From Ferruginibacter sp. (GTDB taxonomy: Bacteria > Bacteroidota > Bacteroidia > Chitinophagales > Chitinophagaceae), in NCBI GenBank assembly GCA_025352695.1, contig JANXSK010000195.1, forward strand, positions 1-64,000: a DNA stretch of 64,000 nucleotides, written 5' to 3'. This document shows positions 1 through 64,000 of this stretch, piece by piece (the first letter of the stretch is position 1; every line of letters starts with the position of its first letter). Under the pieces are notes generated by a model. It was not told where the DNA came from. It ran no database searches and was given only the letters and a program-made list of their open reading frames with translations. The translations under genes were made by a program, and so were the position numbers.

Positions 1-117
1 CACAATGTAAATCCCATTCAATGGCTTACCTACGTTTTTGAAAATATCAACCAGCATAAAATAAATGCGATAGAACAACTGCTGCCGCAAAATTATGCAG
101 CATTAGTCAAGAGATAA
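1..117 (+). mobile_element. 3' end of IS66-family transposase (C-terminal 38 aa only; truncated by window edge)
   Basis: Frame 1 reads HNVNPIQWLTYVFENINQHKINAIEQLLPQNYAALVKR*, resembling the IS66 TnpC C-terminus (NPxxWL..VL..I..H....I..LLP). Confidence 0.72.
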
Positions 118-181
118 TGATGGGGTTGGTAGAGGGGATACAAGCGTACAGCTATCTGCCTACAAAAAAGAATCTCCAAAA

Positions 182-220
182 TAAAAAATCCTCTTCTCAA
201 TTGCTTGAGATGAGGATTTT
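182..220 (-). terminator. Hairpin terminator downstream of the giant T9SS protein gene
   Basis: aaaaatcctc...gaggatttt inverted repeat with A/T flanks just past the stop codon. Confidence 0.6.
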
Positions 221-238
221 ATGAAGATTAGGATATGT

Positions 239-3200
239 TTAATTTACAATTACTTTAATCATCGTTATTTTTTTATCCGGTGCCGTTACCTGCAGTTCAT
301 ACGCTCCTGAAATAAGTTTCCGATCCGGCTTAATTGTTTCAGTAGAAGTACCGCCTGCGTGGCTGATTCTATTGGTTAAAAACACCTGACCAAGATAATT
401 CAATAACCTTACTTCATAAACGCCTGGTAACATACCATTCATCTGTAATTGAATTACGTTTTCTGCAACCGGATTAGGGAATACATACATGACCGGAGTG
501 CTTTTAATGATTTTTACTTGAGCTACATTGCTATGCCCATTCACATTGTTATTACTGATACCACGGATTCTGTAATAGTAAGTGCCAAGTGCAGGCGATA
601 CATCCAACCAAGTGTAACCAACCCGGGCTGCACTATTTCCTGATGAAGGTATGGTACCTACTTTTGTAAAATGAATGCCATCCGTTGAGCGCTCAATTTC
701 ATATGTTTTAATATCCAGTTCGCTGGTAACATTCCATTCAACACCGATGTCGCTATTGAGTACGGTAGCTGTTAGTTTGGTATAACTAACCAAAGGTTTA
801 AATATTACCCTAAAGCGATCTTCAGCGGCAGAGGCTGCGTCGGCAGTAACTTCAAAATCCAGTTGAGTAGTACCAGTCATATTCAACGGCGATAACTTGT
901 TTAAAAATCTATCTTCTACAAAACCTGCAAGGTTATCCCTGTCCAGTTTCGATGCTGTAAATTCAAACTGGTATTTATGTTGTTTATTGCTGGTAAACCT
1001 ATAAAAAATAGTATCCCTGTTTTCAAGTAACGGCCTTCTGTTGATGGCTAAAAAGGTAGTGCCACATAATAAACCAAATGTTTCATTCACATTACCAAAT
1101 TTCAGTGCATCCTGTAAATCTACACCCGAATGATAGCTCTCGTCAAACTCTGCTAAATTACCGTCACCCAATAACTTGCTGCCATCGGCATTAATCAAAT
1201 ACAAATTAGTTCTAAGTGATTGTGTACCACCCGGGCTCATAGGTCTAAACATGTTTAAATTATTTGCAGTTGCTTTATCGGGTTCGTTAATGTCAACGGA
1301 AGCAGGCGTTCCTAAAGAAGAAGTCACTACAAAAAATGCTTCACTTGATTGAATAAAATTGTTTGGATTTCCTCCTGATGGTGAGGGAGTTCCTGTATAA
1401 GTACCGGTACCACCAAAGTCATCCATTACTACATAACCTCCTACCTCGTTAACTCTTGGATCCCAAACATAGAAACGTCTTACCAGGTTATTTAAGGTTA
1501 ATTTATTAAAGTCAATCGGACAAGCATACGGGTTACCTATCAAAGTGAAAGTTCCAGAAGTATTTGATACTGCTGCAAAATTTTGTGTGCCTGTTTGCAA
1601 CTTACCGGTACTGCTTAAAGTGGTATTATTCGTAAATGGAATAGAGGTGGTTGCCGGATTTCTATCTCCCCTTACAAACATTAAATACCCTTTATTAGCT
1701 GCAGTAGCGGTACTATTTGACAGCAGCATTGACTTGGTATCTAATACATCCGTATAAACACTTCCGATTTTTAGGGAAGGATTCATTTTCTGACTCATAT
1801 CCAACCCATTAGCCACTGTAACAACGGGACCGGTAACGAGTGTACCTTTCCCTGCTACATAGTTTCCTCCATTTTGCCAGGAATTATAAATATTTCCTGT
1901 ATTGGACAATGGAGCCGTAATTAAACGCCATGCCCTGTAAGAAGGATAATAACGCTGAACGGTTACATTGCCCAGAATTTGATTTCCAAGTAGTGTACTA
2001 TCTTTTGTGATATCTGCTACCCTTGCAGTACTTGTAGCAGTAGATACCAATACGATATTATTGCCCGTATTCAACGTAGCATTGCTTATGCCAAAAGAAA
2101 GATCCCCTGTAATATTTAATAAACCTCCACCGCCCGTTACGGACAAACTGGTATTACTTACAGTAATATTTTTTATTGTGCTGCCAGTAAAAACACTACC
2201 GGCAATCGTTTGTGCTGATGTTCCATTAAAATTTAAAGTGCCATTGCTAACATCTAAAATCCCACTATTGGTTATGGTGCCCGCAATCTGCAAAATTCCA
2301 GAACCATTAACAGTTAAAGAAGCACCAGAATTTATAATCAGGTTATTGATGGTTGCAGTACCAGAGTTTAAAACAGGCTTATTGGTAACATTCTGAATAA
2401 TAACATTAGCGCAACTTGTTGAAGGCAATAATCCATCTGACCAGTTAGAAAGGGTGTTCCAATTTGAACTGGTAACGCCTGTCCATACATTGTGCAAGCC
2501 TACCGTAGCAATAGTAGAATAGGCTCCAGTGCAGGTTCCGCTTTGAACATAGGTACGGTAATATATTGTTGTAATTGCAGCTGTGTAAGATTGTGAAGTG
2601 GTTGAATTGGCAATTACTGTACCGGCTGTAGCAAAATTATCCAATGACGATTCCCACCGAACTACACTACCTGTATTTCCGGTTAAGGTTAAGGTTCCTG
2701 TTCCGCTGGTACACACAGAAACAGATAGTAACGTACCTGCAACAGTTACTGGACTTACCGTTATAGTTACATTAGTATTTGTAGGCGTGCAGGTGCCAGC
2801 TGTGGTGGTAACTGTATATGTTTTACTACCACTGGTTGTAGGTGTTAGAATAACTGATTGGGTGTTGGTAACATTAAGATCGGTGGCTGGAGACCATGAA
2901 TAGGTAAGTGGATTTAGTGCACCAACACCAGTAGGATTAGTTACACTATTTGTTACCACCACATTATCAATTGCCCATACACTATTTGCAGAACCAAAGT
3001 AATTAAATCTGAGTTTTAAATTTGACCTGCCGAGATAAGCATTTAAGTCAATAGCTTCTAAAAATGTCATTCCGTTGGTTGGTCCCTGAAAGGCTGCCCC
3101 CGTATAAGTTTTCAGTGTTGTATAAGTAAAACCTCCATCAGTAGATATTTCAACTTTTGCAGTGGTTCCGGCTCTTAAATCGTAAGCTTCATTGAAAACT

Positions 3201-6200
3201 AAAACTGCCGTTGATAATCCAAAAGTACTAAAAGTAGGAGTGGTTAATATACTGGGGTTTGTTGGTGGCGTTCCGGCAACAATGAAAATACTTCCCCCGC
3301 TACCCGATGCAGAACTGTACTGATTACCACTATAAAATTTGCCTGCATTTGTATACCCCCAAATAAAATCAGAGGCCGTATTATTATTACTAGCATTGCC
3401 ATTCATACCACCCCAGTTAATAGGACTCGTACTCGAAAAGTCTCCGCCATTAATTACCAAACCAGTACTTGAATAACCAGATGCTGTTAATGTAATAGGC
3501 ACACCTATACAAGTTGTTAGTGAAGGGGTTGCTGTTATTGTTGCAACAAAAGCCGGATTTACAATAACCTGAGCATATGCAGAATTTGCAGTAGCAACAC
3601 ACACACCACTTTGCACTACCGCCCTATAAAAAGTTGTTTGCATTAAATTAGTATACGTAAGCGCAGTCGTAGTGTTGCTTATCGGCGTCCAGGTTGTGCC
3701 AAAATCTAATGATTGTTCCCACCTGATAACTGATCCTGTATGACCTGATAAAGTAATTGTTGCATTGTTTAAATTGTAACATTCAGTTTTTAGTGAAGGA
3801 GTAACAGTACCGCCGACAGCTGTAGTATTAATAGTTACCACAAAAACTGTGGTTGCAGGTCCATTACATCCTGCGGCACTGGCAGTAATGGTGGTGGTGC
3901 CGCTCCATGTTGCTGCATAGGTTACTGCACCTGTTGCTAGCGCTATCGTGTTGCCACCTGATATACTTGCGGCATCTAGGCTATAGGTAATGCTTGTTGA
4001 ATTTGTAGCAGTTGTTGTAGTAGTAATAGTTCCAGCTCCCTGACAACGGGTTGATGTAGCCGGTGAAAATGCGTTTATGATTACTGTTGGTGTAATCGTA
4101 ACTGTATGAATAGCTGTTTTAGGTCCGTTACACCCTGCCGCACTGGCGGTAATAACTGAAGTTCCACTCCAGCCGGCAGCATAGGTTACTGCACCGGTAC
4201 TGGGAACAATAGTATTGCCAGCCCCTGTACTGGTTGCATCTAAACTATAGGTTATGCCTGTATTGTTTGTAGCAGTTGCCCCATACGTAAGGGTTCCGGC
4301 CCCCTGGCACCTTGTTGAAGTTGCACCTAAACTAAATACTGGTATTCCCACAGTAGCGGTAACGGTTACTGTATGTAAGGCTGTTAGTGGTCCGTTACAT
4401 CCTGCCGCACTGGCGGTAATAACAGAAGTTCCGCTCCAGCCTGCTGCAAATGTTACATCACCCGTTGTTGAAACAATTGAATTTCCTCCTCCAAGACTTG
4501 TCACATCTAAGCTATATGCAATGCCTGTGGTATTGGTTGCCGCAGCATCATAAGTAACAGTCCCTGCACCCTGGCATCTTATGGAAGTTGCTCCAAGGGT
4601 GAATACCGGGGTAGTTACAGAAGGGCTTATAGTAACTACCCTGAAATTTGAAGATGGGCCACCGCAACCACTTGCAGAAACCTGTATGTTCACCGTTCCT
4701 GAAAAACCATTTGCCCAAGTCATTACACCACCGGCTGAAATAGTACCGGCAGAGGGATTATTAATTGACCATGTGAGGCCTGTGTTACCGGGTGCAGTTG
4801 CAGCGTAGGTTGTAGTGGTAGTTCCGTTGGTAAGCTGGCACGCAGGATCTGTGCCGCTGGATACAGATATCGAAGGTGTTCCAACAATCGCGGTGACAGT
4901 GATTGGTAATGTTACTACTACAGGTCCGCAGTTACCCGTTTTTGCAATTGTATACACCACATTGTATGGTCCTGCGCTTGTTGTTGTTGATGGCGTAATT
5001 GTTCCTGTAGCAGGGTCGATACCCAAACCAGTGGGTGTACTGCTAAAAGTTCCTGTATTATCCCCGGAAATAGTTATTGTATGTGGCGAACCATCAGCAA
5101 TACAAAAACTGGTAGTACCGCCATAACTAATGCTGGCTGAAGGTGCTGCATCTACTTCAACGAAAGTAGTAAATGGTGATATAGGGCAACCCGGAGGGGC
5201 GTAGCTTACCGTATACGTATTAGGCGTAGTTGATGAAGGAGTAACTGTACCTGTTGTACTATTAATAGTTAATCCCGCAGTTGACGAGAATATACCCCCG
5301 GTATAATTTCCTGTACCCGTCAGGTTCACTGTTTTAGGGCCATCAGCAGTACAGTAAGGCTGAGTAGGGTAATTAATGCTACCTGTAGGGTTCGCTGCAA
5401 TAGTAACAGTAGTTTGTATTTGAACTGTACCACAAGAGCCCGAAGGAGGAATTGTATAAGTTACTGTGTAAGTTCCCGGCGTACTTCCGTTAGGATTAAT
5501 TTCGCCGGTACTTGTATTTGTAAATGTTAAGCCTGCGGTACTTGAAAATGTTCCGCCCGAAGCACCTGTCACAGTTGGAGTAGCAGTTGTATAAGCCAGG
5601 CAATAGGGGCTTCCGGCATAGGTAACAGTTGCAGTTGGTGCTGCAACAATACTAAACGTTGTTGTTATAGGAATTGAAGCGCAACCACCTGTTGCTGGAA
5701 TTGTATAAATTATGGTATGGCTACCTACACTACTTCCATTAGGTGTAAATGACCCGTTACCTGTATTCAGCACCAGTTGGGCATCGGATGAAAAACCACC
5801 GCCTGAATATGCACCAGTACCTGTTAATGTTACAGTTTTCGGTGCTATATCAGAATTACAAAATGGAGCTCCTGTATAACTAATAGCTGCAGTTGGAAGC
5901 GCTGTTATCTTTACCGTTGTTGATAACGTAAATGCACCTGCGCCGGTTTTACTATATGTTACTGTATACGTGTTAGGCGTACTTGTACTGGGAAGGATAT
6001 TTCCTGTTGTAGCATTGATGCTTAAGCCTGCTGGTAATGCGGAAAAAGCTGCACTTGCATCAGCACTGGTATTGGTATATGTAACAGTATGTGAACTATT
6101 ATCTGAACTACAATAAGGGGCACCACTATATGATATGGAAGCAGTGCTAATAGTAACAGGTGTAGTTGCCGACACCAAACTACATCCCCCTGCCGCTGCT

Positions 6201-8380
6201 ATAATGTATGTTACTGTATAAGCACCGAGGCTACTACCATTTGGAGTAATTGCGCCGGTAGAGCTGTTAATAATAAGCCCACCAGGTGTAGCAGAAAAAG
6301 TGCCTCCGGTATAGGCATTTGTACCGGTAAGGGTTACCGCTTGTGGAGTTGTAATAATTGTAGCCATTGTGGATGGCGAATAGAACAGGCTGGTGATAGT
6401 AGGGGGCTGGGTTACGGTAAGTTGTGCTGAATTGGAATTGACCGAACCATTGATATTAGTAAATACTGCACGATAAAAATATCCTGTAACGGCTGCAGTT
6501 GCCCCCGTAATATTTAAAGTTGTAGTTGTAAAATTTGAATAGATACCACCATCCGTTCCGGCAATAATATTATTCCATAAAGTACCATTGGTACTGCGTT
6601 GCCAAAAAACAGAAGCCGCAGGAGTGGATGAAGCTGTACTTGTAAAAAATGTGTTACTATTGTTACATATTGCAACTGAAGCCGGCTGTGGTAAATTTAC
6701 AATAGGCGCCCCTGTTGATTCGCCCACACAAAAATCGCCAAAGCCTGTTAAGCTTAATGCCTGTGTGCTAGTGGCTGTTAGTGCGCCGGTGGTTGTTATA
6801 CTCCAGGCAGAGCTACTATAGTCCCTTACTATAAAACTTGAGGTAGTAGCCCCACCCTGTATATCTCCCGCAACAAAATTAAAGGTAGCATCATAAGTAC
6901 CAGATAATGCGCCTGAGCCTGCTAGCGTCCAATAGCGTTTTACATATTTTGTAGTACTTATTCCAGATGTTGCAAGAGCAGGATGTTGAAGCGCTGCAGG
7001 TGTTATGGCTAAATCACCGGTAACAAATGCAGTGGTGGCATAATTAATTAACACGGGTGAATAATTAGTGGCATCGCCCACATAAAAAGTATAGGAAGAT
7101 GCAGCACTGGCAATATGTCTTTGCAATGTACCATTTACCCATCCATTTGTCCTACTCACACTATTTAATGCAATCACTTTAAAAGAGGAGGTGGTAGTAA
7201 GCACTCCGTTATTAAGTGCGAGGCTATTACTGGCAGTTATATTATTACTGATACTTACAGTTGCACCTACTCCTGTATTATCGATACTTAAATTAAAAAA
7301 TGAAAATCCAACCGCAGGAATAGTTTGTGCAGCAGCACCGTTAAAACTAACCGTACTTCCATTAGTTACAATATAAGCACCGGAACCTGGTGAAAAACTT
7401 CCTGCAATACCTACCGTGCCAGTTCCAGGTAATGTTCTTGGGCCATTAGCAGTATTACTTAAATTGTAATAGTTAACAGCAGCAATCGTTTGGCTTGCAG
7501 TGGAATTATAATTTACTGTAGCCCCTATTGCAATATTCGTATTTATAGAAGTAAAGCCCGGCCAGGTTGTTGCCGGTGAGCCAGTACCAATATTAAACGT
7601 TCCAGATGTAAAAGTAAATGTTCCGGCACTTGTAATTTGTTTGCCATTATCATTGAGGATACTATTTGCAGTAACATCACCAATGATCAATGCTGTAACC
7701 GTTACCGCAGCTGTAAGGCTTACACCTGCAGCATTATTTATAATTAAAGTATTTATTGTTGCTGCTGTAGTAGGTAATCCCAAAGTTGCTTGAAGTGCAG
7801 TGCCATTAAATTCATAATTAGCTCCATTGGTTAAAGTTACTGTAGAACTAATTCCAGCAGTTTTTTCTATTGAACAATTAGCTCCAACAACACCTAAAAT
7901 ATTACCAGTTTTAAAAGTTGCATTTGCTAACAAAATAAAAGAATTCGAGCTATTATTGTCATTTAAGGATACTTTACCTGTTGCTCCAAAAATTATGGTA
8001 CCGGTAACGGTCATTGATGTGTTATTGTTTTTTTTCCCATTTAATGTAATTGTAACACCATTATTGATTGTAATAGAACCTAATACTTGTATTGTTACTC
8101 CACTACCTGATGCAGCTGCAGATCCAAATATTGTATTTGCTCCGAAAGTTCCACTTATTACAACCGGAATATTAAAAATATCTCCATTAGTAATAAAATC
8201 TGCTGCAGCTGTTCCACCACCACCAGCAACTGTATTCCAACTAGCAGGTGTTTGCGCATTTGCCGCTCCTGCAGCTGTAAGATAATATGTATTGGCATTT
8301 GCCCAATAACCAAACAACAAAAAAGAGAAGAATATAAAAAGAGATTTAAACTGTCTGGCAGGTAAGTAAATTTTCCTCAT
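239..8380 (-). CDS. Giant secreted repeat protein (Ig/PKD-like repeats) with C-terminal T9SS type A sorting domain
   Basis: 2713-aa ORF; N-terminal signal peptide; tandem repeats (ITPNGSSxGxYTVTYTI; SGTxxITASAAGCNGP); C-term VYVFPNPVAENVIQLQM...GAYELQVTAPDKKITMIKVIVN. Confidence 0.9.
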   Translation of the reverse strand: MRKIYLPARQFKSLFIFFSFLLFGYWANANTYYLTAAGAANAQTPASWNTVAGGGGTAAADFITNGDIFNIPVVISGTFGANTIFGSAAASGSGVTIQVLGSITINNGVTITLNGKKNNNTSMTVTGTIIFGATGKVSLNDNNSSNSFILLANATFKTGNILGVVGANCSIEKTAGISSTVTLTNGANYEFNGTALQATLGLPTTAATINTLIINNAAGVSLTAAVTVTALIIGDVTANSILNDNGKQITSAGTFTFTSGTFNIGTGSPATTWPGFTSINTNIAIGATVNYNSTASQTIAAVNYYNLSNTANGPRTLPGTGTVGIAGSFSPGSGAYIVTNGSTVSFNGAAAQTIPAVGFSFFNLSIDNTGVGATVSISNNITASNSLALNNGVLTTTSSFKVIALNSVSRTNGWVNGTLQRHIASAASSYTFYVGDATNYSPVLINYATTAFVTGDLAITPAALQHPALATSGISTTKYVKRYWTLAGSGALSGTYDATFNFVAGDIQGGATTSSFIVRDYSSSAWSITTTGALTATSTQALSLTGFGDFCVGESTGAPIVNLPQPASVAICNNSNTFFTSTASSTPAASVFWQRSTNGTLWNNIIAGTDGGIYSNFTTTTLNITGATAAVTGYFYRAVFTNINGSVNSNSAQLTVTQPPTITSLFYSPSTMATIITTPQAVTLTGTNAYTGGTFSATPGGLIINSSTGAITPNGSSLGAYTVTYIIAAAGGCSLVSATTPVTISTASISYSGAPYCSSDNSSHTVTYTNTSADASAAFSALPAGLSINATTGNILPSTSTPNTYTVTYSKTGAGAFTLSTTVKITALPTAAISYTGAPFCNSDIAPKTVTLTGTGAYSGGGFSSDAQLVLNTGNGSFTPNGSSVGSHTIIYTIPATGGCASIPITTTFSIVAAPTATVTYAGSPYCLAYTTATPTVTGASGGTFSSTAGLTFTNTSTGEINPNGSTPGTYTVTYTIPPSGSCGTVQIQTTVTIAANPTGSINYPTQPYCTADGPKTVNLTGTGNYTGGIFSSTAGLTINSTTGTVTPSSTTPNTYTVSYAPPGCPISPFTTFVEVDAAPSASISYGGTTSFCIADGSPHTITISGDNTGTFSSTPTGLGIDPATGTITPSTTTSAGPYNVVYTIAKTGNCGPVVVTLPITVTAIVGTPSISVSSGTDPACQLTNGTTTTTYAATAPGNTGLTWSINNPSAGTISAGGVMTWANGFSGTVNIQVSASGCGGPSSNFRVVTISPSVTTPVFTLGATSIRCQGAGTVTYDAAATNTTGIAYSLDVTSLGGGNSIVSTTGDVTFAAGWSGTSVITASAAGCNGPLTALHTVTVTATVGIPVFSLGATSTRCQGAGTLTYGATATNNTGITYSLDATSTGAGNTIVPSTGAVTYAAGWSGTSVITASAAGCNGPKTAIHTVTITPTVIINAFSPATSTRCQGAGTITTTTTATNSTSITYSLDAASISGGNTIALATGAVTYAATWSGTTTITASAAGCNGPATTVFVVTINTTAVGGTVTPSLKTECYNLNNATITLSGHTGSVIRWEQSLDFGTTWTPISNTTTALTYTNLMQTTFYRAVVQSGVCVATANSAYAQVIVNPAFVATITATPSLTTCIGVPITLTASGYSSTGLVINGGDFSSTSPINWGGMNGNASNNNTASDFIWGYTNAGKFYSGNQYSSASGSGGSIFIVAGTPPTNPSILTTPTFSTFGLSTAVLVFNEAYDLRAGTTAKVEISTDGGFTYTTLKTYTGAAFQGPTNGMTFLEAIDLNAYLGRSNLKLRFNYFGSANSVWAIDNVVVTNSVTNPTGVGALNPLTYSWSPATDLNVTNTQSVILTPTTSGSKTYTVTTTAGTCTPTNTNVTITVSPVTVAGTLLSVSVCTSGTGTLTLTGNTGSVVRWESSLDNFATAGTVIANSTTSQSYTAAITTIYYRTYVQSGTCTGAYSTIATVGLHNVWTGVTSSNWNTLSNWSDGLLPSTSCANVIIQNVTNKPVLNSGTATINNLIINSGASLTVNGSGILQIAGTITNSGILDVSNGTLNFNGTSAQTIAGSVFTGSTIKNITVSNTSLSVTGGGGLLNITGDLSFGISNATLNTGNNIVLVSTATSTARVADITKDSTLLGNQILGNVTVQRYYPSYRAWRLITAPLSNTGNIYNSWQNGGNYVAGKGTLVTGPVVTVANGLDMSQKMNPSLKIGSVYTDVLDTKSMLLSNSTATAANKGYLMFVRGDRNPATTSIPFTNNTTLSSTGKLQTGTQNFAAVSNTSGTFTLIGNPYACPIDFNKLTLNNLVRRFYVWDPRVNEVGGYVVMDDFGGTGTYTGTPSPSGGNPNNFIQSSEAFFVVTSSLGTPASVDINEPDKATANNLNMFRPMSPGGTQSLRTNLYLINADGSKLLGDGNLAEFDESYHSGVDLQDALKFGNVNETFGLLCGTTFLAINRRPLLENRDTIFYRFTSNKQHKYQFEFTASKLDRDNLAGFVEDRFLNKLSPLNMTGTTQLDFEVTADAASAAEDRFRVIFKPLVSYTKLTATVLNSDIGVEWNVTSELDIKTYEIERSTDGIHFTKVGTIPSSGNSAARVGYTWLDVSPALGTYYYRIRGISNNNVNGHSNVAQVKIIKSTPVMYVFPNPVAENVIQLQMNGMLPGVYEVRLLNYLGQVFLTNRISHAGGTSTETIKPDRKLISGAYELQVTAPDKKITMIKVIVN
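3840..4660 (-). repeat. Intragenic tandem repeats, about 87 aa / 261 bp period (VTFAAGWSGTSVITASAAGCNGP units)
   Basis: Near-identical DNA segments near 3871, 4129 and 4392 (ctgccgcactggcggtaataac). Confidence 0.75.
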
Positions 8381-10310
8381 AAATAAAAATTAAAAAAGTG
8401 GGAGTGTAAACTGTAAACAAGTGAAATTTTGCAGGAAAATGGATGTTACTATATGTACTTCTAACACATTGCATATACAAAAAATAACGTATAAACTACC
8501 TTATAAAAATAATGATGGTAGGTATTAATAAACATCAACAATTTTATAACAAATGGATGACTTTTTAATAATTGTTACTATCAAGTCATACTAATAAAAC
8601 GGTCTGATTTTTTCAGGATGGGAATAATACGATTTTCTTGTAGGAATTCAGAAAGGATTGGAGGATTGAGGTAAATGTTCTTATAAAAAAACAAATCTAA
8701 TAATAAAACAATGGAACTCCTAACTAAATGAAGATTTTATTTTTAATGATTAGGCAATAGTTGTACAAATAAAAATTAACTTACATATAAAAGGAGAAGA
8801 TATCAATTTTATATTCCTACTAAAGTATCATGTTGCCTGCGCAGTTTCTAGCATAAACTTATTAATCAATTAACTTACAATCTTTGTATACGGTTAAAAA
8901 ATCCTTTTCTCAATTTTTTAAGAGGAGGATTTTTATGAAGATTAGGATGTGTTTGATTTACAATTATTAATCAATTAATTCGAAATATTTTCTTATTTCA
9001 AAAGTATTTTTACAATATCGTAAATAGGGTCCAACATCATTTAGTTACCTTAAGTAATGAGGAAAACCTCAAACACCTTTATTGAATTAAATTTAGATAC
9101 AAACGTAAAATCTTATATTGTAATATTGAGTGTTAAAATTATTTAGTATTGTACATTTATTTCGAAAAGTCTTTACGCTATTGTATTAGCAACTGCTTTT
9201 TTTTCTTGCTAAAAGAAAAAAGCAAGCCTGAAAATAAAAAGGGTAAAATTTACTATGAAACTCTGCAATCAAAAATTCCAAAACTTTTGTAACGCCACAG
9301 TTATAATACACTTTAAAGCTTATTCTGACTTAAACTTCTTTAAGTTGTTAATTTTTTATATAAGAAATTTATATCACTTTTCATTTGAATCCACAACTAG
9401 CCTTTATTTTTAGCCATGCAGTTTTTTTAAATAAACGAAATTGATAAAAAATAAGAATTTTATTTCTTTACAATTTGGATAATAACTAAGATGTAGTATT
9501 TTTAGATTGCTGTCTCAATTATTTGTTTTACAAAACTGTAGTAAAAGTTACAGAAATAGCTGTCGTTGCCTTTCTTAATTTTTCTTTATCAATGTAATGC
9601 TAGTGTGTTGAGGCGGCATTTCTTTTAAACAGTTACTTAACCACCCTGCATTTTTTTGTCAATTTCCCATTCCGCTTAAATAGCATTATTAATAAAATTA
9701 TTTATCCGCTCCTCAGCCCCCAATTTGAAATCAAATAAATTTATTTTACAAAATTGTTTATGTAACATTAAATTGGTATTTGGCTTATTTAAATTACTTA
9801 AAGTAGCGTATTGCAGTAGTTTTTTGAAGCTGATTATGGTAAAAAATATTTATTAGCATCCCTACCAAAAATGGGTTATTTATATATTAGTTGGATGAAG
9901 CAGCTACTTACCAAACAAAGGCGAGATATGCGATCTAACTAAATATCGGAAATGCTTTATGAAGTAAATGCCTAATTAATTTGTTTAAATTATTCAATTC
10001 CAGTCATCCAAAAATAGGTTTAAGCATTTATTCACCCAACAAAGATTACTGCCTAATTCTCCAAAAATATTTTGATGAAAAAGATAAAAATTATCAGTTG
10101 TTCTGTAATTTAAGTCTAAAAGGATGCTCTTCATTATTTATTAATAAGCAGGAGTAGACTTACATTAAAAAATAGTAATTATACTACATATAATTCGTGA
10201 TACTTTATGCCGTAATTTTTTTTCACCTACTTAATTTTGAATAGCGATTTTTTTTACTTTAATAAAAAAATAGCAAATAATTAGAATGATCATTTATAAA
10301 ATCCAATACA

Positions 10311-10520
10311 ATGTCTAAAATTAAAAACGAAAACTGGCTAAGTGAGAAAGAGGCTTCAGCGATCCTTCAATTACCTGCAAACTTTATCAGAAAACTGGTA
10401 TTAACGGGTTCCTTAAAAGGAGTTATTGGTTATACAGTTCCAAAAGCAGAAACCTACTCTTACAATAAAACTGATATTGAAAATTATATTTTTGAAGATT
10501 CGTTTTTCTTAACCATTTAA
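10311..10520 (+). CDS. Small helix-turn-helix / excisionase-like DNA-binding protein
   Basis: WLSEKEASAILQLPANFIRKLVLTGSLKG...YNKTDIENYI resembles MerR/excisionase-type HTH. Confidence 0.55.
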   Translation: MSKIKNENWLSEKEASAILQLPANFIRKLVLTGSLKGVIGYTVPKAETYSYNKTDIENYIFEDSFFLTI

Positions 10521-10701
10521 ACATATTTACTATCCCGAAACCTTACTGGCAATAATCTTTACGTAAATAAGGTTTAAAGACGAAAAACTCCTCCGATACT
10601 AATTACTGCATCTTCCAATTTATCAAACCGCTTTCCTTATGTTACATTTGTAACTATCATTCAGTTTTACAAAATTCATCTTTGCTATACAAACAAATTT
10701 T

Positions 10702-11269
10702 ATGTTGATAGCAGGTTATTTTTTAGCAGCATTGCTGGGTATTTCGCTAGGCTTAATTGGTGATGGATCTACAAATATTAAAGATTCCAATTATTGTTAT
10801 TTAAGAGATGTCCATTAATTGCCAATATATTCTTTGTTTAGTGTAGGTTCAACTTTTATGGTTAGCGCTATCAATTACAATCCCAAAGTCGTTGTAAATA
10901 TTAACATTGCCTTGCTACTTGGCGTATCATTTATCACTATTTTTTACTAGCTGCAAAATAAAAATACCTGCCACACCACCCGTAATTTTTTGCTGGCAAC
11001 TACAATAATGATAAAAAATGAAATAAACAAACCACAAACTGTTACCCATACAATCAACAGTAATTATTTTAACAAATTTTAATTTAAAAGAATTTTAATT
11101 TATCGGTTTACTTTATTTTTGAGGAGCAAGTGGTATTTTTTTTGATATTCCAGCAATGATTAAAATGCGAAAAATTGAAGGCCACAAACTGAAAAAAGCT
11201 TTTGGCAGTTTTGTATTAGTAATAGCTACAGCTATTACAATCAAAGAAATATTTTTTACAGCAACATAA
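10702..11269 (+). pseudogene. Degraded sulfite exporter TauE/SafE family protein
   Basis: Fragments MLIAGYFLAALLGISLGLIGDGSTNIK / LPIYSLFSVGSTFMVSAINY / GASGIFFDIPA / KLKKAFGSFVLVIATAITIKEIFF in family order, interrupted by stops and an internal deletion. Confidence 0.7.
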
Positions 11270-11273
11270 CAAT

Positions 11274-11894
11274 ATGGAAAAAAAAATCAATAAAGAAAGT
11301 CCCTTTGTTGAACTATTGGGAGAAATGTTTTGGAACAATCAATATATTGCCAGTTCAACCGGCTGGGATTTAGGACAAGTTTCCCCTCCTATTAAAGCAT
11401 ACATCGATCAACTTACCAATAAACAGCTGCGTATTTTAATACCGGGTTGTGGCAATAGTTATGAGGCCGCATACTTGTTGCAACAAGGATTTACCAATGT
11501 TACACTTATTGATATTGCGCCTCATTTGGTACAGCAATTAAAAAATAAATATGCTTCAAACACGCACATCAATATAATTTTAGGAGATTTTTTTAATCAC
11601 AAGGGATTCTACGATTTAATTTTTGAACAAACATTTTTTTGTGCGCTTTCCCCTTCATTACGCAAAAGCTATGTGGAAGCAATGAAACAATTGCTTGTAC
11701 CAAACGGAAAACTGGTGGGAGTTTTATTTGATAAAGTTTTTGAACAAAACGGACCTCCATTTGGCGGTTATAAAAGTGAGTATCTTTCTTTGTTTAAAAA
11801 TGATTTCAACGTTATTACTGCCGAACTTTGTTATAACTCTTTTTCCAAAAGGCTGCAAACTGAGTTATTTATTATTTTACAAAAAAAGATTTAA
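11274..11894 (+). CDS. SAM-dependent methyltransferase, thiopurine S-methyltransferase (TPMT)-like
   Basis: LRILIPGCGNSYEAAYLLQQGFTNVTLIDIAP...FFCALSPSLRKSYVEAM. Confidence 0.82.
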   Translation: MEKKINKESPFVELLGEMFWNNQYIASSTGWDLGQVSPPIKAYIDQLTNKQLRILIPGCGNSYEAAYLLQQGFTNVTLIDIAPHLVQQLKNKYASNTHINIILGDFFNHKGFYDLIFEQTFFCALSPSLRKSYVEAMKQLLVPNGKLVGVLFDKVFEQNGPPFGGYKSEYLSLFKNDFNVITAELCYNSFSKRLQTELFIILQKKI

Positions 11895-11930
11895 GCGTTA
11901 AGCAACCTGTTTTTCAATCATTCAAATTGA

Positions 11931-12356
11931 ATGTTACTTTATCAAAAAATAAATTTTTATCTTTACACTTTGATAAAAGCAACAGCAATATTATTTCTTA
12001 CAATTTATCTGTTGTCTTCAACAGAAGCCCAGCAGTTTTTAAAATTACCGGCTGCTTTTCAACACTTTCAAGCGCATCAAAAAGAAAATAATAATCTTAC
12101 CGTTGTACATTTTCTGGCAATTCATTACCTGCATGGTAGTCCAAACGACAAAGACCATGAAGAGGATATGAAATTGCCTTTTAAAACTTGCTGTGATTGT
12201 ATTTCTTCGATTGTACCTGCCTTTATTCCTGTAGGTATACAATTATCTACAGCTAAATTTATAGAGATCCCTGCAATTAAAAACTACTTATCGCAGGATC
12301 AATTTATCATTTCTTCTTACCCCGCCAGCATCTGGCAACCTCCCAAATACGTGTAG
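11931..12356 (+). CDS. Hypothetical protein upstream of RND operon
   Basis: 141-aa ORF with N-terminal hydrophobic segment, H-rich and FKTCCDC motif; adjacent to czcA. Confidence 0.6.
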   Translation: MLLYQKINFYLYTLIKATAILFLTIYLLSSTEAQQFLKLPAAFQHFQAHQKENNNLTVVHFLAIHYLHGSPNDKDHEEDMKLPFKTCCDCISSIVPAFIPVGIQLSTAKFIEIPAIKNYLSQDQFIISSYPASIWQPPKYV

Positions 12357-12455
12357 TATTTTTTATGATTGAATGTGCGCAAGTGTTTTACATTGTTGCA
12401 ACGCATCGTTTTAGGCTTTAAGCCGCTGTTATATTTACTATAAAAAAAATCAATT

Positions 12456-15400
12456 ATGCTAAATGCAATAATTGGGTTTGCAATTAAAAACAAACTCATT
12501 GTTGGGCTATTTATACTTGCCCTTATTGGCTATGGTACGTATCAATTTACCAAACTGCCCATTGATGCCGTACCGGATATTACCAATAACCAGGTACAGG
12601 TAATTACGATTGCCCCGTCTTTTGGAGCTACAGATATTGAAAGGCTGGTTACTTTTCCTATTGAACAAGCCAATAATAATATTGCTGGTTTAAAAGAAAT
12701 TAGAAGCTTTTCAAGATTTGGCCTTTCGCTGGTTACCATTGTATTTGATGATGCTACGGATGTGTACTGGGCAAGGCAACAGGTAGCTGAAAGACTGCAA
12801 AAAGTACAAACTCAAATTCCGTACGGAATTGGAACTCCGGAATTGGGACCTGTTAGTACAGGGCTTGGAGAAATTTATCAATATGTTGTAAGACCCAAAG
12901 ATGGGTATGAAAATAAATTCAACGAAACAGATTTACGAACCATACAGGATTGGATTGTACGCCGCCAGTTATTGGGCGTAAAAGGCGTAGCAGAGGTTAG
13001 TAGTTTTGGAGGTAAGCTAAAACAATATTCTATAGAAGTTGACCCCAATAAATTGCTTTCGTATAACATTACCATCAACGATGTTTTTAAAGCACTCGAA
13101 AATAATAACCAGAATACAGGAGGTGCCTATATTGAAAAAGGACCCACTGTATTATTTATCAGAAGTGAAGGATTGGTAGGCAGTATGGAGGATTTAAAAA
13201 ATATTGCTGTAAAAACTACTTCTTCCGGGATACCTCTTTTTATAAGAGATGTAGCTGATATTAAAATTGGCCACGCCACCCGCTATGGTGCGATGTGTTA
13301 CAATGATAAAGGAGAAGTTGCCGGCGCAATAGTAATGATGCTAAAAGGTGCCAATAGCAGCGAAGTAATAAAAAATGTAAAAGCACGAATTGCACAAATC
13401 CAGAAAAGCTTACCTGAAGGGGTATTGATTGAACCGTTTTTAGACCGTACAAAAATGGTAAATAATGCCATTGGCACCGTTGAGAAAAATTTGATGGAAG
13501 GTGCATTGATTGTAGTGTTTGTATTGGTATTATTTTTAGGCAATCTCAGGGCAGGCTTACTGGTTGCATCTGTTATTCCGCTGGCGATGCTGTTTGCTGT
13601 TATTATGATGAATATGTTTGGCGTTAGCGGTAACCTGATGAGTTTGGGGGCATTGGATTTTGGTTTAATTGTAGATGGTGCGGTAATAATTGTAGAAGCC
13701 GTTATGCACCGCCTTGGGCAAAATAAACATTTTGTTGGCATCAATAAACTTAGTCAGCAACAAATGGATACAGAAGTAAAACAATCTGCCAGCAAAATGA
13801 TGAACAGTGCTGTATTTGGTCAGATTATTATCCTTGTTGTTTACTTACCCATTTTCACCTTGCAAGGAATAGAAGGTAAAATGTTTAAACCCATGGCGCA
13901 AACTGTTGCATTTGCGTTACTTGGCGCATTTATACTTTCGCTTACCTACATCCCAATGATGAGTTCACTTGTGCTTAGTAAAAAACTACAACACAAACAT
14001 AATTTATCCGATAAATTAATGGAAAGAATTGAACGGGTTTACCAGAAAGCGTTGAATAAAGTAGTAAGCTTTCCAAAAATAGTATTGCTATCAGTTTTTT
14101 CACTTTTTATAATAGCTGTTGTCGTTTTAAATTCTTTGGGTGGAGAGTTTATACCTGCATTGGAAGAAGGAGATTTTGCTGTTGATACAAGAGTACTTAC
14201 AGGTAGCAGTTTAAATACTACCATCACCAATACCCAACAGGCAGCACGCATTTTAAAAACACAATTTCCAGAGGTAGAAAAAGTGGTAACTAAAATCGGC
14301 AGTGGTGAAGTTCCTACCGATCCTATGCCGATGGAAGCAAGTGATATGATGGTGATTTTAAAACCAAAAAAAGAATGGACTTCGGCAAAAACCTTTGATG
14401 AGTTAGCAGAAAAAATGGGGAAGGCTTTAGAAAATGTACCCGGTATTACTGCTGGCTTTCAGTTTCCTGTACAGATGCGTTTTAATGAACTGATGACAGG
14501 AGCAAGACAGGATGTGGTGTGCAAAATTTTTGGCGAAAATTTAGATACCCTAGCCGCTTATGCCGCTAAACTTGGAAGTATTATCAGCACAGTGGAAGGC
14601 ACTAAAAATTTATATGTGGAAGCCGTTGCCGGAATGCCGCAAATTATAATTAATTATGACAGAAATACGATTGCACAATACAACCTTACAATTGCTGATA
14701 TCAACAGAGTTGTGAATACTGCATTTGCAGGTCAGAGTACAGGTATGTTGTTTGAAGGTGAAAAAAGATTTGATGTGGTAGTAAGGTTGAAAGGTGAATT
14801 AAAGCAAGACCTTAAAGACGTAGAGAATTTATTAATTCCAACACCGCAAGGCACACAAATACCATTATACCAGCTGGCAGATGTACAAATAAAAGAAGGC
14901 CCTAATCAGATACAGCGGGAAGATGCTAAAAGAAGAATTGTGGCAGGTTTTAATATCCGTGGCAGAGATGTACAAAGTGTCGTGAATGAACTGCAGCAAA
15001 AAATTGAAAAACAAATAAAGTTTCCTGCAGGGTATTACGTAACCTATGGTGGTGCATTTGAAAATCTTAGTGCTGCTAAACAACGATTGCTGGTGGCTGT
15101 GCCCGTTTCATTGTTATTAATATTTCTGTTACTCTATTTTGCATTTAATTCCGTTAAGCAGGGGTTGCTTATTTATTCTGCTATTCCGTTGTCTGCCATT
15201 GGTGGAATATTTTTTCTGGCACTGCGGGGCATGCCTTTCAGTATAAGTGCCGGAGTAGGTTTTATCGCTTTGTTTGGTGTGGCGGTGTTAAATGGAATTG
15301 TATTAATTGCAGAATTTAACCGATTAAAAAATGAAGGTTTAACAGACTTAAAACGAATTGTATTTATTGGTACAAAGACAAGGCTGAGGCCAGTTTTAAT

Positions 15401-15608
15401 GACCGCTTTTGTTGCTTCCCTCGGTTTCTTTCCAATGGCTGTTAGTAATGGTGCTGGCGCAGAAGTACAAAGACCACTTGCAACAGTAGTAATAGGCGGC
15501 TTATTGATTGCAACCTTTTTAACGCTATTTGTTTTACCAGTACTGTACATGACTTTTGAAAAAATAAAACCGAAGAAAGATCGCAAAACATTTGAGACAG
15601 AAATCTAG
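12456..15608 (+). CDS. czcA: CusA/CzcA family heavy-metal RND efflux pump
   Basis: 1050 aa; LPIDAVPDITNNQVQV, FGLIVDGAVIIVEAVMHR, GVAVLNGIVLIAEF. Confidence 0.93.
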   Translation: MLNAIIGFAIKNKLIVGLFILALIGYGTYQFTKLPIDAVPDITNNQVQVITIAPSFGATDIERLVTFPIEQANNNIAGLKEIRSFSRFGLSLVTIVFDDATDVYWARQQVAERLQKVQTQIPYGIGTPELGPVSTGLGEIYQYVVRPKDGYENKFNETDLRTIQDWIVRRQLLGVKGVAEVSSFGGKLKQYSIEVDPNKLLSYNITINDVFKALENNNQNTGGAYIEKGPTVLFIRSEGLVGSMEDLKNIAVKTTSSGIPLFIRDVADIKIGHATRYGAMCYNDKGEVAGAIVMMLKGANSSEVIKNVKARIAQIQKSLPEGVLIEPFLDRTKMVNNAIGTVEKNLMEGALIVVFVLVLFLGNLRAGLLVASVIPLAMLFAVIMMNMFGVSGNLMSLGALDFGLIVDGAVIIVEAVMHRLGQNKHFVGINKLSQQQMDTEVKQSASKMMNSAVFGQIIILVVYLPIFTLQGIEGKMFKPMAQTVAFALLGAFILSLTYIPMMSSLVLSKKLQHKHNLSDKLMERIERVYQKALNKVVSFPKIVLLSVFSLFIIAVVVLNSLGGEFIPALEEGDFAVDTRVLTGSSLNTTITNTQQAARILKTQFPEVEKVVTKIGSGEVPTDPMPMEASDMMVILKPKKEWTSAKTFDELAEKMGKALENVPGITAGFQFPVQMRFNELMTGARQDVVCKIFGENLDTLAAYAAKLGSIISTVEGTKNLYVEAVAGMPQIIINYDRNTIAQYNLTIADINRVVNTAFAGQSTGMLFEGEKRFDVVVRLKGELKQDLKDVENLLIPTPQGTQIPLYQLADVQIKEGPNQIQREDAKRRIVAGFNIRGRDVQSVVNELQQKIEKQIKFPAGYYVTYGGAFENLSAAKQRLLVAVPVSLLLIFLLLYFAFNSVKQGLLIYSAIPLSAIGGIFFLALRGMPFSISAGVGFIALFGVAVLNGIVLIAEFNRLKNEGLTDLKRIVFIGTKTRLRPVLMTAFVASLGFFPMAVSNGAGAEVQRPLATVVIGGLLIATFLTLFVLPVLYMTFEKIKPKKDRKTFETEI

Positions 15609-15773
15609 GAACTTTAATCATACATAGCTGTATTGTAGCACAAAATAAATCTTGAAAAAATTGGCAACACTTCAGTGCAAACAAGTAGTCATCTACCTAC
15701 AACTTACTGACTTACTTGTACATTTTAATTTAGAAAAATATCATAAAATCATTTCTAAAAAAGTAATTAATTT

Positions 15774-16994
15774 ATGAAAAAATGTATCGTTTTAACAGCG
15801 CTCATCTGCGTCACCAGCGGGATAACTAAAGCACAAATACCCATCACCCTAAAAGCAGCCATTGATACTGCTTTAAAAAATAACTTACTTGTTAAAAATG
15901 AACAACTGAAAGCGACTTACCAGCAGATGATGATCAACACATCGGCAGTTATTCCGCAGGCAACGCTGTTTGTTGAAGGTGGCCAAATCAATAGCAGTTA
16001 TACCGATACTAAATTCGGTATAACGCAAACATTTTCTTTTCCGAAAGTATACATAAAACAAAAGGAATTATTGCAGCAGGAATGGAAAAGCAGTTTACTT
16101 AATGTAGCTGTAAAAGAAGCCTTATTAAAAAAGCAAGTTGCACAGGTATATTACATCCTGTTGTATGTTGAACAAAAAAAAGGCTTATTGCAATATGCCG
16201 ACAGTTTGTATGCTGCCTTTTACAAAAAAGCTGCATTAAGATTAGCAAAAGGCGAAAGTAATATACTGGAAAAGGCAAGCGCAGAAACTCAAATGGGACA
16301 AATAAACCAGCAATTAAATCAGCTTCTATACGACACTAATATTTTACAATTACAGTTTCAACTATTGTTAAACACTACAACAAAATTTATTCCGGAAGCT
16401 ACTATATACAAAATGCAGTTAAATGCTGATACAGTAAAAGCAATATTAGCAGAACATCCAACAATCAAAATCATTCAGCAACAACAGCAAATTGCTACTG
16501 CTGTTTTACAATTAGAAAAAAGCAGGCTGCTCCCGGATTTATCTTTCGCTTACAACAATACCAGCATAAAAGGAATAGGTGCCGATGAAAAATATTACAG
16601 CGCTGCAAAACGATTTAATGCCATTCAGGTTGGTGTAGGCATCCCCATTTTTGCAAAGGCACAAAAATCAAAAATAACCAGTGCCAAAATTTATCAGGAG
16701 GTTGCAGCAAATAACTATGCAGCAGGTATACAAACGTTACAATTAGAATACCATGTTGCCCTAACACAATACAAAAAATATGCAGCAGCAGCGCAGTATT
16801 TTGAAAATACTGCATTAAAAAACGCCACCGTTATTGCAACCACTGCCAATATTCAATTGGCCAATGGCAATATCAATTATCTTGAATGGCTTCAACTAAT
16901 TAACCAAGTTACCAACGTTAAAAGCGATTACATTGAAACAGTCAAAAATCTGAATGACGCTATTGTTCAACTAAATTATTTTACCAATCAATAA
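15774..16994 (+). CDS. TolC/CzcC-family outer membrane efflux protein
   Basis: Signal peptide plus coiled-coil OEP architecture; operonic with czcA and czcB. Confidence 0.85.
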   Translation: MKKCIVLTALICVTSGITKAQIPITLKAAIDTALKNNLLVKNEQLKATYQQMMINTSAVIPQATLFVEGGQINSSYTDTKFGITQTFSFPKVYIKQKELLQQEWKSSLLNVAVKEALLKKQVAQVYYILLYVEQKKGLLQYADSLYAAFYKKAALRLAKGESNILEKASAETQMGQINQQLNQLLYDTNILQLQFQLLLNTTTKFIPEATIYKMQLNADTVKAILAEHPTIKIIQQQQQIATAVLQLEKSRLLPDLSFAYNNTSIKGIGADEKYYSAAKRFNAIQVGVGIPIFAKAQKSKITSAKIYQEVAANNYAAGIQTLQLEYHVALTQYKKYAAAAQYFENTALKNATVIATTANIQLANGNINYLEWLQLINQVTNVKSDYIETVKNLNDAIVQLNYFTNQ

Positions 16995-17004
16995 TATTAA
17001 AAAC

Positions 17005-18138
17005 ATGAAAAAATCCTTATTTATATTAACCACCCTTCTGTTACTGATGGCCTGTAACACAAAGAAAAAAACAGAAGAAACTACGATAGTGGCTAAAAAT
17101 GAAAACTTTGTTCACCTTACGGATGCACAAATAAAAAATGCCGGAATCGTTACGGGAAAAATTGAGCAAAAAGAAATTTCTGCCATATTAAAAGTAAATG
17201 GCAAAATTGATGTGCCGCCACAAAACATGGTTTCTATCAGCGTGCCGTTGGGTGGATATTTAAAAACTACCAAATTACTTCCGGGTATGCATGTATTTAA
17301 AAGCGATATTATTGCTGTAATGGAAGACCAGCAATACATTCAATTGCAACAAGACTATTTAACGGCCAAAGCAAAAATAAGTTTTTTAGAAAACGAATAC
17401 CTACGCCAGAAAGAATTAAATCAAAGCCAGGCAAGTAGTGATAAGGTTTATCAACAGGCCGAAGCCGATTATAGAACGCAGCGGGTATTGATTACCTCAT
17501 TGGGAGAAAAATTGAAATTAGCCGGAATTAACTTCGATAAGATAAGTGAAAACAGTATTTCGAGAAGTATAAATATTTATTCGCCTATCAATGGATATGT
17601 TTCTAAAGTGAATGTAAATATTGGCAAATACGTATCCCCTACTGAAGTATTATTTGAACTGATTAATCCAACTGATATTCATTTGGCATTAAAAATATTT
17701 GAAAAAAACCTGAACAAACTTTATATCGGACAAAAATTAACAGCGTACACCAACAATAATCCTGAAAAAAAATATCCCTGCGAAATTTTATTAATTGGTA
17801 AAGATCTTTCAATAGAAGGCAATACTGAGGTGCATTGTCATTTTGAATTATATGATAAAACACTTATTCCTGGTACTTATATGAATGCCGAAATTGAAGT
17901 AAAAAATATTAAAGCATTTGCATTACCTACCGATGCAATTGTTCGCTTTGAAGGCAAACAATATGTTTATAAAATAAATGGTAACAATCAATTTGATATG
18001 GTAGAAGTAACTGTTGGTGAAAGTGAAAATGGATTTGCAGAAATTATCTTTGGTTCAGATAATGATATGAGTAAAATTGACTTTGTAACAAAAGGTGCCT
18101 ACTCTTTATTGATGATGATGAAAAATAAAGCAGAGTAG
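17005..18138 (+). CDS. RND efflux periplasmic adaptor (CzcB-like membrane fusion protein)
   Basis: Lipoprotein signal LLMAC; barrel-sandwich motif YSPINGYVSKVNVNIGKYVSP. Confidence 0.88.
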   Translation: MKKSLFILTTLLLLMACNTKKKTEETTIVAKNENFVHLTDAQIKNAGIVTGKIEQKEISAILKVNGKIDVPPQNMVSISVPLGGYLKTTKLLPGMHVFKSDIIAVMEDQQYIQLQQDYLTAKAKISFLENEYLRQKELNQSQASSDKVYQQAEADYRTQRVLITSLGEKLKLAGINFDKISENSISRSINIYSPINGYVSKVNVNIGKYVSPTEVLFELINPTDIHLALKIFEKNLNKLYIGQKLTAYTNNNPEKKYPCEILLIGKDLSIEGNTEVHCHFELYDKTLIPGTYMNAEIEVKNIKAFALPTDAIVRFEGKQYVYKINGNNQFDMVEVTVGESENGFAEIIFGSDNDMSKIDFVTKGAYSLLMMMKNKAE

Positions 18139-18439
18139 AAAGTAGTTATAATTTTAAAGATTCAGTACGGTCTTTGCAGGTTCCCCCTGATGAGTTATGG
18201 TAGAATCATTTACATAAATTATTGCCTATAAATCTCGTTTTACGCAGCACATTTTTGTGGGTACAACTTTACACACTAGCAGACAAGTCCTATCGTCAGA
18301 ATTCTCTTTTTAAAATAAATGATTTATTCTCCCAATCAGTAAGTAAAATTATTTATTATGAAAAATAAAAAAATATTTTTATGATTTTAGAAGAAGAACT
18401 AAAGTTTGTTGTAGCTTTTCTATTTTATTAAATACAGCA

Positions 18440-19786
18440 ATGAAGAAAGATATTTCACTTGAACAGGGAGACATAAATAACAGCGATTTACGTAAAGCGT
18501 ATGTCAACCAACTGGATGAGCAAACAACAAAATGGATAAATGAAGATGCTGCTTATTTTTTACACCAGGCACTCAGTACGCCTGTGATGAATGTGCTTAG
18601 CAAAACTGAAGGCCCCTATATTTACGATCTTAATGGCAAACAATACCTCGATCTGCATGGCAATGGTGTACACAATGTGGGGTTTAGTAACCAAGACGTT
18701 ATAAAAGCAGTAATTGAGCAATTGCAACAATCATTGGCATTTACACCCCGGCGATATACCAATATTCCTGCTGTACAATTGGCAAAAAAATTAGTGGCAA
18801 TTACACCTGCTGGATTAGACAGGGTGCTCTTTTGTCCGGGTGGTTCAGAAGCCATTGAAATGGCTATCATGTTAGCGAAACAAGTAACAGGAAAATGGAA
18901 AACGATTTCTTACTGGGATGCTTATCATGGTACTGGATTTCAGGCGGCAAGCCTTGGGGGTGAAGAACATTTTACAACCGGTAATGGCCCAATGGTACCA
19001 GGCAATTTCCATGTTGAATTTCCAAACTATTACCGCAATCCCTGGGGATGGACAGATGAAGAAGCGATTGATGAAGAATACATCCGTCAGATAAAAATTA
19101 TTTTACAGCGCAATCCCGATATGGCGGCCATTATTGGTGAGCCAATTTCTGCAACACCAGTTGTACCATCTAAAAACTATTGGTTAAAAGTAAAAGAGTT
19201 GTGCAATCAATATGGTATGCTACTAATTTTTGATGAAATTATTGAAGGCTTTGGAAGAACAGGAAAACTTTTTGCCAGTGAGCATTTTATAACACCCGAT
19301 GTGTTGGTGCTGGGAAAAACACTCGGCGGAGGTCTTTTACCATTTGCTGGTATTGTTACCAAAGAAGCATACAATGTTCTGCCACACCGTTCTATTGGAC
19401 ACTTTACCCATGAAAAAAACCCATTGTGTGCAGCTGCTGGTTTAGCTACTATCAATTATTTAGAAGAACACGCACTTGTACAAAACGCCGCAACCTTTGG
19501 CAATTATTTGATGAATGAATTGCTGGCTTTAAAAGATATTTATCCACTAATTGGAAATGTAGCCGGCAAAGGATTGCACCTTGGTATAGACCTTGTAAAA
19601 AACCGTACTACCAAAGAAAGAGCGAATAAAGAAGCCGAAGCGATCATGTATTATTGCATGAAGGAAGGAGTTGCTTTTAAATTAATTGAAGGAAATATCA
19701 TTACCATACGTCCATCATTAATAATTACTAAACAACATTGCGACCAGATAGTTGAAGCATTAAAGAAAGGGTTGGAAAGCTTGTAG
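18440..19786 (+). CDS. PLP-dependent class-III aminotransferase family protein (possibly PbfA-like)
   Basis: LLIFDEIIEGFGRTGKLFASEHFITPDVLVLGKTLGGGLLP. Confidence 0.88.
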   Translation: MKKDISLEQGDINNSDLRKAYVNQLDEQTTKWINEDAAYFLHQALSTPVMNVLSKTEGPYIYDLNGKQYLDLHGNGVHNVGFSNQDVIKAVIEQLQQSLAFTPRRYTNIPAVQLAKKLVAITPAGLDRVLFCPGGSEAIEMAIMLAKQVTGKWKTISYWDAYHGTGFQAASLGGEEHFTTGNGPMVPGNFHVEFPNYYRNPWGWTDEEAIDEEYIRQIKIILQRNPDMAAIIGEPISATPVVPSKNYWLKVKELCNQYGMLLIFDEIIEGFGRTGKLFASEHFITPDVLVLGKTLGGGLLPFAGIVTKEAYNVLPHRSIGHFTHEKNPLCAAAGLATINYLEEHALVQNAATFGNYLMNELLALKDIYPLIGNVAGKGLHLGIDLVKNRTTKERANKEAEAIMYYCMKEGVAFKLIEGNIITIRPSLIITKQHCDQIVEALKKGLESL

Positions 19787-20315
19787 CAACAACCTATTGG
19801 TACGATATCATACAATTAAATAGTGTTATAAATTTTTATTTATTTTCTTGGCAACTATATAATTATACATGCTCCACCAAACACAATAACAGCCCCTGTA
19901 GTATCAAATTTATCTGGTCTTATTCCTTCAATCTTACATCTCCAAATTAATGCCATTAAAGTAAAAATAATGAAAAGGGTATAATTAAAGGTTGAAAGAA
20001 TAACCAGGCATCACTTAGCTGCAATTGGATGATTTAAAAATTTGTGGAAATAAAAACCAACTCTTGCTCACGTTCGTATATAAAATTAGTTAATTCAAGA
20101 AATTAAACAATACATAAAAAAGATACTCCTGATTAAAGTAGTATAATATTGTAATAGGTGAGAAACTTATAATTACCATGCTTACTAAAAATGTTAAAAC
20201 CCGAATTTTAAAATACCAATAGATGATGAAATTAAAGAGTCAACACCATCCCCTGATTTTTAAATTTATGCATACCTTACTATTGGTAAAATGCTTACAA
20301 GATAAATAACAAAAT

Positions 20316-22610
20316 TTGCTGAGTATTAAACATCCAATAACTATATTGCTTACATTAAGTTTAACAAAAACAATGAGAAAATATTTTTTTTTATTTCTTT
20401 TACTTGTCAACAATACCCTGACTGCCCAAATAATAAAAGGTATTGTTATAGATGGTAACACAAAACTTACACTTGAAGGAGTTACAGTAACACTGTTACC
20501 TATCAATAAAAGTAATGTTACAGATGAAAGGGGAAAATTTATGTTTACTAAAAATATTACTACTGGTAAAGAACTCGAAATTTCTTCAATTGGCTATGAA
20601 ACCAAGATTATTCCTCTATCCATTGTAGCAAACAATGAACCGCTGTTTTTATATCCTCAAAAAACACAATTATCAGATGTAATGGTAAATACAAAAGCTG
20701 GGCAAGAATATAAAACCATTAGCAAGATGGATATTAAAATGCGGGGCATAAGTAATTCGCAGGAAATTTTAAGAATTGTGCCAGGCTTATTTATTGGGCA
20801 GCACCAGGGTGGTGGCAAAGCAGAACAAATTTTTTTACGAGGTTTCGACTGTGATCATGGAACCGATATCAATGTTACAGCAGATGGATTGCCGGTAAAC
20901 CTCGTTTCCCATGCCCATGGCCAAGGCTATGCTGATATGCATTTTATTATTCCTGAAACAGTTGAGCAGGTTGATTTTCAAAAAGGCCCTTACAATGCAG
21001 CTAAAGGAAATTTTACAACCTCCGGCTTTGTTGATTTAAAAACAAAAAATGGGTTAACCAATAACCTCGTAAAACTAGAAGGCGGCATGTTTGATACGTA
21101 TCGTGCCTTGGGTATGTTTAATTTACTAAACCAAAAAGCAAAAGCAAAACAACAATCCTGGTATGTAGCAACGGAGTATGCATATTCAAATGGCTACTTT
21201 GATCATCCACAGCATTTTAACAGGTTTAACTTTTTTACCAGGTACAATGGAAAAATATCTGAGCAGACAAATTTAATATTTACTGCCTCAGCTTTTTCAA
21301 GTAAATGGGATGCTTCCGGCCAAGTTCCAGACCGTGCCGTTGCTGATGGATCTATCGGTTTTTATGGTGCCATTGATAATACAGAAGGAGGCAAAACTTC
21401 CCGTAGCAACGTCAATGTTCAATTTATAACTTCGTTAAAAAATGGCAGTTTTATTAAAAATCAATTCTATTATTCCAACTACCATTTCGACCTGCACACC
21501 AACTTTACTTTTTTTCTGGAAGACACTGTAAATGGGGATCAGATAATGCAAAGAGAAAGCAGGAATATGTTTGGATACAATGGAACCTATCATCAACTAT
21601 CGTTTATTGGCACTACACAATTAACTTCGCAAGCTGGTATTGGTATCAGGTGGGATAAAGTAAACAACCTCGAATTGTCACACACTGTAAACAGGTATAC
21701 TTTATTAAACAGGCTTGCTTTTGGGAATGTTTCCGAAGCCAATACATTCGCTTATGTCAGTGAAACCTTCCGTTTTTCAGAAAAATTCAGCTTAAATACC
21801 GGCGTACGATTTGATCAGCTTTTTAATAATTATACCGATCATTTAAAAAGGGATAGTATGTATAAAGCAACTTCAGGCATTTTAAGTCCAAAAGTTAGTT
21901 TCTATTATCATAAAGACAATAGTACCCAATTTTATGTAAATGTTGGTAAAGGTTTTCACTCAAATGATACAAGGGTTTCAGTAATTGAAAAGGGAAGAAA
22001 AGTTTTGCCCGGTGCTTATTCTGCTGATATAGGAACGATTATAAAACCTGCCAAAAATTTATTACTGCAAGCTTCCCTCTGGTACTTATATTTAGAACAG
22101 GAATTTATTTACAGCGGCGACGGTGCGTTTGTTGAACCTGCAGGTAAAACCAAAAGAACAGGAATTGATTTTTCAGCAAGATATGAGCCTGTAAAAGCTT
22201 TTTACATTGATGCTGATGTAAACTATGCGCATGGTAGATTTACCGAAGAAATAAAAGGACAAAACTATATTCCGTTAGCGCCAGTATGGAGCAGCACGGG
22301 CGGTATTACCTATAAAAATAAAACTGGTATAAATGGCAGCTTGCGCTACCGTTGGTTGAGCAACCGTCCCGCAAATGAAAGAAACACATTAACAGCAATC
22401 GGTTATTTTGTAAATGATTTTATATTGAATTATACCAAAAAAAAATATGAAATTGGTTTAGCCATCAATAATATTTTCAATGTAAAATGGAAGGAAACAC
22501 AATTTGATACTGAAAGCAGGTTAAAAAATGAAGCTGCTCCGGTAGAAGAAATTCATTTTACTCCAGGAACAAAACTTGCGGCTAAATTAAGTTGCAGTAT
22601 TTTTTTTTAA
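20316..22610 (+). CDS. TonB-dependent receptor with N-terminal carboxypeptidase-like domain; likely start ATG at 20373
   Basis: IIKGIVIDGNTKLTLEGVTVTL; plug GISNSQEILRIVPGLFIGQHQGGGKAEQIFLRGFDCDHGTDI; C-terminal beta strand ending in F. Confidence 0.9.
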   Translation: MLSIKHPITILLTLSLTKTMRKYFFLFLLLVNNTLTAQIIKGIVIDGNTKLTLEGVTVTLLPINKSNVTDERGKFMFTKNITTGKELEISSIGYETKIIPLSIVANNEPLFLYPQKTQLSDVMVNTKAGQEYKTISKMDIKMRGISNSQEILRIVPGLFIGQHQGGGKAEQIFLRGFDCDHGTDINVTADGLPVNLVSHAHGQGYADMHFIIPETVEQVDFQKGPYNAAKGNFTTSGFVDLKTKNGLTNNLVKLEGGMFDTYRALGMFNLLNQKAKAKQQSWYVATEYAYSNGYFDHPQHFNRFNFFTRYNGKISEQTNLIFTASAFSSKWDASGQVPDRAVADGSIGFYGAIDNTEGGKTSRSNVNVQFITSLKNGSFIKNQFYYSNYHFDLHTNFTFFLEDTVNGDQIMQRESRNMFGYNGTYHQLSFIGTTQLTSQAGIGIRWDKVNNLELSHTVNRYTLLNRLAFGNVSEANTFAYVSETFRFSEKFSLNTGVRFDQLFNNYTDHLKRDSMYKATSGILSPKVSFYYHKDNSTQFYVNVGKGFHSNDTRVSVIEKGRKVLPGAYSADIGTIIKPAKNLLLQASLWYLYLEQEFIYSGDGAFVEPAGKTKRTGIDFSARYEPVKAFYIDADVNYAHGRFTEEIKGQNYIPLAPVWSSTGGITYKNKTGINGSLRYRWLSNRPANERNTLTAIGYFVNDFILNYTKKKYEIGLAINNIFNVKWKETQFDTESRLKNEAAPVEEIHFTPGTKLAAKLSCSIFF

Positions 22611-22804
22611 TGAATGATATTATTCATTGTTATTATTGACAATTAAGCCAATAAAGCGACCGAATAACTGAGTTGCACAAAAGGTAAAATTTATATACGC
22701 TTACTTCTTTAATGCGATTTAAAGAATATGCTATCCAGTAATTAAAAACTTAGATGGCGTATCAATTAATTTATACTAAATAATAAGGGCAGCTGGCAAA
22801 TAAG

Positions 22805-23110
22805 TTATTTTGCTTTCAGATATGATTCAGGCTTTTTTAAAAATTCATCCTTACATTCTTTTGCACAAAAACCATACACCTTGCCTTTGTAATGACAGGT
22901 ATCTTCAATACCAGCTGTTACCGGCATTCCACATGCAAAGTCTTTCTTATAGTCTACCATACTTGCTGTAAATTTCACCTTTACGGAATCTGAAATTTTG
23001 GTATAGGTGGTAGTCACAGGAGTTAATTCTATAGTTTTTTAATTATTGGTATTACAGGATATTGCCGCAAATATGGCAAGTACAATGATGGGATTGATTT
23101 TATATTTTTA
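22805..23110 (-). pseudogene. YHS-domain lipoprotein with in-frame stop after the lipobox
   Basis: In-frame upstream KYKINPIIVLAIFAAISCNTNN then TAA (23039-23041) then KTIELTPVTTTYTKI...DFACGMPV...YGFCAKECKDEFLKKPESYL. Confidence 0.6.
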
Positions 23111-23186
23111 TTATTTTTTTTCGCTTATGAAAAGTAAAATATATAACTTATCGGAGGTGCTTTTTATCTTGCTGTATAAATAAGAG

Positions 23187-23417
23187 TCATAAAGTAACGG
23201 TTACTTGCATCATTCCTTTAAGGTTTAAATTAGTTTGCCCGGCAGCAAATTGCTGCGATATGGGTGATTGAATAGTTCCATCTTACACCAAAAAATTTAC
23301 TTTAAAATTGGGAAACAATCCCATATATAAATTACCACCGCCACAGCCACTAATGAGGCAGGCATAACTAAATAAAATTGCTAAAAATAAAATAGCAACA
23401 ATACATAACTTTTTCAT
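23187..23417 (-). pseudogene. Small secreted/lipoprotein gene interrupted by TAA
   Basis: MKKLCIVAILFLAILFSYACLISGCGGGNLYMGLFPNFKVNFLV*DGTIQSPISQQFAAGQTNLNLKGMMQVTVTL*, same frame across TAA at 23283-23285. Confidence 0.5.
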
Positions 23418-23850
23418 AAAAAATTAAATAAATGAATAGAATAAAACAAAAAAAGAAAGGATAGTTCATGCCTTTGGAAGTTGAAAGAAATCGAAAAAAA
23501 ATTTCTTTGACAGGTGTATTATTGTAAGCAGAATAAGTAGCAGAAGTCAATATGCTAAATAACTGAACGTAGATTGATTTGTTGAAAAATACAGCACTTC
23601 ATTTTTGTCGTCGGTTTTTGCGCTCGGGATTTTCCTTATCTCTGTTTTCTTACTGCTGTAGCTTTTTCATCATTTGGCATTTGCCATTACAATGCATTTT
23701 AGGCAACGCTCTATTGATACAATTTATAGCGTAAGCAGCAGAATTGGTATAATAATTTATAATGATAAAACCCTTGCTGTAGGTTTAAGAAAGAAATGCT
23801 GCAAGAAATAAAAAGGCAATTATTTGTTTATATGAATTTTTAATTTTCAA
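23368..23850 (-). pseudogene. Relic of a Bacteroidetes MHCNGKC-type small membrane protein
   Basis: LKIKNSYKQIIAFLFLAAFLS*TYSKGFIIINYYTNSAAYAINCINRALPKMHCNGKCQMMKKLQQ*ENRDKENPERKNRRQK: two in-frame TAA, then a frame change. Confidence 0.6.
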
Positions 23851-23955
23851 AAAATATTTCAACAAAAAGGTCACAATTTGCAATTGTAAAATGATACTGT
23901 CATTAACTGAAAGGATGAAGCAATAAAGTTTTATAGCAATAACAAATATTTATAG

Positions 23956-24423
23956 CTATCCACCTGCTTTGATATATGACCAGCCTTGTTCCTGTTTTTT
24001 TGTAAGTTCTAAAATGGATACGGGAACGATGATAGCTTCTCTGATTACCCGGTTAGAATCTATATTTCTACCCTTGAGAGAGTTGTTGCAGGCAGCAAAT
24101 ACAACACCCCGTTTGCTTAAATCCAATATTTGTTCCTTGTGATAGCCCGTGTCTTTTAGCAAGGCATACACGGCATTGCCATGAAATACTACTTCAATCT
24201 TTGAATCAGGGGCCGCAGCCAGCACATTGTTAATTTGTTTATACAAACCCCGTTGCTGCGCTGTATCTCCACTATTCATATCCCAAATAATTTTGTGCTG
24301 GGCAATGGTTGTTAATGAAAAAAGTATTCCTAAAAGGAAAACAAAATGCACTTTAAAATATATCATAAAATTATTTTCAATAAAATTAAAGAAACCTTGG
24401 GTCATATCCCTACAATACAACAA
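23956..24423 (-). CDS. DsrE/DsrF-like family protein, secreted; likely start at 24366
   Basis: NVLAAAPDSKIEVVFHGNAVYALLKDTG...LSKRGVVFAACNNSLKGRNI. Confidence 0.75.
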   Translation of the reverse strand: MLYCRDMTQGFFNFIENNFMIYFKVHFVFLLGILFSLTTIAQHKIIWDMNSGDTAQQRGLYKQINNVLAAAPDSKIEVVFHGNAVYALLKDTGYHKEQILDLSKRGVVFAACNNSLKGRNIDSNRVIREAIIVPVSILELTKKQEQGWSYIKAGG

Positions 24424-24877
24424 TAAGCGTAACTATTCAGTTCAAAAAGTAGCAATAAGCTATAAAGCTTTCAAAACGATATTAGCATTTTTGATAGCGC
24501 ATCAACAACAAACTTAAACATGCGAATATGTTTACATTTTTAAGGATACGTACCATTGCTGCTAATAGTTAAATTTTTTGCAGTGATGTTTCTCTAAGTA
24601 TTTGTACATGCAATTTAAAATGTTGAATTGCAAAGTGAAATTGCAAATAGGCTAAAACCTAATGCTGAAGGAAGTGTATTCCACAGGTGCCACATGCTAA
24701 TTGCAAAATAGGCCCCTAAAAATACTGTTTTTTAAAACAGTTGCAAATGCTGCTGATATAGCAAAAAAATAAAAAACAATAGTAGTCAATTAAAGTAGAT
24801 TGAGTAATTTTAATATCAAAAAGTTACTTATTTTTATATAAAAAAAAGGTAGGATAATATAGTAAAAATATTTTATT

Positions 24878-25702
24878 ATGAAAAAGATAATCCTTGCATT
24901 TGATGGAATTCGTTTCTCAGAAGGCGCCTTTGAATTTGCCAGAAAACTTAATGAGTTAAAACCTATTTTACTAACCGGTATATTTTTACCACAGGCCGAA
25001 TTAGCTAATTTATGGAGTTATGCCGAGGGAGTAGGCGTAACTTTTTTACCTCAACTTGAAAAAGATGATTCTGAACAAGTACAAAAAAATATTGAGCATT
25101 TTGAAAAACTTTGCCAGGATAATGGCATGAAATATCGGGTACATAAAGCCTTTTTTGATTTAGCGCTACCCCAATTAAAAAAAGAAAGTGGCTTCGCTGA
25201 TGTACTTATTTTGGGCAGTGAAGTATTTTATAAAAATATGGGCACCCATAGCCCAAATGAATATTTACGGGATGCCTTACATAATGTTGCCTGCCCTGTA
25301 TTACTGGTACCAGAAAAATTCAACTTCCCCCAAAACATTATTCTTGCCTATGATGGCAGTGAAGAAGCCGTGTACGCAATCAAACAATTTGCCTATTTGT
25401 TTCCTGAATTAACAAATACAAAACAAACACAGCTGGTATTTGCAAATACCCACGCAGAAGAAGATTTTCCGGATAAAATACAAATTGAAGAACTTGCAAC
25501 CGGGCACTTTAGTAATCTTACCTTCCTAAATCTACGGATAAATAACAAAAAAGAATTCAGCGACTGGGTGTTGAATAATAAAGCTGCAATACTGGTAAGT
25601 GGTGCTTATGGAAGATCTGGGTTATCGCAACTTTTTAAAACAAGTTTTATACAAGACATTGTAGCAGGACACCTTTTACCGGTATTTATTGCACACAAAT
25701 AA
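24878..25702 (+). CDS. Universal stress protein (tandem UspA domains)
   Basis: KKIILAFDGIRFSEGAFEFA; NIILAYDGSEEAVYAI; LVSGAYGRSGLSQLFKTSF. Confidence 0.82.
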   Translation: MKKIILAFDGIRFSEGAFEFARKLNELKPILLTGIFLPQAELANLWSYAEGVGVTFLPQLEKDDSEQVQKNIEHFEKLCQDNGMKYRVHKAFFDLALPQLKKESGFADVLILGSEVFYKNMGTHSPNEYLRDALHNVACPVLLVPEKFNFPQNIILAYDGSEEAVYAIKQFAYLFPELTNTKQTQLVFANTHAEEDFPDKIQIEELATGHFSNLTFLNLRINNKKEFSDWVLNNKAAILVSGAYGRSGLSQLFKTSFIQDIVAGHLLPVFIAHK

Positions 25703-25809
25703 TTGGGCCTATGATAGTTGTCAGATAAAATGAATGAAGCATTTAATCACTTTGAAAGGTTGCTGATTGACTATATAAAATAATCGATTGTAATTATAAA
25801 AATTGTAGT

Positions 25810-26649
25810 ATGAAAAAAATTATCGCTGCATTTGATAGCCTTAAATATTCTGAAAGCACCAGAGATTATGCCACCAATATCGCAAAGCAAACTAGCACTC
25901 ACCTGGTAGGTGTTTTTTTAGATGACGCTTTATATACCAGTTACAAAATTTATGACCTTATTGCAAAGGAAGGTGTATCGCAAGAAAAGTTAAATAAACT
26001 GGAGGTTAAAGATAAAGCCACCCGTGCCGCAGCTACGGCTGATTTTGAAAAGGCTTGTCAGCAACAAGGCTTGGAATATGCAGTACATCACAACCGTAAT
26101 GCAGCTTTACAGGAAATAAAACAAGAAAGTATTTATACCGATCTACTGATTATAGATGCTAAAGAAACATTAACACATTATTCTGAAGAAATACCTACCA
26201 GTTTTATACGTGATTTATTAACCGATGCACAATGCCCCGTATTGATTGTACCATCAAAATATAAACCAATAGAAAAAGTAATAATGTTGTTTGATGGCGA
26301 ACCTTCCTCTGTACATGCTATAAAAATGTTTACTTATTTGCTGCCAGAATTAGGTTCACTTAAAACAGAAGTAATTTCTGTAAAAACGCCTGAAAATTCC
26401 CGACACTTACCAGATAATAAACTAATGAAAGAATTTATGAAACGGCATTTCCCAAAGGCAATATATACAGTTATAAAAGGTTGGGCAGAAGAAGAAATAG
26501 TAAAACTATTACAACAACAAACCAGTAATACGCTGGTAGTTTTAGGTGCTTATAGAAGAGGAACTGTTAGCCGTTGGTTTAGAGAAAGTATGGCAGATAC
26601 ATTAATGAAAGCGTGTGAACTACCCATGCTGATTGCCCATAGTAAATAA
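25810..26649 (+). CDS. Universal stress protein (tandem UspA domains)
   Basis: KKIIAAFDSLKYSESTRDYA; LTDAQCPVLIVPSKYKPIEKVIMLFDGEPSSVHAIKMF. Confidence 0.82.
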   Translation: MKKIIAAFDSLKYSESTRDYATNIAKQTSTHLVGVFLDDALYTSYKIYDLIAKEGVSQEKLNKLEVKDKATRAAATADFEKACQQQGLEYAVHHNRNAALQEIKQESIYTDLLIIDAKETLTHYSEEIPTSFIRDLLTDAQCPVLIVPSKYKPIEKVIMLFDGEPSSVHAIKMFTYLLPELGSLKTEVISVKTPENSRHLPDNKLMKEFMKRHFPKAIYTVIKGWAEEEIVKLLQQQTSNTLVVLGAYRRGTVSRWFRESMADTLMKACELPMLIAHSK

Positions 26650-26758
26650 AAACATTCAGCAACTATAAAATAACTCATTTAGATTTGATTGTAAAAATTT
26701 AATCATTGGCAAATCAGTAGCCGGATATAATTAATTACTGCTATTAATACAAGTCATT

Positions 26759-27769
26759 ATGGATTCTCTTACCCACTTTGCACTTGGAGCCTGCATGGGC
26801 GAAGCTTTTGCAGGAAAGACAATTGGTAAAAAAGCCATGCTTTGGGGTGCACTGGCACAAAGTTTTCCAGATATTGATTTTTTGGCTTCCTTTTGGATGA
26901 CTACCAGTAGTAATTTATTGGCCCACCGTGGTTTTACACATTCCTTTTTATTTTGCGCATTACTTACTCCATTGTTAGCGATGCTTGCTGCACGCATATA
27001 CCGGCCTTATCATATCCGGTTATGGAAATGGATGGTATTTTTTGGAGTAGCTATTTTCTTTCATATTTTTATTGATGCCTTTAATAATTATGGTGTAGGA
27101 TGGTTTGAACCCTTTAATCACCAACGAATTTCTTTCAATGCCATTTATGTCGCTGATCCTTTCTTTTCTCTTTGGCCCGGCATAGCCTGCATAGCACTTC
27201 TATACTTAAAGAGGTGGAATAGTCAACGTGTATATTGGTGGCGGATGGGACTTGGTTTAAGCGCATTGTATTTGGGATATTGCTTATACAATAAAGGCAA
27301 CGTAGATATAGATGTAAAACATATTCTTAATAAGCAACAAATCAGTTATACAAAATATTTTAGCACACCGGCGCCATTACAAAACTGGTTGTGGTATGTA
27401 GTGGCTGGTAACGATAGTGGCTACTACGTAGGCTTTCGCTCAACCTTCGATAGCAAAAAAGAAATGAAGTTTCAATATTTTCCACGCAATGATTCTTTGC
27501 TACATCCGTATAAAGATCAGGAAGACATACTTAATCTTATTCGTTTTTCGCAACAATTTTATACTGTAGAAAAGTGGAATGATACGTTGGTATTTAATGA
27601 TCTTCGATTTGGCCAAATTATTGGCTGGCAAAACCCCAAAGGAAGATTTGCATTTCATTATTACATACAACATCCACTTGAAAACAAATTAGTAGTGCAG
27701 CGTGGTCGCTTTAAAGGCTGGAACTACCAAACTACCCAATCATTAATAAAAAAAATAAAGGGAAATTAA
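26759..27769 (+). CDS. YdjM/LexA-binding-type membrane-bound metal-dependent hydrolase
   Basis: MDSLTHFALGACMGEAFAGKTIGKKAMLWGALAQSFPDIDF; HRGFTHSFLF. Confidence 0.85.
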   Translation: MDSLTHFALGACMGEAFAGKTIGKKAMLWGALAQSFPDIDFLASFWMTTSSNLLAHRGFTHSFLFCALLTPLLAMLAARIYRPYHIRLWKWMVFFGVAIFFHIFIDAFNNYGVGWFEPFNHQRISFNAIYVADPFFSLWPGIACIALLYLKRWNSQRVYWWRMGLGLSALYLGYCLYNKGNVDIDVKHILNKQQISYTKYFSTPAPLQNWLWYVVAGNDSGYYVGFRSTFDSKKEMKFQYFPRNDSLLHPYKDQEDILNLIRFSQQFYTVEKWNDTLVFNDLRFGQIIGWQNPKGRFAFHYYIQHPLENKLVVQRGRFKGWNYQTTQSLIKKIKGN

Positions 27770-29011
27770 AATAACAGCAGCTGCTGTCATTAGTAATAAA
27801 GTAACAAAGCCAAGTATATTGGAAACTTTCCCATTGGTATATTCCCCCATCACTATTTTATTATTAGAAATATGCAAAATTATGGCTATTAAAACAGGAG
27901 CCGTAAGTCCATACAAAATAGCAGAATAAATCAATGCCTTGATAGGAGATATCCCAATATAATTTAATGACAAGCCTAGAATAAGTGAAATAGCAATAAT
28001 GATATAAAATGCTTTTGCTTCATGAAACTTTTTATCAAGCCCCTGCTCCCAGCCAAATGTTTCGGTAATGATGTAAGAAATTGAACCACTTAAAACCGGG
28101 ATAGCCAGTAATCCCGTGCCAATTACACCAATCGCAAATAGCAGGTAGGCCGAGTTTCCTGCTAATGGCTTTAATGCTTGTGCAGCTTGTTCAACCGTAT
28201 CAATTTGGTGAATGTTGCCATTAAATAATATAGTGCCGGCAGTAAGAATGATAAAGAACATCACTATGTTTGAAAATACCATACCAAAATCAACATCTTG
28301 TTTCATCTCCTGCATTACCTTTTTATTTATAACTAAATGCTTTTTGGCATGCTTCACTTTTTCTACTTCCATTGTTGCCTGCCAAAAGAAAAGATAGGGA
28401 GAAATTGTAGTACCCAAAATAGCAACCAGTATACTGATAAAATTTTTATTAAACTGAATAGTTGGTATAAAAGTAGCTTTCAAAACTATTAACCAATCTT
28501 GTTTATATAAAAATGGAACAACCAGGTAAACTAACAAAACAATACATAGGTATTTTAAAACTGCAGCTATTTTTTGATAGGGTAAATAAATAAGTAAAAT
28601 TAAAAGCAGTATGGTAAAAAAAACACTAAAGTAGGTAGCTGCGATAGAAGGAAATAAAAGATTACCAACTGCACCCATCCCTTGAATATCAGCCCCAATA
28701 TTCATAACAATGGCAGGAAAACTAAACAAAACCATTAAATATAAAACAGGTTTTGGATAATGGGATTTTAGTGTTCCCGCTAAACCTTGTGAAGTTACCA
28801 ACCCAATTCTTGCACACATTTCCTGTATAGAAGCCATTAATGGAAATGTAATAAATGCTGTCCAGAGCGTAGAAAGACCATATGCTGCACCAGCCTGAGA
28901 ATAAGTAGCTATTCCAGATGGATCATCATCGCTGGCACCCGTAATAAGGCCTGGTCCTAAAAGTTTCCAAAAACGAATAAATTTGTTTGATTTTTTTTTT
29001 GTATCTGACAT
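27743..29011 (-). CDS. Nramp-family divalent metal transporter, atypical motifs
   Basis: LGPGLITGASDDDPSGIATYSQAGAAYG; TTISPYLFFWQA in TM6. Confidence 0.85.
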   Translation of the reverse strand: MSDTKKKSNKFIRFWKLLGPGLITGASDDDPSGIATYSQAGAAYGLSTLWTAFITFPLMASIQEMCARIGLVTSQGLAGTLKSHYPKPVLYLMVLFSFPAIVMNIGADIQGMGAVGNLLFPSIAATYFSVFFTILLLILLIYLPYQKIAAVLKYLCIVLLVYLVVPFLYKQDWLIVLKATFIPTIQFNKNFISILVAILGTTISPYLFFWQATMEVEKVKHAKKHLVINKKVMQEMKQDVDFGMVFSNIVMFFIILTAGTILFNGNIHQIDTVEQAAQALKPLAGNSAYLLFAIGVIGTGLLAIPVLSGSISYIITETFGWEQGLDKKFHEAKAFYIIIAISLILGLSLNYIGISPIKALIYSAILYGLTAPVLIAIILHISNNKIVMGEYTNGKVSNILGFVTLLLMTAAAVILISLYFFY

Positions 29012-29764
29012 GCTTGAAATGCTGTTAAGCTTATATTGAAAACTCCATTAAAATTAATGAAAAAGGATGGTCATAATTTTTTTGTATAAAAAAGAAAAAT
29101 ATTTTCCTAAAAAATTAATAAAATTTATTTATCCCCTTCCCCTTTAGTAACGCTTACTACTTTTATCGGAAAAATGCATTGTTACATAGTATACATTTCC
29201 CTTTCCAATTTTAAAAACATTATTTTAATGTAAATATTTTCATCACACCTGTAAGCCAGTAAACTTTTTTTATACGTTAGTTTCTTACTGCAACTAATTT
29301 TAATTTAAAGGCCGACATACTTCCCTTTTAAATGATTAAGATGTACTATAATAATTTAAACCCGGTTTTTTTAAGATATAACAGCAGCAAAACTACAACA
29401 GCAAAATTACTAGATAAGAATTTTTAGCAGGAAAAAATATGGTTTCATTCAATTAAATTTTCTAATGAATTGAGTAAGAAAGAAAATAGTTTTTAAAATA
29501 TTTCCTGTGACTATATTCCGTAAAATATGTTTGTAGAGCAATAAGCTATTAAAAAATTAAATACAATCCACAAGGAATAAAAAATTGAACAAATTTTAAA
29601 CTCGTCCATTTTTTTCATAAATATTTTTTTAATAATCAGAATTAACCTAAACAATTTGATTACAATTTCTGTTTAAAAATATTAACAAATAATTAAACAT
29701 TATAGAAGAAGTTTTATTATAGAATTAAAAATTTTATTTTCTTATTAACTAAAACCTAAACAAA

Positions 29765-30502
29765 ATGCACCAAACAATTCTGGAAATCTTGCCCATTGCA
29801 AGTAACAATTATGTCGCCTTTACTTTTTTTGTAGGTACAATGGCCATGATGGCCGCTTCCGTTTTCTTCTTTTTCGAGATGTCCAATGTTGATAAAAAAT
29901 GGCGGACATCGATTTTGGTATCTGGGCTAATTACGTTTATAGCCGCTGTACATTATTATTACATGAGAGGTTACAACCTAGATACAGGAAAGTCGCCGGT
30001 TTTCTTTCGTTATGTAGATTGGATTCTTACTGTGCCATTAATGTGTGTTGAGTTTTATCTAATCACCAAAAAAGCAGGAGGCAAAATTAGCCTATTGTGG
30101 CAACTGATTTTTGCTTCTTTAATTATGCTGGTAACCGGCTACATCGGAGAGGCAATTTACGGAAATGAAAAACAAAGCTGGATATGGGGATTAATAAGCG
30201 GTTTAGCATACTTCTACATTGTTTACCTGGTATGGTTTGGTGAAGTATCCAGGCTTGCTAATAATGCAGGACCTGCCGTTGCAAAAGCAGTTAAAACGTT
30301 GGGTTGGTTTGTTCTTGTTGGATGGGCAATTTATCCTGTTGGATACATAGCCGGCACAGAGGGAGGATTATTTGGAATGAAAGTATTTCAAGGTCTCTCA
30401 ATGGATATTGTGTATAATATAGGTGATGCTATAAACAAGATTGGCTTTGGCCTCGTCATATATGCACTTGCCCAAACAGATAAATCATCTGCAATCGCAT
30501 AA
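29765..30502 (+). CDS. Proteorhodopsin/xanthorhodopsin-type light-driven proton pump
   Basis: HYYYMRGY; RYVDWILTVPLMCVEFYLI (D-T-E triad, Met at tuning site); DAINKIGFG retinal Lys; helix-E WGLIS. Confidence 0.95.
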   Translation: MHQTILEILPIASNNYVAFTFFVGTMAMMAASVFFFFEMSNVDKKWRTSILVSGLITFIAAVHYYYMRGYNLDTGKSPVFFRYVDWILTVPLMCVEFYLITKKAGGKISLLWQLIFASLIMLVTGYIGEAIYGNEKQSWIWGLISGLAYFYIVYLVWFGEVSRLANNAGPAVAKAVKTLGWFVLVGWAIYPVGYIAGTEGGLFGMKVFQGLSMDIVYNIGDAINKIGFGLVIYALAQTDKSSAIA

Positions 30503-30510
30503 ACTATTTT

Positions 30511-30543
30511 TACCCCTATGATATTAATTTTATTGTAGGGGTA
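30511..30543 (+). terminator. Intrinsic terminator after rhodopsin gene
   Basis: TACCCCTA / TAGGGGTA 8-bp stem followed by ttatttttatt. Confidence 0.75.
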
Positions 30544-30717
30544 TTATTTTTATTGCAGTTTTATTATATAAATTTTAAAGATAAAGATAACAGTTCGTTT
30601 TACGACACGTTTAAATGTTTAAGCATTTATAAACCAAGGGTGTCTTAATAAAAGCCCAATGATAAATCAAGATTTTAAAAGTGGTACTATTTTTAAAAAT
30701 TTATTTAAATAAAATAA

Positions 30718-31659
30718 ATGACTAAGAAAATTTTGTTGTTGCTGGGTGTAATTTTATTAATTGTTCAGCAATATATCTTACCTGCTTCATTACAATTACA
30801 ATTTCTAATTTTCTTAACAGGCATTATTATTTTAGGAGTTCCACATGGTGCGGCAGACCTTCTGATTGCGACAAAGCAGGCAACTGAAAAAAAACATGTT
30901 TTTAGCAAGTCATTTTTCTTTATCAACTACCTTTTAAGATTAGTACTGTTTGCAATTGTATTATGGATATTTCCGTTGGCAGGCAATGTATTATTTATAT
31001 TTTTTGCAGCCTATCATTTTGGTGAAACCGACTTAAGTCACTTTAAAACCAATAATATTACAGGCAAAATATTTGTGATAAGTTATGGTCTTGTTATACT
31101 AAGTGTTATACTGCTTAACCATTTAGAAGAAGTAAAACCATTGCTTCACCAATTTGATACTGGAATAAAAAATGAAGCATTTATTAACTTTCTTGCTCAA
31201 AACAGGTACACAATTTTATCTTTTTTTGGAGTGTTGTTTTTTACAAGCACTTTCATTTATTTATTAATTAACAAACCAGCTACGCAAAACCAAGGACATT
31301 TTTTGATTCAGTTTGCCATAATAGTTTTTATTATTTATCATTTACCAATGATGTTGGGTTTTACTTTTTATTTTGTTATTTGGCATTCGCTTTTATCTCT
31401 TAATAATATTGTAAACTACCTGCGCAAAGATGGGGTATTTTCAAAAAGTGTAATCGTTAAACAAATAATTTTTTATAGTTTACTAGCTATGTTCGGTGTT
31501 GTATTGTTTGGATTAACAGGATTTATGTTTGTAAGTAATAATGCTATGGTTGTATATATCTTTCTTGGTTTAGCTGTACTTACTGCGCCGCACATGCAAG
31601 TAATGCATGACATGTATACAAGCATACGAAAACAGGAGATGAGAGTAAATGAATCCTGA
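30718..31659 (+). CDS. blh: Brp/Blh-family beta-carotene 15,15'-dioxygenase
   Basis: GVPHGAADL, AAYHFGETDLSHF, FVIWHSLLSL, LTAPHMQVMHDMY conserved histidines; adjacent to rhodopsin. Confidence 0.92.
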   Translation: MTKKILLLLGVILLIVQQYILPASLQLQFLIFLTGIIILGVPHGAADLLIATKQATEKKHVFSKSFFFINYLLRLVLFAIVLWIFPLAGNVLFIFFAAYHFGETDLSHFKTNNITGKIFVISYGLVILSVILLNHLEEVKPLLHQFDTGIKNEAFINFLAQNRYTILSFFGVLFFTSTFIYLLINKPATQNQGHFLIQFAIIVFIIYHLPMMLGFTFYFVIWHSLLSLNNIVNYLRKDGVFSKSVIVKQIIFYSLLAMFGVVLFGLTGFMFVSNNAMVVYIFLGLAVLTAPHMQVMHDMYTSIRKQEMRVNES

Positions 31660-31693
31660 TATAAAATGTTACTGAATTATTTTAATCATTTTT

Positions 31694-32260
31694 TTGCAAC
31701 TTTTTTCTTTACAATATGTTCTAAAAACAAAATTAAATATTATGAAATCAATTAAAAAAATTGCCCTGTCTTTTGTAGCCATTTTATTCGCTATGAATAT
31801 CACTGCACAAACAAAATCAGACATTGTTGGAGTAGCTGCAGCATCAGCAGTCCATACAACATTGGTTACTGCTATTAAAGCCGCAGGCTTAGTAGCAACG
31901 TTAAAAGGAAAAGGCCCTTTTACTGTATTTGCACCAACCAATAATGCATTTGCAAAGTTACCTGCTGGTACTTTAGAAAGTTTATTAAAACCTGAAAACA
32001 AAGCAAAATTAGCAGGTATTCTCACCTACCATGTTGTTGCAGGTAACCTAGATGCAAAGGCTATATTGGCGGCTATTAAAAAAGCAAATGGCAAGTTAGA
32101 AATTACAACTGTAGCTGGTGGCAAATTAGTTGCTTCTATCGAAGGTGGTAAAGTTATTTTAACAGATGAAAAAGGTGAGAAAGCAACTGTTACAGCTACC
32201 GATTTGAAGGCTACCAATGGAGTCATTCATGTAATTAACAGCATATTACTTCCTAAGTAA
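31694..32260 (+). CDS. Fasciclin-domain secreted protein; likely start ATG at 31742
   Basis: HTTLVTAIKAAGLVATLKGKGPFTVFAPTNNAFAKLPAGTLESLL...LTYHVVAG...VIHVINSILLPK. Confidence 0.92.
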   Translation: MQLFSLQYVLKTKLNIMKSIKKIALSFVAILFAMNITAQTKSDIVGVAAASAVHTTLVTAIKAAGLVATLKGKGPFTVFAPTNNAFAKLPAGTLESLLKPENKAKLAGILTYHVVAGNLDAKAILAAIKKANGKLEITTVAGGKLVASIEGGKVILTDEKGEKATVTATDLKATNGVIHVINSILLPK

Positions 32261-32278
32261 AACCCAAAACACCTAAAA

Positions 32279-32308
32279 TAAACAATTGCTTTAACAAGCA
32301 GTTGTTTA
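32279..32308 (+). terminator. Terminator after fasciclin gene
   Basis: TAAACAATTGCTT-taac-AAGCAGTTGTTTA hairpin followed by ttttaataattt. Confidence 0.7.
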
Positions 32309-32364
32309 TTTTAATAATTTAATTACTTTTAATTTATACGATTTTATTATTACTACAATTTCAT

Positions 32365-32619
32365 TTGACTGTGAAAGTATATAAGTTTAAACACTACGAA
32401 ATATTTGTTAAAGAATCACTTTCTAATGAAGAACGTTTTTTTGCGCAATACAATGATTTTTTTGAGGAACTTTTGCGGTGCAAAAATATTAGTAATATGA
32501 AAATCTACCAAGTTTTTAATCTTTGTAATTTCACTATCAGCTCAAAACCATTCCTTGTTGAACCTCTTTTAAAAAAGCAATATTTACCTGCTTTTAAATT
32601 TTTGGCCTGTAACAATTAA
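32365..32619 (+). CDS. Hypothetical protein
   Basis: 84-aa ORF, no recognised family. Confidence 0.35.
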   Translation: MTVKVYKFKHYEIFVKESLSNEERFFAQYNDFFEELLRCKNISNMKIYQVFNLCNFTISSKPFLVEPLLKKQYLPAFKFLACNN

Positions 32620-32637
32620 AATATCCTACTTATATTT

Positions 32638-33399
32638 CTATACTTTTTTTTGCGCAGTATTAACATAATTTGCTTTCATAATTTTTACGGGTTTCCTTAC
32701 AATAATATCAGACCCTTTTGCTAAAAAAATAGAATGTGGCGTAACATCTTTTATAAAAGGCACAAAAGCTGCTCCATACAAATGCTCCACATCACATTTT
32801 AACAAATAGCTTGTTACTGGATAGACTTGCCAGCGTGGATGTTCAACTGCATATTCGATAGTAGTATTTTTATTAAGTTGGTTATAACCATAATAATGTT
32901 CCAGTATAAATTCCGCTTCGCTACCAGGCACAATATCTTCTAATTGGTTAGTTGCCTGTATTTCTATAGAGTTCCATGATCGCCTCTTTTTCTTCCAGTT
33001 ATATTCTACCAATAATTTATTATTTACTTTACGAATATTATGAAACATTTTAGCAGTGCTGTAATGTTCATTGTACAATATATTAGCCGTTGTGGCGATG
33101 ATTGGTTTTGGAACAATTTCAGAGATAAATGCTGCACCACGCTTCCATTGGAGACCGTCAAAATGTTTCACATAAAAACGCAGGTTGACTTCATCAAAGT
33201 TGGTATGCGATGGCCATTGTATGCCCATTACCTTTGTATTATTAAATAAAAAACCCACTACACTTACCAATGCTTTTTCCTCAAACAAATCAAGCTCTGT
33301 GTAGGGTGGAAGATAAAGTTGCAATATCTTAGGATCTACTTCAAAATTTATCATAGCCAAGTATTCCCATTTTGCAGATAAAAATATTTTCTGTTTCAT
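32638..33399 (-). CDS. DUF2071 / YqjF-like protein
   Basis: YLAMINFEVDPKILQLYLPPYTELDLFEEKALVSVVGFLFNNTKVMGI. Confidence 0.82.
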   Translation of the reverse strand: MKQKIFLSAKWEYLAMINFEVDPKILQLYLPPYTELDLFEEKALVSVVGFLFNNTKVMGIQWPSHTNFDEVNLRFYVKHFDGLQWKRGAAFISEIVPKPIIATTANILYNEHYSTAKMFHNIRKVNNKLLVEYNWKKKRRSWNSIEIQATNQLEDIVPGSEAEFILEHYYGYNQLNKNTTIEYAVEHPRWQVYPVTSYLLKCDVEHLYGAAFVPFIKDVTPHSIFLAKGSDIIVRKPVKIMKANYVNTAQKKV

Positions 33400-33400
33400 G

Positions 33401-34039
33401 TTACTTTATTTTTTCAGTTATGGTATCAGATTTTGCATAGCGAAATCTAGCAATTAAATTTGTTTCATAATAACCGTCTATTCCCAAGCTAGTAATGCTA
33501 CCGGCATTATCAATATATAAAAATCCATCGGGAGCAATAATAGTCTCGTCAACATAAACATCAGTAACTTTTCCTATAACAAAAAAACTTCTATTATATT
33601 GAATGGGAATAATTTCAACCAGTTCCATCAAATATTTAATATTACTTTCTGCAACAAACGGTGCCTTTATATTTTCCTTCCATTCAATCCCAAGACCCGA
33701 TTTTTGAAACTCACTTTCACCTGCGGAATATTTGGCACTTGTTTGATGCGCCTTATCAATAAAAGAAGCATGTATGTGATTCATTGTATAAACGCCCGTT
33801 GCTTCTATATTAGAAATTGTATGGGGAGCCGCTTCTTTTGGGCGGTTTATAAAACCAATCAAAGCTGGATCTGCACCTATATGCACAAGATTACTAAATA
33901 TGGCAAGATTTGGATTACCCTCGCAGCTAATAGTACCAATTAAAGTAGCACTTTTAAATCCGCTAAGGCAATTAATAAAATTGGTACGATAAAAACGATC
34001 CCATGATTTTATATTGTCATTAGAAAAATGTTGCATCAA
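33401..34039 (-). CDS. Flavin reductase family (FMN-binding split barrel) protein
   Basis: GTISCEGNPNLAIFSNLVHIGADPALIGFINRP..APHTISNIEATGVYTMNHI. Confidence 0.85.
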   Translation of the reverse strand: MMQHFSNDNIKSWDRFYRTNFINCLSGFKSATLIGTISCEGNPNLAIFSNLVHIGADPALIGFINRPKEAAPHTISNIEATGVYTMNHIHASFIDKAHQTSAKYSAGESEFQKSGLGIEWKENIKAPFVAESNIKYLMELVEIIPIQYNRSFFVIGKVTDVYVDETIIAPDGFLYIDNAGSITSLGIDGYYETNLIARFRYAKSDTITEKIK

Positions 34040-34627
34040 ACTATAAAATTTATTATTTGATAAACATCGTTACGTAAGAATAGTTTTAAACAGGTTATTT
34101 TTTATGCTTCAAAATATATTTCTATTTATAAAAATACCGCCCATTAATAGAAGAATAGTAATCGCTACAAATCCCGCATATTTTACACCAATTTGTTTTG
34201 GCTGTGGAATGAATGGTTTATAACCTGCCAAGAGGCATTTTAAAGACGATGGTCAGTAAAAACAATGAGAATGATCATAGTCAGATTTTTATTAACTAAG
34301 GACTTTCTTTATAAAATCGTTGTTGTTTTAGACTTACATACCAAAGCAATATAATAGTAATTTAAAAGCTTATTTTATGCCTTGGGCAAACATAAGTTGT
34401 AAGGATGCCCAAACATATTCAGTAGCATTTTCTTATAAATATATAATTTATTAAAAAATATTTTTAAACCTTTTTATGTAATACACGTTGTAGTTTTAAT
34501 GAAATATACTTACAACCAAAATCATTACTTAAATTTTTAGATTCACAATATTTATACTTTTTTAAATATCCGAATAAGGTTTACGAATGATAAAAAAGTT
34601 CATTTCAATAAAATTCAAACAAACAAT

Positions 34628-34807
34628 ATGCTAAATAAATTTTCCAAATTTGAATTTGCCATTTTGATTTTATCGATAGTAATAATATTCATTTCTGAAT
34701 ATTATTACATTGTATTAAAAAATCATGAAAGAGCAATATTTATTGGCTTGTGGCCTCCCACTATGTTAACATTATTGACATATTTAAATTCAAAAAAACA
34801 GAAATAA
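34628..34807 (+). CDS. Small membrane protein (59 aa), not in ORF track
   Basis: MLNKFSKFEFAILILSIVIIFISEYYYIVLKNHERAIFIGLWPPTMLTLLTYLNSKKQK*. Confidence 0.55.
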   Translation: MLNKFSKFEFAILILSIVIIFISEYYYIVLKNHERAIFIGLWPPTMLTLLTYLNSKKQK

Positions 34808-34808
34808 A

Positions 34809-34913
34809 ATGGAAAATTTAGATTTGATTATACTAACAATTATCGTATCTGCTGTTTTCTTTGGTTTTTCTTTTTCTTTATACCAGGCACAAAAAAAAGC
34901 GCAGGGAAAATAA
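34809..34913 (+). CDS. Small single-pass membrane peptide (34 aa), starts 2 nt after the previous stop
   Basis: MENLDLIILTIIVSAVFFGFSFSLYQAQKKAQGK*. Confidence 0.5.
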   Translation: MENLDLIILTIIVSAVFFGFSFSLYQAQKKAQGK

Positions 34914-35215
34914 AAAATCATACTTCTTGTTGTAAAGTATATAACAGAACTATCAATTTCAATTTTTCAACTATATTTACTACACTTATAATGTTGTTTG
35001 TAATGGTCAACATTTATAGTTAATTTCTTATTTTCTTTTGAACATGAGGCAAATATTATTTTATTCTAAACATAGGTCTATACTTTTCACTATTAATTAA
35101 TATTAAGATCTTTGTATATAGTGTAAAGGTTTTTAAAAGCTTTAAAAAAGGCTATTACTATAGTCTTTAGAGGTGTTCAAAACTAATTGATACCAATCTC
35201 ATTATTTTTGCAATT

Positions 35216-36487
35216 TTACATTTTCATTCCCTCCATCGGGTTAGCGCCTTTCTTAAAAATGTATTCACTTTGTAATAAATAAGTTCCTGAAATTACAATT
35301 ACCTCACCTGTCTTCAGGCCCGATATTATTTCTATCCTGTCATTACTTTCCAGACCAACTTGTACCATTTTATTTTTAAAAGAATGAGCACCTGTTTTTA
35401 CCCAAACTGTAGCTCCCCTCCCATCTCTTAATACTGCATCAATAGGCAGTGTGAGTGATGAATGTTCCCTACTCTTTAATATTACATAGGCAGGCATACC
35501 CGGTTTTAATTGTTTGTCTGCATTAGGAATGGATACCCGGATTAAGTTAATTCTTGTATCAGGATTTATCTCAGGATTTACAAATTTAATATTGCCCTTT
35601 ATTTCTCTGCCACCCAAATCTGGTAGTTGTACCACTGCCAAACCTTTAAGATCTACTTCTGAAAGTTGGGATGTATACATTTGGGCCTCTGCCCAAAGGT
35701 TTGACAAATCTGCCAGCTTTACAATGGTTCCACCATCCATTAAATAGTCGCCTTCTATAAGCTCCAAGGTGGTAATATATCCACTGGTATTGCTGTAGAA
35801 AGTAGTAGTGGGAGAAGTCTTTTTATTGCGCAACAATTGTGCAATTTGAGCTTCACTCATACCCCATAAAAGCAATTTATTTTTTGCACTTTTTAATAGC
35901 AGATCAAAGTCAATGGTTGCATCGTTTTCGAATGCTTTTTTTCTGTCTGCAGCCAACAAGTATTCTTGTTTTGAATTGTTTAATTCTTCACTGTATATAT
36001 CATACAACGGGGCATCTTTAGGAACAAAATCACCTATATTTTTAAAGTATAATTTCTCTACCCTACCCGATACCCTTGAACTTATCGAAGTAGTTGTTGT
36101 TTGGTCGAAATTTAAGGTAGCCGTTAACACCAACTTGTCGCCGATTGTACCGGTACGTAAGGTATCTGTTTGTACATTGCCCAATTGTATTTGTTCTGCA
36201 CTCAACAAAATTTCATCTTTATTTTCTGCGTTGTTTTTATTAGCCAGTGTTAGGGTCATGTGACAGATAGGGCATTTTCCTGGATTATATTCTACTACCT
36301 GCGGATCCATGGAACAGGTATAATAGGTATCCGGATCTTTCAGTACTTCCTTTTTGCTTTTACAAGATGCTCCTAATAAAGTAATGATTGCGAATAAAGA
36401 TCCACAGAAAACAATTTGTACAAGTGTGCGACGCCAATGAAGCTTAATTGAAATACAATTGTCTGGTACATACCTATCTTTTTTCAT
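35216..36487 (-). CDS. cusB: CusB-type efflux adaptor with N-terminal heavy-metal-binding domain
   Basis: YTCSMDPQVVEYNPGKCPICHMTL; membrane fusion protein core. Confidence 0.88.
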   Translation of the reverse strand: MKKDRYVPDNCISIKLHWRRTLVQIVFCGSLFAIITLLGASCKSKKEVLKDPDTYYTCSMDPQVVEYNPGKCPICHMTLTLANKNNAENKDEILLSAEQIQLGNVQTDTLRTGTIGDKLVLTATLNFDQTTTTSISSRVSGRVEKLYFKNIGDFVPKDAPLYDIYSEELNNSKQEYLLAADRKKAFENDATIDFDLLLKSAKNKLLLWGMSEAQIAQLLRNKKTSPTTTFYSNTSGYITTLELIEGDYLMDGGTIVKLADLSNLWAEAQMYTSQLSEVDLKGLAVVQLPDLGGREIKGNIKFVNPEINPDTRINLIRVSIPNADKQLKPGMPAYVILKSREHSSLTLPIDAVLRDGRGATVWVKTGAHSFKNKMVQVGLESNDRIEIISGLKTGEVIVISGTYLLQSEYIFKKGANPMEGMKM

Positions 36488-36490
36488 TGC

Positions 36491-37828
36491 TTAATTTTTA
36501 ATTTTAATAAAACTTTCGCTGTCCATTAAATATTGTCCATCGACAGCAACTGAATCTGTGGGCTGCAAACCACTAATGATTTGAATGTGATTTTTATAGA
36601 GCATACCAACATTTACTTTTTGCGCTTTAAATCCTCCAGCCATTTTTTGAAATACCACTTTCTCCATTCCTAAAGACAACACTGCTTCTTTAGGTAACCA
36701 AAATGCATCTTTAGTGTTTCCAAAAACTGTTGCTGTTACCTGGCTGCCAATGGGAATTTTTAACACACTATTGTTGAAGTACACCCTTGCGGTTAACGTT
36801 TTGCTATTTTTACGATAGAAAGGTTCAATAAAATTAATAGTAGCCCTGAAATCCTCATCTGGTGAGGTTTCCGGAACTACCCTTACCCTATTTCCTGGTT
36901 TTACCAACCCCTGGTTATCGCCGTAAATATTTAATAAAGCCCACGCCTGAGCCGGATTAAATACCACAAAAAAAGACTGCCCTTTTTTTACATACATGCC
37001 TTCTTTTAAAGTTAGTTCTTCGGTAAGTAAAGCAATGTCTTTCATGCCTACAGATGTAGTATTCATTGCCCCTCCGTTGGAAGCTTCATGTATATGGCCA
37101 CTGTAATTGCTATACACTGAAATGGTTAAAGATGGCTTGCCTGTTTGTATAACCTGTTGCAATTGCGCATTGCTGATACCGAGCAGTGTTAGCTTATCTT
37201 TAGCAGCCTGAATGAGCGTTGTATTATCCGGATCATTTTTTATAAGAAATAATAAATTCTGTTGAGCAGTCAATAATTCGGGGCTATAGATATCCATGAT
37301 GCGTTGCCCCTTGGTAATTTTTTGAAACCGATAATGCACATATAACTTTTCAATACGGCCCTCAACGCTAGATGAAATACTCCCTGCCTGCCTGGTATCA
37401 TAGGCAATATTGCCAAGTGCTTCAATCTCTATTTGCTCTTCCTTTTTTTTAATGGTGGTAACAGGTATAGAAGAGATAACAAATTCGTTGGTAGGTTTTA
37501 ATAATGAAGTCAAAGTAGCATCGGCTGATTTTTCACCGCTGGTTTCTTTCTTTACCAGTTGCATTCCACAGATAGTGCAGTTACCCGATTTATTACTGAT
37601 GATTTGAGGATGCATGGAGCAGGTGTATAAAAGTTGCTCCTTTTCAACAACGTGGGCAGTATGTGTATTTTTTTTATTGTTACAACCTGTTACAATAAGC
37701 AAAAAACAACCTGCAATAATGAGCAATAAATAAATTGAAAATTGCTGCGCACACATTGCCTTATTATTTTGGCTTTTTGCCTTTTGTTTTTTTATTAAGT
37801 GTATTTTCATAACCCTATTTCTTTTCAA
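36491..37828 (-). CDS. cusB: Second CusB-type efflux adaptor with heavy-metal-binding domain
   Basis: LLYTCSMHPQIISNKSGNCTICGMQLV; EGRIEKLYVHYRFQKITKGQRIMDIYSPEL. Confidence 0.88.
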   Translation of the reverse strand: MKRNRVMKIHLIKKQKAKSQNNKAMCAQQFSIYLLLIIAGCFLLIVTGCNNKKNTHTAHVVEKEQLLYTCSMHPQIISNKSGNCTICGMQLVKKETSGEKSADATLTSLLKPTNEFVISSIPVTTIKKKEEQIEIEALGNIAYDTRQAGSISSSVEGRIEKLYVHYRFQKITKGQRIMDIYSPELLTAQQNLLFLIKNDPDNTTLIQAAKDKLTLLGISNAQLQQVIQTGKPSLTISVYSNYSGHIHEASNGGAMNTTSVGMKDIALLTEELTLKEGMYVKKGQSFFVVFNPAQAWALLNIYGDNQGLVKPGNRVRVVPETSPDEDFRATINFIEPFYRKNSKTLTARVYFNNSVLKIPIGSQVTATVFGNTKDAFWLPKEAVLSLGMEKVVFQKMAGGFKAQKVNVGMLYKNHIQIISGLQPTDSVAVDGQYLMDSESFIKIKN

Positions 37829-39065
37829 TTATCCGTTCCAGCGATACCTGTATTTTAAGTGACTGGTTCAACAATTCTATGTATTCCAATTGCATCATAT
37901 TCAAAGATTCCCATGCATCGTACAGCATAAACAACTCCTCCGTATTTTGCTCATACCCCAATTGGATAGTTTTATAATTATTCTTTAAAGCAGGTATAAT
38001 ATTGTCTTCGTATAATTTTAACTGCTTTCGTTTTAATACTATTTCATTACGCATGGCATAAGCCATACCGCTGTATTCATTTACCATCATTTCTTTTTGC
38101 GATTGTAACGATCTGGCTTTCCATTTCAGGCTTTCTATAGTAGCCTTATTCATTTTAGACGACCATTTTGCAAGCGGTAATTTCATCATACCCATTAAAG
38201 AATATTGCATGGGCAAACCACCAAAACCAAACATGTGCTCGTACCGAATACCAAATTGTGGATGGAGACTTTGTTTTTCTGTTTCCTCTTTTAAAAAAGT
38301 AAGATTAATGTCTTTATCAATGGCTTTTAAATCGCTGCGATTGCTATAAAAAAGTGTACTGTCAAATATAATAGCAGAATAATCATTTAACTGATAAGTA
38401 GTATCAATATCAAAATCAATTAGCGCATTTCTTCCCATCAGCGAATTGATTCGAATGCGTTTTTCTTTGATGTCATTTTCAAACATCAGTTGCATATTTT
38501 GTATAGTACCCAATGCTGCTTTAGCTTTATAATAAGCACTTATTTTTTCTAAGCCATTTTTATAACGGATCTCCGCATTTTTTATCATAAAGTTCAGCAG
38601 CTTTTCATTTTGCTCCAGCACCGCTAATTTCTTTTTCAGCATTACCCATTCAAAGTAATTTCCTTTTGCTTCATTTATCAGTTCATTAATTGTTGCATTC
38701 TTTTTTTCTTTTTCTACTGATGACATGGCTTCCATATAAGTAGCATCGGCATTTTGTTTCTTTTTATTGGGCAACATCTGCTGGCCACCAATCATATATT
38801 GTCCCATGCCAGTTGCACCCATATCACCTTTTTTCCAAAGGGCGGGATTATAAGGAACCATCCAAAACCCAGTGCTAAACTCAGGTGCCATCCAGCTTTT
38901 GGCACCTTTGGCAGCTTCATCCAGAGAACGAATTTCATTGGCATACATTTTTACAACAGGATGTAAAGTGGCAATGCTATCAACAATAGCATCTAGCTTA
39001 AGCGTTTGTGCCGTAACAAGTTTTCCGGAAAAGAAAATGGTATATATGAAAATTATTTTTTTCAT
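37815..39065 (-). CDS. TolC/CusC-family outer membrane efflux protein
   Basis: Signal peptide and long helical OEP regions; position in cus-like operon. Confidence 0.85.
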   Translation of the reverse strand: MKKIIFIYTIFFSGKLVTAQTLKLDAIVDSIATLHPVVKMYANEIRSLDEAAKGAKSWMAPEFSTGFWMVPYNPALWKKGDMGATGMGQYMIGGQQMLPNKKKQNADATYMEAMSSVEKEKKNATINELINEAKGNYFEWVMLKKKLAVLEQNEKLLNFMIKNAEIRYKNGLEKISAYYKAKAALGTIQNMQLMFENDIKEKRIRINSLMGRNALIDFDIDTTYQLNDYSAIIFDSTLFYSNRSDLKAIDKDINLTFLKEETEKQSLHPQFGIRYEHMFGFGGLPMQYSLMGMMKLPLAKWSSKMNKATIESLKWKARSLQSQKEMMVNEYSGMAYAMRNEIVLKRKQLKLYEDNIIPALKNNYKTIQLGYEQNTEELFMLYDAWESLNMMQLEYIELLNQSLKIQVSLERIIEKK

Positions 39066-39076
39066 TGTAATCTATT

Positions 39077-39286
39077 TTAAGAACAACAATTTTTATTATT
39101 TTGAATGGGTGGGCATGGTACAGATCCATACGAACAAAACACACAGCAATCACCCATTTTAGGTTTTAATATTGTTTTACATTTTTCACACTCATAAAAA
39201 TATCTGCAGGAATTAACAGGCATTTCTTCCTGCTTTTGATGACCGCATTGAGGGCAAGTAATTGTTGATGTTACTATGATTTCCAT
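39077..39286 (-). CDS. GDCCVxC domain-containing small protein
   Basis: TCPQCGHQKQEEMPVNSCRYFYECEKCKTILKPKMGDCCVFCSYGSVPCPPIQ. Confidence 0.88.
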   Translation of the reverse strand: MEIIVTSTITCPQCGHQKQEEMPVNSCRYFYECEKCKTILKPKMGDCCVFCSYGSVPCPPIQNNKNCCS

Positions 39287-39393
39287 TATATTATTTTATA
39301 AATTTCTTTTTAAAAGCCAGCTATAAACAACTGAAGTCAGCGTACTTTTTAGTGGCTCAATATTTCCGGATATTTTATCAACCAATAAAAAAA

Positions 39394-41313
39394 TTACTCC
39401 TTAACATCAATTAAATCAATTTTACCTTTTCTTTTTAATTCCCGCTCTTTAATCATTTCAAAAACAACAGGCGTTATCAGCAACACATAAATAGTAGAAG
39501 TAATTGTACCTCCAATCAATGGTATTGTAATAGGACGCATAATATCACTGCCTACACCGGTTGACCATAATATCGGTATCAACCCAAACAAGCCAACAGA
39601 TACTGTCATCAATTTTGGCCTTAACCTTTTTGCCGCACCTTCAATTACAAATTCTCTGATGATAGCTGGTGTAATCGTATTACTGGAATTACCATATTTG
39701 GCCACCATATTTTGCATGGCTTCATTTAGGTAAATGGTCATTAACATGGCAGTTTCTATTGCCATTCCGAATAAGGCAATAAATCCAACGGCTACTGCTA
39801 CGGATAAATTAACTCCATAAAAATAAACCATAAATACGCCCCCAATTAATGCGAAGGGAACTGTTATCATAGTAATAAGCGATTCTTTAAATGAATGATA
39901 CGTAAAATACAGCACCATAAAAATAATGAGTATTACAACCGGCATTATCATGGTAAGTGTTTTGTTGGCACGCAATTGATTTTCCCATTGTCCGCTCCAT
40001 TCTAAAAAATAACCTTTTGGCAATTTGGTTATCAACTGGTTTAATTTTTTTTGTGCTTCCTGTACAGTGCTTCCTAAATCTCTTTCTCTTACATTAAACA
40101 AAACGGTGCCTCTCAGCATCGCATTTTCTGAATTGATCATTGGGGGACCATCGGTAATTTTTATATCAGCAACAGCAGCCAAAGGTACCGGGCCAAAACT
40201 CATAGTTTGCACCTGCATCCGTTTAAGAGACTGCAGGTTATTTCTAAAATCCTGCCCGTAGCGGGCATTCACTGAAAACCGCTGTCGGCCTTCAATTGTT
40301 GTCGTTAATTTCATTCCACCCAACGCAATTTCAATTACTGCATTTACATCATCCACACTCAATCCATATCTACCAATCTCATCCCGTTTTATGGCAATAT
40401 CTATATACTTTCCTCCGGTAATGGGTTCTACATACAAGTCTTTTACGCCTTCAATACCTTCAAGCTGTTTTTTAATTGTTTGTGCAAATGCATAAATACT
40501 GTCTAAATTTTGTCCATAAACTTTTAATCCAACATCTGTACGGATACCGGTTGATAGCATGTTAATCCGATTGATGATAGGTTGTGTCCAGCCGTTGGTA
40601 ACACCTGGAATTTGCAACTTAGCATTCAATTGGTTCATGATACTATCCTTTGTAATTTCTTTGCGCCATTCATTTTTTGGCTTTAGTAAAATGATGGTTT
40701 CAATCATGCTGATAGGACTGTTATCAGTAGCCGTATTTGCCCTTCCTGCCTTGCCCAATACATGTGCTACTTCCGGAACAGTAGAGATGATATTATCCTG
40801 TACCTGTAATAGTCTTTTGGCCTCAGAATTAGATACATCCGGTAAAGTAACGGGCATAAATAATAAAGAACCTTCATCTAAGGGTGGCATAAATTCAGAT
40901 CCCAAATGGATCATCATAACAACACCTATACCCAATGCTACAAGATTAATACCAATGGTTGTTTTCCGCCATTTTAAACACCATTTTAAAATGGGTGTAT
41001 AAATTTTTTCGAGCCGGCTGGTAATGGGGTTAGCACTTTCAGGTTTCATCCTGCCTTTCAATAAAAAAGAAATTAATACAGGAGCCAGTGTTATAGCAAG
41101 AAAAGCATCCACCAAAAGGATGAAAGTTTTTGTCCATGCCAATGGATGAAATAATTTCCCTTCCATGCCTGTAAGCAGGAACACGGGCAAAAAAGAAGTG
41201 ACCACAATAATGGTAGAATAAAATACACCCGGTCCCACCTGCTTGGATGCTTTCATAATAATCGCCATTCTTTCGTCAGCCGTTAATGGATCTTTACTTC
41301 GTTTAAATCGCAT
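39394..41313 (-). CDS. cusA: CusA-type RND pump, C-terminal part (TM5 onward)
   Basis: ERMAIIMKASKQVGPGVFYSTIIVVTSFLPVFLLTGMEGKLFHPLAWTKTF; in frame with upstream ORF. Confidence 0.85.
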   Translation of the reverse strand: MRFKRSKDPLTADERMAIIMKASKQVGPGVFYSTIIVVTSFLPVFLLTGMEGKLFHPLAWTKTFILLVDAFLAITLAPVLISFLLKGRMKPESANPITSRLEKIYTPILKWCLKWRKTTIGINLVALGIGVVMMIHLGSEFMPPLDEGSLLFMPVTLPDVSNSEAKRLLQVQDNIISTVPEVAHVLGKAGRANTATDNSPISMIETIILLKPKNEWRKEITKDSIMNQLNAKLQIPGVTNGWTQPIINRINMLSTGIRTDVGLKVYGQNLDSIYAFAQTIKKQLEGIEGVKDLYVEPITGGKYIDIAIKRDEIGRYGLSVDDVNAVIEIALGGMKLTTTIEGRQRFSVNARYGQDFRNNLQSLKRMQVQTMSFGPVPLAAVADIKITDGPPMINSENAMLRGTVLFNVRERDLGSTVQEAQKKLNQLITKLPKGYFLEWSGQWENQLRANKTLTMIMPVVILIIFMVLYFTYHSFKESLITMITVPFALIGGVFMVYFYGVNLSVAVAVGFIALFGMAIETAMLMTIYLNEAMQNMVAKYGNSSNTITPAIIREFVIEGAAKRLRPKLMTVSVGLFGLIPILWSTGVGSDIMRPITIPLIGGTITSTIYVLLITPVVFEMIKERELKRKGKIDLIDVKE

Positions 41314-41376
41314 CTGTATAAATTTTCATTGTGCTGATTATTTTCTGATCATTCCGACAAGTTTTTAACTCATTGT

Positions 41377-42651
41377 TTATAACTCCTTTGCCGCCTGCGC
41401 TTCGCTTAAATGCCGGTAATTGTTTTCTACCATCACTATGCCATCATCCACTACCACGCTAATGGCAAGGGCAATACCTGTTAACGACATGATGTTGGAA
41501 GAAATGCCAAATGCTTCCAACAATATAAAACCAATGGCAACTGAAATGGGTAACTGTATCAATATAACTATGGCGCTGCGCCAATGAAAAAGAAACAGTA
41601 TAACGATGATTGAAACTGTTATCAACTCTTCTATTAAAGTCCCTTTTACAGATTCAATGGCTTCCAGTATCAATGTACTTCTATCGTAAGAAGTTTTAAA
41701 TGTTACCTCTTCAGGTAAGCCCTTTTCCACTTCCTTCATTTTGGCTTTAATAGCTTCAATTACATTGTTGGCATTTTCATTGTACCGCATTACTACAATG
41801 CCACCCACTACTTCGCCCTTTCCATCAGCATCAAAAATACCGAGGCGTAAATCACCGCCCATTTGTACACTGCCAATATCTTTTACCCTAACCGGAATAC
41901 CATTGTAATTACTCAATGCAATATTTTCAACATCTTCTTTATTTTTGATATACCCCAATCCACGAATGATATAAGCCATATCTGCCATTTCAAATTTCCT
42001 TCCTCCCACATCATTGTTATTGGCTTTTACTTTATTCATCACATCCATCAAAGAAATGTTATAGTACTGCAGCTTTACCGGATCAACCACTAACTGGTAC
42101 TGTTTTTCAAAGCCTCCAAAAGAGGCTACTTCGGCAACGCCAGGCACTGTTTGCAACGCAAATTTTACATACCAATCCTGCAAAGCACGTTGTTCTCCCA
42201 AATCCATTTTAGGTGCATCAAGGTGATACCAAAAAATATGACCAACGCCTGTACCATCCGGCCCTAGTGTGGGCGTGATACCTTGTGGCAATAAGCGCTG
42301 CGCAAAATTTAACCTTTCCAACACCCTTGTTCTTGCCCAATAAATATCTACATTGTCTTCAAAAATTACATATACAAAACTCATCCCGAACATAGAAGAT
42401 CCGCGGATATTTTTTATTTTTGGTATGCCCTGCAAATTACTTACCAACGGATAGGTTATCTGGTCTTCTATAACCTGCGGACTCCGGCCCATCCATTCGG
42501 TAAAAACAATTACCTGGTTTTCACTTAAATCCGGAATGGCATCAATTGGATTTTTTTTGATTGAGTAAATTCCCCATGCAAAAAGACCACCTGCAATCAG
42601 CAATACAATAAACCTGTTGCGCAAGGCTAGCTCTATTAATTTTTGAACCAT
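41377..42651 (-). CDS. cusA: CusA-type RND pump, N-terminal part (through TM4)
   Basis: KKNPIDAIPDLSENQVIVFTEWMGRSPQVIEDQITYPL; ends VVDDGIVMVENNYRHLSEAQAAKEL*. Confidence 0.85.
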   Translation of the reverse strand: MVQKLIELALRNRFIVLLIAGGLFAWGIYSIKKNPIDAIPDLSENQVIVFTEWMGRSPQVIEDQITYPLVSNLQGIPKIKNIRGSSMFGMSFVYVIFEDNVDIYWARTRVLERLNFAQRLLPQGITPTLGPDGTGVGHIFWYHLDAPKMDLGEQRALQDWYVKFALQTVPGVAEVASFGGFEKQYQLVVDPVKLQYYNISLMDVMNKVKANNNDVGGRKFEMADMAYIIRGLGYIKNKEDVENIALSNYNGIPVRVKDIGSVQMGGDLRLGIFDADGKGEVVGGIVVMRYNENANNVIEAIKAKMKEVEKGLPEEVTFKTSYDRSTLILEAIESVKGTLIEELITVSIIVILFLFHWRSAIVILIQLPISVAIGFILLEAFGISSNIMSLTGIALAISVVVDDGIVMVENNYRHLSEAQAAKEL

Positions 42652-42793
42652 AGTAAGCGAATTATTAATTCAATAATATTATTTATCAATGGTCAATAGT
42701 GAAAAGCCGAAGCTACTTTATTTACGAGCAACTTTTACTTACCAAAAACTCAACTCATCAACTGACAGCAGATCAACATCCATCGCCTTTTCA

Positions 42794-43426
42794 CTATTTT
42801 ATAATTTCCTTTACAGAACCACAAGTACTCATTGCTGTATCAAAATATGGATTGTTTACTGCCTTAATTTCACTTAGCCACATAGCCCCACCTTTGTTTT
42901 CATTGTACATCGGACAATGATCCTGATAGATAGGCTTGCCTGCGCCAAATGCTTTTACCAGCAGATAGACTGCCTCACTCATCGTAGCAAAATGTTCACG
43001 CTGGTGAATGATTTCATCATCGTTATTTCCTATATGTTCCGCACCTTCTTTCAGACTTTCTGCTATACTATCAAACAGTTTTTTTTGCGATGCTGTTAAT
43101 AAAGATTTATCCAGCTTAGTGATATTTTCATTCATAATTTTTCCGCTATTGGCTGCTGCTGTAGCATCATCATTGGCAAGTGCATTTTTTATTTGCAGGT
43201 AATTGCCAATAATTTCTTTTATAGAATTTGCCGCTCTTGCACCTACGTTGGTAAATAAAACTGCTACAACTTTTACTTCTTTATCGGCAATATCAATGGC
43301 ATGCTGCATAGTATCTTTACTGGCATTTTTCACTTCATGCAGTTCCGATTCTTTCTTACCATTGCTATTGCAGGAAGTAACTAACACAGCACTTACTGCG
43401 TACAGACTAAAAATTATTCTTTTCAT
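42794..43426 (-). CDS. DUF3347-domain lipoprotein (metal-efflux associated)
   Basis: Lipobox VTSC; IIGNYLQIKNALANDDATAAANSGKIM; IYQDHCPMYNENKGGAMWLSEIKAVNNPYF. Confidence 0.87.
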   Translation of the reverse strand: MKRIIFSLYAVSAVLVTSCNSNGKKESELHEVKNASKDTMQHAIDIADKEVKVVAVLFTNVGARAANSIKEIIGNYLQIKNALANDDATAAANSGKIMNENITKLDKSLLTASQKKLFDSIAESLKEGAEHIGNNDDEIIHQREHFATMSEAVYLLVKAFGAGKPIYQDHCPMYNENKGGAMWLSEIKAVNNPYFDTAMSTCGSVKEIIK

Positions 43427-43447
43427 TGCTATAAAATATTTTATTTA

Positions 43448-43972
43448 TTAATGTTGGTGTTTAGAATAGTCTTCCTTCTTTTCAACTAACGCCATTCCGC
43501 ATTTGGAGCACTTGCCGGGTTGATCACTAGTAACATCAGGGTGCATAGGACATGTGTACATTTTCATCACTTCCATTTTCATGTTTCCCTTTTTTGATTT
43601 GGTCAAATCCATCCCACATTTAGTACATTTTCCGGGCTTGTTACTAGTAACTTCCGGATGCATCGGACAACTATACATTTTCATTGTTCCCATTTTCATT
43701 TGCGCATGTTTTGATAAAACAAGGTCCATTCCACATTTAGAACATTTGCCAGCTTTATCACTAGTTACATCAGAATGCATCGGACAACTGTATTTCATTT
43801 TTTCTGATGGAACCTTAGACGTTTTCATTTTATGTTTTGCTGTGTCCTGTGAAAAAACAGAAACAGATAAGATGGTTAAAGCTGCCATCATCAGCATTTT
43901 TAATGATTTCATTATTATATATTTTTTATGTGAAGAAGAAAAAAAACTTGATATAGCGTATACAAATGCCAA
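43448..43972 (-). CDS. Secreted protein with three heavy-metal-binding domains
   Basis: Three YxCPMHxxVTSxxxGKCxKCGM repeats; likely start at M21 (MKSLKML). Confidence 0.88.
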   Translation of the reverse strand: MAFVYAISSFFSSSHKKYIIMKSLKMLMMAALTILSVSVFSQDTAKHKMKTSKVPSEKMKYSCPMHSDVTSDKAGKCSKCGMDLVLSKHAQMKMGTMKMYSCPMHPEVTSNKPGKCTKCGMDLTKSKKGNMKMEVMKMYTCPMHPDVTSDQPGKCSKCGMALVEKKEDYSKHQH

Positions 43973-44016
43973 AACCCTGGCAAATAATTTGCCCGGTTAA
44001 GTAAGAGAAGTAAAGT

Positions 44017-44415
44017 TTAAATAAGGAAAAAGCAGTTCCGGATATAAACTGCTACGCCACTATCTTGTGGAGGTGCATGACTGATGGGATTTTCTTCTGT
44101 TACAGCAGAAATATCAGCAACAGGTAATTCAAAAATTGTAACCGGTAGTGCAATTGCTAGTAACTGAGGCATTTGAAAGACAGCTTCACCACCCTTTTGA
44201 TCTGCATTATTTTTTATAAATTTATTCTCATCTTTGCAGCAACCATTGTCCTTTTTTTGTGATTGTTTCATGCCACATTTACCACAAGAGGTAGTTTCTT
44301 TGTGGCCCAAACCCCACTCTGCCAACTTGCCCATACAATAGTGCACATGTACAGTAGCACCAATAGAAGTGCTGATGTACACAAGAGCTAATATGGCTAC
44401 AAGTAACTTTTTCAC
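44017..44415 (-). CDS. HYC_CC_PP family protein
   Basis: VHVHYCMGKLAEWGLGHKETTSCGKCGMKQ...NGCCKDE...HAPPQ. Confidence 0.87.
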   Translation of the reverse strand: MKKLLVAILALVYISTSIGATVHVHYCMGKLAEWGLGHKETTSCGKCGMKQSQKKDNGCCKDENKFIKNNADQKGGEAVFQMPQLLAIALPVTIFELPVADISAVTEENPISHAPPQDSGVAVYIRNCFFLI

Positions 44416-44617
44416 AGTGTAAAAGTATAAATTATTTTTTGTAAAGTAGTGTTATTTTACTTTCCGGTTAAATAATTACTCGGCAAAAATTAAAACTGGG
44501 ACTTGAAGTTTTTGTCCAAAAAATAAACTAAAATATAACATCTGGTGACTTACTTTGTTTAAAATAAAATGTTTCATTTTCTTATTTATTTAAGAATAAA
44601 TAATTTTAAAATTTCCC

Positions 44618-45799
44618 CTATTGGGCACTTTGTTTAAAATAAAAAGTGAGTATATAAAATGTAATTCGTATTATTTGGTAAGAGCACCAACGTACAAATT
44701 GCATAAAAATATTTTTTGTATGAATCAAATGTTCGTTGTTAATTACTACACAATCATTTTGAATAATTAGTTCCAGCGTATGCTCCATCTCTGCAGCAAT
44801 ATTTGCATTACGCACATCGAGATTTAATTCAATACTGGCATAGGCACTAATGTTGTTGATATTGTAAGAGCCAATTGTAAGCAACTCATGATCACATACC
44901 GCTACCTTAGCGTGTAACACCGATGGCTGGTATTCGTACAGTTCAATGTTATTGCGTAGCAGCCAGTTGTATAACCAGCGTTCAGCATGTTTGGCAATCA
45001 TTACATCTGAGGGACCAGCTGTAATCACTTTTATTTTTACTCCTCTATTAGCTGCCTTCTTTAACAAACTGCGTATTATTTTTCCAGGCAAAAAATAACT
45101 ACATAAAATAGTTATTTGCGAACGTGCATTGGTAAACATTTCAATATAAGTGGCAGAAATTTCTTTCTTATTTCGTACCCAATCATTTCGCCTCATCCGT
45201 ATAAGACTTTTTTCATCTGTTGTAAAATCAAATAATGATTGATTTTTTTCGTAGTGCGTAAGCCCCATTTTTTTAGGAAAACCATTCCATGTTTTCCAGC
45301 AAAGTACACAAAGCTCTATAGCAATCTCACCTTCCGCAAACATTGCAAAATCAAGCCAGGAAGGGCTTCCAGGAAAATCATTGTACTTGTCAGAAATATT
45401 TAAACCACCAACTACAGCCATTCTTCCGTCTACTACAAAAATTTTATGGTGTAATCTTCTGCCAAAATAATAATTTTTACTTTTAAAAATCGGTTCAAAA
45501 AAACGAAAATGTATACGGGCAACTTTTAACTCCTCAATAAAAGCTAAAGGCAGATCCTGCGAAGCATAACCATCTGTGAGCAGGTAAACTTTTACTCCTC
45601 GAAGTACAGCAGTTTTAAGTGCATTTGCAACTAGACGACCGGTTTCATCAGCACTGTAAATATAAGTTTGAAGATGTATGCTTTCAGTTGCCTGGCTAAT
45701 CATCAATATCAAAAGTTCAAAATACTCCCTACCTCCATGAATTAGCTTTGCTTTATTCACCGCAGTATAGCCAGTAATTTTATTTTTAGCGTATTTCAC
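44618..45799 (-). CDS. Phospholipase D / cardiolipin synthase-like protein
   Basis: HHKIFVVDGRMAVVGGLNISDKY and VLHAKVAVCDHELLTIGSYNINNIS (two HKD motifs). Confidence 0.9.
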   Translation of the reverse strand: MKYAKNKITGYTAVNKAKLIHGGREYFELLILMISQATESIHLQTYIYSADETGRLVANALKTAVLRGVKVYLLTDGYASQDLPLAFIEELKVARIHFRFFEPIFKSKNYYFGRRLHHKIFVVDGRMAVVGGLNISDKYNDFPGSPSWLDFAMFAEGEIAIELCVLCWKTWNGFPKKMGLTHYEKNQSLFDFTTDEKSLIRMRRNDWVRNKKEISATYIEMFTNARSQITILCSYFLPGKIIRSLLKKAANRGVKIKVITAGPSDVMIAKHAERWLYNWLLRNNIELYEYQPSVLHAKVAVCDHELLTIGSYNINNISAYASIELNLDVRNANIAAEMEHTLELIIQNDCVVINNEHLIHTKNIFMQFVRWCSYQIIRITFYILTFYFKQSAQ

Positions 45800-46518
45800 T
45801 TTTTGGTAGCCGAAATTGAGTTAAAAAAAGCAGTAAAATTAATATTACAATATAGTGAAAATATAAACATATAATTGAATAGTAAGCAGGATTGTCAATC
45901 ATAAACAATACTGTTTACTGTCCTCGTTTTTTGTACATCAAATAAAAATTTAATTTTCAGTTGGTTAGTTTTTGATTTTAATGACAACCTAATTTGCTCT
46001 ATTATTTCAGCTGTAAAAAAAATAAATGCAGCACTAATAATAAGTATAGAAGAAAAGGAAGAAATTAGTATTCAAAAGTAAATTCCACCTAAAATTATCA
46101 ATTGTAGCGAATAGGGAAATGTATCTTTTGATTTATCTGCACATTATATTTACTCCTATGATTACAGGATCTATTGGAAAAGAATAAAAAGTGAAAAAGT
46201 ATTAAATCAATATTGAACCATTGGCAGAAGGGGAAATCTACAAAAAGTTAAAATGCTACTGTATCGCTTTATTTTAATGCAATATCATTTATAGAGGGCG
46301 CAGCTCTAGCAGAGGATGGTGAATTTATTACTGTAAAAAAAATTGGGTTAAGCAAGTGGTTACTAATACTAAAAATTGGTATTTAAATTTCGAAGTTTTT
46401 TCATCGCCGGTAATATAAGCGTTGAACCTAATCTGAATCTGCACAGTTAGTATCCACTCTGCAAAATTGGCAAAATCTTTAAATCGGCATTGATGATATG
46501 CAGATGCATTTTCTAAAT

Positions 46519-47520
46519 TTAAATTATGCGACCAATTTTTTGTTCGAGCAACATCAGGTCGGCCAATACAAAGGCAGTAACAGCTTCCAGTACAACAGGT
46601 ACTCTTAAAGCGATGCATAAATCATGTCTGCCTTTTACTGAGAAATCTTCTGTTTCGCCCGTATCAACATTTAGTGTGTGCTGAATTTTCGGTGTAGAAG
46701 AAGTTGGTTTGATGGCGATACGAAAAACTATTTCGTTGCTGTTGGTTATACCTCCCACAATACCAGCACCATGATTGGTTCTTGTTTTACCGGTGCTATC
46801 TTCAATAGCATCATTGTGCTTGCTACCAAACATTCGGGCAGCTGCAAAACCAGTTCCAAATTCAATTCCTCTAACGGCTGGTATAGCAAATACTGCATGG
46901 GCTATCAATGATTCTGCTGAATCAAAAAACGGTTCGCCCAAACCAATAGGCAAGCCATTTACTTTGCACTCTACAATACCACCGATGGTATCTTTTGCAT
47001 CAATAGCTTTTTGCAAACCAATTTCGGTATTCGCTTCGCCACCAATTTCAAGAATAGTAGCTGTAATATTTATTTCTTTTAATAATTTTTTTGCTACCAC
47101 ACCTGCTGCTACCAAACACACTGTCAGCCTGCCACTAAAATGTCCTCCACCTCTAAAATCTTCAAAGCCTCCAAACTTTTTTGTAGCCACAAAATCTGCA
47201 TGGCCTGGTCTTGGTACGGCTCTTTGCTTTTCGTAATCGCCGCTACGTGTATTGGTATTATCAAACAAAATGGTAATAGGGGCACCTGTAGTTTTACCTT
47301 TGAAAATGCCATTCATTATTCTTGGCAAATCAGCTTCTTTACGCGGTGTAGTTCCTTTGGCTCCAGCTTTTCTTCTTTCAATATCTGTGGTAAAGTCATC
47401 TACGCTTAATAGTAAGCCTGCGGGACAACCATCAATATTAATACCCACGCATTCGCCATGCGATTCACCAAAAATACTTACTCTGAATATTCTTCCAAAA
47501 CTGTTCATAATTAATCCCAT
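46519..47520 (-). CDS. aroC: Chorismate synthase; likely start slightly downstream at MNSFGRIFRV
   Basis: GRIFRVSIFGESHGECVGINIDGCPAGL; RPGHADFVATKKFGGFEDFRGGGHFSGRLT. Confidence 0.95.
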   Translation of the reverse strand: MGLIMNSFGRIFRVSIFGESHGECVGINIDGCPAGLLLSVDDFTTDIERRKAGAKGTTPRKEADLPRIMNGIFKGKTTGAPITILFDNTNTRSGDYEKQRAVPRPGHADFVATKKFGGFEDFRGGGHFSGRLTVCLVAAGVVAKKLLKEINITATILEIGGEANTEIGLQKAIDAKDTIGGIVECKVNGLPIGLGEPFFDSAESLIAHAVFAIPAVRGIEFGTGFAAARMFGSKHNDAIEDSTGKTRTNHGAGIVGGITNSNEIVFRIAIKPTSSTPKIQHTLNVDTGETEDFSVKGRHDLCIALRVPVVLEAVTAFVLADLMLLEQKIGRII

Positions 47521-47568
47521 CCCCTAAAGGGGCTTTTAGTTTAAAATAACTTTAAGATACTTTCCTTA

Positions 47569-48852
47569 TTAATAAGAAACCACAGCCCCCAATTGTTTTA
47601 AATGCGCATAAAAATCAGGATAAGATTTATTAATAGCTTCCGCATGTTCTATAATAGTAAAACCGGTTGTTTTTAATCCGGCAACGGCACAAGCCATCGC
47701 AATACGGTGATCGTGATGAGAATGAACAGTAGCAGCTTTTACAACAGTACCGCCTTCTATCAGCATGAGATTACCTTGTAATTTTATTACGATACCCATT
47801 TTACCAAACTCTTCCCGTAAAGTTAAGCCACGGTTACTTTCTTTATGTGCCAACCTGTTCACTCCTTCTATAACTGAGGTTCCGTTGCAATAAGCCGCTA
47901 ATGCTACTAAAGGCGGAAAAAGATCAGGGCAATCAGTTGCATCAAAATGAAAGGCTTTTAGTGCATTGGTGCCTGTAGCCGGCTTTGCAATTTCAATTTG
48001 TTTTTCTTGTATAGAAATAGTGCTGCCGCAATCTATCAATGCTTGCAAAATAGCTTTATCAGCCTGGGTAGAAAAAGTATCCAATCCATTTACGGTAATT
48101 TTTCCAGCGATAGCACCTGCTACCAATAAAAATGCACCTCCGCTCCAATCACCTTCAACAGTATATTCAATGGTTGTTTCACTGGAACTATTAACAGGCT
48201 TTACCAGAAAAGATTTAAAGTTATTGTTGGTTACATCATAGCCAAAAACTTTCATCACCTGCAAGGTAAGATCAATGTAGGGCTTACTCTTTAAATTAGT
48301 AACCGTTATGGTAACCGGCTCTGTAGCAGCTTTACCAAAAGCCATTAATAAACCTGTTAAAAATTGAGAACTTAGCGACCCATCAATCGTTATATCTCTG
48401 GGTTGTAACGGACCCTTTATTTTTATAGGCAATTTACCGTTATTGGATTCGATACCTATATCCAGTTTAGGAAAAATTTCATCAAAAAAATCCATTGGCC
48501 TTGTAAGTAAACTTCCTGTTCCGTTAATAACAATTGACTTGTTACTTAATGCCGCAATAGGAGCAAACATCCGAATACCCAAACCACTTTCCCCACAATT
48601 CATTTCAGCACTAATCGGCTGTATTCCTTTACTATCAATGGTTATACAGTCATCTTCCACTTCAGTTACGGTTGCACCTAAAATTTTTATCACTGCCAAT
48701 GCAGCAAGATCATCATTACTTTTTCCGGGACTGGCAATGGTAGTTTTCCCTTCGTTTAGCAGTGCAGCAGCACATGCTCTTTGCATAGAGCTTTTAGAAG
48801 TTGGTGCATTAATTGTTCCTGAAATATAGGAAGGTTGTATTGTTACAATCAT
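47569..48852 (-). CDS. aroA: 3-phosphoshikimate 1-carboxyvinyltransferase
   Basis: INAPTSKSSMQRACAAALL; NCGESGLGIRMFAPIAAL; RLAHKESNRGLTLREEFGKMG; HHDHRIAMACAVAGL. Confidence 0.95.
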   Translation of the reverse strand: MIVTIQPSYISGTINAPTSKSSMQRACAAALLNEGKTTIASPGKSNDDLAALAVIKILGATVTEVEDDCITIDSKGIQPISAEMNCGESGLGIRMFAPIAALSNKSIVINGTGSLLTRPMDFFDEIFPKLDIGIESNNGKLPIKIKGPLQPRDITIDGSLSSQFLTGLLMAFGKAATEPVTITVTNLKSKPYIDLTLQVMKVFGYDVTNNNFKSFLVKPVNSSSETTIEYTVEGDWSGGAFLLVAGAIAGKITVNGLDTFSTQADKAILQALIDCGSTISIQEKQIEIAKPATGTNALKAFHFDATDCPDLFPPLVALAAYCNGTSVIEGVNRLAHKESNRGLTLREEFGKMGIVIKLQGNLMLIEGGTVVKAATVHSHHDHRIAMACAVAGLKTTGFTIIEHAEAINKSYPDFYAHLKQLGAVVSY

Positions 48853-48918
48853 ATTTATTTACTGTCTTTCAAAACCAAGCTGTACATATTAAAAAATACT
48901 ACCCGTTTCTACTTATTT

Positions 48919-49971
48919 TTAATGGATTAAATTTTCCAGTTCGTTCATATCAATTGTCTGTATAATTGCTTCGCCAATGGAATTCAACAGGATAAAATTC
49001 ATGCTATTGCTTACTCTTTTTTTATCCATCTTTAACACCGCCCAAATTTTTTGTTTATCATATTCATATTGTGTGGGTAAATGGTATTTTTTAAGCAGGG
49101 CTTTTATTTTATTTGTATCTGATACTGAAAAATTATTGGTTGATTCCGAAATAGCACAAGCTGCTATCATACCTATACTTACTGCATGACCATGCGGTAA
49201 AAGGTACAGGTTTTCAATTGCATGTCCCAAAGTATGTCCAAAATTTAATAGTTTCCGATCGCTCATTTCAAACTCATCATTTACTACAACAGTGGTTTTT
49301 ATTTGTACATTTCTTTCAATTAAATTTGCCAGCTTGCCTATATCAGCCTGAAAATTTTCGATTGATTCCTGCTCCAGCAATGCAAATAATTCGGCATCTT
49401 TAATACATGCATGTTTTATTACTTCTGCAAAACCATTAATCCATTCTGGATGGGGTAATGTTTTTAAAAGCGAATAATCAAACAATAAAAATTCGGGTTG
49501 TTTTATGAGACCAACTAAGTTTTTATACATACCCACATCAACACCGTTTTTACCACCAATGGCAGCATCTACCATTGAAAGAATAGTTGTTGGCACAAAA
49601 GCAAATTTTACCCCACGCATGTAAATACTGGCAGCAAAACCAGTAATATCAGTTACCACACCACCACCGACACCTACAATAAAACTAGTACGGTCTGCAT
49701 TTCGTGCTATCAGCTCATCAATAATAAAATTAACAGTAGCTTGTTGTTTATGCGTTTCGCCTGCAGGCAGTATAATCGTTTGCCAAGCCTTAAACAATTG
49801 TTGATTACTTTCAAACACGTTGGTGTCAGTAATGATAAAGGTATTGTCTCTGGCAACAATTTGTTCCAGATAAGCAAACGATGTATCAAAATAGTAAGAG
49901 CCACCAAAATTACCTACAGTTGGAATTGCTTCAGAAGCACCGGCAAATGATGAAACTTTAATAATTTTCAT
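48919..49971 (-). CDS. aroB: 3-dehydroquinate synthase
   Basis: GVGGGVVTDITGFAASIYMRGVKFAFVPTTILSMVDAAIGGKNGVD; LLNFGHTLGHAIE. Confidence 0.95.
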   Translation of the reverse strand: MKIIKVSSFAGASEAIPTVGNFGGSYYFDTSFAYLEQIVARDNTFIITDTNVFESNQQLFKAWQTIILPAGETHKQQATVNFIIDELIARNADRTSFIVGVGGGVVTDITGFAASIYMRGVKFAFVPTTILSMVDAAIGGKNGVDVGMYKNLVGLIKQPEFLLFDYSLLKTLPHPEWINGFAEVIKHACIKDAELFALLEQESIENFQADIGKLANLIERNVQIKTTVVVNDEFEMSDRKLLNFGHTLGHAIENLYLLPHGHAVSIGMIAACAISESTNNFSVSDTNKIKALLKKYHLPTQYEYDKQKIWAVLKMDKKRVSNSMNFILLNSIGEAIIQTIDMNELENLIH

Positions 49972-50058
49972 AACGCTATTAATCAGTTAAATAACTAACA
50001 CCTGGAAAATGATGCAACAAAAAATCTGTTCTTATGAGTAAAATTTAAAAAAAGTTTT

Positions 50059-51174
50059 TTAAGAGTTCATCACTTTATTCTGGTGGTTTATACTTTCCAA
50101 ATGTACTGCATCATAATATTTGGTAATAAAATCCTGGCTTAATCCAAGTACCTCACCTTTCTTAAATGCTTTTTGTAAAATATCATTCCAGCGGTTGGTT
50201 TGTAAAATAGTAATATTATTTTCTCTTTTATATTCACCGATTTTATCAGCAATTTTCATGCGTTGTGCAATCAAAGCCAACAATTCATCATCTACATGGT
50301 TAATTTGCTCTCTTAATGTTGCCAATGCAGTTATAAACTCCTGTTTGTCGGTAGCTTCGGAGCGCCAGATTAACGCATCCAGCATTTCTGCCAAACGTTC
50401 GGGCGTAATTTGTTGCTTTGCATCGCTCCATGCGTTATCCGGATCAATGTGACTTTCAATCATCACGCCATCAAAATCAAGATCAATACTTTTTTGTGAT
50501 ACAGATTGCAAATTGATTCTGTTACCACAAATATGCGAAGGATCACAAATTAAAATCATTTCTGGAAAACGACGTTTCATTTCAATTGGCAAATGCCACA
50601 TCGGTGCGTTGCGATATTCAGTATTACCATAGTTTGAAAATCCCCGGTGTATCATCCCCACTTGTTTGATTCCAGCTTTCTGTATACGTTCAATTGCACC
50701 GGTCCATAATTCCAGATCTGGATTGATTGGATTTTTAATTAATACCGGAACATCAACACCACGCAAGGCATCGGCAACTTCCTGCACACTAAAAGGATTC
50801 ACTGTAGTTCTTGCACCAATCCAAAGCATATCGGTATCAAAATGCAATGCATCTTCTACGTGTTTTGCGGTTGCAACTTCTACCGTTGTTGGTAAACCAG
50901 TAATCTTTTTTGCAGTTGCCATCCAGGACAATCCTTTAGCACCAATACCTTCAAATAAACCTGGCTTGGTACGTGGTTTCCAGATACCTGCACGTAAAAC
51001 ATCCACCTTGCCTGTTTTAGCAAGTCGGGTAGCTGTTTCAATAACCTGCTCTTCGGTTTCGGCACTACATGGGCCACTAATAATTAAAGGACGTTTTGCC
51101 CATTTTTCCTGCATTAATTCTTTCATAGTTTTGTTTTCTGTTTGCATTGTAAAATTAGTTTTTGTTACCAACAT
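50059..51174 (-). CDS. Bifunctional DAHP synthase / type II chorismate mutase
   Basis: IISGPCSAETEEQV..LRAGIWKPRTKPGLFEGIG; C-term REQINHVDDELLALIAQRMKIADKIGEYKRENNI. Confidence 0.94.
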   Translation of the reverse strand: MLVTKTNFTMQTENKTMKELMQEKWAKRPLIISGPCSAETEEQVIETATRLAKTGKVDVLRAGIWKPRTKPGLFEGIGAKGLSWMATAKKITGLPTTVEVATAKHVEDALHFDTDMLWIGARTTVNPFSVQEVADALRGVDVPVLIKNPINPDLELWTGAIERIQKAGIKQVGMIHRGFSNYGNTEYRNAPMWHLPIEMKRRFPEMILICDPSHICGNRINLQSVSQKSIDLDFDGVMIESHIDPDNAWSDAKQQITPERLAEMLDALIWRSEATDKQEFITALATLREQINHVDDELLALIAQRMKIADKIGEYKRENNITILQTNRWNDILQKAFKKGEVLGLSQDFITKYYDAVHLESINHQNKVMNS

Positions 51175-51324
51175 TTATAATTCTATTTAAAATCGTTGTG
51201 TCGAAGCCGATAGCTATCGGCGCATGTACTTTTTAAGACGTAAGTAGCTTTTATCAAAGCCTATCATGATAAGCTAATTTTATATATACTACTTTTAATT
51301 ATTCATTGCTCAGTACTATACCAA

Positions 51325-52290
51325 TCATTTTAAAATTCGTTTTATTTTATTTGCATTCTCCATCAGCTCTACCAGATATTCTAAATTTTCCTTTTCCAGG
51401 CTCATTTTAAATTTTCTTAACTGCGAAATATGTTCATTCAACACATCAAGTACATTCTCTCTATTTTGCATAAAAATCGGTGCCCACATAGCGGGGTTGC
51501 TTTTTGCTAACCGTACTGTACTTTCAAAGCCTCCGCCTGCCAGTTCAAAAATGGCGTCTTCTTCTTTCTCTTTTTCCAATACGGTATTGGCAAGGGCAAA
51601 AGAAGTAATGTGTGAAATATGACTAATGTAAGCCGCATGAATATCATGGGCATGTGCATTCATATAAACAATATGCATCCCCAGTGATTTGTACATATTT
51701 TCAACCGTTGCCACCACATCGGCATCTGTTTTTTCTTTTTCACAAATCACACACGCCCTACCCTCAAAAGCACCTCTCACAGCGGCTTCAGGACCACTGT
51801 ATTCGGTTCCCCACATCGGGTGAGTTGCAATAAAACGATGTCGCATCGGGTGATCTTTTAATGCATCACACAAAACAAATTTGGTAGATCCTGCATCTGC
51901 AACCATTTGTTTATCCGTTAGCAGATCCATTATTTGTTTCATCACAACTACAGTTGCATCAACAGGAATTGCTACATAAATAAAATCACTTTGTTTTACC
52001 GCTTCTTCAAATGGCAAAGCTTCATCAATTATTCCAAGTTCTTTTGCCTTTTGCAAACTTGCTTCAGTTCTGCTAACACCAATAATTTTTTTAGCAAAAC
52101 CTTTTTCTTTCATCGCCAGGGCAAATGAACCACTTATTAAACCAACACCTACTATTGTAATTATACCTGTGGCTAAAGAAGTTACTTTTTCAGCCGATAT
52201 TCCAGTTATAATATTTTCTTTATTAATTGGTTCTATACTTTCCATTGTAACAAATCTTTTTCTTATTTCCATTAACCTTTTGTAGATCAA
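51325..52290 (-). CDS. tyrA: Prephenate dehydrogenase
   Basis: TIVGVGLISGSFALAMKEKGFAKKIIGVSR; ATHPMWGTEYSGPEAA; ISHITSFALA. Confidence 0.93.
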   Translation of the reverse strand: MIYKRLMEIRKRFVTMESIEPINKENIITGISAEKVTSLATGIITIVGVGLISGSFALAMKEKGFAKKIIGVSRTEASLQKAKELGIIDEALPFEEAVKQSDFIYVAIPVDATVVVMKQIMDLLTDKQMVADAGSTKFVLCDALKDHPMRHRFIATHPMWGTEYSGPEAAVRGAFEGRACVICEKEKTDADVVATVENMYKSLGMHIVYMNAHAHDIHAAYISHISHITSFALANTVLEKEKEEDAIFELAGGGFESTVRLAKSNPAMWAPIFMQNRENVLDVLNEHISQLRKFKMSLEKENLEYLVELMENANKIKRILK

Positions 52291-52296
52291 AAGGCT

Positions 52297-53526
52297 TTAT
52301 GCAATTTTCCTAATCCGGTCAATTGCTTCCACTATTTTTTCCACACTGCTGCATAAACTAACCCTTACATATTTATCCCCGGCACTTCCAAATATTCCAC
52401 CAGGTGTTATAAATACATTCGATTCATACAATACTTTGTCACATAATTCATATCCATCTTTATATCCCGAAGGAATCGCTGCCCATACAAATAAGCCAAC
52501 CTGTTTTTCATCAAATGTGCAATGCAGTAATTGCAATAATTCAATCACTTTCTCCCTTCGCTGCCGGTACACTTTATTTACTTCTTCATGAAAGTCACCT
52601 TGCAATTGCAGTGCTTTTACGGCTGCTAATTGAAGTGGTAAAAACATTCCACTATCCATATTGCTTTTAAAACGCAATACTTCATTAATTCTTTCAGTGG
52701 CCCCTGCCAGCAAACCAATACGCCAGCCCGCCATATTGTGCGATTTACTTAATGAGTTTAATTCTATGGCCACATCTTTTGCTCCGTCAACACTTAATAA
52801 ACTTAAAGGAGTGTCGTTTAAAATAAAACTGTAGGGATTATCATGAACCAATAAAATAGCATGTTTTTTTGCAAATGCAACAAGTTGTGTAAAAAGCTCC
52901 TTTGTGGGCAGCTGCCCTGTTGGCATTTGCGGATAATTTACAAACATCAGCTTCACTTTTTGCAGGTCTGTTTTTTCCAAAGCTACAAAATCCGGAAACC
53001 AGTTATTTTCTTTTGTAAGGTTATATTCCACAACTGTACCACCTGAAATTTTAACCGCACTTTTATAAGTAGGATATCCAGGATTGGGAATTAGTACAAA
53101 ATCTCCTTCATTTATATAGGTCATACAAATATGCATGATACCTTCTTTACTTCCTATCAATGGCAATATTTCTGTATCAGCGTTTAGTGTAACATCATAC
53201 CATTTTTTATACCAGTTGCTCACTGCATTTCGAAGCACAGGGCTACCTTTATAATTCTGGTATCCATGTTGATCAGACTTCATTGCTTCTTCCTGCAATA
53301 CTTTTATAACAGCAGGATGGGGTGGTAAATCCGGGCTACCAATACCTAAATTTATAACCTGCCTGCCTGCCTTATTCATATCATCTATCTCACGCAGTTT
53401 TGTAGAAAAATAATATTCTCCTACTCCTTCTAATCTTTTTGATACATTCATCTCTAAAACTGTACCCGCCACTGATTCCATTGTTTGGGAAGATGTAGGT
53501 TCCTTTAAAATTATTTTATCGTTCAT
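52297..53526 (-). CDS. PLP-dependent class I/II aminotransferase (probable aromatic/prephenate aminotransferase by context)
   Basis: INLGIGSPDLPPHPAVI; NPGYPTYKSAVKISGG; NSLSKSHNMAGWRIGLLAG. Confidence 0.92.
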   Translation of the reverse strand: MNDKIILKEPTSSQTMESVAGTVLEMNVSKRLEGVGEYYFSTKLREIDDMNKAGRQVINLGIGSPDLPPHPAVIKVLQEEAMKSDQHGYQNYKGSPVLRNAVSNWYKKWYDVTLNADTEILPLIGSKEGIMHICMTYINEGDFVLIPNPGYPTYKSAVKISGGTVVEYNLTKENNWFPDFVALEKTDLQKVKLMFVNYPQMPTGQLPTKELFTQLVAFAKKHAILLVHDNPYSFILNDTPLSLLSVDGAKDVAIELNSLSKSHNMAGWRIGLLAGATERINEVLRFKSNMDSGMFLPLQLAAVKALQLQGDFHEEVNKVYRQRREKVIELLQLLHCTFDEKQVGLFVWAAIPSGYKDGYELCDKVLYESNVFITPGGIFGSAGDKYVRVSLCSSVEKIVEAIDRIRKIA

Positions 53527-53561
53527 TTATAAAAATTTGCTTTTAAACCGTATTTCATTAA

Positions 53562-54497
53562 TTATCCTTTTTTTTTTGTTGTAATAGCCTTACTTGTTAC
53601 GCTGGTTGCAGAACCACTTTTGCCATTTTTATAAACGCCGTATATTTTAACTTCTTCTGTAATAGGTTTAATCCTTTTGATAACATTATAAAATTGTTCA
53701 ACAGTATCAAACTCAACATCTGCATGAAAAGAATATTTAAAGTCGCTGCCCGGTATAGGAAAAGACTGCAACTTACTTAGGTTAATGCCTGCATCTGCAA
53801 TCTTTGAAAGTACTTTAGCCAAGCTACCTTTTGAATGGTCTGTATGAAAGTTAATAGAAGCTTTATCTGCATCTAAAATTTCTTTTACCGCTTCTGCCCT
53901 TTGTAATATTAAAAACCGGGTATAATTATTTTTTAATGTATGAATATTAGGAGCTATAATATCGAGGTCATAAATTTCTGCTGCCAGCTTACTGGCTATT
54001 GCAGCTACATGTTTACTTCGGTGTTGCTGTATTTGTTTGGCACTAAGTGCAGTATCTTCCTTTTCTACCAATTTCCAATTATGCTTATCTAAAAAACCAA
54101 AACATTGCTGAATAGCCATTGGGTGAGAATGTACTTCCTTTATATCCGCTAATTGTACTCCTTTGTTTACCATTAGGTGCTGATTTATTTGTAAATAAAC
54201 TTCGCCTACAATGGTAAGGTTACTCTTTTGCAATAAATTATAATTTGGCAAAATGCTTCCAGCAATAGAATTTTCAATAGCCATTACGCCGCCATCACTT
54301 TCCTTTTTATTACCAGCAATATCTATAACTTCCCGAAAGGTTGAGCAACAAATTACATTGGTGCCTTTACCATAAAAATTTCTTGCAGCTTCCTGATGAA
54401 AACATCCTTCAAATCCTTGTATAGAGACTTTTATAGATGATCTATTTTGCGATGCATTAATTTTTGTAACAACAGTGGAATTATCCGGATGCACCAT
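53562..54497 (-). CDS. pheA: Prephenate dehydratase
   Basis: IQGFEGCFHQEAARNFYG; AIENSIAGSILPNYNLL; NYTRFLILQR; ACT domain GSLAKVLSKIADAGINLSKLQSFPIPGSDFKYSFHADVEF. Confidence 0.94.
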   Translation of the reverse strand: MVHPDNSTVVTKINASQNRSSIKVSIQGFEGCFHQEAARNFYGKGTNVICCSTFREVIDIAGNKKESDGGVMAIENSIAGSILPNYNLLQKSNLTIVGEVYLQINQHLMVNKGVQLADIKEVHSHPMAIQQCFGFLDKHNWKLVEKEDTALSAKQIQQHRSKHVAAIASKLAAEIYDLDIIAPNIHTLKNNYTRFLILQRAEAVKEILDADKASINFHTDHSKGSLAKVLSKIADAGINLSKLQSFPIPGSDFKYSFHADVEFDTVEQFYNVIKRIKPITEEVKIYGVYKNGKSGSATSVTSKAITTKKKG

Positions 54498-54545
54498 TTT
54501 TTAATTAATTTAATAAACAATTTTTCATGATTAGGTATAAATAAA

Positions 54546-54570
54546 AATCCCGACCTATTTAGCCGGGATT
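54546..54570 (-). terminator. Attenuator terminator hairpin upstream of pheA
   Basis: Minus strand AATCCCG-gctaaataggt-CGGGATT followed by TTTATTTAT, between leader ORF and pheA. Confidence 0.85.
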
Positions 54571-54604
54571 CTTTTATGTTAATCAGTTTAATTTTTTTTT
54601 ACAC

Positions 54605-54679
54605 TTAACAAAAGACTCCCGCTCCATTTTTAAAATAGAAACTAAAATAAAATCGGGTGTATATTATTATTTTTGTCAT
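54605..54679 (-). CDS. Phe/Tyr leader peptide MTKIIIYTRFYFSFYFKNGAGVFC*
   Basis: 24-codon ORF, 5 Phe + 3 Tyr, followed by antiterminator and terminator segments and the pheA-tyrA operon. Confidence 0.85.
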   Translation of the reverse strand: MTKIIIYTRFYFSFYFKNGAGVFC

Positions 54680-54922
54680 TTATAAATTAAAAGTAGAGTA
54701 ATAAATTTAATTAGCCAATAATTTCTCAATAATTAAGTTAAAACCTTGAAAAAAAATCATTAAAAATGCTATTTTAATTGATTTCTGTATTTATAAAGCA
54801 TCCTTAAAATATAGACGCCCCTAAGAATAGAGGCGACTTTAACGATTGCTTGCCATATGAAAATCTTTATATAAAACCGGTGTTTTTAAAATTCAAGCAA
54901 TCAATTACCGGCCTGATAATTA

Positions 54923-55144
54923 CTATTTTTTTGCAGCAGAATCAATTTTTTTTGCAGCAGAATCCATTTTATGTGCAGCAGAATCCATCTTGTGTGCAGC
55001 AGAATCAATTACGGCAGGAGTTGCAGCTTTGATTGAATCAGCAATTCTAGCTGAATCAATAGCAGTTGCAGCAGGAGTTTCAGTTGCGTTGTTACAAGCA
55101 ACTAATGAGGTAGCAATAGCGAATACAAAAAGTACTTTTTTCAT
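54923..55144 (-). CDS. Small lipoprotein with C-terminal heptad repeat DSAAHKM
   Basis: Lipobox SLVAC; VIDSAAHKMDSAAHKMDSAAKKIDSAAKK. Confidence 0.8.
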   Translation of the reverse strand: MKKVLFVFAIATSLVACNNATETPAATAIDSARIADSIKAATPAVIDSAAHKMDSAAHKMDSAAKKIDSAAKK

Positions 55145-55274
55145 TTTTTGAGTTTTAATTTATTATTTATACTTCTTAATACAAATGCTTAAAAAAGGTA
55201 ACCCCACTTTTTTAAAATATTTTATTTTCGTTGTTTTGGGTTACTATTACACCTTATAACGTATTAATATTAGA

Positions 55275-55841
55275 TTGGTGAATATATTAGAACAAGATCA
55301 AGAATTATTAAAAGGGTTAGCGGATAATAATAAAAAGTCTGTTGAAGAAATTTATCGTTTAAACTACTCCATGATTCGAACCCTTGTACTAAATAACAAC
55401 GGTTCGATAGATGATGCCCGTGATATTTTTCAGGAAGCGATGGTTGTGCTCTACGAAAAGTCAAAAGCACCGACATTTGCGTTGACCTGTCAAATTAAGA
55501 CTTATGTTTATTCTATATGCAAGCGTTTATGGTTAAAGCGATTACAACAACTTAGTAAATTTAGTACTCAAGTTGAAAGTTTGGAAGAAACCGTATCTGT
55601 TGAGGAAGAAATTGAAGAACACGAGAAGGTAAACAATAATTTCATTTTAATGGAACATGCCATGAGTAAAATTGGGGAGCCCTGCAAAAGTTTGTTGGAT
55701 GCTTATTACCTTCAAAAAAAGAGTATGGTGGCAATTGCAGGAGAATTTGGATACACCAATGCAGACAATGCAAAAACACAGAAGTATAAGTGTTTGGTTA
55801 GATTGAAAAAATTATTTTTTGCACAATATAAAAACGCATAA
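55275..55841 (+). CDS. ECF-type RNA polymerase sigma factor
   Basis: NYSMIRTLVLNNNGSIDDARDIFQEAMVVLYEK; region-4-like LDAYYLQKKSMVAIAGEFGYTNADNAKTQKYKC. Confidence 0.87.
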   Translation: MVNILEQDQELLKGLADNNKKSVEEIYRLNYSMIRTLVLNNNGSIDDARDIFQEAMVVLYEKSKAPTFALTCQIKTYVYSICKRLWLKRLQQLSKFSTQVESLEETVSVEEEIEEHEKVNNNFILMEHAMSKIGEPCKSLLDAYYLQKKSMVAIAGEFGYTNADNAKTQKYKCLVRLKKLFFAQYKNA

Positions 55842-55846
55842 TTGAG

Positions 55847-56947
55847 ATGGAAGATATTTTATTATTAGAAGCTGTAGAGCGTTACCTGGCAGGAGATATG
55901 TCTGCAGAAGAGAAAACATTCTTTGAGGATTTACGAAAAAAGAACGCAGACATTGATCAACTTGTGGTAGAACACACTTATTTTTTAGAAGGTTTAAATC
56001 AATACGGTTCAATAAAATCTTTTAAACATGCTTTGCATAACGTTGAAGCTACACTTGCAGAAGAAGGTATTTTTGATACCCCAAAATCAACTGGTAGGGC
56101 GAGGGTGGTAAATTTTTGGAATAAGTATAAACGCAATATGGCAGTTGCTGCTTCCATAGCAGGTTTTATATCAATACTTACCCTTGGCTTAATGATAACT
56201 TATACAAAAAAATACAATAATGAAAACTACGTTTCTTTGGTAAAAGAGCTTGTTAAAACTAACACCGAAGTATATAAATTAAAAAATACAGGCAGTATAT
56301 CTAACAAGAGAGAGAAAATAGAACCTAAAATAGATTTTAGAGGTACTGGTTTTTTAATTGATGGCAAAGGATATCTGGTAACTAATGCCCATGTTATTAA
56401 TAAAATGAAAAACGTGTATGTAGAAAATACAAAAGGGCAATATTACACCGCCGCCGCTTTATACATTGACAATGCTTTTGATCTTGCTATTTTAAAGATT
56501 AATGATACTGCATTTAATGCTGTTATTAACTTGCCTTACAGTATTAAAAAAGCGAACTCTGATCTTGGTGAACAATTTTTTACGCTAGGTTTTCCACGCA
56601 ATGAAATTGTTTATGGCGAGGGATACGTAAGTGCTAAGTCTGGTAGCAACGGGGATACTACTGCCTACCAGTTAACTGTATCTGTAAACCCAGGTAATAG
56701 TGGGGGTCCGGTAATAAACCGCAATGGCGAAATCATTGGTATTATTACAGCAAAAGATTCAAAAGCAGATGGAGTTGTTTATGCTGCTAAATCAAAAAAT
56801 ATTTTTAAGTTGCTTGAAAAACTTAAAAAAGATGATAGCAAATTTGAACTGATAAAAACACCTTCTAATACAAATCTAAAAGGATTAGACAGGGTTCAAC
56901 AAGTAAAGAAAATGGAAAATTTTGTTTACATGGTTGTTGGAAACTAA
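55847..56947 (+). CDS. Anti-sigma-like N-terminus + TM + trypsin-like serine protease (S1C/HtrA-type)
   Basis: YLAGDMSAEEKTFFEDLRKKN; TM MAVAASIAGFISILTLGLMITY; triad TNAHV / AFDLAIL / GNSGGPV. Confidence 0.87.
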   Translation: MEDILLLEAVERYLAGDMSAEEKTFFEDLRKKNADIDQLVVEHTYFLEGLNQYGSIKSFKHALHNVEATLAEEGIFDTPKSTGRARVVNFWNKYKRNMAVAASIAGFISILTLGLMITYTKKYNNENYVSLVKELVKTNTEVYKLKNTGSISNKREKIEPKIDFRGTGFLIDGKGYLVTNAHVINKMKNVYVENTKGQYYTAAALYIDNAFDLAILKINDTAFNAVINLPYSIKKANSDLGEQFFTLGFPRNEIVYGEGYVSAKSGSNGDTTAYQLTVSVNPGNSGGPVINRNGEIIGIITAKDSKADGVVYAAKSKNIFKLLEKLKKDDSKFELIKTPSNTNLKGLDRVQQVKKMENFVYMVVGN

Positions 56948-56967
56948 AGATATTAAATCCCTAAAAC

Positions 56968-57004
56968 AAAAAAAAGCGATTTGGTACACCAAGTCGCTTT
57001 TTTT
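56968..57004. terminator. Bidirectional terminator between convergent genes
   Basis: aaaaaaagcgatttgg-taca-ccaagtcgctttttt. Confidence 0.8.
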
Positions 57005-57087
57005 ATAAAACTATTTTTATTGACAGCTATTTTATTAATTGAAGTATGTTCGCAAATAAAAACAACTTTGTACAATTATTAAAAACA

Positions 57088-57990
57088 TTAAGCCCAAAGT
57101 GATGCAGGATATGCACCCTTTGATACTAATTTATCAACGTTGGCTTTAACTTCCGGAGCATCTTCTTTATAGGTAACCCCAAACCATTGTGCAGAAGTGG
57201 CTATCACTTTCACATTGCCTTCTTTACTTTTAACTATTTTGTCTACAACCAGCGGAATAAAGAATTCGCCCTTTGGATTCTGGAGTTCTTTATCTAAAAA
57301 TTCTCCAAAATAATTTTCGCTTTGGTTTATAAAATTGGGAGAAAAAGCGAAAAAATTCATACTCACGCTTGAATCTTCACCTACTTCATGCAAGCCACCT
57401 TCATCTTCGTAAGTAATGATACCTTTATCGTTGCGGTAAATTTTTGTACGTTCATTTATGTCAACTAAGTTACCGGCTGCATCTACTTTACAAACACCCC
57501 GACTTACACTTCCATTGTCGCTGAGTGTTTTCTTTAATTCATAACCAATAATTGCATAATTGTCATCGGCTACATTTTTGGTTAAAAAATCGTACGCTTT
57601 TTCAAAACCATCCCTGCCATAAAAATCGTCTGCATTAATTACTGCAAAGGGTTCATTCACTATCCCCTTACAACAAAGCACCGCATGCGCAGTACCCCAT
57701 GGTTTTTTTCTTTCATCAGATATTTTCCTGTCACCGACAAATTTTGATAATTCCTGAAAGGCAAAATCTACCTTTATTTTCCCTTCCAGCTTAAGAGCAA
57801 ATGTTTCTTTAAACATGTCCAAAAATTCATCCCGAATAATAAATACCACTTTGCCAAATCCTGCACGGATGGCATCATAAATAGAATATTCCATAATGGT
57901 TTCGCCACTTGGGCCAAAACCCTGAACCTGTTTCATACTGCCATAACGACTGGCCATTCCAGCCGCCAATACTACAAGAGTTGGTTTCAT
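57088..57990 (-). CDS. Sugar-phosphate nucleotidyltransferase family protein
   Basis: TLVVLAAGMASRYGSMKQVQGFGPSGETIMEYSIYDAIRAGF; VINADDFYG. Confidence 0.87.
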   Translation of the reverse strand: MKPTLVVLAAGMASRYGSMKQVQGFGPSGETIMEYSIYDAIRAGFGKVVFIIRDEFLDMFKETFALKLEGKIKVDFAFQELSKFVGDRKISDERKKPWGTAHAVLCCKGIVNEPFAVINADDFYGRDGFEKAYDFLTKNVADDNYAIIGYELKKTLSDNGSVSRGVCKVDAAGNLVDINERTKIYRNDKGIITYEDEGGLHEVGEDSSVSMNFFAFSPNFINQSENYFGEFLDKELQNPKGEFFIPLVVDKIVKSKEGNVKVIATSAQWFGVTYKEDAPEVKANVDKLVSKGAYPASLWA

Positions 57991-58137
57991 ACTATGTGTA
58001 AATTTTAATTCCTGCTCTATAACAGGATGATGATTGAATGTTTTATTTTAAAAAAAGTTTTATACCAAATGCTTATCAACTGCATAAGTTTGAATTGTAT
58101 ATTGTGATCACAAAAATAATATAATCAAGTTAAAATA

Positions 58138-59034
58138 ATGCTTTTCGATACTGTAAATATATCTATAGATACAATTGCCAATGATTATCTTATTAAAAAA
58201 AAGATTGGTTTATCTGTGTTAAGACTTGATAAAATTCATCCCATTGTATCGGGTAATAAATTATTTAAGCTGCATTATTTTTTAGAAGAAGCTATGACCT
58301 TAACAATGCAAGGCCTGCTTACTTTTGGCGGAGCTTATTCCAACCACCTGGTAGCTACAGCCTTTGCCTGCAAAATAGCTGGATTAAAAAGTGTAGGATT
58401 TGTAAGAGGAGAAAAGGCGGCAAAATTATCAACCACTTTAAACGCTTGTATCAAGTATGGTATGCAAATAAATTATTTATCTAGAGCTGAATATGACAAA
58501 AAAGAAAATACTGATTTTTTAGAAAAAATTCGATACAAATTTAAAGATTTTTTAATCGTTCCTGAAGGCGGATTTCATCCTACAGGAGCGAATGGTGCAG
58601 CATTGATAACAAATTTTATTGATGCAAACTGTTCCCATATTTGTACTGCATTGGGTACGGCTACTACTATGGCGGGTTTAATAATGGGTGCAAAATACAA
58701 TCAGGAAATAATTGGAGTATCTGTATTAAAAGGTATGACCGATATAAATGAAAAAATAAATTATTTAACAGGCAATCACCATACTTTTAAATTGCTTGAT
58801 GATTACCATTTTGGCGGTTACGCAAAAAAAACACCTGAACTTATTAACTTCATGAACCAACTATACCAACAACATAATTTACCAACAGATTTTGTGTATA
58901 CAGCTAAAATGATGTTTGGTATTTTTGATGCTATTGAAAAAGGATACTTTCCTACAGATAGTAATATAACCTGTCTTCATACAGGAGGCTTACAAGGTAA
59001 TGTTTCGTTACCTTTAAATACTTTAATATTCTGA
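58138..59034 (+). CDS. ACC deaminase / D-cysteine desulfhydrase family PLP enzyme
   Basis: LDKIHPIVSGNKLFKLHYFLEEA; LTFGGAYSNHLVATAFAC; LHTGGLQGN. Confidence 0.85.
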   Translation: MLFDTVNISIDTIANDYLIKKKIGLSVLRLDKIHPIVSGNKLFKLHYFLEEAMTLTMQGLLTFGGAYSNHLVATAFACKIAGLKSVGFVRGEKAAKLSTTLNACIKYGMQINYLSRAEYDKKENTDFLEKIRYKFKDFLIVPEGGFHPTGANGAALITNFIDANCSHICTALGTATTMAGLIMGAKYNQEIIGVSVLKGMTDINEKINYLTGNHHTFKLLDDYHFGGYAKKTPELINFMNQLYQQHNLPTDFVYTAKMMFGIFDAIEKGYFPTDSNITCLHTGGLQGNVSLPLNTLIF

Positions 59035-59094
59035 TTTATTTATTTGGCATATTATATTTGTAACTTAAATAAATTTTAATATCCTACGTTTAAA

Positions 59095-59970
59095 ATGAGC
59101 ATGCGTAAAATTTTTATTTTTTATATCATCTTAACTATAGTATTTGCTTTGAGAGCATTGGCGCAGGATTCGTTGCCCAATATTTCGGTAAAAAATATAA
59201 GCAACCAAATAGTTATTAGCTGGAAAAATAACTACGATGCTAAAATTAATAATATTAATATTCAGCGTTCATATGATAGTTTAAGAAATTTTACAACAAT
59301 CGGTACGGTACTAAATCCTTTAAATAAAGAAAATGGTTATGTTGATAGAGGAGCTTCAAAGCCAACAATGTTTTACCGGGTATTTGTAGCTTTTGAAGGA
59401 GGTACGTATTTTTTTTCACGGTCGTACAAACCTATCATTGAATTATCTGCAGAGCTGGAAAAAGATACAAACCAAAAATCTACTATTGACAATTCAGTTA
59501 AGTCTAATTTGCCTGATACTATAGTTAATGAGCCTAGGGATAACAACTTAACAGAACCAGCCACGGCTCCACATACAAAAAACGGTGGCTCAAGACAAGG
59601 TATTCAGGAAGACCTTATTCCTGCAAGAAAATTTCCATCTAAACCTAAATTGGCTCCTGGTTTTATATCAAGTAAATTTATATATTCCAATAAAGAAAAC
59701 AACCTCATTATTAATTTACAAGATGCAGATAAAGAACATTTTTCTTTAAAATTTTTTGATGAAAAAAATAACCCTGTTTTTGAAATAAAAAAAATTACTG
59801 AATCTTACCTGATAGTGGAAAAAGTGAATTTTTTACACAGCGGTTGGTTTTATTATCATTTGTATAATGATGCTGTTTTACTGGAAAAATATAAATTTTA
59901 TATAGGTAAAGATGGCTGGTATGGCCAACCTCCCCCCGAAACTAAAAAAGCAACATTCGGTGAGCAATAA
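59095..59970 (+). CDS. Secreted hypothetical protein, Fn3-like N-terminal region
   Basis: Signal peptide ending LRALAQ; ISNQIVISWKNNYDAKINNINIQRSYDSLRNFTTIGTV. Confidence 0.65.
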   Translation: MSMRKIFIFYIILTIVFALRALAQDSLPNISVKNISNQIVISWKNNYDAKINNINIQRSYDSLRNFTTIGTVLNPLNKENGYVDRGASKPTMFYRVFVAFEGGTYFFSRSYKPIIELSAELEKDTNQKSTIDNSVKSNLPDTIVNEPRDNNLTEPATAPHTKNGGSRQGIQEDLIPARKFPSKPKLAPGFISSKFIYSNKENNLIINLQDADKEHFSLKFFDEKNNPVFEIKKITESYLIVEKVNFLHSGWFYYHLYNDAVLLEKYKFYIGKDGWYGQPPPETKKATFGEQ

Positions 59971-60852
59971 TTATTTAAGTATTTTTAATTGAACATTAAA
60001 TACTTTTTCAAAATTGGCTTTCAATTTGCATTTTACCTCTTCATAATCAAGCATGCGGTTTAATTCTTTTTGTAGCGAAGTAACTTTTTTATTTTCAATA
60101 CCGCATGGTATTATGGTATCAAAATAATTCAGGTTGGTATTAACATTAAATGCAAAACCATGCATAGTTATCCATCTGCTGCAACGAACGCCCATAGCAC
60201 AAATTTTTCGCTCCTTTCCCAATATACCCACATCAAGCCAAACACCTGTTTCCCCTTTACTGCGCATACCTTTTAAATCATATTCTTCCAACGTAAGAAT
60301 AATTACTTCTTCAAGCGAACGTAAGTATTTTCCAATATCAGTAAAAAACATTTCTAAATCAATAATTGGATAACCAACAATCTGTTGGGGACCATGAAAG
60401 GTAATATCTCCTCCCCTATTGGTTTTAAAATATTGTATTCCTTGCTTAAGCATTTCTTCTTTGCTAATCAAAATATTTTTTTCGTGGCCACTTTTACCTA
60501 AAGTTAATACGGGTAAATGTTCGCAAAAAAGTAAATAATGCTTGGTTGCAGGCAATGCTTTTTGAATAGATTGATCAATGGTGGAAGTAGGATGGTAAGC
60601 TGTACCATCATTTAAATTGCTTTTTATTATTTCCTGGTTTCGAAGGATGGTTTTAACAGCTACATTTTGCTTAAATAGCACTTCCTGATAATCCCAGGCC
60701 GCCTCATACTCAATTAAACCCAAATCATTAAACAATACTATCTGCTTATCCAAGGTAATTAGTTTATTTTGCAAAGTTAATTGAAACACGTCTTTAGTGT
60801 TAAGTAATAAGCAGTATAATAAATTAAATATGACGAACGAAATAGTAGCCAC
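59971..60852 (-). CDS. lipB: Octanoyltransferase; annotated N-terminus probably too long
   Basis: LPVLTLGKSGHEKNILIS; RGGDITFHGPQQIVGYPIIDL; GVRCSRWITMHGFAFNVNTNL. Confidence 0.92.
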   Translation of the reverse strand: MATISFVIFNLLYCLLLNTKDVFQLTLQNKLITLDKQIVLFNDLGLIEYEAAWDYQEVLFKQNVAVKTILRNQEIIKSNLNDGTAYHPTSTIDQSIQKALPATKHYLLFCEHLPVLTLGKSGHEKNILISKEEMLKQGIQYFKTNRGGDITFHGPQQIVGYPIIDLEMFFTDIGKYLRSLEEVIILTLEEYDLKGMRSKGETGVWLDVGILGKERKICAMGVRCSRWITMHGFAFNVNTNLNYFDTIIPCGIENKKVTSLQKELNRMLDYEEVKCKLKANFEKVFNVQLKILK

Positions 60853-61891
60853 CGCAGAAGAAGAACTACAGGAAAGTGAAGAGCTTTATGAAAGATTGGT
60901 GATTGAAGTTGCCAAAGGCCAGGAAGCGCTGCGCATAGATAAATTTTTAATGCACAGGGTTGAAGGTGCTACCAGAAATAAAATTCAACAAGGCATTGAT
61001 AATGAGATGGTTCTTGTAAATGAGAAACCTGTTAAGGCCAATTATAAAGTAAAGCCTTTTGATAAAATTGTTGTGTTTGATAACCGGCATCCTGAAAGTA
61101 ATGATATTGTTGCAGAAAATATTCCACTTAATATTGTTTTTGAAGATGAAGATGTTTTACTTGTAAATAAGCCCGCAGGTATGGTGGTACATCCAGGAAG
61201 TGGCAATCCAAATGGCACCTTAATTAATGGCGTTGCTTATTATTTACAACAACAAAACCCGGATATTGAAGAAAATGGGTTACCCCGTTTTGGTATGGTA
61301 CACCGGATTGATAAAAATACTACTGGATTACTTGTATTGGCTAAAACGCCAAAGGCAATGACTGATCTTGCCAAACAATTCTTTAACCATACCGTTCACA
61401 GACGTTACATTGCTTTGGTGTGGGGTGATTTTGCAGAAGATGAAGGTACCATTCGGGGTCATGTGGGACGACATCAACGTTTTAGAAAGCTATTTACAAC
61501 CTATCCTGCTGGCGAATATGGAAAGGAAGCCATTACACATTATAAAATACTGGAAAGATTTAATTATGTAACCCTGATTGAGTGCAGGCTTGAAACAGGA
61601 CGTACACACCAAATTAGAGTGCACATGCAACACCTTGGACATCCGTTATTTAACGACGATTTTTATGGTGGGGATAAAATTGTAAAAGGAACAGTATTTA
61701 GCAAGTATAAACAATTTGTAGATAATTGTTTTACGCTTTGCCAAAGGCAAGCCCTACACGCAAAAGAATTGGGCTTTTTACATCCTACTACAAAACAACC
61801 TGTTTTATTTGAAAGTAATTTACCAGATGATATGCAGGCACTGATTTTAAAATGGAGAAAATACAGTGAGAATAAAAATGATATTGGATAA
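60830..61891 (+). CDS. rluD: RluD-family 23S rRNA pseudouridine synthase (ATG at 60830 preferred to GTG at 60797)
   Basis: S4-like N-term; VNKPAGMVVHPGSGNPNGTLINGV; GMVHRIDKNTTGLLVLAKT; RTHQIRVHMQHLGHPL. Confidence 0.92.
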   Translation: MTNEIVATAEEELQESEELYERLVIEVAKGQEALRIDKFLMHRVEGATRNKIQQGIDNEMVLVNEKPVKANYKVKPFDKIVVFDNRHPESNDIVAENIPLNIVFEDEDVLLVNKPAGMVVHPGSGNPNGTLINGVAYYLQQQNPDIEENGLPRFGMVHRIDKNTTGLLVLAKTPKAMTDLAKQFFNHTVHRRYIALVWGDFAEDEGTIRGHVGRHQRFRKLFTTYPAGEYGKEAITHYKILERFNYVTLIECRLETGRTHQIRVHMQHLGHPLFNDDFYGGDKIVKGTVFSKYKQFVDNCFTLCQRQALHAKELGFLHPTTKQPVLFESNLPDDMQALILKWRKYSENKNDIG

Positions 61892-61907
61892 ACAAGTATT
61901 TAAATTA

Positions 61908-61975
61908 CAATGCCGTTTAGTTAAGGTGATTGGTGAGGACACCCGCCATTCCATATTTTTAACCAAACGGCATTG
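61908..61975. other. Long stem-loop between rluD and glk (possible structured RNA or repeat)
   Basis: CAATGCCGTTT ... AAACGGCATTG 11-bp perfect arms, extended by TTAA/TTAA and an internal GGTG-AGGA-CACC hairpin. Confidence 0.6.
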
Positions 61976-62084
61976 ATTTAAATTAGCTAATTAATTTTTA
62001 ATAATTACCATTATTTTATAATCAACATTAATTTCTGATATTGATCTTTTTTTGATTTTTTTTCAATAAAGTAAAGAAAGAAAA

Positions 62085-63149
62085 GTGTTTTTAACTTTCA
62101 AATTAATTATGAATTTACAATTATTAATCCCTGTAGCTTTTAAAAACCTTCCCTCTAAACAAGAGAAAGATTGTATTATTTTAGCTGGTGATATTGGAGG
62201 CACCAAAGCAAATATATTGCTGAGTCAATATTCAAAAGAAGGCTTAAAAACAATTAAACAAAATCGTTACCGAAGTAAAGATTATCATTCATTTAGCGAA
62301 ATTCTCCAAGATTTTCTTGAAGGGCAGCAACACCCCGACAAAATTTGTTTTTCTGTGGCAGGGCCAGTAATAGGAGGAAAAGTGAAATTTACAAACTTAA
62401 GCTGGCATATTGATATTGAAGAAATCACAACACATTTCGGAGGAAATCCGGTTGCAATTTTAAATGATCTTGAGTCAACAGCCTATGGATTGGCCGGATT
62501 AAAGCAAGACGAGTTGAGTATTCTTTACCAAGGCTCCAGCAAAATACCTGGTAATATTGCGATATTGGCAGCAGGCACTGGCCTTGGTGAAGCTGGATTA
62601 TTTTTTGATGGAAAAAATTATCATCCCTTTGCAACAGAAGGTGGGCATAGTGATTTTGCACCGCGTTCTAAAAGAGATATAGAAGTGTTAACTTTTTTAC
62701 TTGGAAAACATGAACACGTTAGCTGGGAAAGATTACTAAGCGGCAATGGCATTTATACCATCTGGCAGTACCTAACACAAATAGAGGAAAAAGATTGTCC
62801 ATTATGGCTGATGAAAGAAATGGAAAATAATGACCCTGCACCAATAATCAGTAAAGCAGCTTTGGCAGGAACCTGTGCTGTTTGTGTGGAGACCATTGAA
62901 ATGTTTAATCGATATTTAGCTATTGAAGCAGTAAACTTAATATTGAAGCTGAAAGCAGTGGGCGGTTTATATCTTGCTGGTGGTATCGCCCCAAAACTAT
63001 TGCCATTATTAAACACATTTGTATGGAAAGAGGTATTTAATAAAAGTGGGCGTATGAAACAATTGCTTAATGATGTTTCGGTGTATGTTGTGCTAAACGA
63101 AAAAGCGCCGTTAATTGGCGCTTCTTACTATGCTTGCTTAAGTCTTTAG
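62085..63149 (+). CDS. glk: Glucokinase; likely start ATG at 62109
   Basis: ILAGDIGGTKANILLSQYS; ILAAGTGLGEAGLFFDGKNYHPFATEGGHSDFAPRS; LYLAGGIAPKLL. Confidence 0.93.
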   Translation: MFLTFKLIMNLQLLIPVAFKNLPSKQEKDCIILAGDIGGTKANILLSQYSKEGLKTIKQNRYRSKDYHSFSEILQDFLEGQQHPDKICFSVAGPVIGGKVKFTNLSWHIDIEEITTHFGGNPVAILNDLESTAYGLAGLKQDELSILYQGSSKIPGNIAILAAGTGLGEAGLFFDGKNYHPFATEGGHSDFAPRSKRDIEVLTFLLGKHEHVSWERLLSGNGIYTIWQYLTQIEEKDCPLWLMKEMENNDPAPIISKAALAGTCAVCVETIEMFNRYLAIEAVNLILKLKAVGGLYLAGGIAPKLLPLLNTFVWKEVFNKSGRMKQLLNDVSVYVVLNEKAPLIGASYYACLSL

Positions 63150-63190
63150 TTTCTTTCTTGTAATTTAATAATATTTAATTGTAAGAAAGT

Positions 63191-63997
63191 TTAATATTGC
63201 CCGCCAAATTTATAGATTAATTTAAATCCAGTCATGTAATACCAATCTTTTGCTTCAGAATTTCCTCTTTGTCCTCCAACTGGTGCCGATGCCTTAGATC
63301 CACGATAAGCCAATTCTACCGCTACTGGTCCTCTATTAGCCAACAATACCTGAGGATCTGCGTAAGTACTACTTACATCATCAAGGTAGTCTGTATTGGT
63401 ATAGCGAAAACCCAACTCGTAAGCAAGATCAAACTGTTCGTTAATTTTTAATTTCCATCCCAAACCAAATGGTATACATACCTTGGTAAGAGAATACACA
63501 GACCTGTTAGGGTATTGAGCTGATCCTTGTCCCTCTGTTCCCAATGGTTGTAAATAAGTTTTTGTATTATTTTTATCGTAAGTGTAAGGATTAAAGTGAA
63601 ATACCCCTACTCCTGCAAAAAGATATGGATAACCTTCGTATTCTGTGGGATCAAATAAGTTTATTTCCAACCCCAAATTACCTTCAAAAATATTGGACTT
63701 GAAATTTAGATTTCTACTTTTAGTTGCCAGGTTATTGCTATTTTTATCATTAGCATGTATTTGTCCATACCCAATTCCTCCCCTTATAACTATAATATCA
63801 TTGGCTAGCTGGTATTTAAAATTTACGTTTACTGCAGGACCAAGTGTATTTACAGAAATTGCCTGCCTAGTAAGATCTCCATTGTACCCGGAAACACCAG
63901 CCATTACTTCTGCCTGCCATTGTTGTGCAATGCAAGAATTAAAGATAAATAAAAATGCAATTGTAAGAATTCTCATAATTATAATAATTTGTATCAC
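63191..63997 (-). CDS. DUF6089-like outer membrane beta-barrel protein
   Basis: Signal peptide; WQAEVMAGVSGYNGDLTRQAI; C-term WYYMTGFKLIYKFGGQY. Confidence 0.85.
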   Translation of the reverse strand: MIQIIIIMRILTIAFLFIFNSCIAQQWQAEVMAGVSGYNGDLTRQAISVNTLGPAVNVNFKYQLANDIIVIRGGIGYGQIHANDKNSNNLATKSRNLNFKSNIFEGNLGLEINLFDPTEYEGYPYLFAGVGVFHFNPYTYDKNNTKTYLQPLGTEGQGSAQYPNRSVYSLTKVCIPFGLGWKLKINEQFDLAYELGFRYTNTDYLDDVSSTYADPQVLLANRGPVAVELAYRGSKASAPVGGQRGNSEAKDWYYMTGFKLIYKFGGQY

Positions 63998-64000
63998 AAT

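Follow-up and report, generated by a model that had tools for sequence, protein, structure and literature searches.

A probable phenylalanine/tyrosine attenuator upstream of the aromatic amino acid genes of Ferruginibacter sp. and its relatives

RESULTS

The region upstream of pheA in Ferruginibacter sp. very probably carries a ribosome-mediated attenuator that would make expression of a seven-gene aromatic operon depend on how much charged tRNA-Phe and tRNA-Tyr is available (we put the probability of this reading at about 0.93). It lies in a window of 64,000 nucleotides (contig JANXSK010000195.1, positions 1 to 64,000), the whole stretch of DNA analyzed here. The elements, pairings, and spacing of the leader emerge from comparison among relatives, and from sequence we infer where transcription starts, how the switch responds, and that it senses both amino acids. 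In the proposed mechanism, RNA polymerase would start just a few nucleotides ahead of the leader AUG, and translation of the leader peptide would begin without a Shine-Dalgarno site. With Phe-tRNA or Tyr-tRNA scarce, the ribosome would stall at codons 10 to 16, covering segment 1 and leaving segment 2 free; the 2:3 antiterminator would then form, prevent the terminator, and allow the operon to be read. With both tRNAs plentiful, a ribosome at the stop codon would cover segment 2, so that the 3:4 terminator would form and transcription would stop. Without translation, 1:2 would form and termination would be the default.

Downstream of the leader, seven co-directional genes occupy positions 54497 to 46519 of the minus strand, separated by gaps of about 5 to 150 nt. 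They are pheA (prephenate dehydratase, Pfam PDT; 53562 to 54497), a class I/II aminotransferase gene (52297 to 53526) that adjoins pheA in 81 of 85 relatives' loci, tyrA (prephenate dehydrogenase; 51325 to 52290), an aroF/aroG-type DAHP synthase fused to chorismate mutase (50059 to 51174), aroB (48919 to 49971), aroA (47569 to 48852), and aroC (chorismate synthase; 46519 to 47520). Their shared orientation and short gaps suggest a single transcript. A first-pass annotation of this DNA had described a pheA-tyrA-aroF operon; the idea of a merged aromatic operon holds, with an extent that was drawn too short. On the other side of the leader, the minus strand encodes at 55144 to 54923 a lipoprotein-like protein of 73 aa, which contains DSAAHKM repeats and has no Pfam match. 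Between this gene and the pheA leader lies a conserved GGCAAGCAATCGTTAAAGTCGCC followed by a terminator (54870 to 54810, minus strand). The motif recurs at the equivalent place in many relatives, and the element may belong to a 3' UTR or be a small RNA.

Direct reading of the minus strand gives a leader peptide ORF, MTKIIIYTRFYFSFYFKNGAGVFC, at 54605 to 54679 upstream of pheA, with 24 codons followed by TAA, 5 Phe and 3 Tyr, exactly as the first-pass annotation had it. Its control codons are F10, Y11, F12, F14, Y15, and F16; this short, apparently translated ORF is rich in codons that specify the end products of the operon. Taken alone, such an ORF is within chance expectation for AT-rich DNA. 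The window by itself therefore proves little: at this AT content, a small ORF reaching the same F/Y score turns up in 78 of 2000 Markov shuffles of its pheA upstream region. That figure is what speaks for regarding ORF and stems together as a chance pattern of an AT-rich intergenic region upstream of pheA, a view that is refuted by the comparative tests, with compensatory changes and conservation in dozens of species, and that we consider next to impossible. Indeed, among 142 pheA upstream regions, an F/Y-ORF score of 5 is reached in 90% on the sense strand, whereas the reverse strand reaches it in 8.5% and shuffles do so in 6.5%. Unlike in the window alone, the F/Y-rich ORF is thus significant when relatives are compared.

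For this comparison, pheA homologues were gathered from the genus, family, order, and phylum, and their upstream regions were then read. An F/Y-rich ORF together with an antiterminator and a terminator is found in about 120 non-identical pheA leaders of the genus, family, order, and class, so that both features whose conservation the first-pass annotation had proposed to check, the aromatic ORF and the stems, recur at all these levels. Leaders occur in most of the window's family and, beyond it, in several further families belonging to its order and class. They are mostly missing in the wider phylum sample, with few exceptions (e.g., loci L121, L128, L236, and L255), and most of the exceptional genomes have a relatively similar pheA. 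Promoter type and protein kinship point to genomes of the Bacteroidetes type, and Flavobacteriaceae-like members are probably among the sequences compared. A covariance model search of the window's own genome returned one match, at the leader upstream of pheA (125.6 bits), and genus members without a pheA match mostly gave no strong leader match with the model. Many members of the genus have nearly complete, small genomes in which no pheA match was found (G009, G011, G012, G026, and others), which suggests repeated loss of aromatic amino acid synthesis.

In several loci, two aromatic-rich ORFs stand in series before pheA (L114, L102/L138, and L123). In L114, where their positions relative to the locus end are about -406 and -255, and in L102/L138, each tandem ORF is followed by its own terminator. 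Tandem leaders apparently arose more than once.

The leader RNA folds at -33.4 kcal/mol (z of -3.84), better than all 200 dinucleotide shuffles, which answers the folding check that had been proposed for it. Four segments, all on the minus strand, account for the alternative structures, and direct reading places each of them where the first-pass annotation had, with segment 2 at 54621 to 54606 and segment 3 at 54581 to 54564. As delimited here, segment 1 (54640 to 54660) comprises ACACCCG (54660 to 54654) and reaches into the first part of the U-rich control run. It is the partner of segment 2 (CGGGAGTCTTTTGTTAA; 54605 to 54621), which overlaps the final codons of the leader ORF. Segment 3 (54564 to 54582) provides both the 3' strand of antiterminator 2:3 and the 5' strand of terminator 3:4. 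Segment 4 is CGGGATT (54552 to 54546). An intrinsic terminator, with stem GAAUCCCGGCU/GGUCGGGAUUUU and a U tract (54541 to 54573), is thus found between the leader ORF and the first gene. Folded in isolation, 2:3 reaches -13.4 kcal/mol, 3:4 reaches -17.6 kcal/mol, and 1:2 with its inner stem reaches -9.7 kcal/mol.

Covariation supports the two main stems proposed in the first-pass annotation. The 3:4 terminator is 92.5% paired in the genus alignment and 91.3% in the family alignment, with a covariation matched in 0 of 500 shuffles in both. For the 2:3 antiterminator, 78.9% of cells are paired in the genus alignment (covariation matched in 5/500 shuffles) and 85.7% in the family alignment (0/500), and slid versions of the pairing reach at most 55%. 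In a test independent of alignment, the pairing between two segments of one leader was set against that between segments exchanged among species. For 2:3 without its GGG/CCC core, the own-pair value was matched by none of 20000 permutations. When the test was rerun on 68 divergent leaders with composition controls, the 2:3 tails gave a z of -6.5 versus -2.7 to -3.4 for the controls; the own-versus-swapped signal is therefore partly base composition (control z about -3 against -6.5). Together, these analyses argue for an antiterminator that overlaps the end of the ORF and excludes the terminator.

The 1:2 pairing behaves differently in the two kinds of test. Its exact columns, as drawn in the first-pass annotation, showed no conservation in the column covariation test. 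We considered the absence of pairing that this failure suggested and rejected it, since the composition-controlled alignment-free test gave a z of -7.9 against -0.6 for the controls. Because the exact columns are unconserved yet the alignment-free test is positive, the comparison supports a 1:2 pairing that is present in the leaders and shifts in register between them; the pairing once proposed stands, and its precise base pairs do not. Such a pairing would free 3:4 when the leader is not translated. A further element, absent from the earlier description, is a conserved small hairpin, P1 (54622 to 54640, minus strand), which takes in the last control codons as well as the spacer and directly abuts segment 2. 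It is 77% paired, with covariation matched in 0 of 500 shuffles and an alignment-free z of -8.3 (controls about -2), and it may be a pause hairpin.

The aromatic codons of the control region keep to one frame. In the stretch of nine codons that closes with the last control codon, F plus Y make up 82% in frame 0 and 26 to 27% in the other two frames (120 leaders). UUU, UUC, UAU, and UAC are all in use, and the second codon position switches between U and A, so that F and Y interchange at each control position. Both amino acids are present in 119 of 120 leaders, and at least 2 Tyr stand among the last nine codons in 110 of them. Trp was considered as an additional signal and rejected: W makes up 0.8% of leader residues and 17 of 966 aromatic control-run codons, with no enrichment. 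Given the interchange of F and Y, the co-occurrence of both, and the unenriched Trp, we propose that a shortage of Phe or of Tyr opens the operon; the switch probably senses both, and the response to both amino acids claimed in the first-pass annotation is well supported at the sequence level.

Enterobacterial pheL has Phe codons only, and the attenuator described here might likewise sense only Phe in practice, its Tyr codons being tolerated as UAU and UAC fit the RNA pairing. The aromatic codon totals (586 Phe versus 363 Tyr) and the last control codon, which is Phe in 109 of 120 leaders, are in line with this. The near-constant presence of both amino acids, their interchange at each position, and the inclusion of tyrA in the same gene run speak against it, and we regard Phe-only sensing as unlikely.

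The spacing between control codons and antiterminator is also regular. In 113 of 120 leaders, segment 2 begins 6 to 11 nt after the last aromatic codon, and in 97% the distance is 5 to 14 nt, versus 12% for other residues. We folded the window's RNA with a modelled ribosome, whose footprint and folding order are assumptions of the model. With the A site at codons 10 to 16, 2:3 is fully available in this model (-13.6 kcal/mol); moving the A site to codon 17 leaves -8.5 kcal/mol, and once the stop codon is reached the value is 0. In the model, the spacing of the control codons fits what the attenuation mechanism requires, a ribosome stalled on them leaving segment 2 free. The classical logic already invoked for this leader, in which a stalled ribosome masks segment 1 and favors 2:3, would agree with both the conserved spacing and the modelled ribosome.

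Upstream of the leader ORF, a probable sigma-A -7 box, TACTTTTA (54688 to 54695, minus strand), matches the consensus TAnnTTTG with one mismatch and ends 8 nt before the leader ATG. In 80 of 125 relatives, TAnnTTTG is present without mismatch no farther than 32 nt from the leader ATG, as against 7 of 879 control windows, and the median distance from box to ATG in pheA leaders is 7 nt. Shine-Dalgarno-like motifs occur in 3 of 125 leaders. A sigma-70 promoter scan, which is unsuited to Bacteroidetes-type promoters, found sites no more frequently than in shuffles. Since the sigma-A box is reported at -12 to -5 relative to the transcription start (PMC9723704), a 5' UTR of about 4 nt is predicted, and the promoter box would place the transcription start about 0 to 6 nt before the leader AUG. 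A start downstream of 54605 would have been at odds with the first-pass annotation; the predicted one lies instead upstream of that position, beside the leader AUG. Measured 5' UTR medians in two Bacteroidetes species are 24 to 32 nt, and leaderless or very short 5' UTRs make up about 4 to 6% in two such species (PMC7366714, PMC9723704).

A structured leader could also be a constitutive terminator, or one sensing a protein or a metabolite, with the small ORF incidental. AT-rich DNA does encode F/Y runs easily, and a strong terminator is present. Aromatic codons specific to one frame, a fixed distance between codons and antiterminator, and a promoter at the start of the ORF would be unexpected without translation, however, and no Rfam aptamer matched at the gathering threshold, which makes an incidental ORF very improbable.

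The Phe/Tyr attenuator appears to have company. His-rich (MKQITHIHHHHFLPRGKQC), Trp-rich (MKIKNKYNISWWWQSLL), and Ile/Val-rich leader ORFs precede hisG, trpE, and ilvD in the same genome and in the family (L153, L201, and L233 for hisG, ilvD, and trpE of the own genome; L146 to L235 in the family). Since these leaders occur in the same genome, the Phe/Tyr leader is one of a set. A -7 promoter box stands just upstream of most of these ORFs, and the predicted 5' UTRs are 6 nt for hisG, 3 nt for trpE, and 14 nt for ilvD.

DISCUSSION

Taking these observations together, we lean toward a broader reading: the near-leaderless Phe-or-Tyr attenuator would be a class-wide ancestral control of the merged aromatic operon, part of a shared system of Phe/Tyr, His, Trp, and Ile/Val leader peptides in bacteria without Shine-Dalgarno initiation, and doubled into tandem attenuators in several lineages. 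The element itself has no Rfam family and is common to a large group of environmental Bacteroidetes-type bacteria. It offers a testable rule, namely, that too little of either Phe or Tyr would switch on the entire common pathway together with both branches. It also raises the question of how ribosomes load on a leader ORF at the 5' end of a message without a Shine-Dalgarno site, fast enough for coupling to the polymerase.

Several known systems invite comparison. Most known cases of leader-peptide attenuation come from Proteobacteria and Actinobacteria. A 2010 survey stated that leader-peptide systems were known only in Proteobacteria and Actinobacteria until its own Firmicutes case (PMC2965389). 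The Bacteroid-trp RNA motif (RF01692, PMC2864571) is, like the present leader, a proposed cis-regulatory element in Bacteroidetes; judged by its name alone, it concerns trp genes rather than Phe/Tyr, and at the gathering threshold it matched neither the window nor the trpE locus of the same genome. Indeed, the Rfam scan at gathering thresholds gave no matches in the window or in the hisG, ilvD, and trpE loci of its genome. The trpL attenuator of Sinorhizobium meliloti (peTrpL; PMC7298713) resembles our proposal in that its transcript starts at the leader AUG; it is Trp specific and belongs to the Alphaproteobacteria, and the short 5' UTR here is predicted from the promoter box only.

A 2021 transcriptome study of Flavobacterium psychrophilum noted clues to leader-peptide attenuation ahead of amino acid operons. 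It also reported that pheA is preceded by a structured 5' element, which is conserved in Flavobacteriaceae and lacks an Rfam match (PMC9723704). That element shares with ours the gene, the clues to leader-peptide attenuation, and the absence of an Rfam match; the main text of that paper describes neither a peptide nor an anatomy for it, and neither Phe/Tyr specificity nor a wider conservation. Within the openly accessible main texts that we searched, we found no description of the peptide, the anatomy, the Phe/Tyr pairing, or the wide conservation.

The enterobacterial pheA leader (pheL; Rfam RF01859, Phe_leader) shares with the leader described here a Phe-rich peptide, alternative antiterminator and terminator structures, and a position upstream of pheA. 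In an E-value scan, RF01859 gave a weak match on the correct strand and in the expected position (22.9 bits, E of 0.058 to 0.2, among chance matches), far under its gathering score of 55 bits, and the window's leader falls outside that family. Compared with pheL, the present leader has Tyr codons as constant as Phe codons, a seven-gene operon, no Shine-Dalgarno site, a message predicted to be near leaderless, and a different sequence. Its design is classical, whereas its wide Bacteroidetes-type conservation, probable double specificity, and predicted near-leaderless start are little documented.
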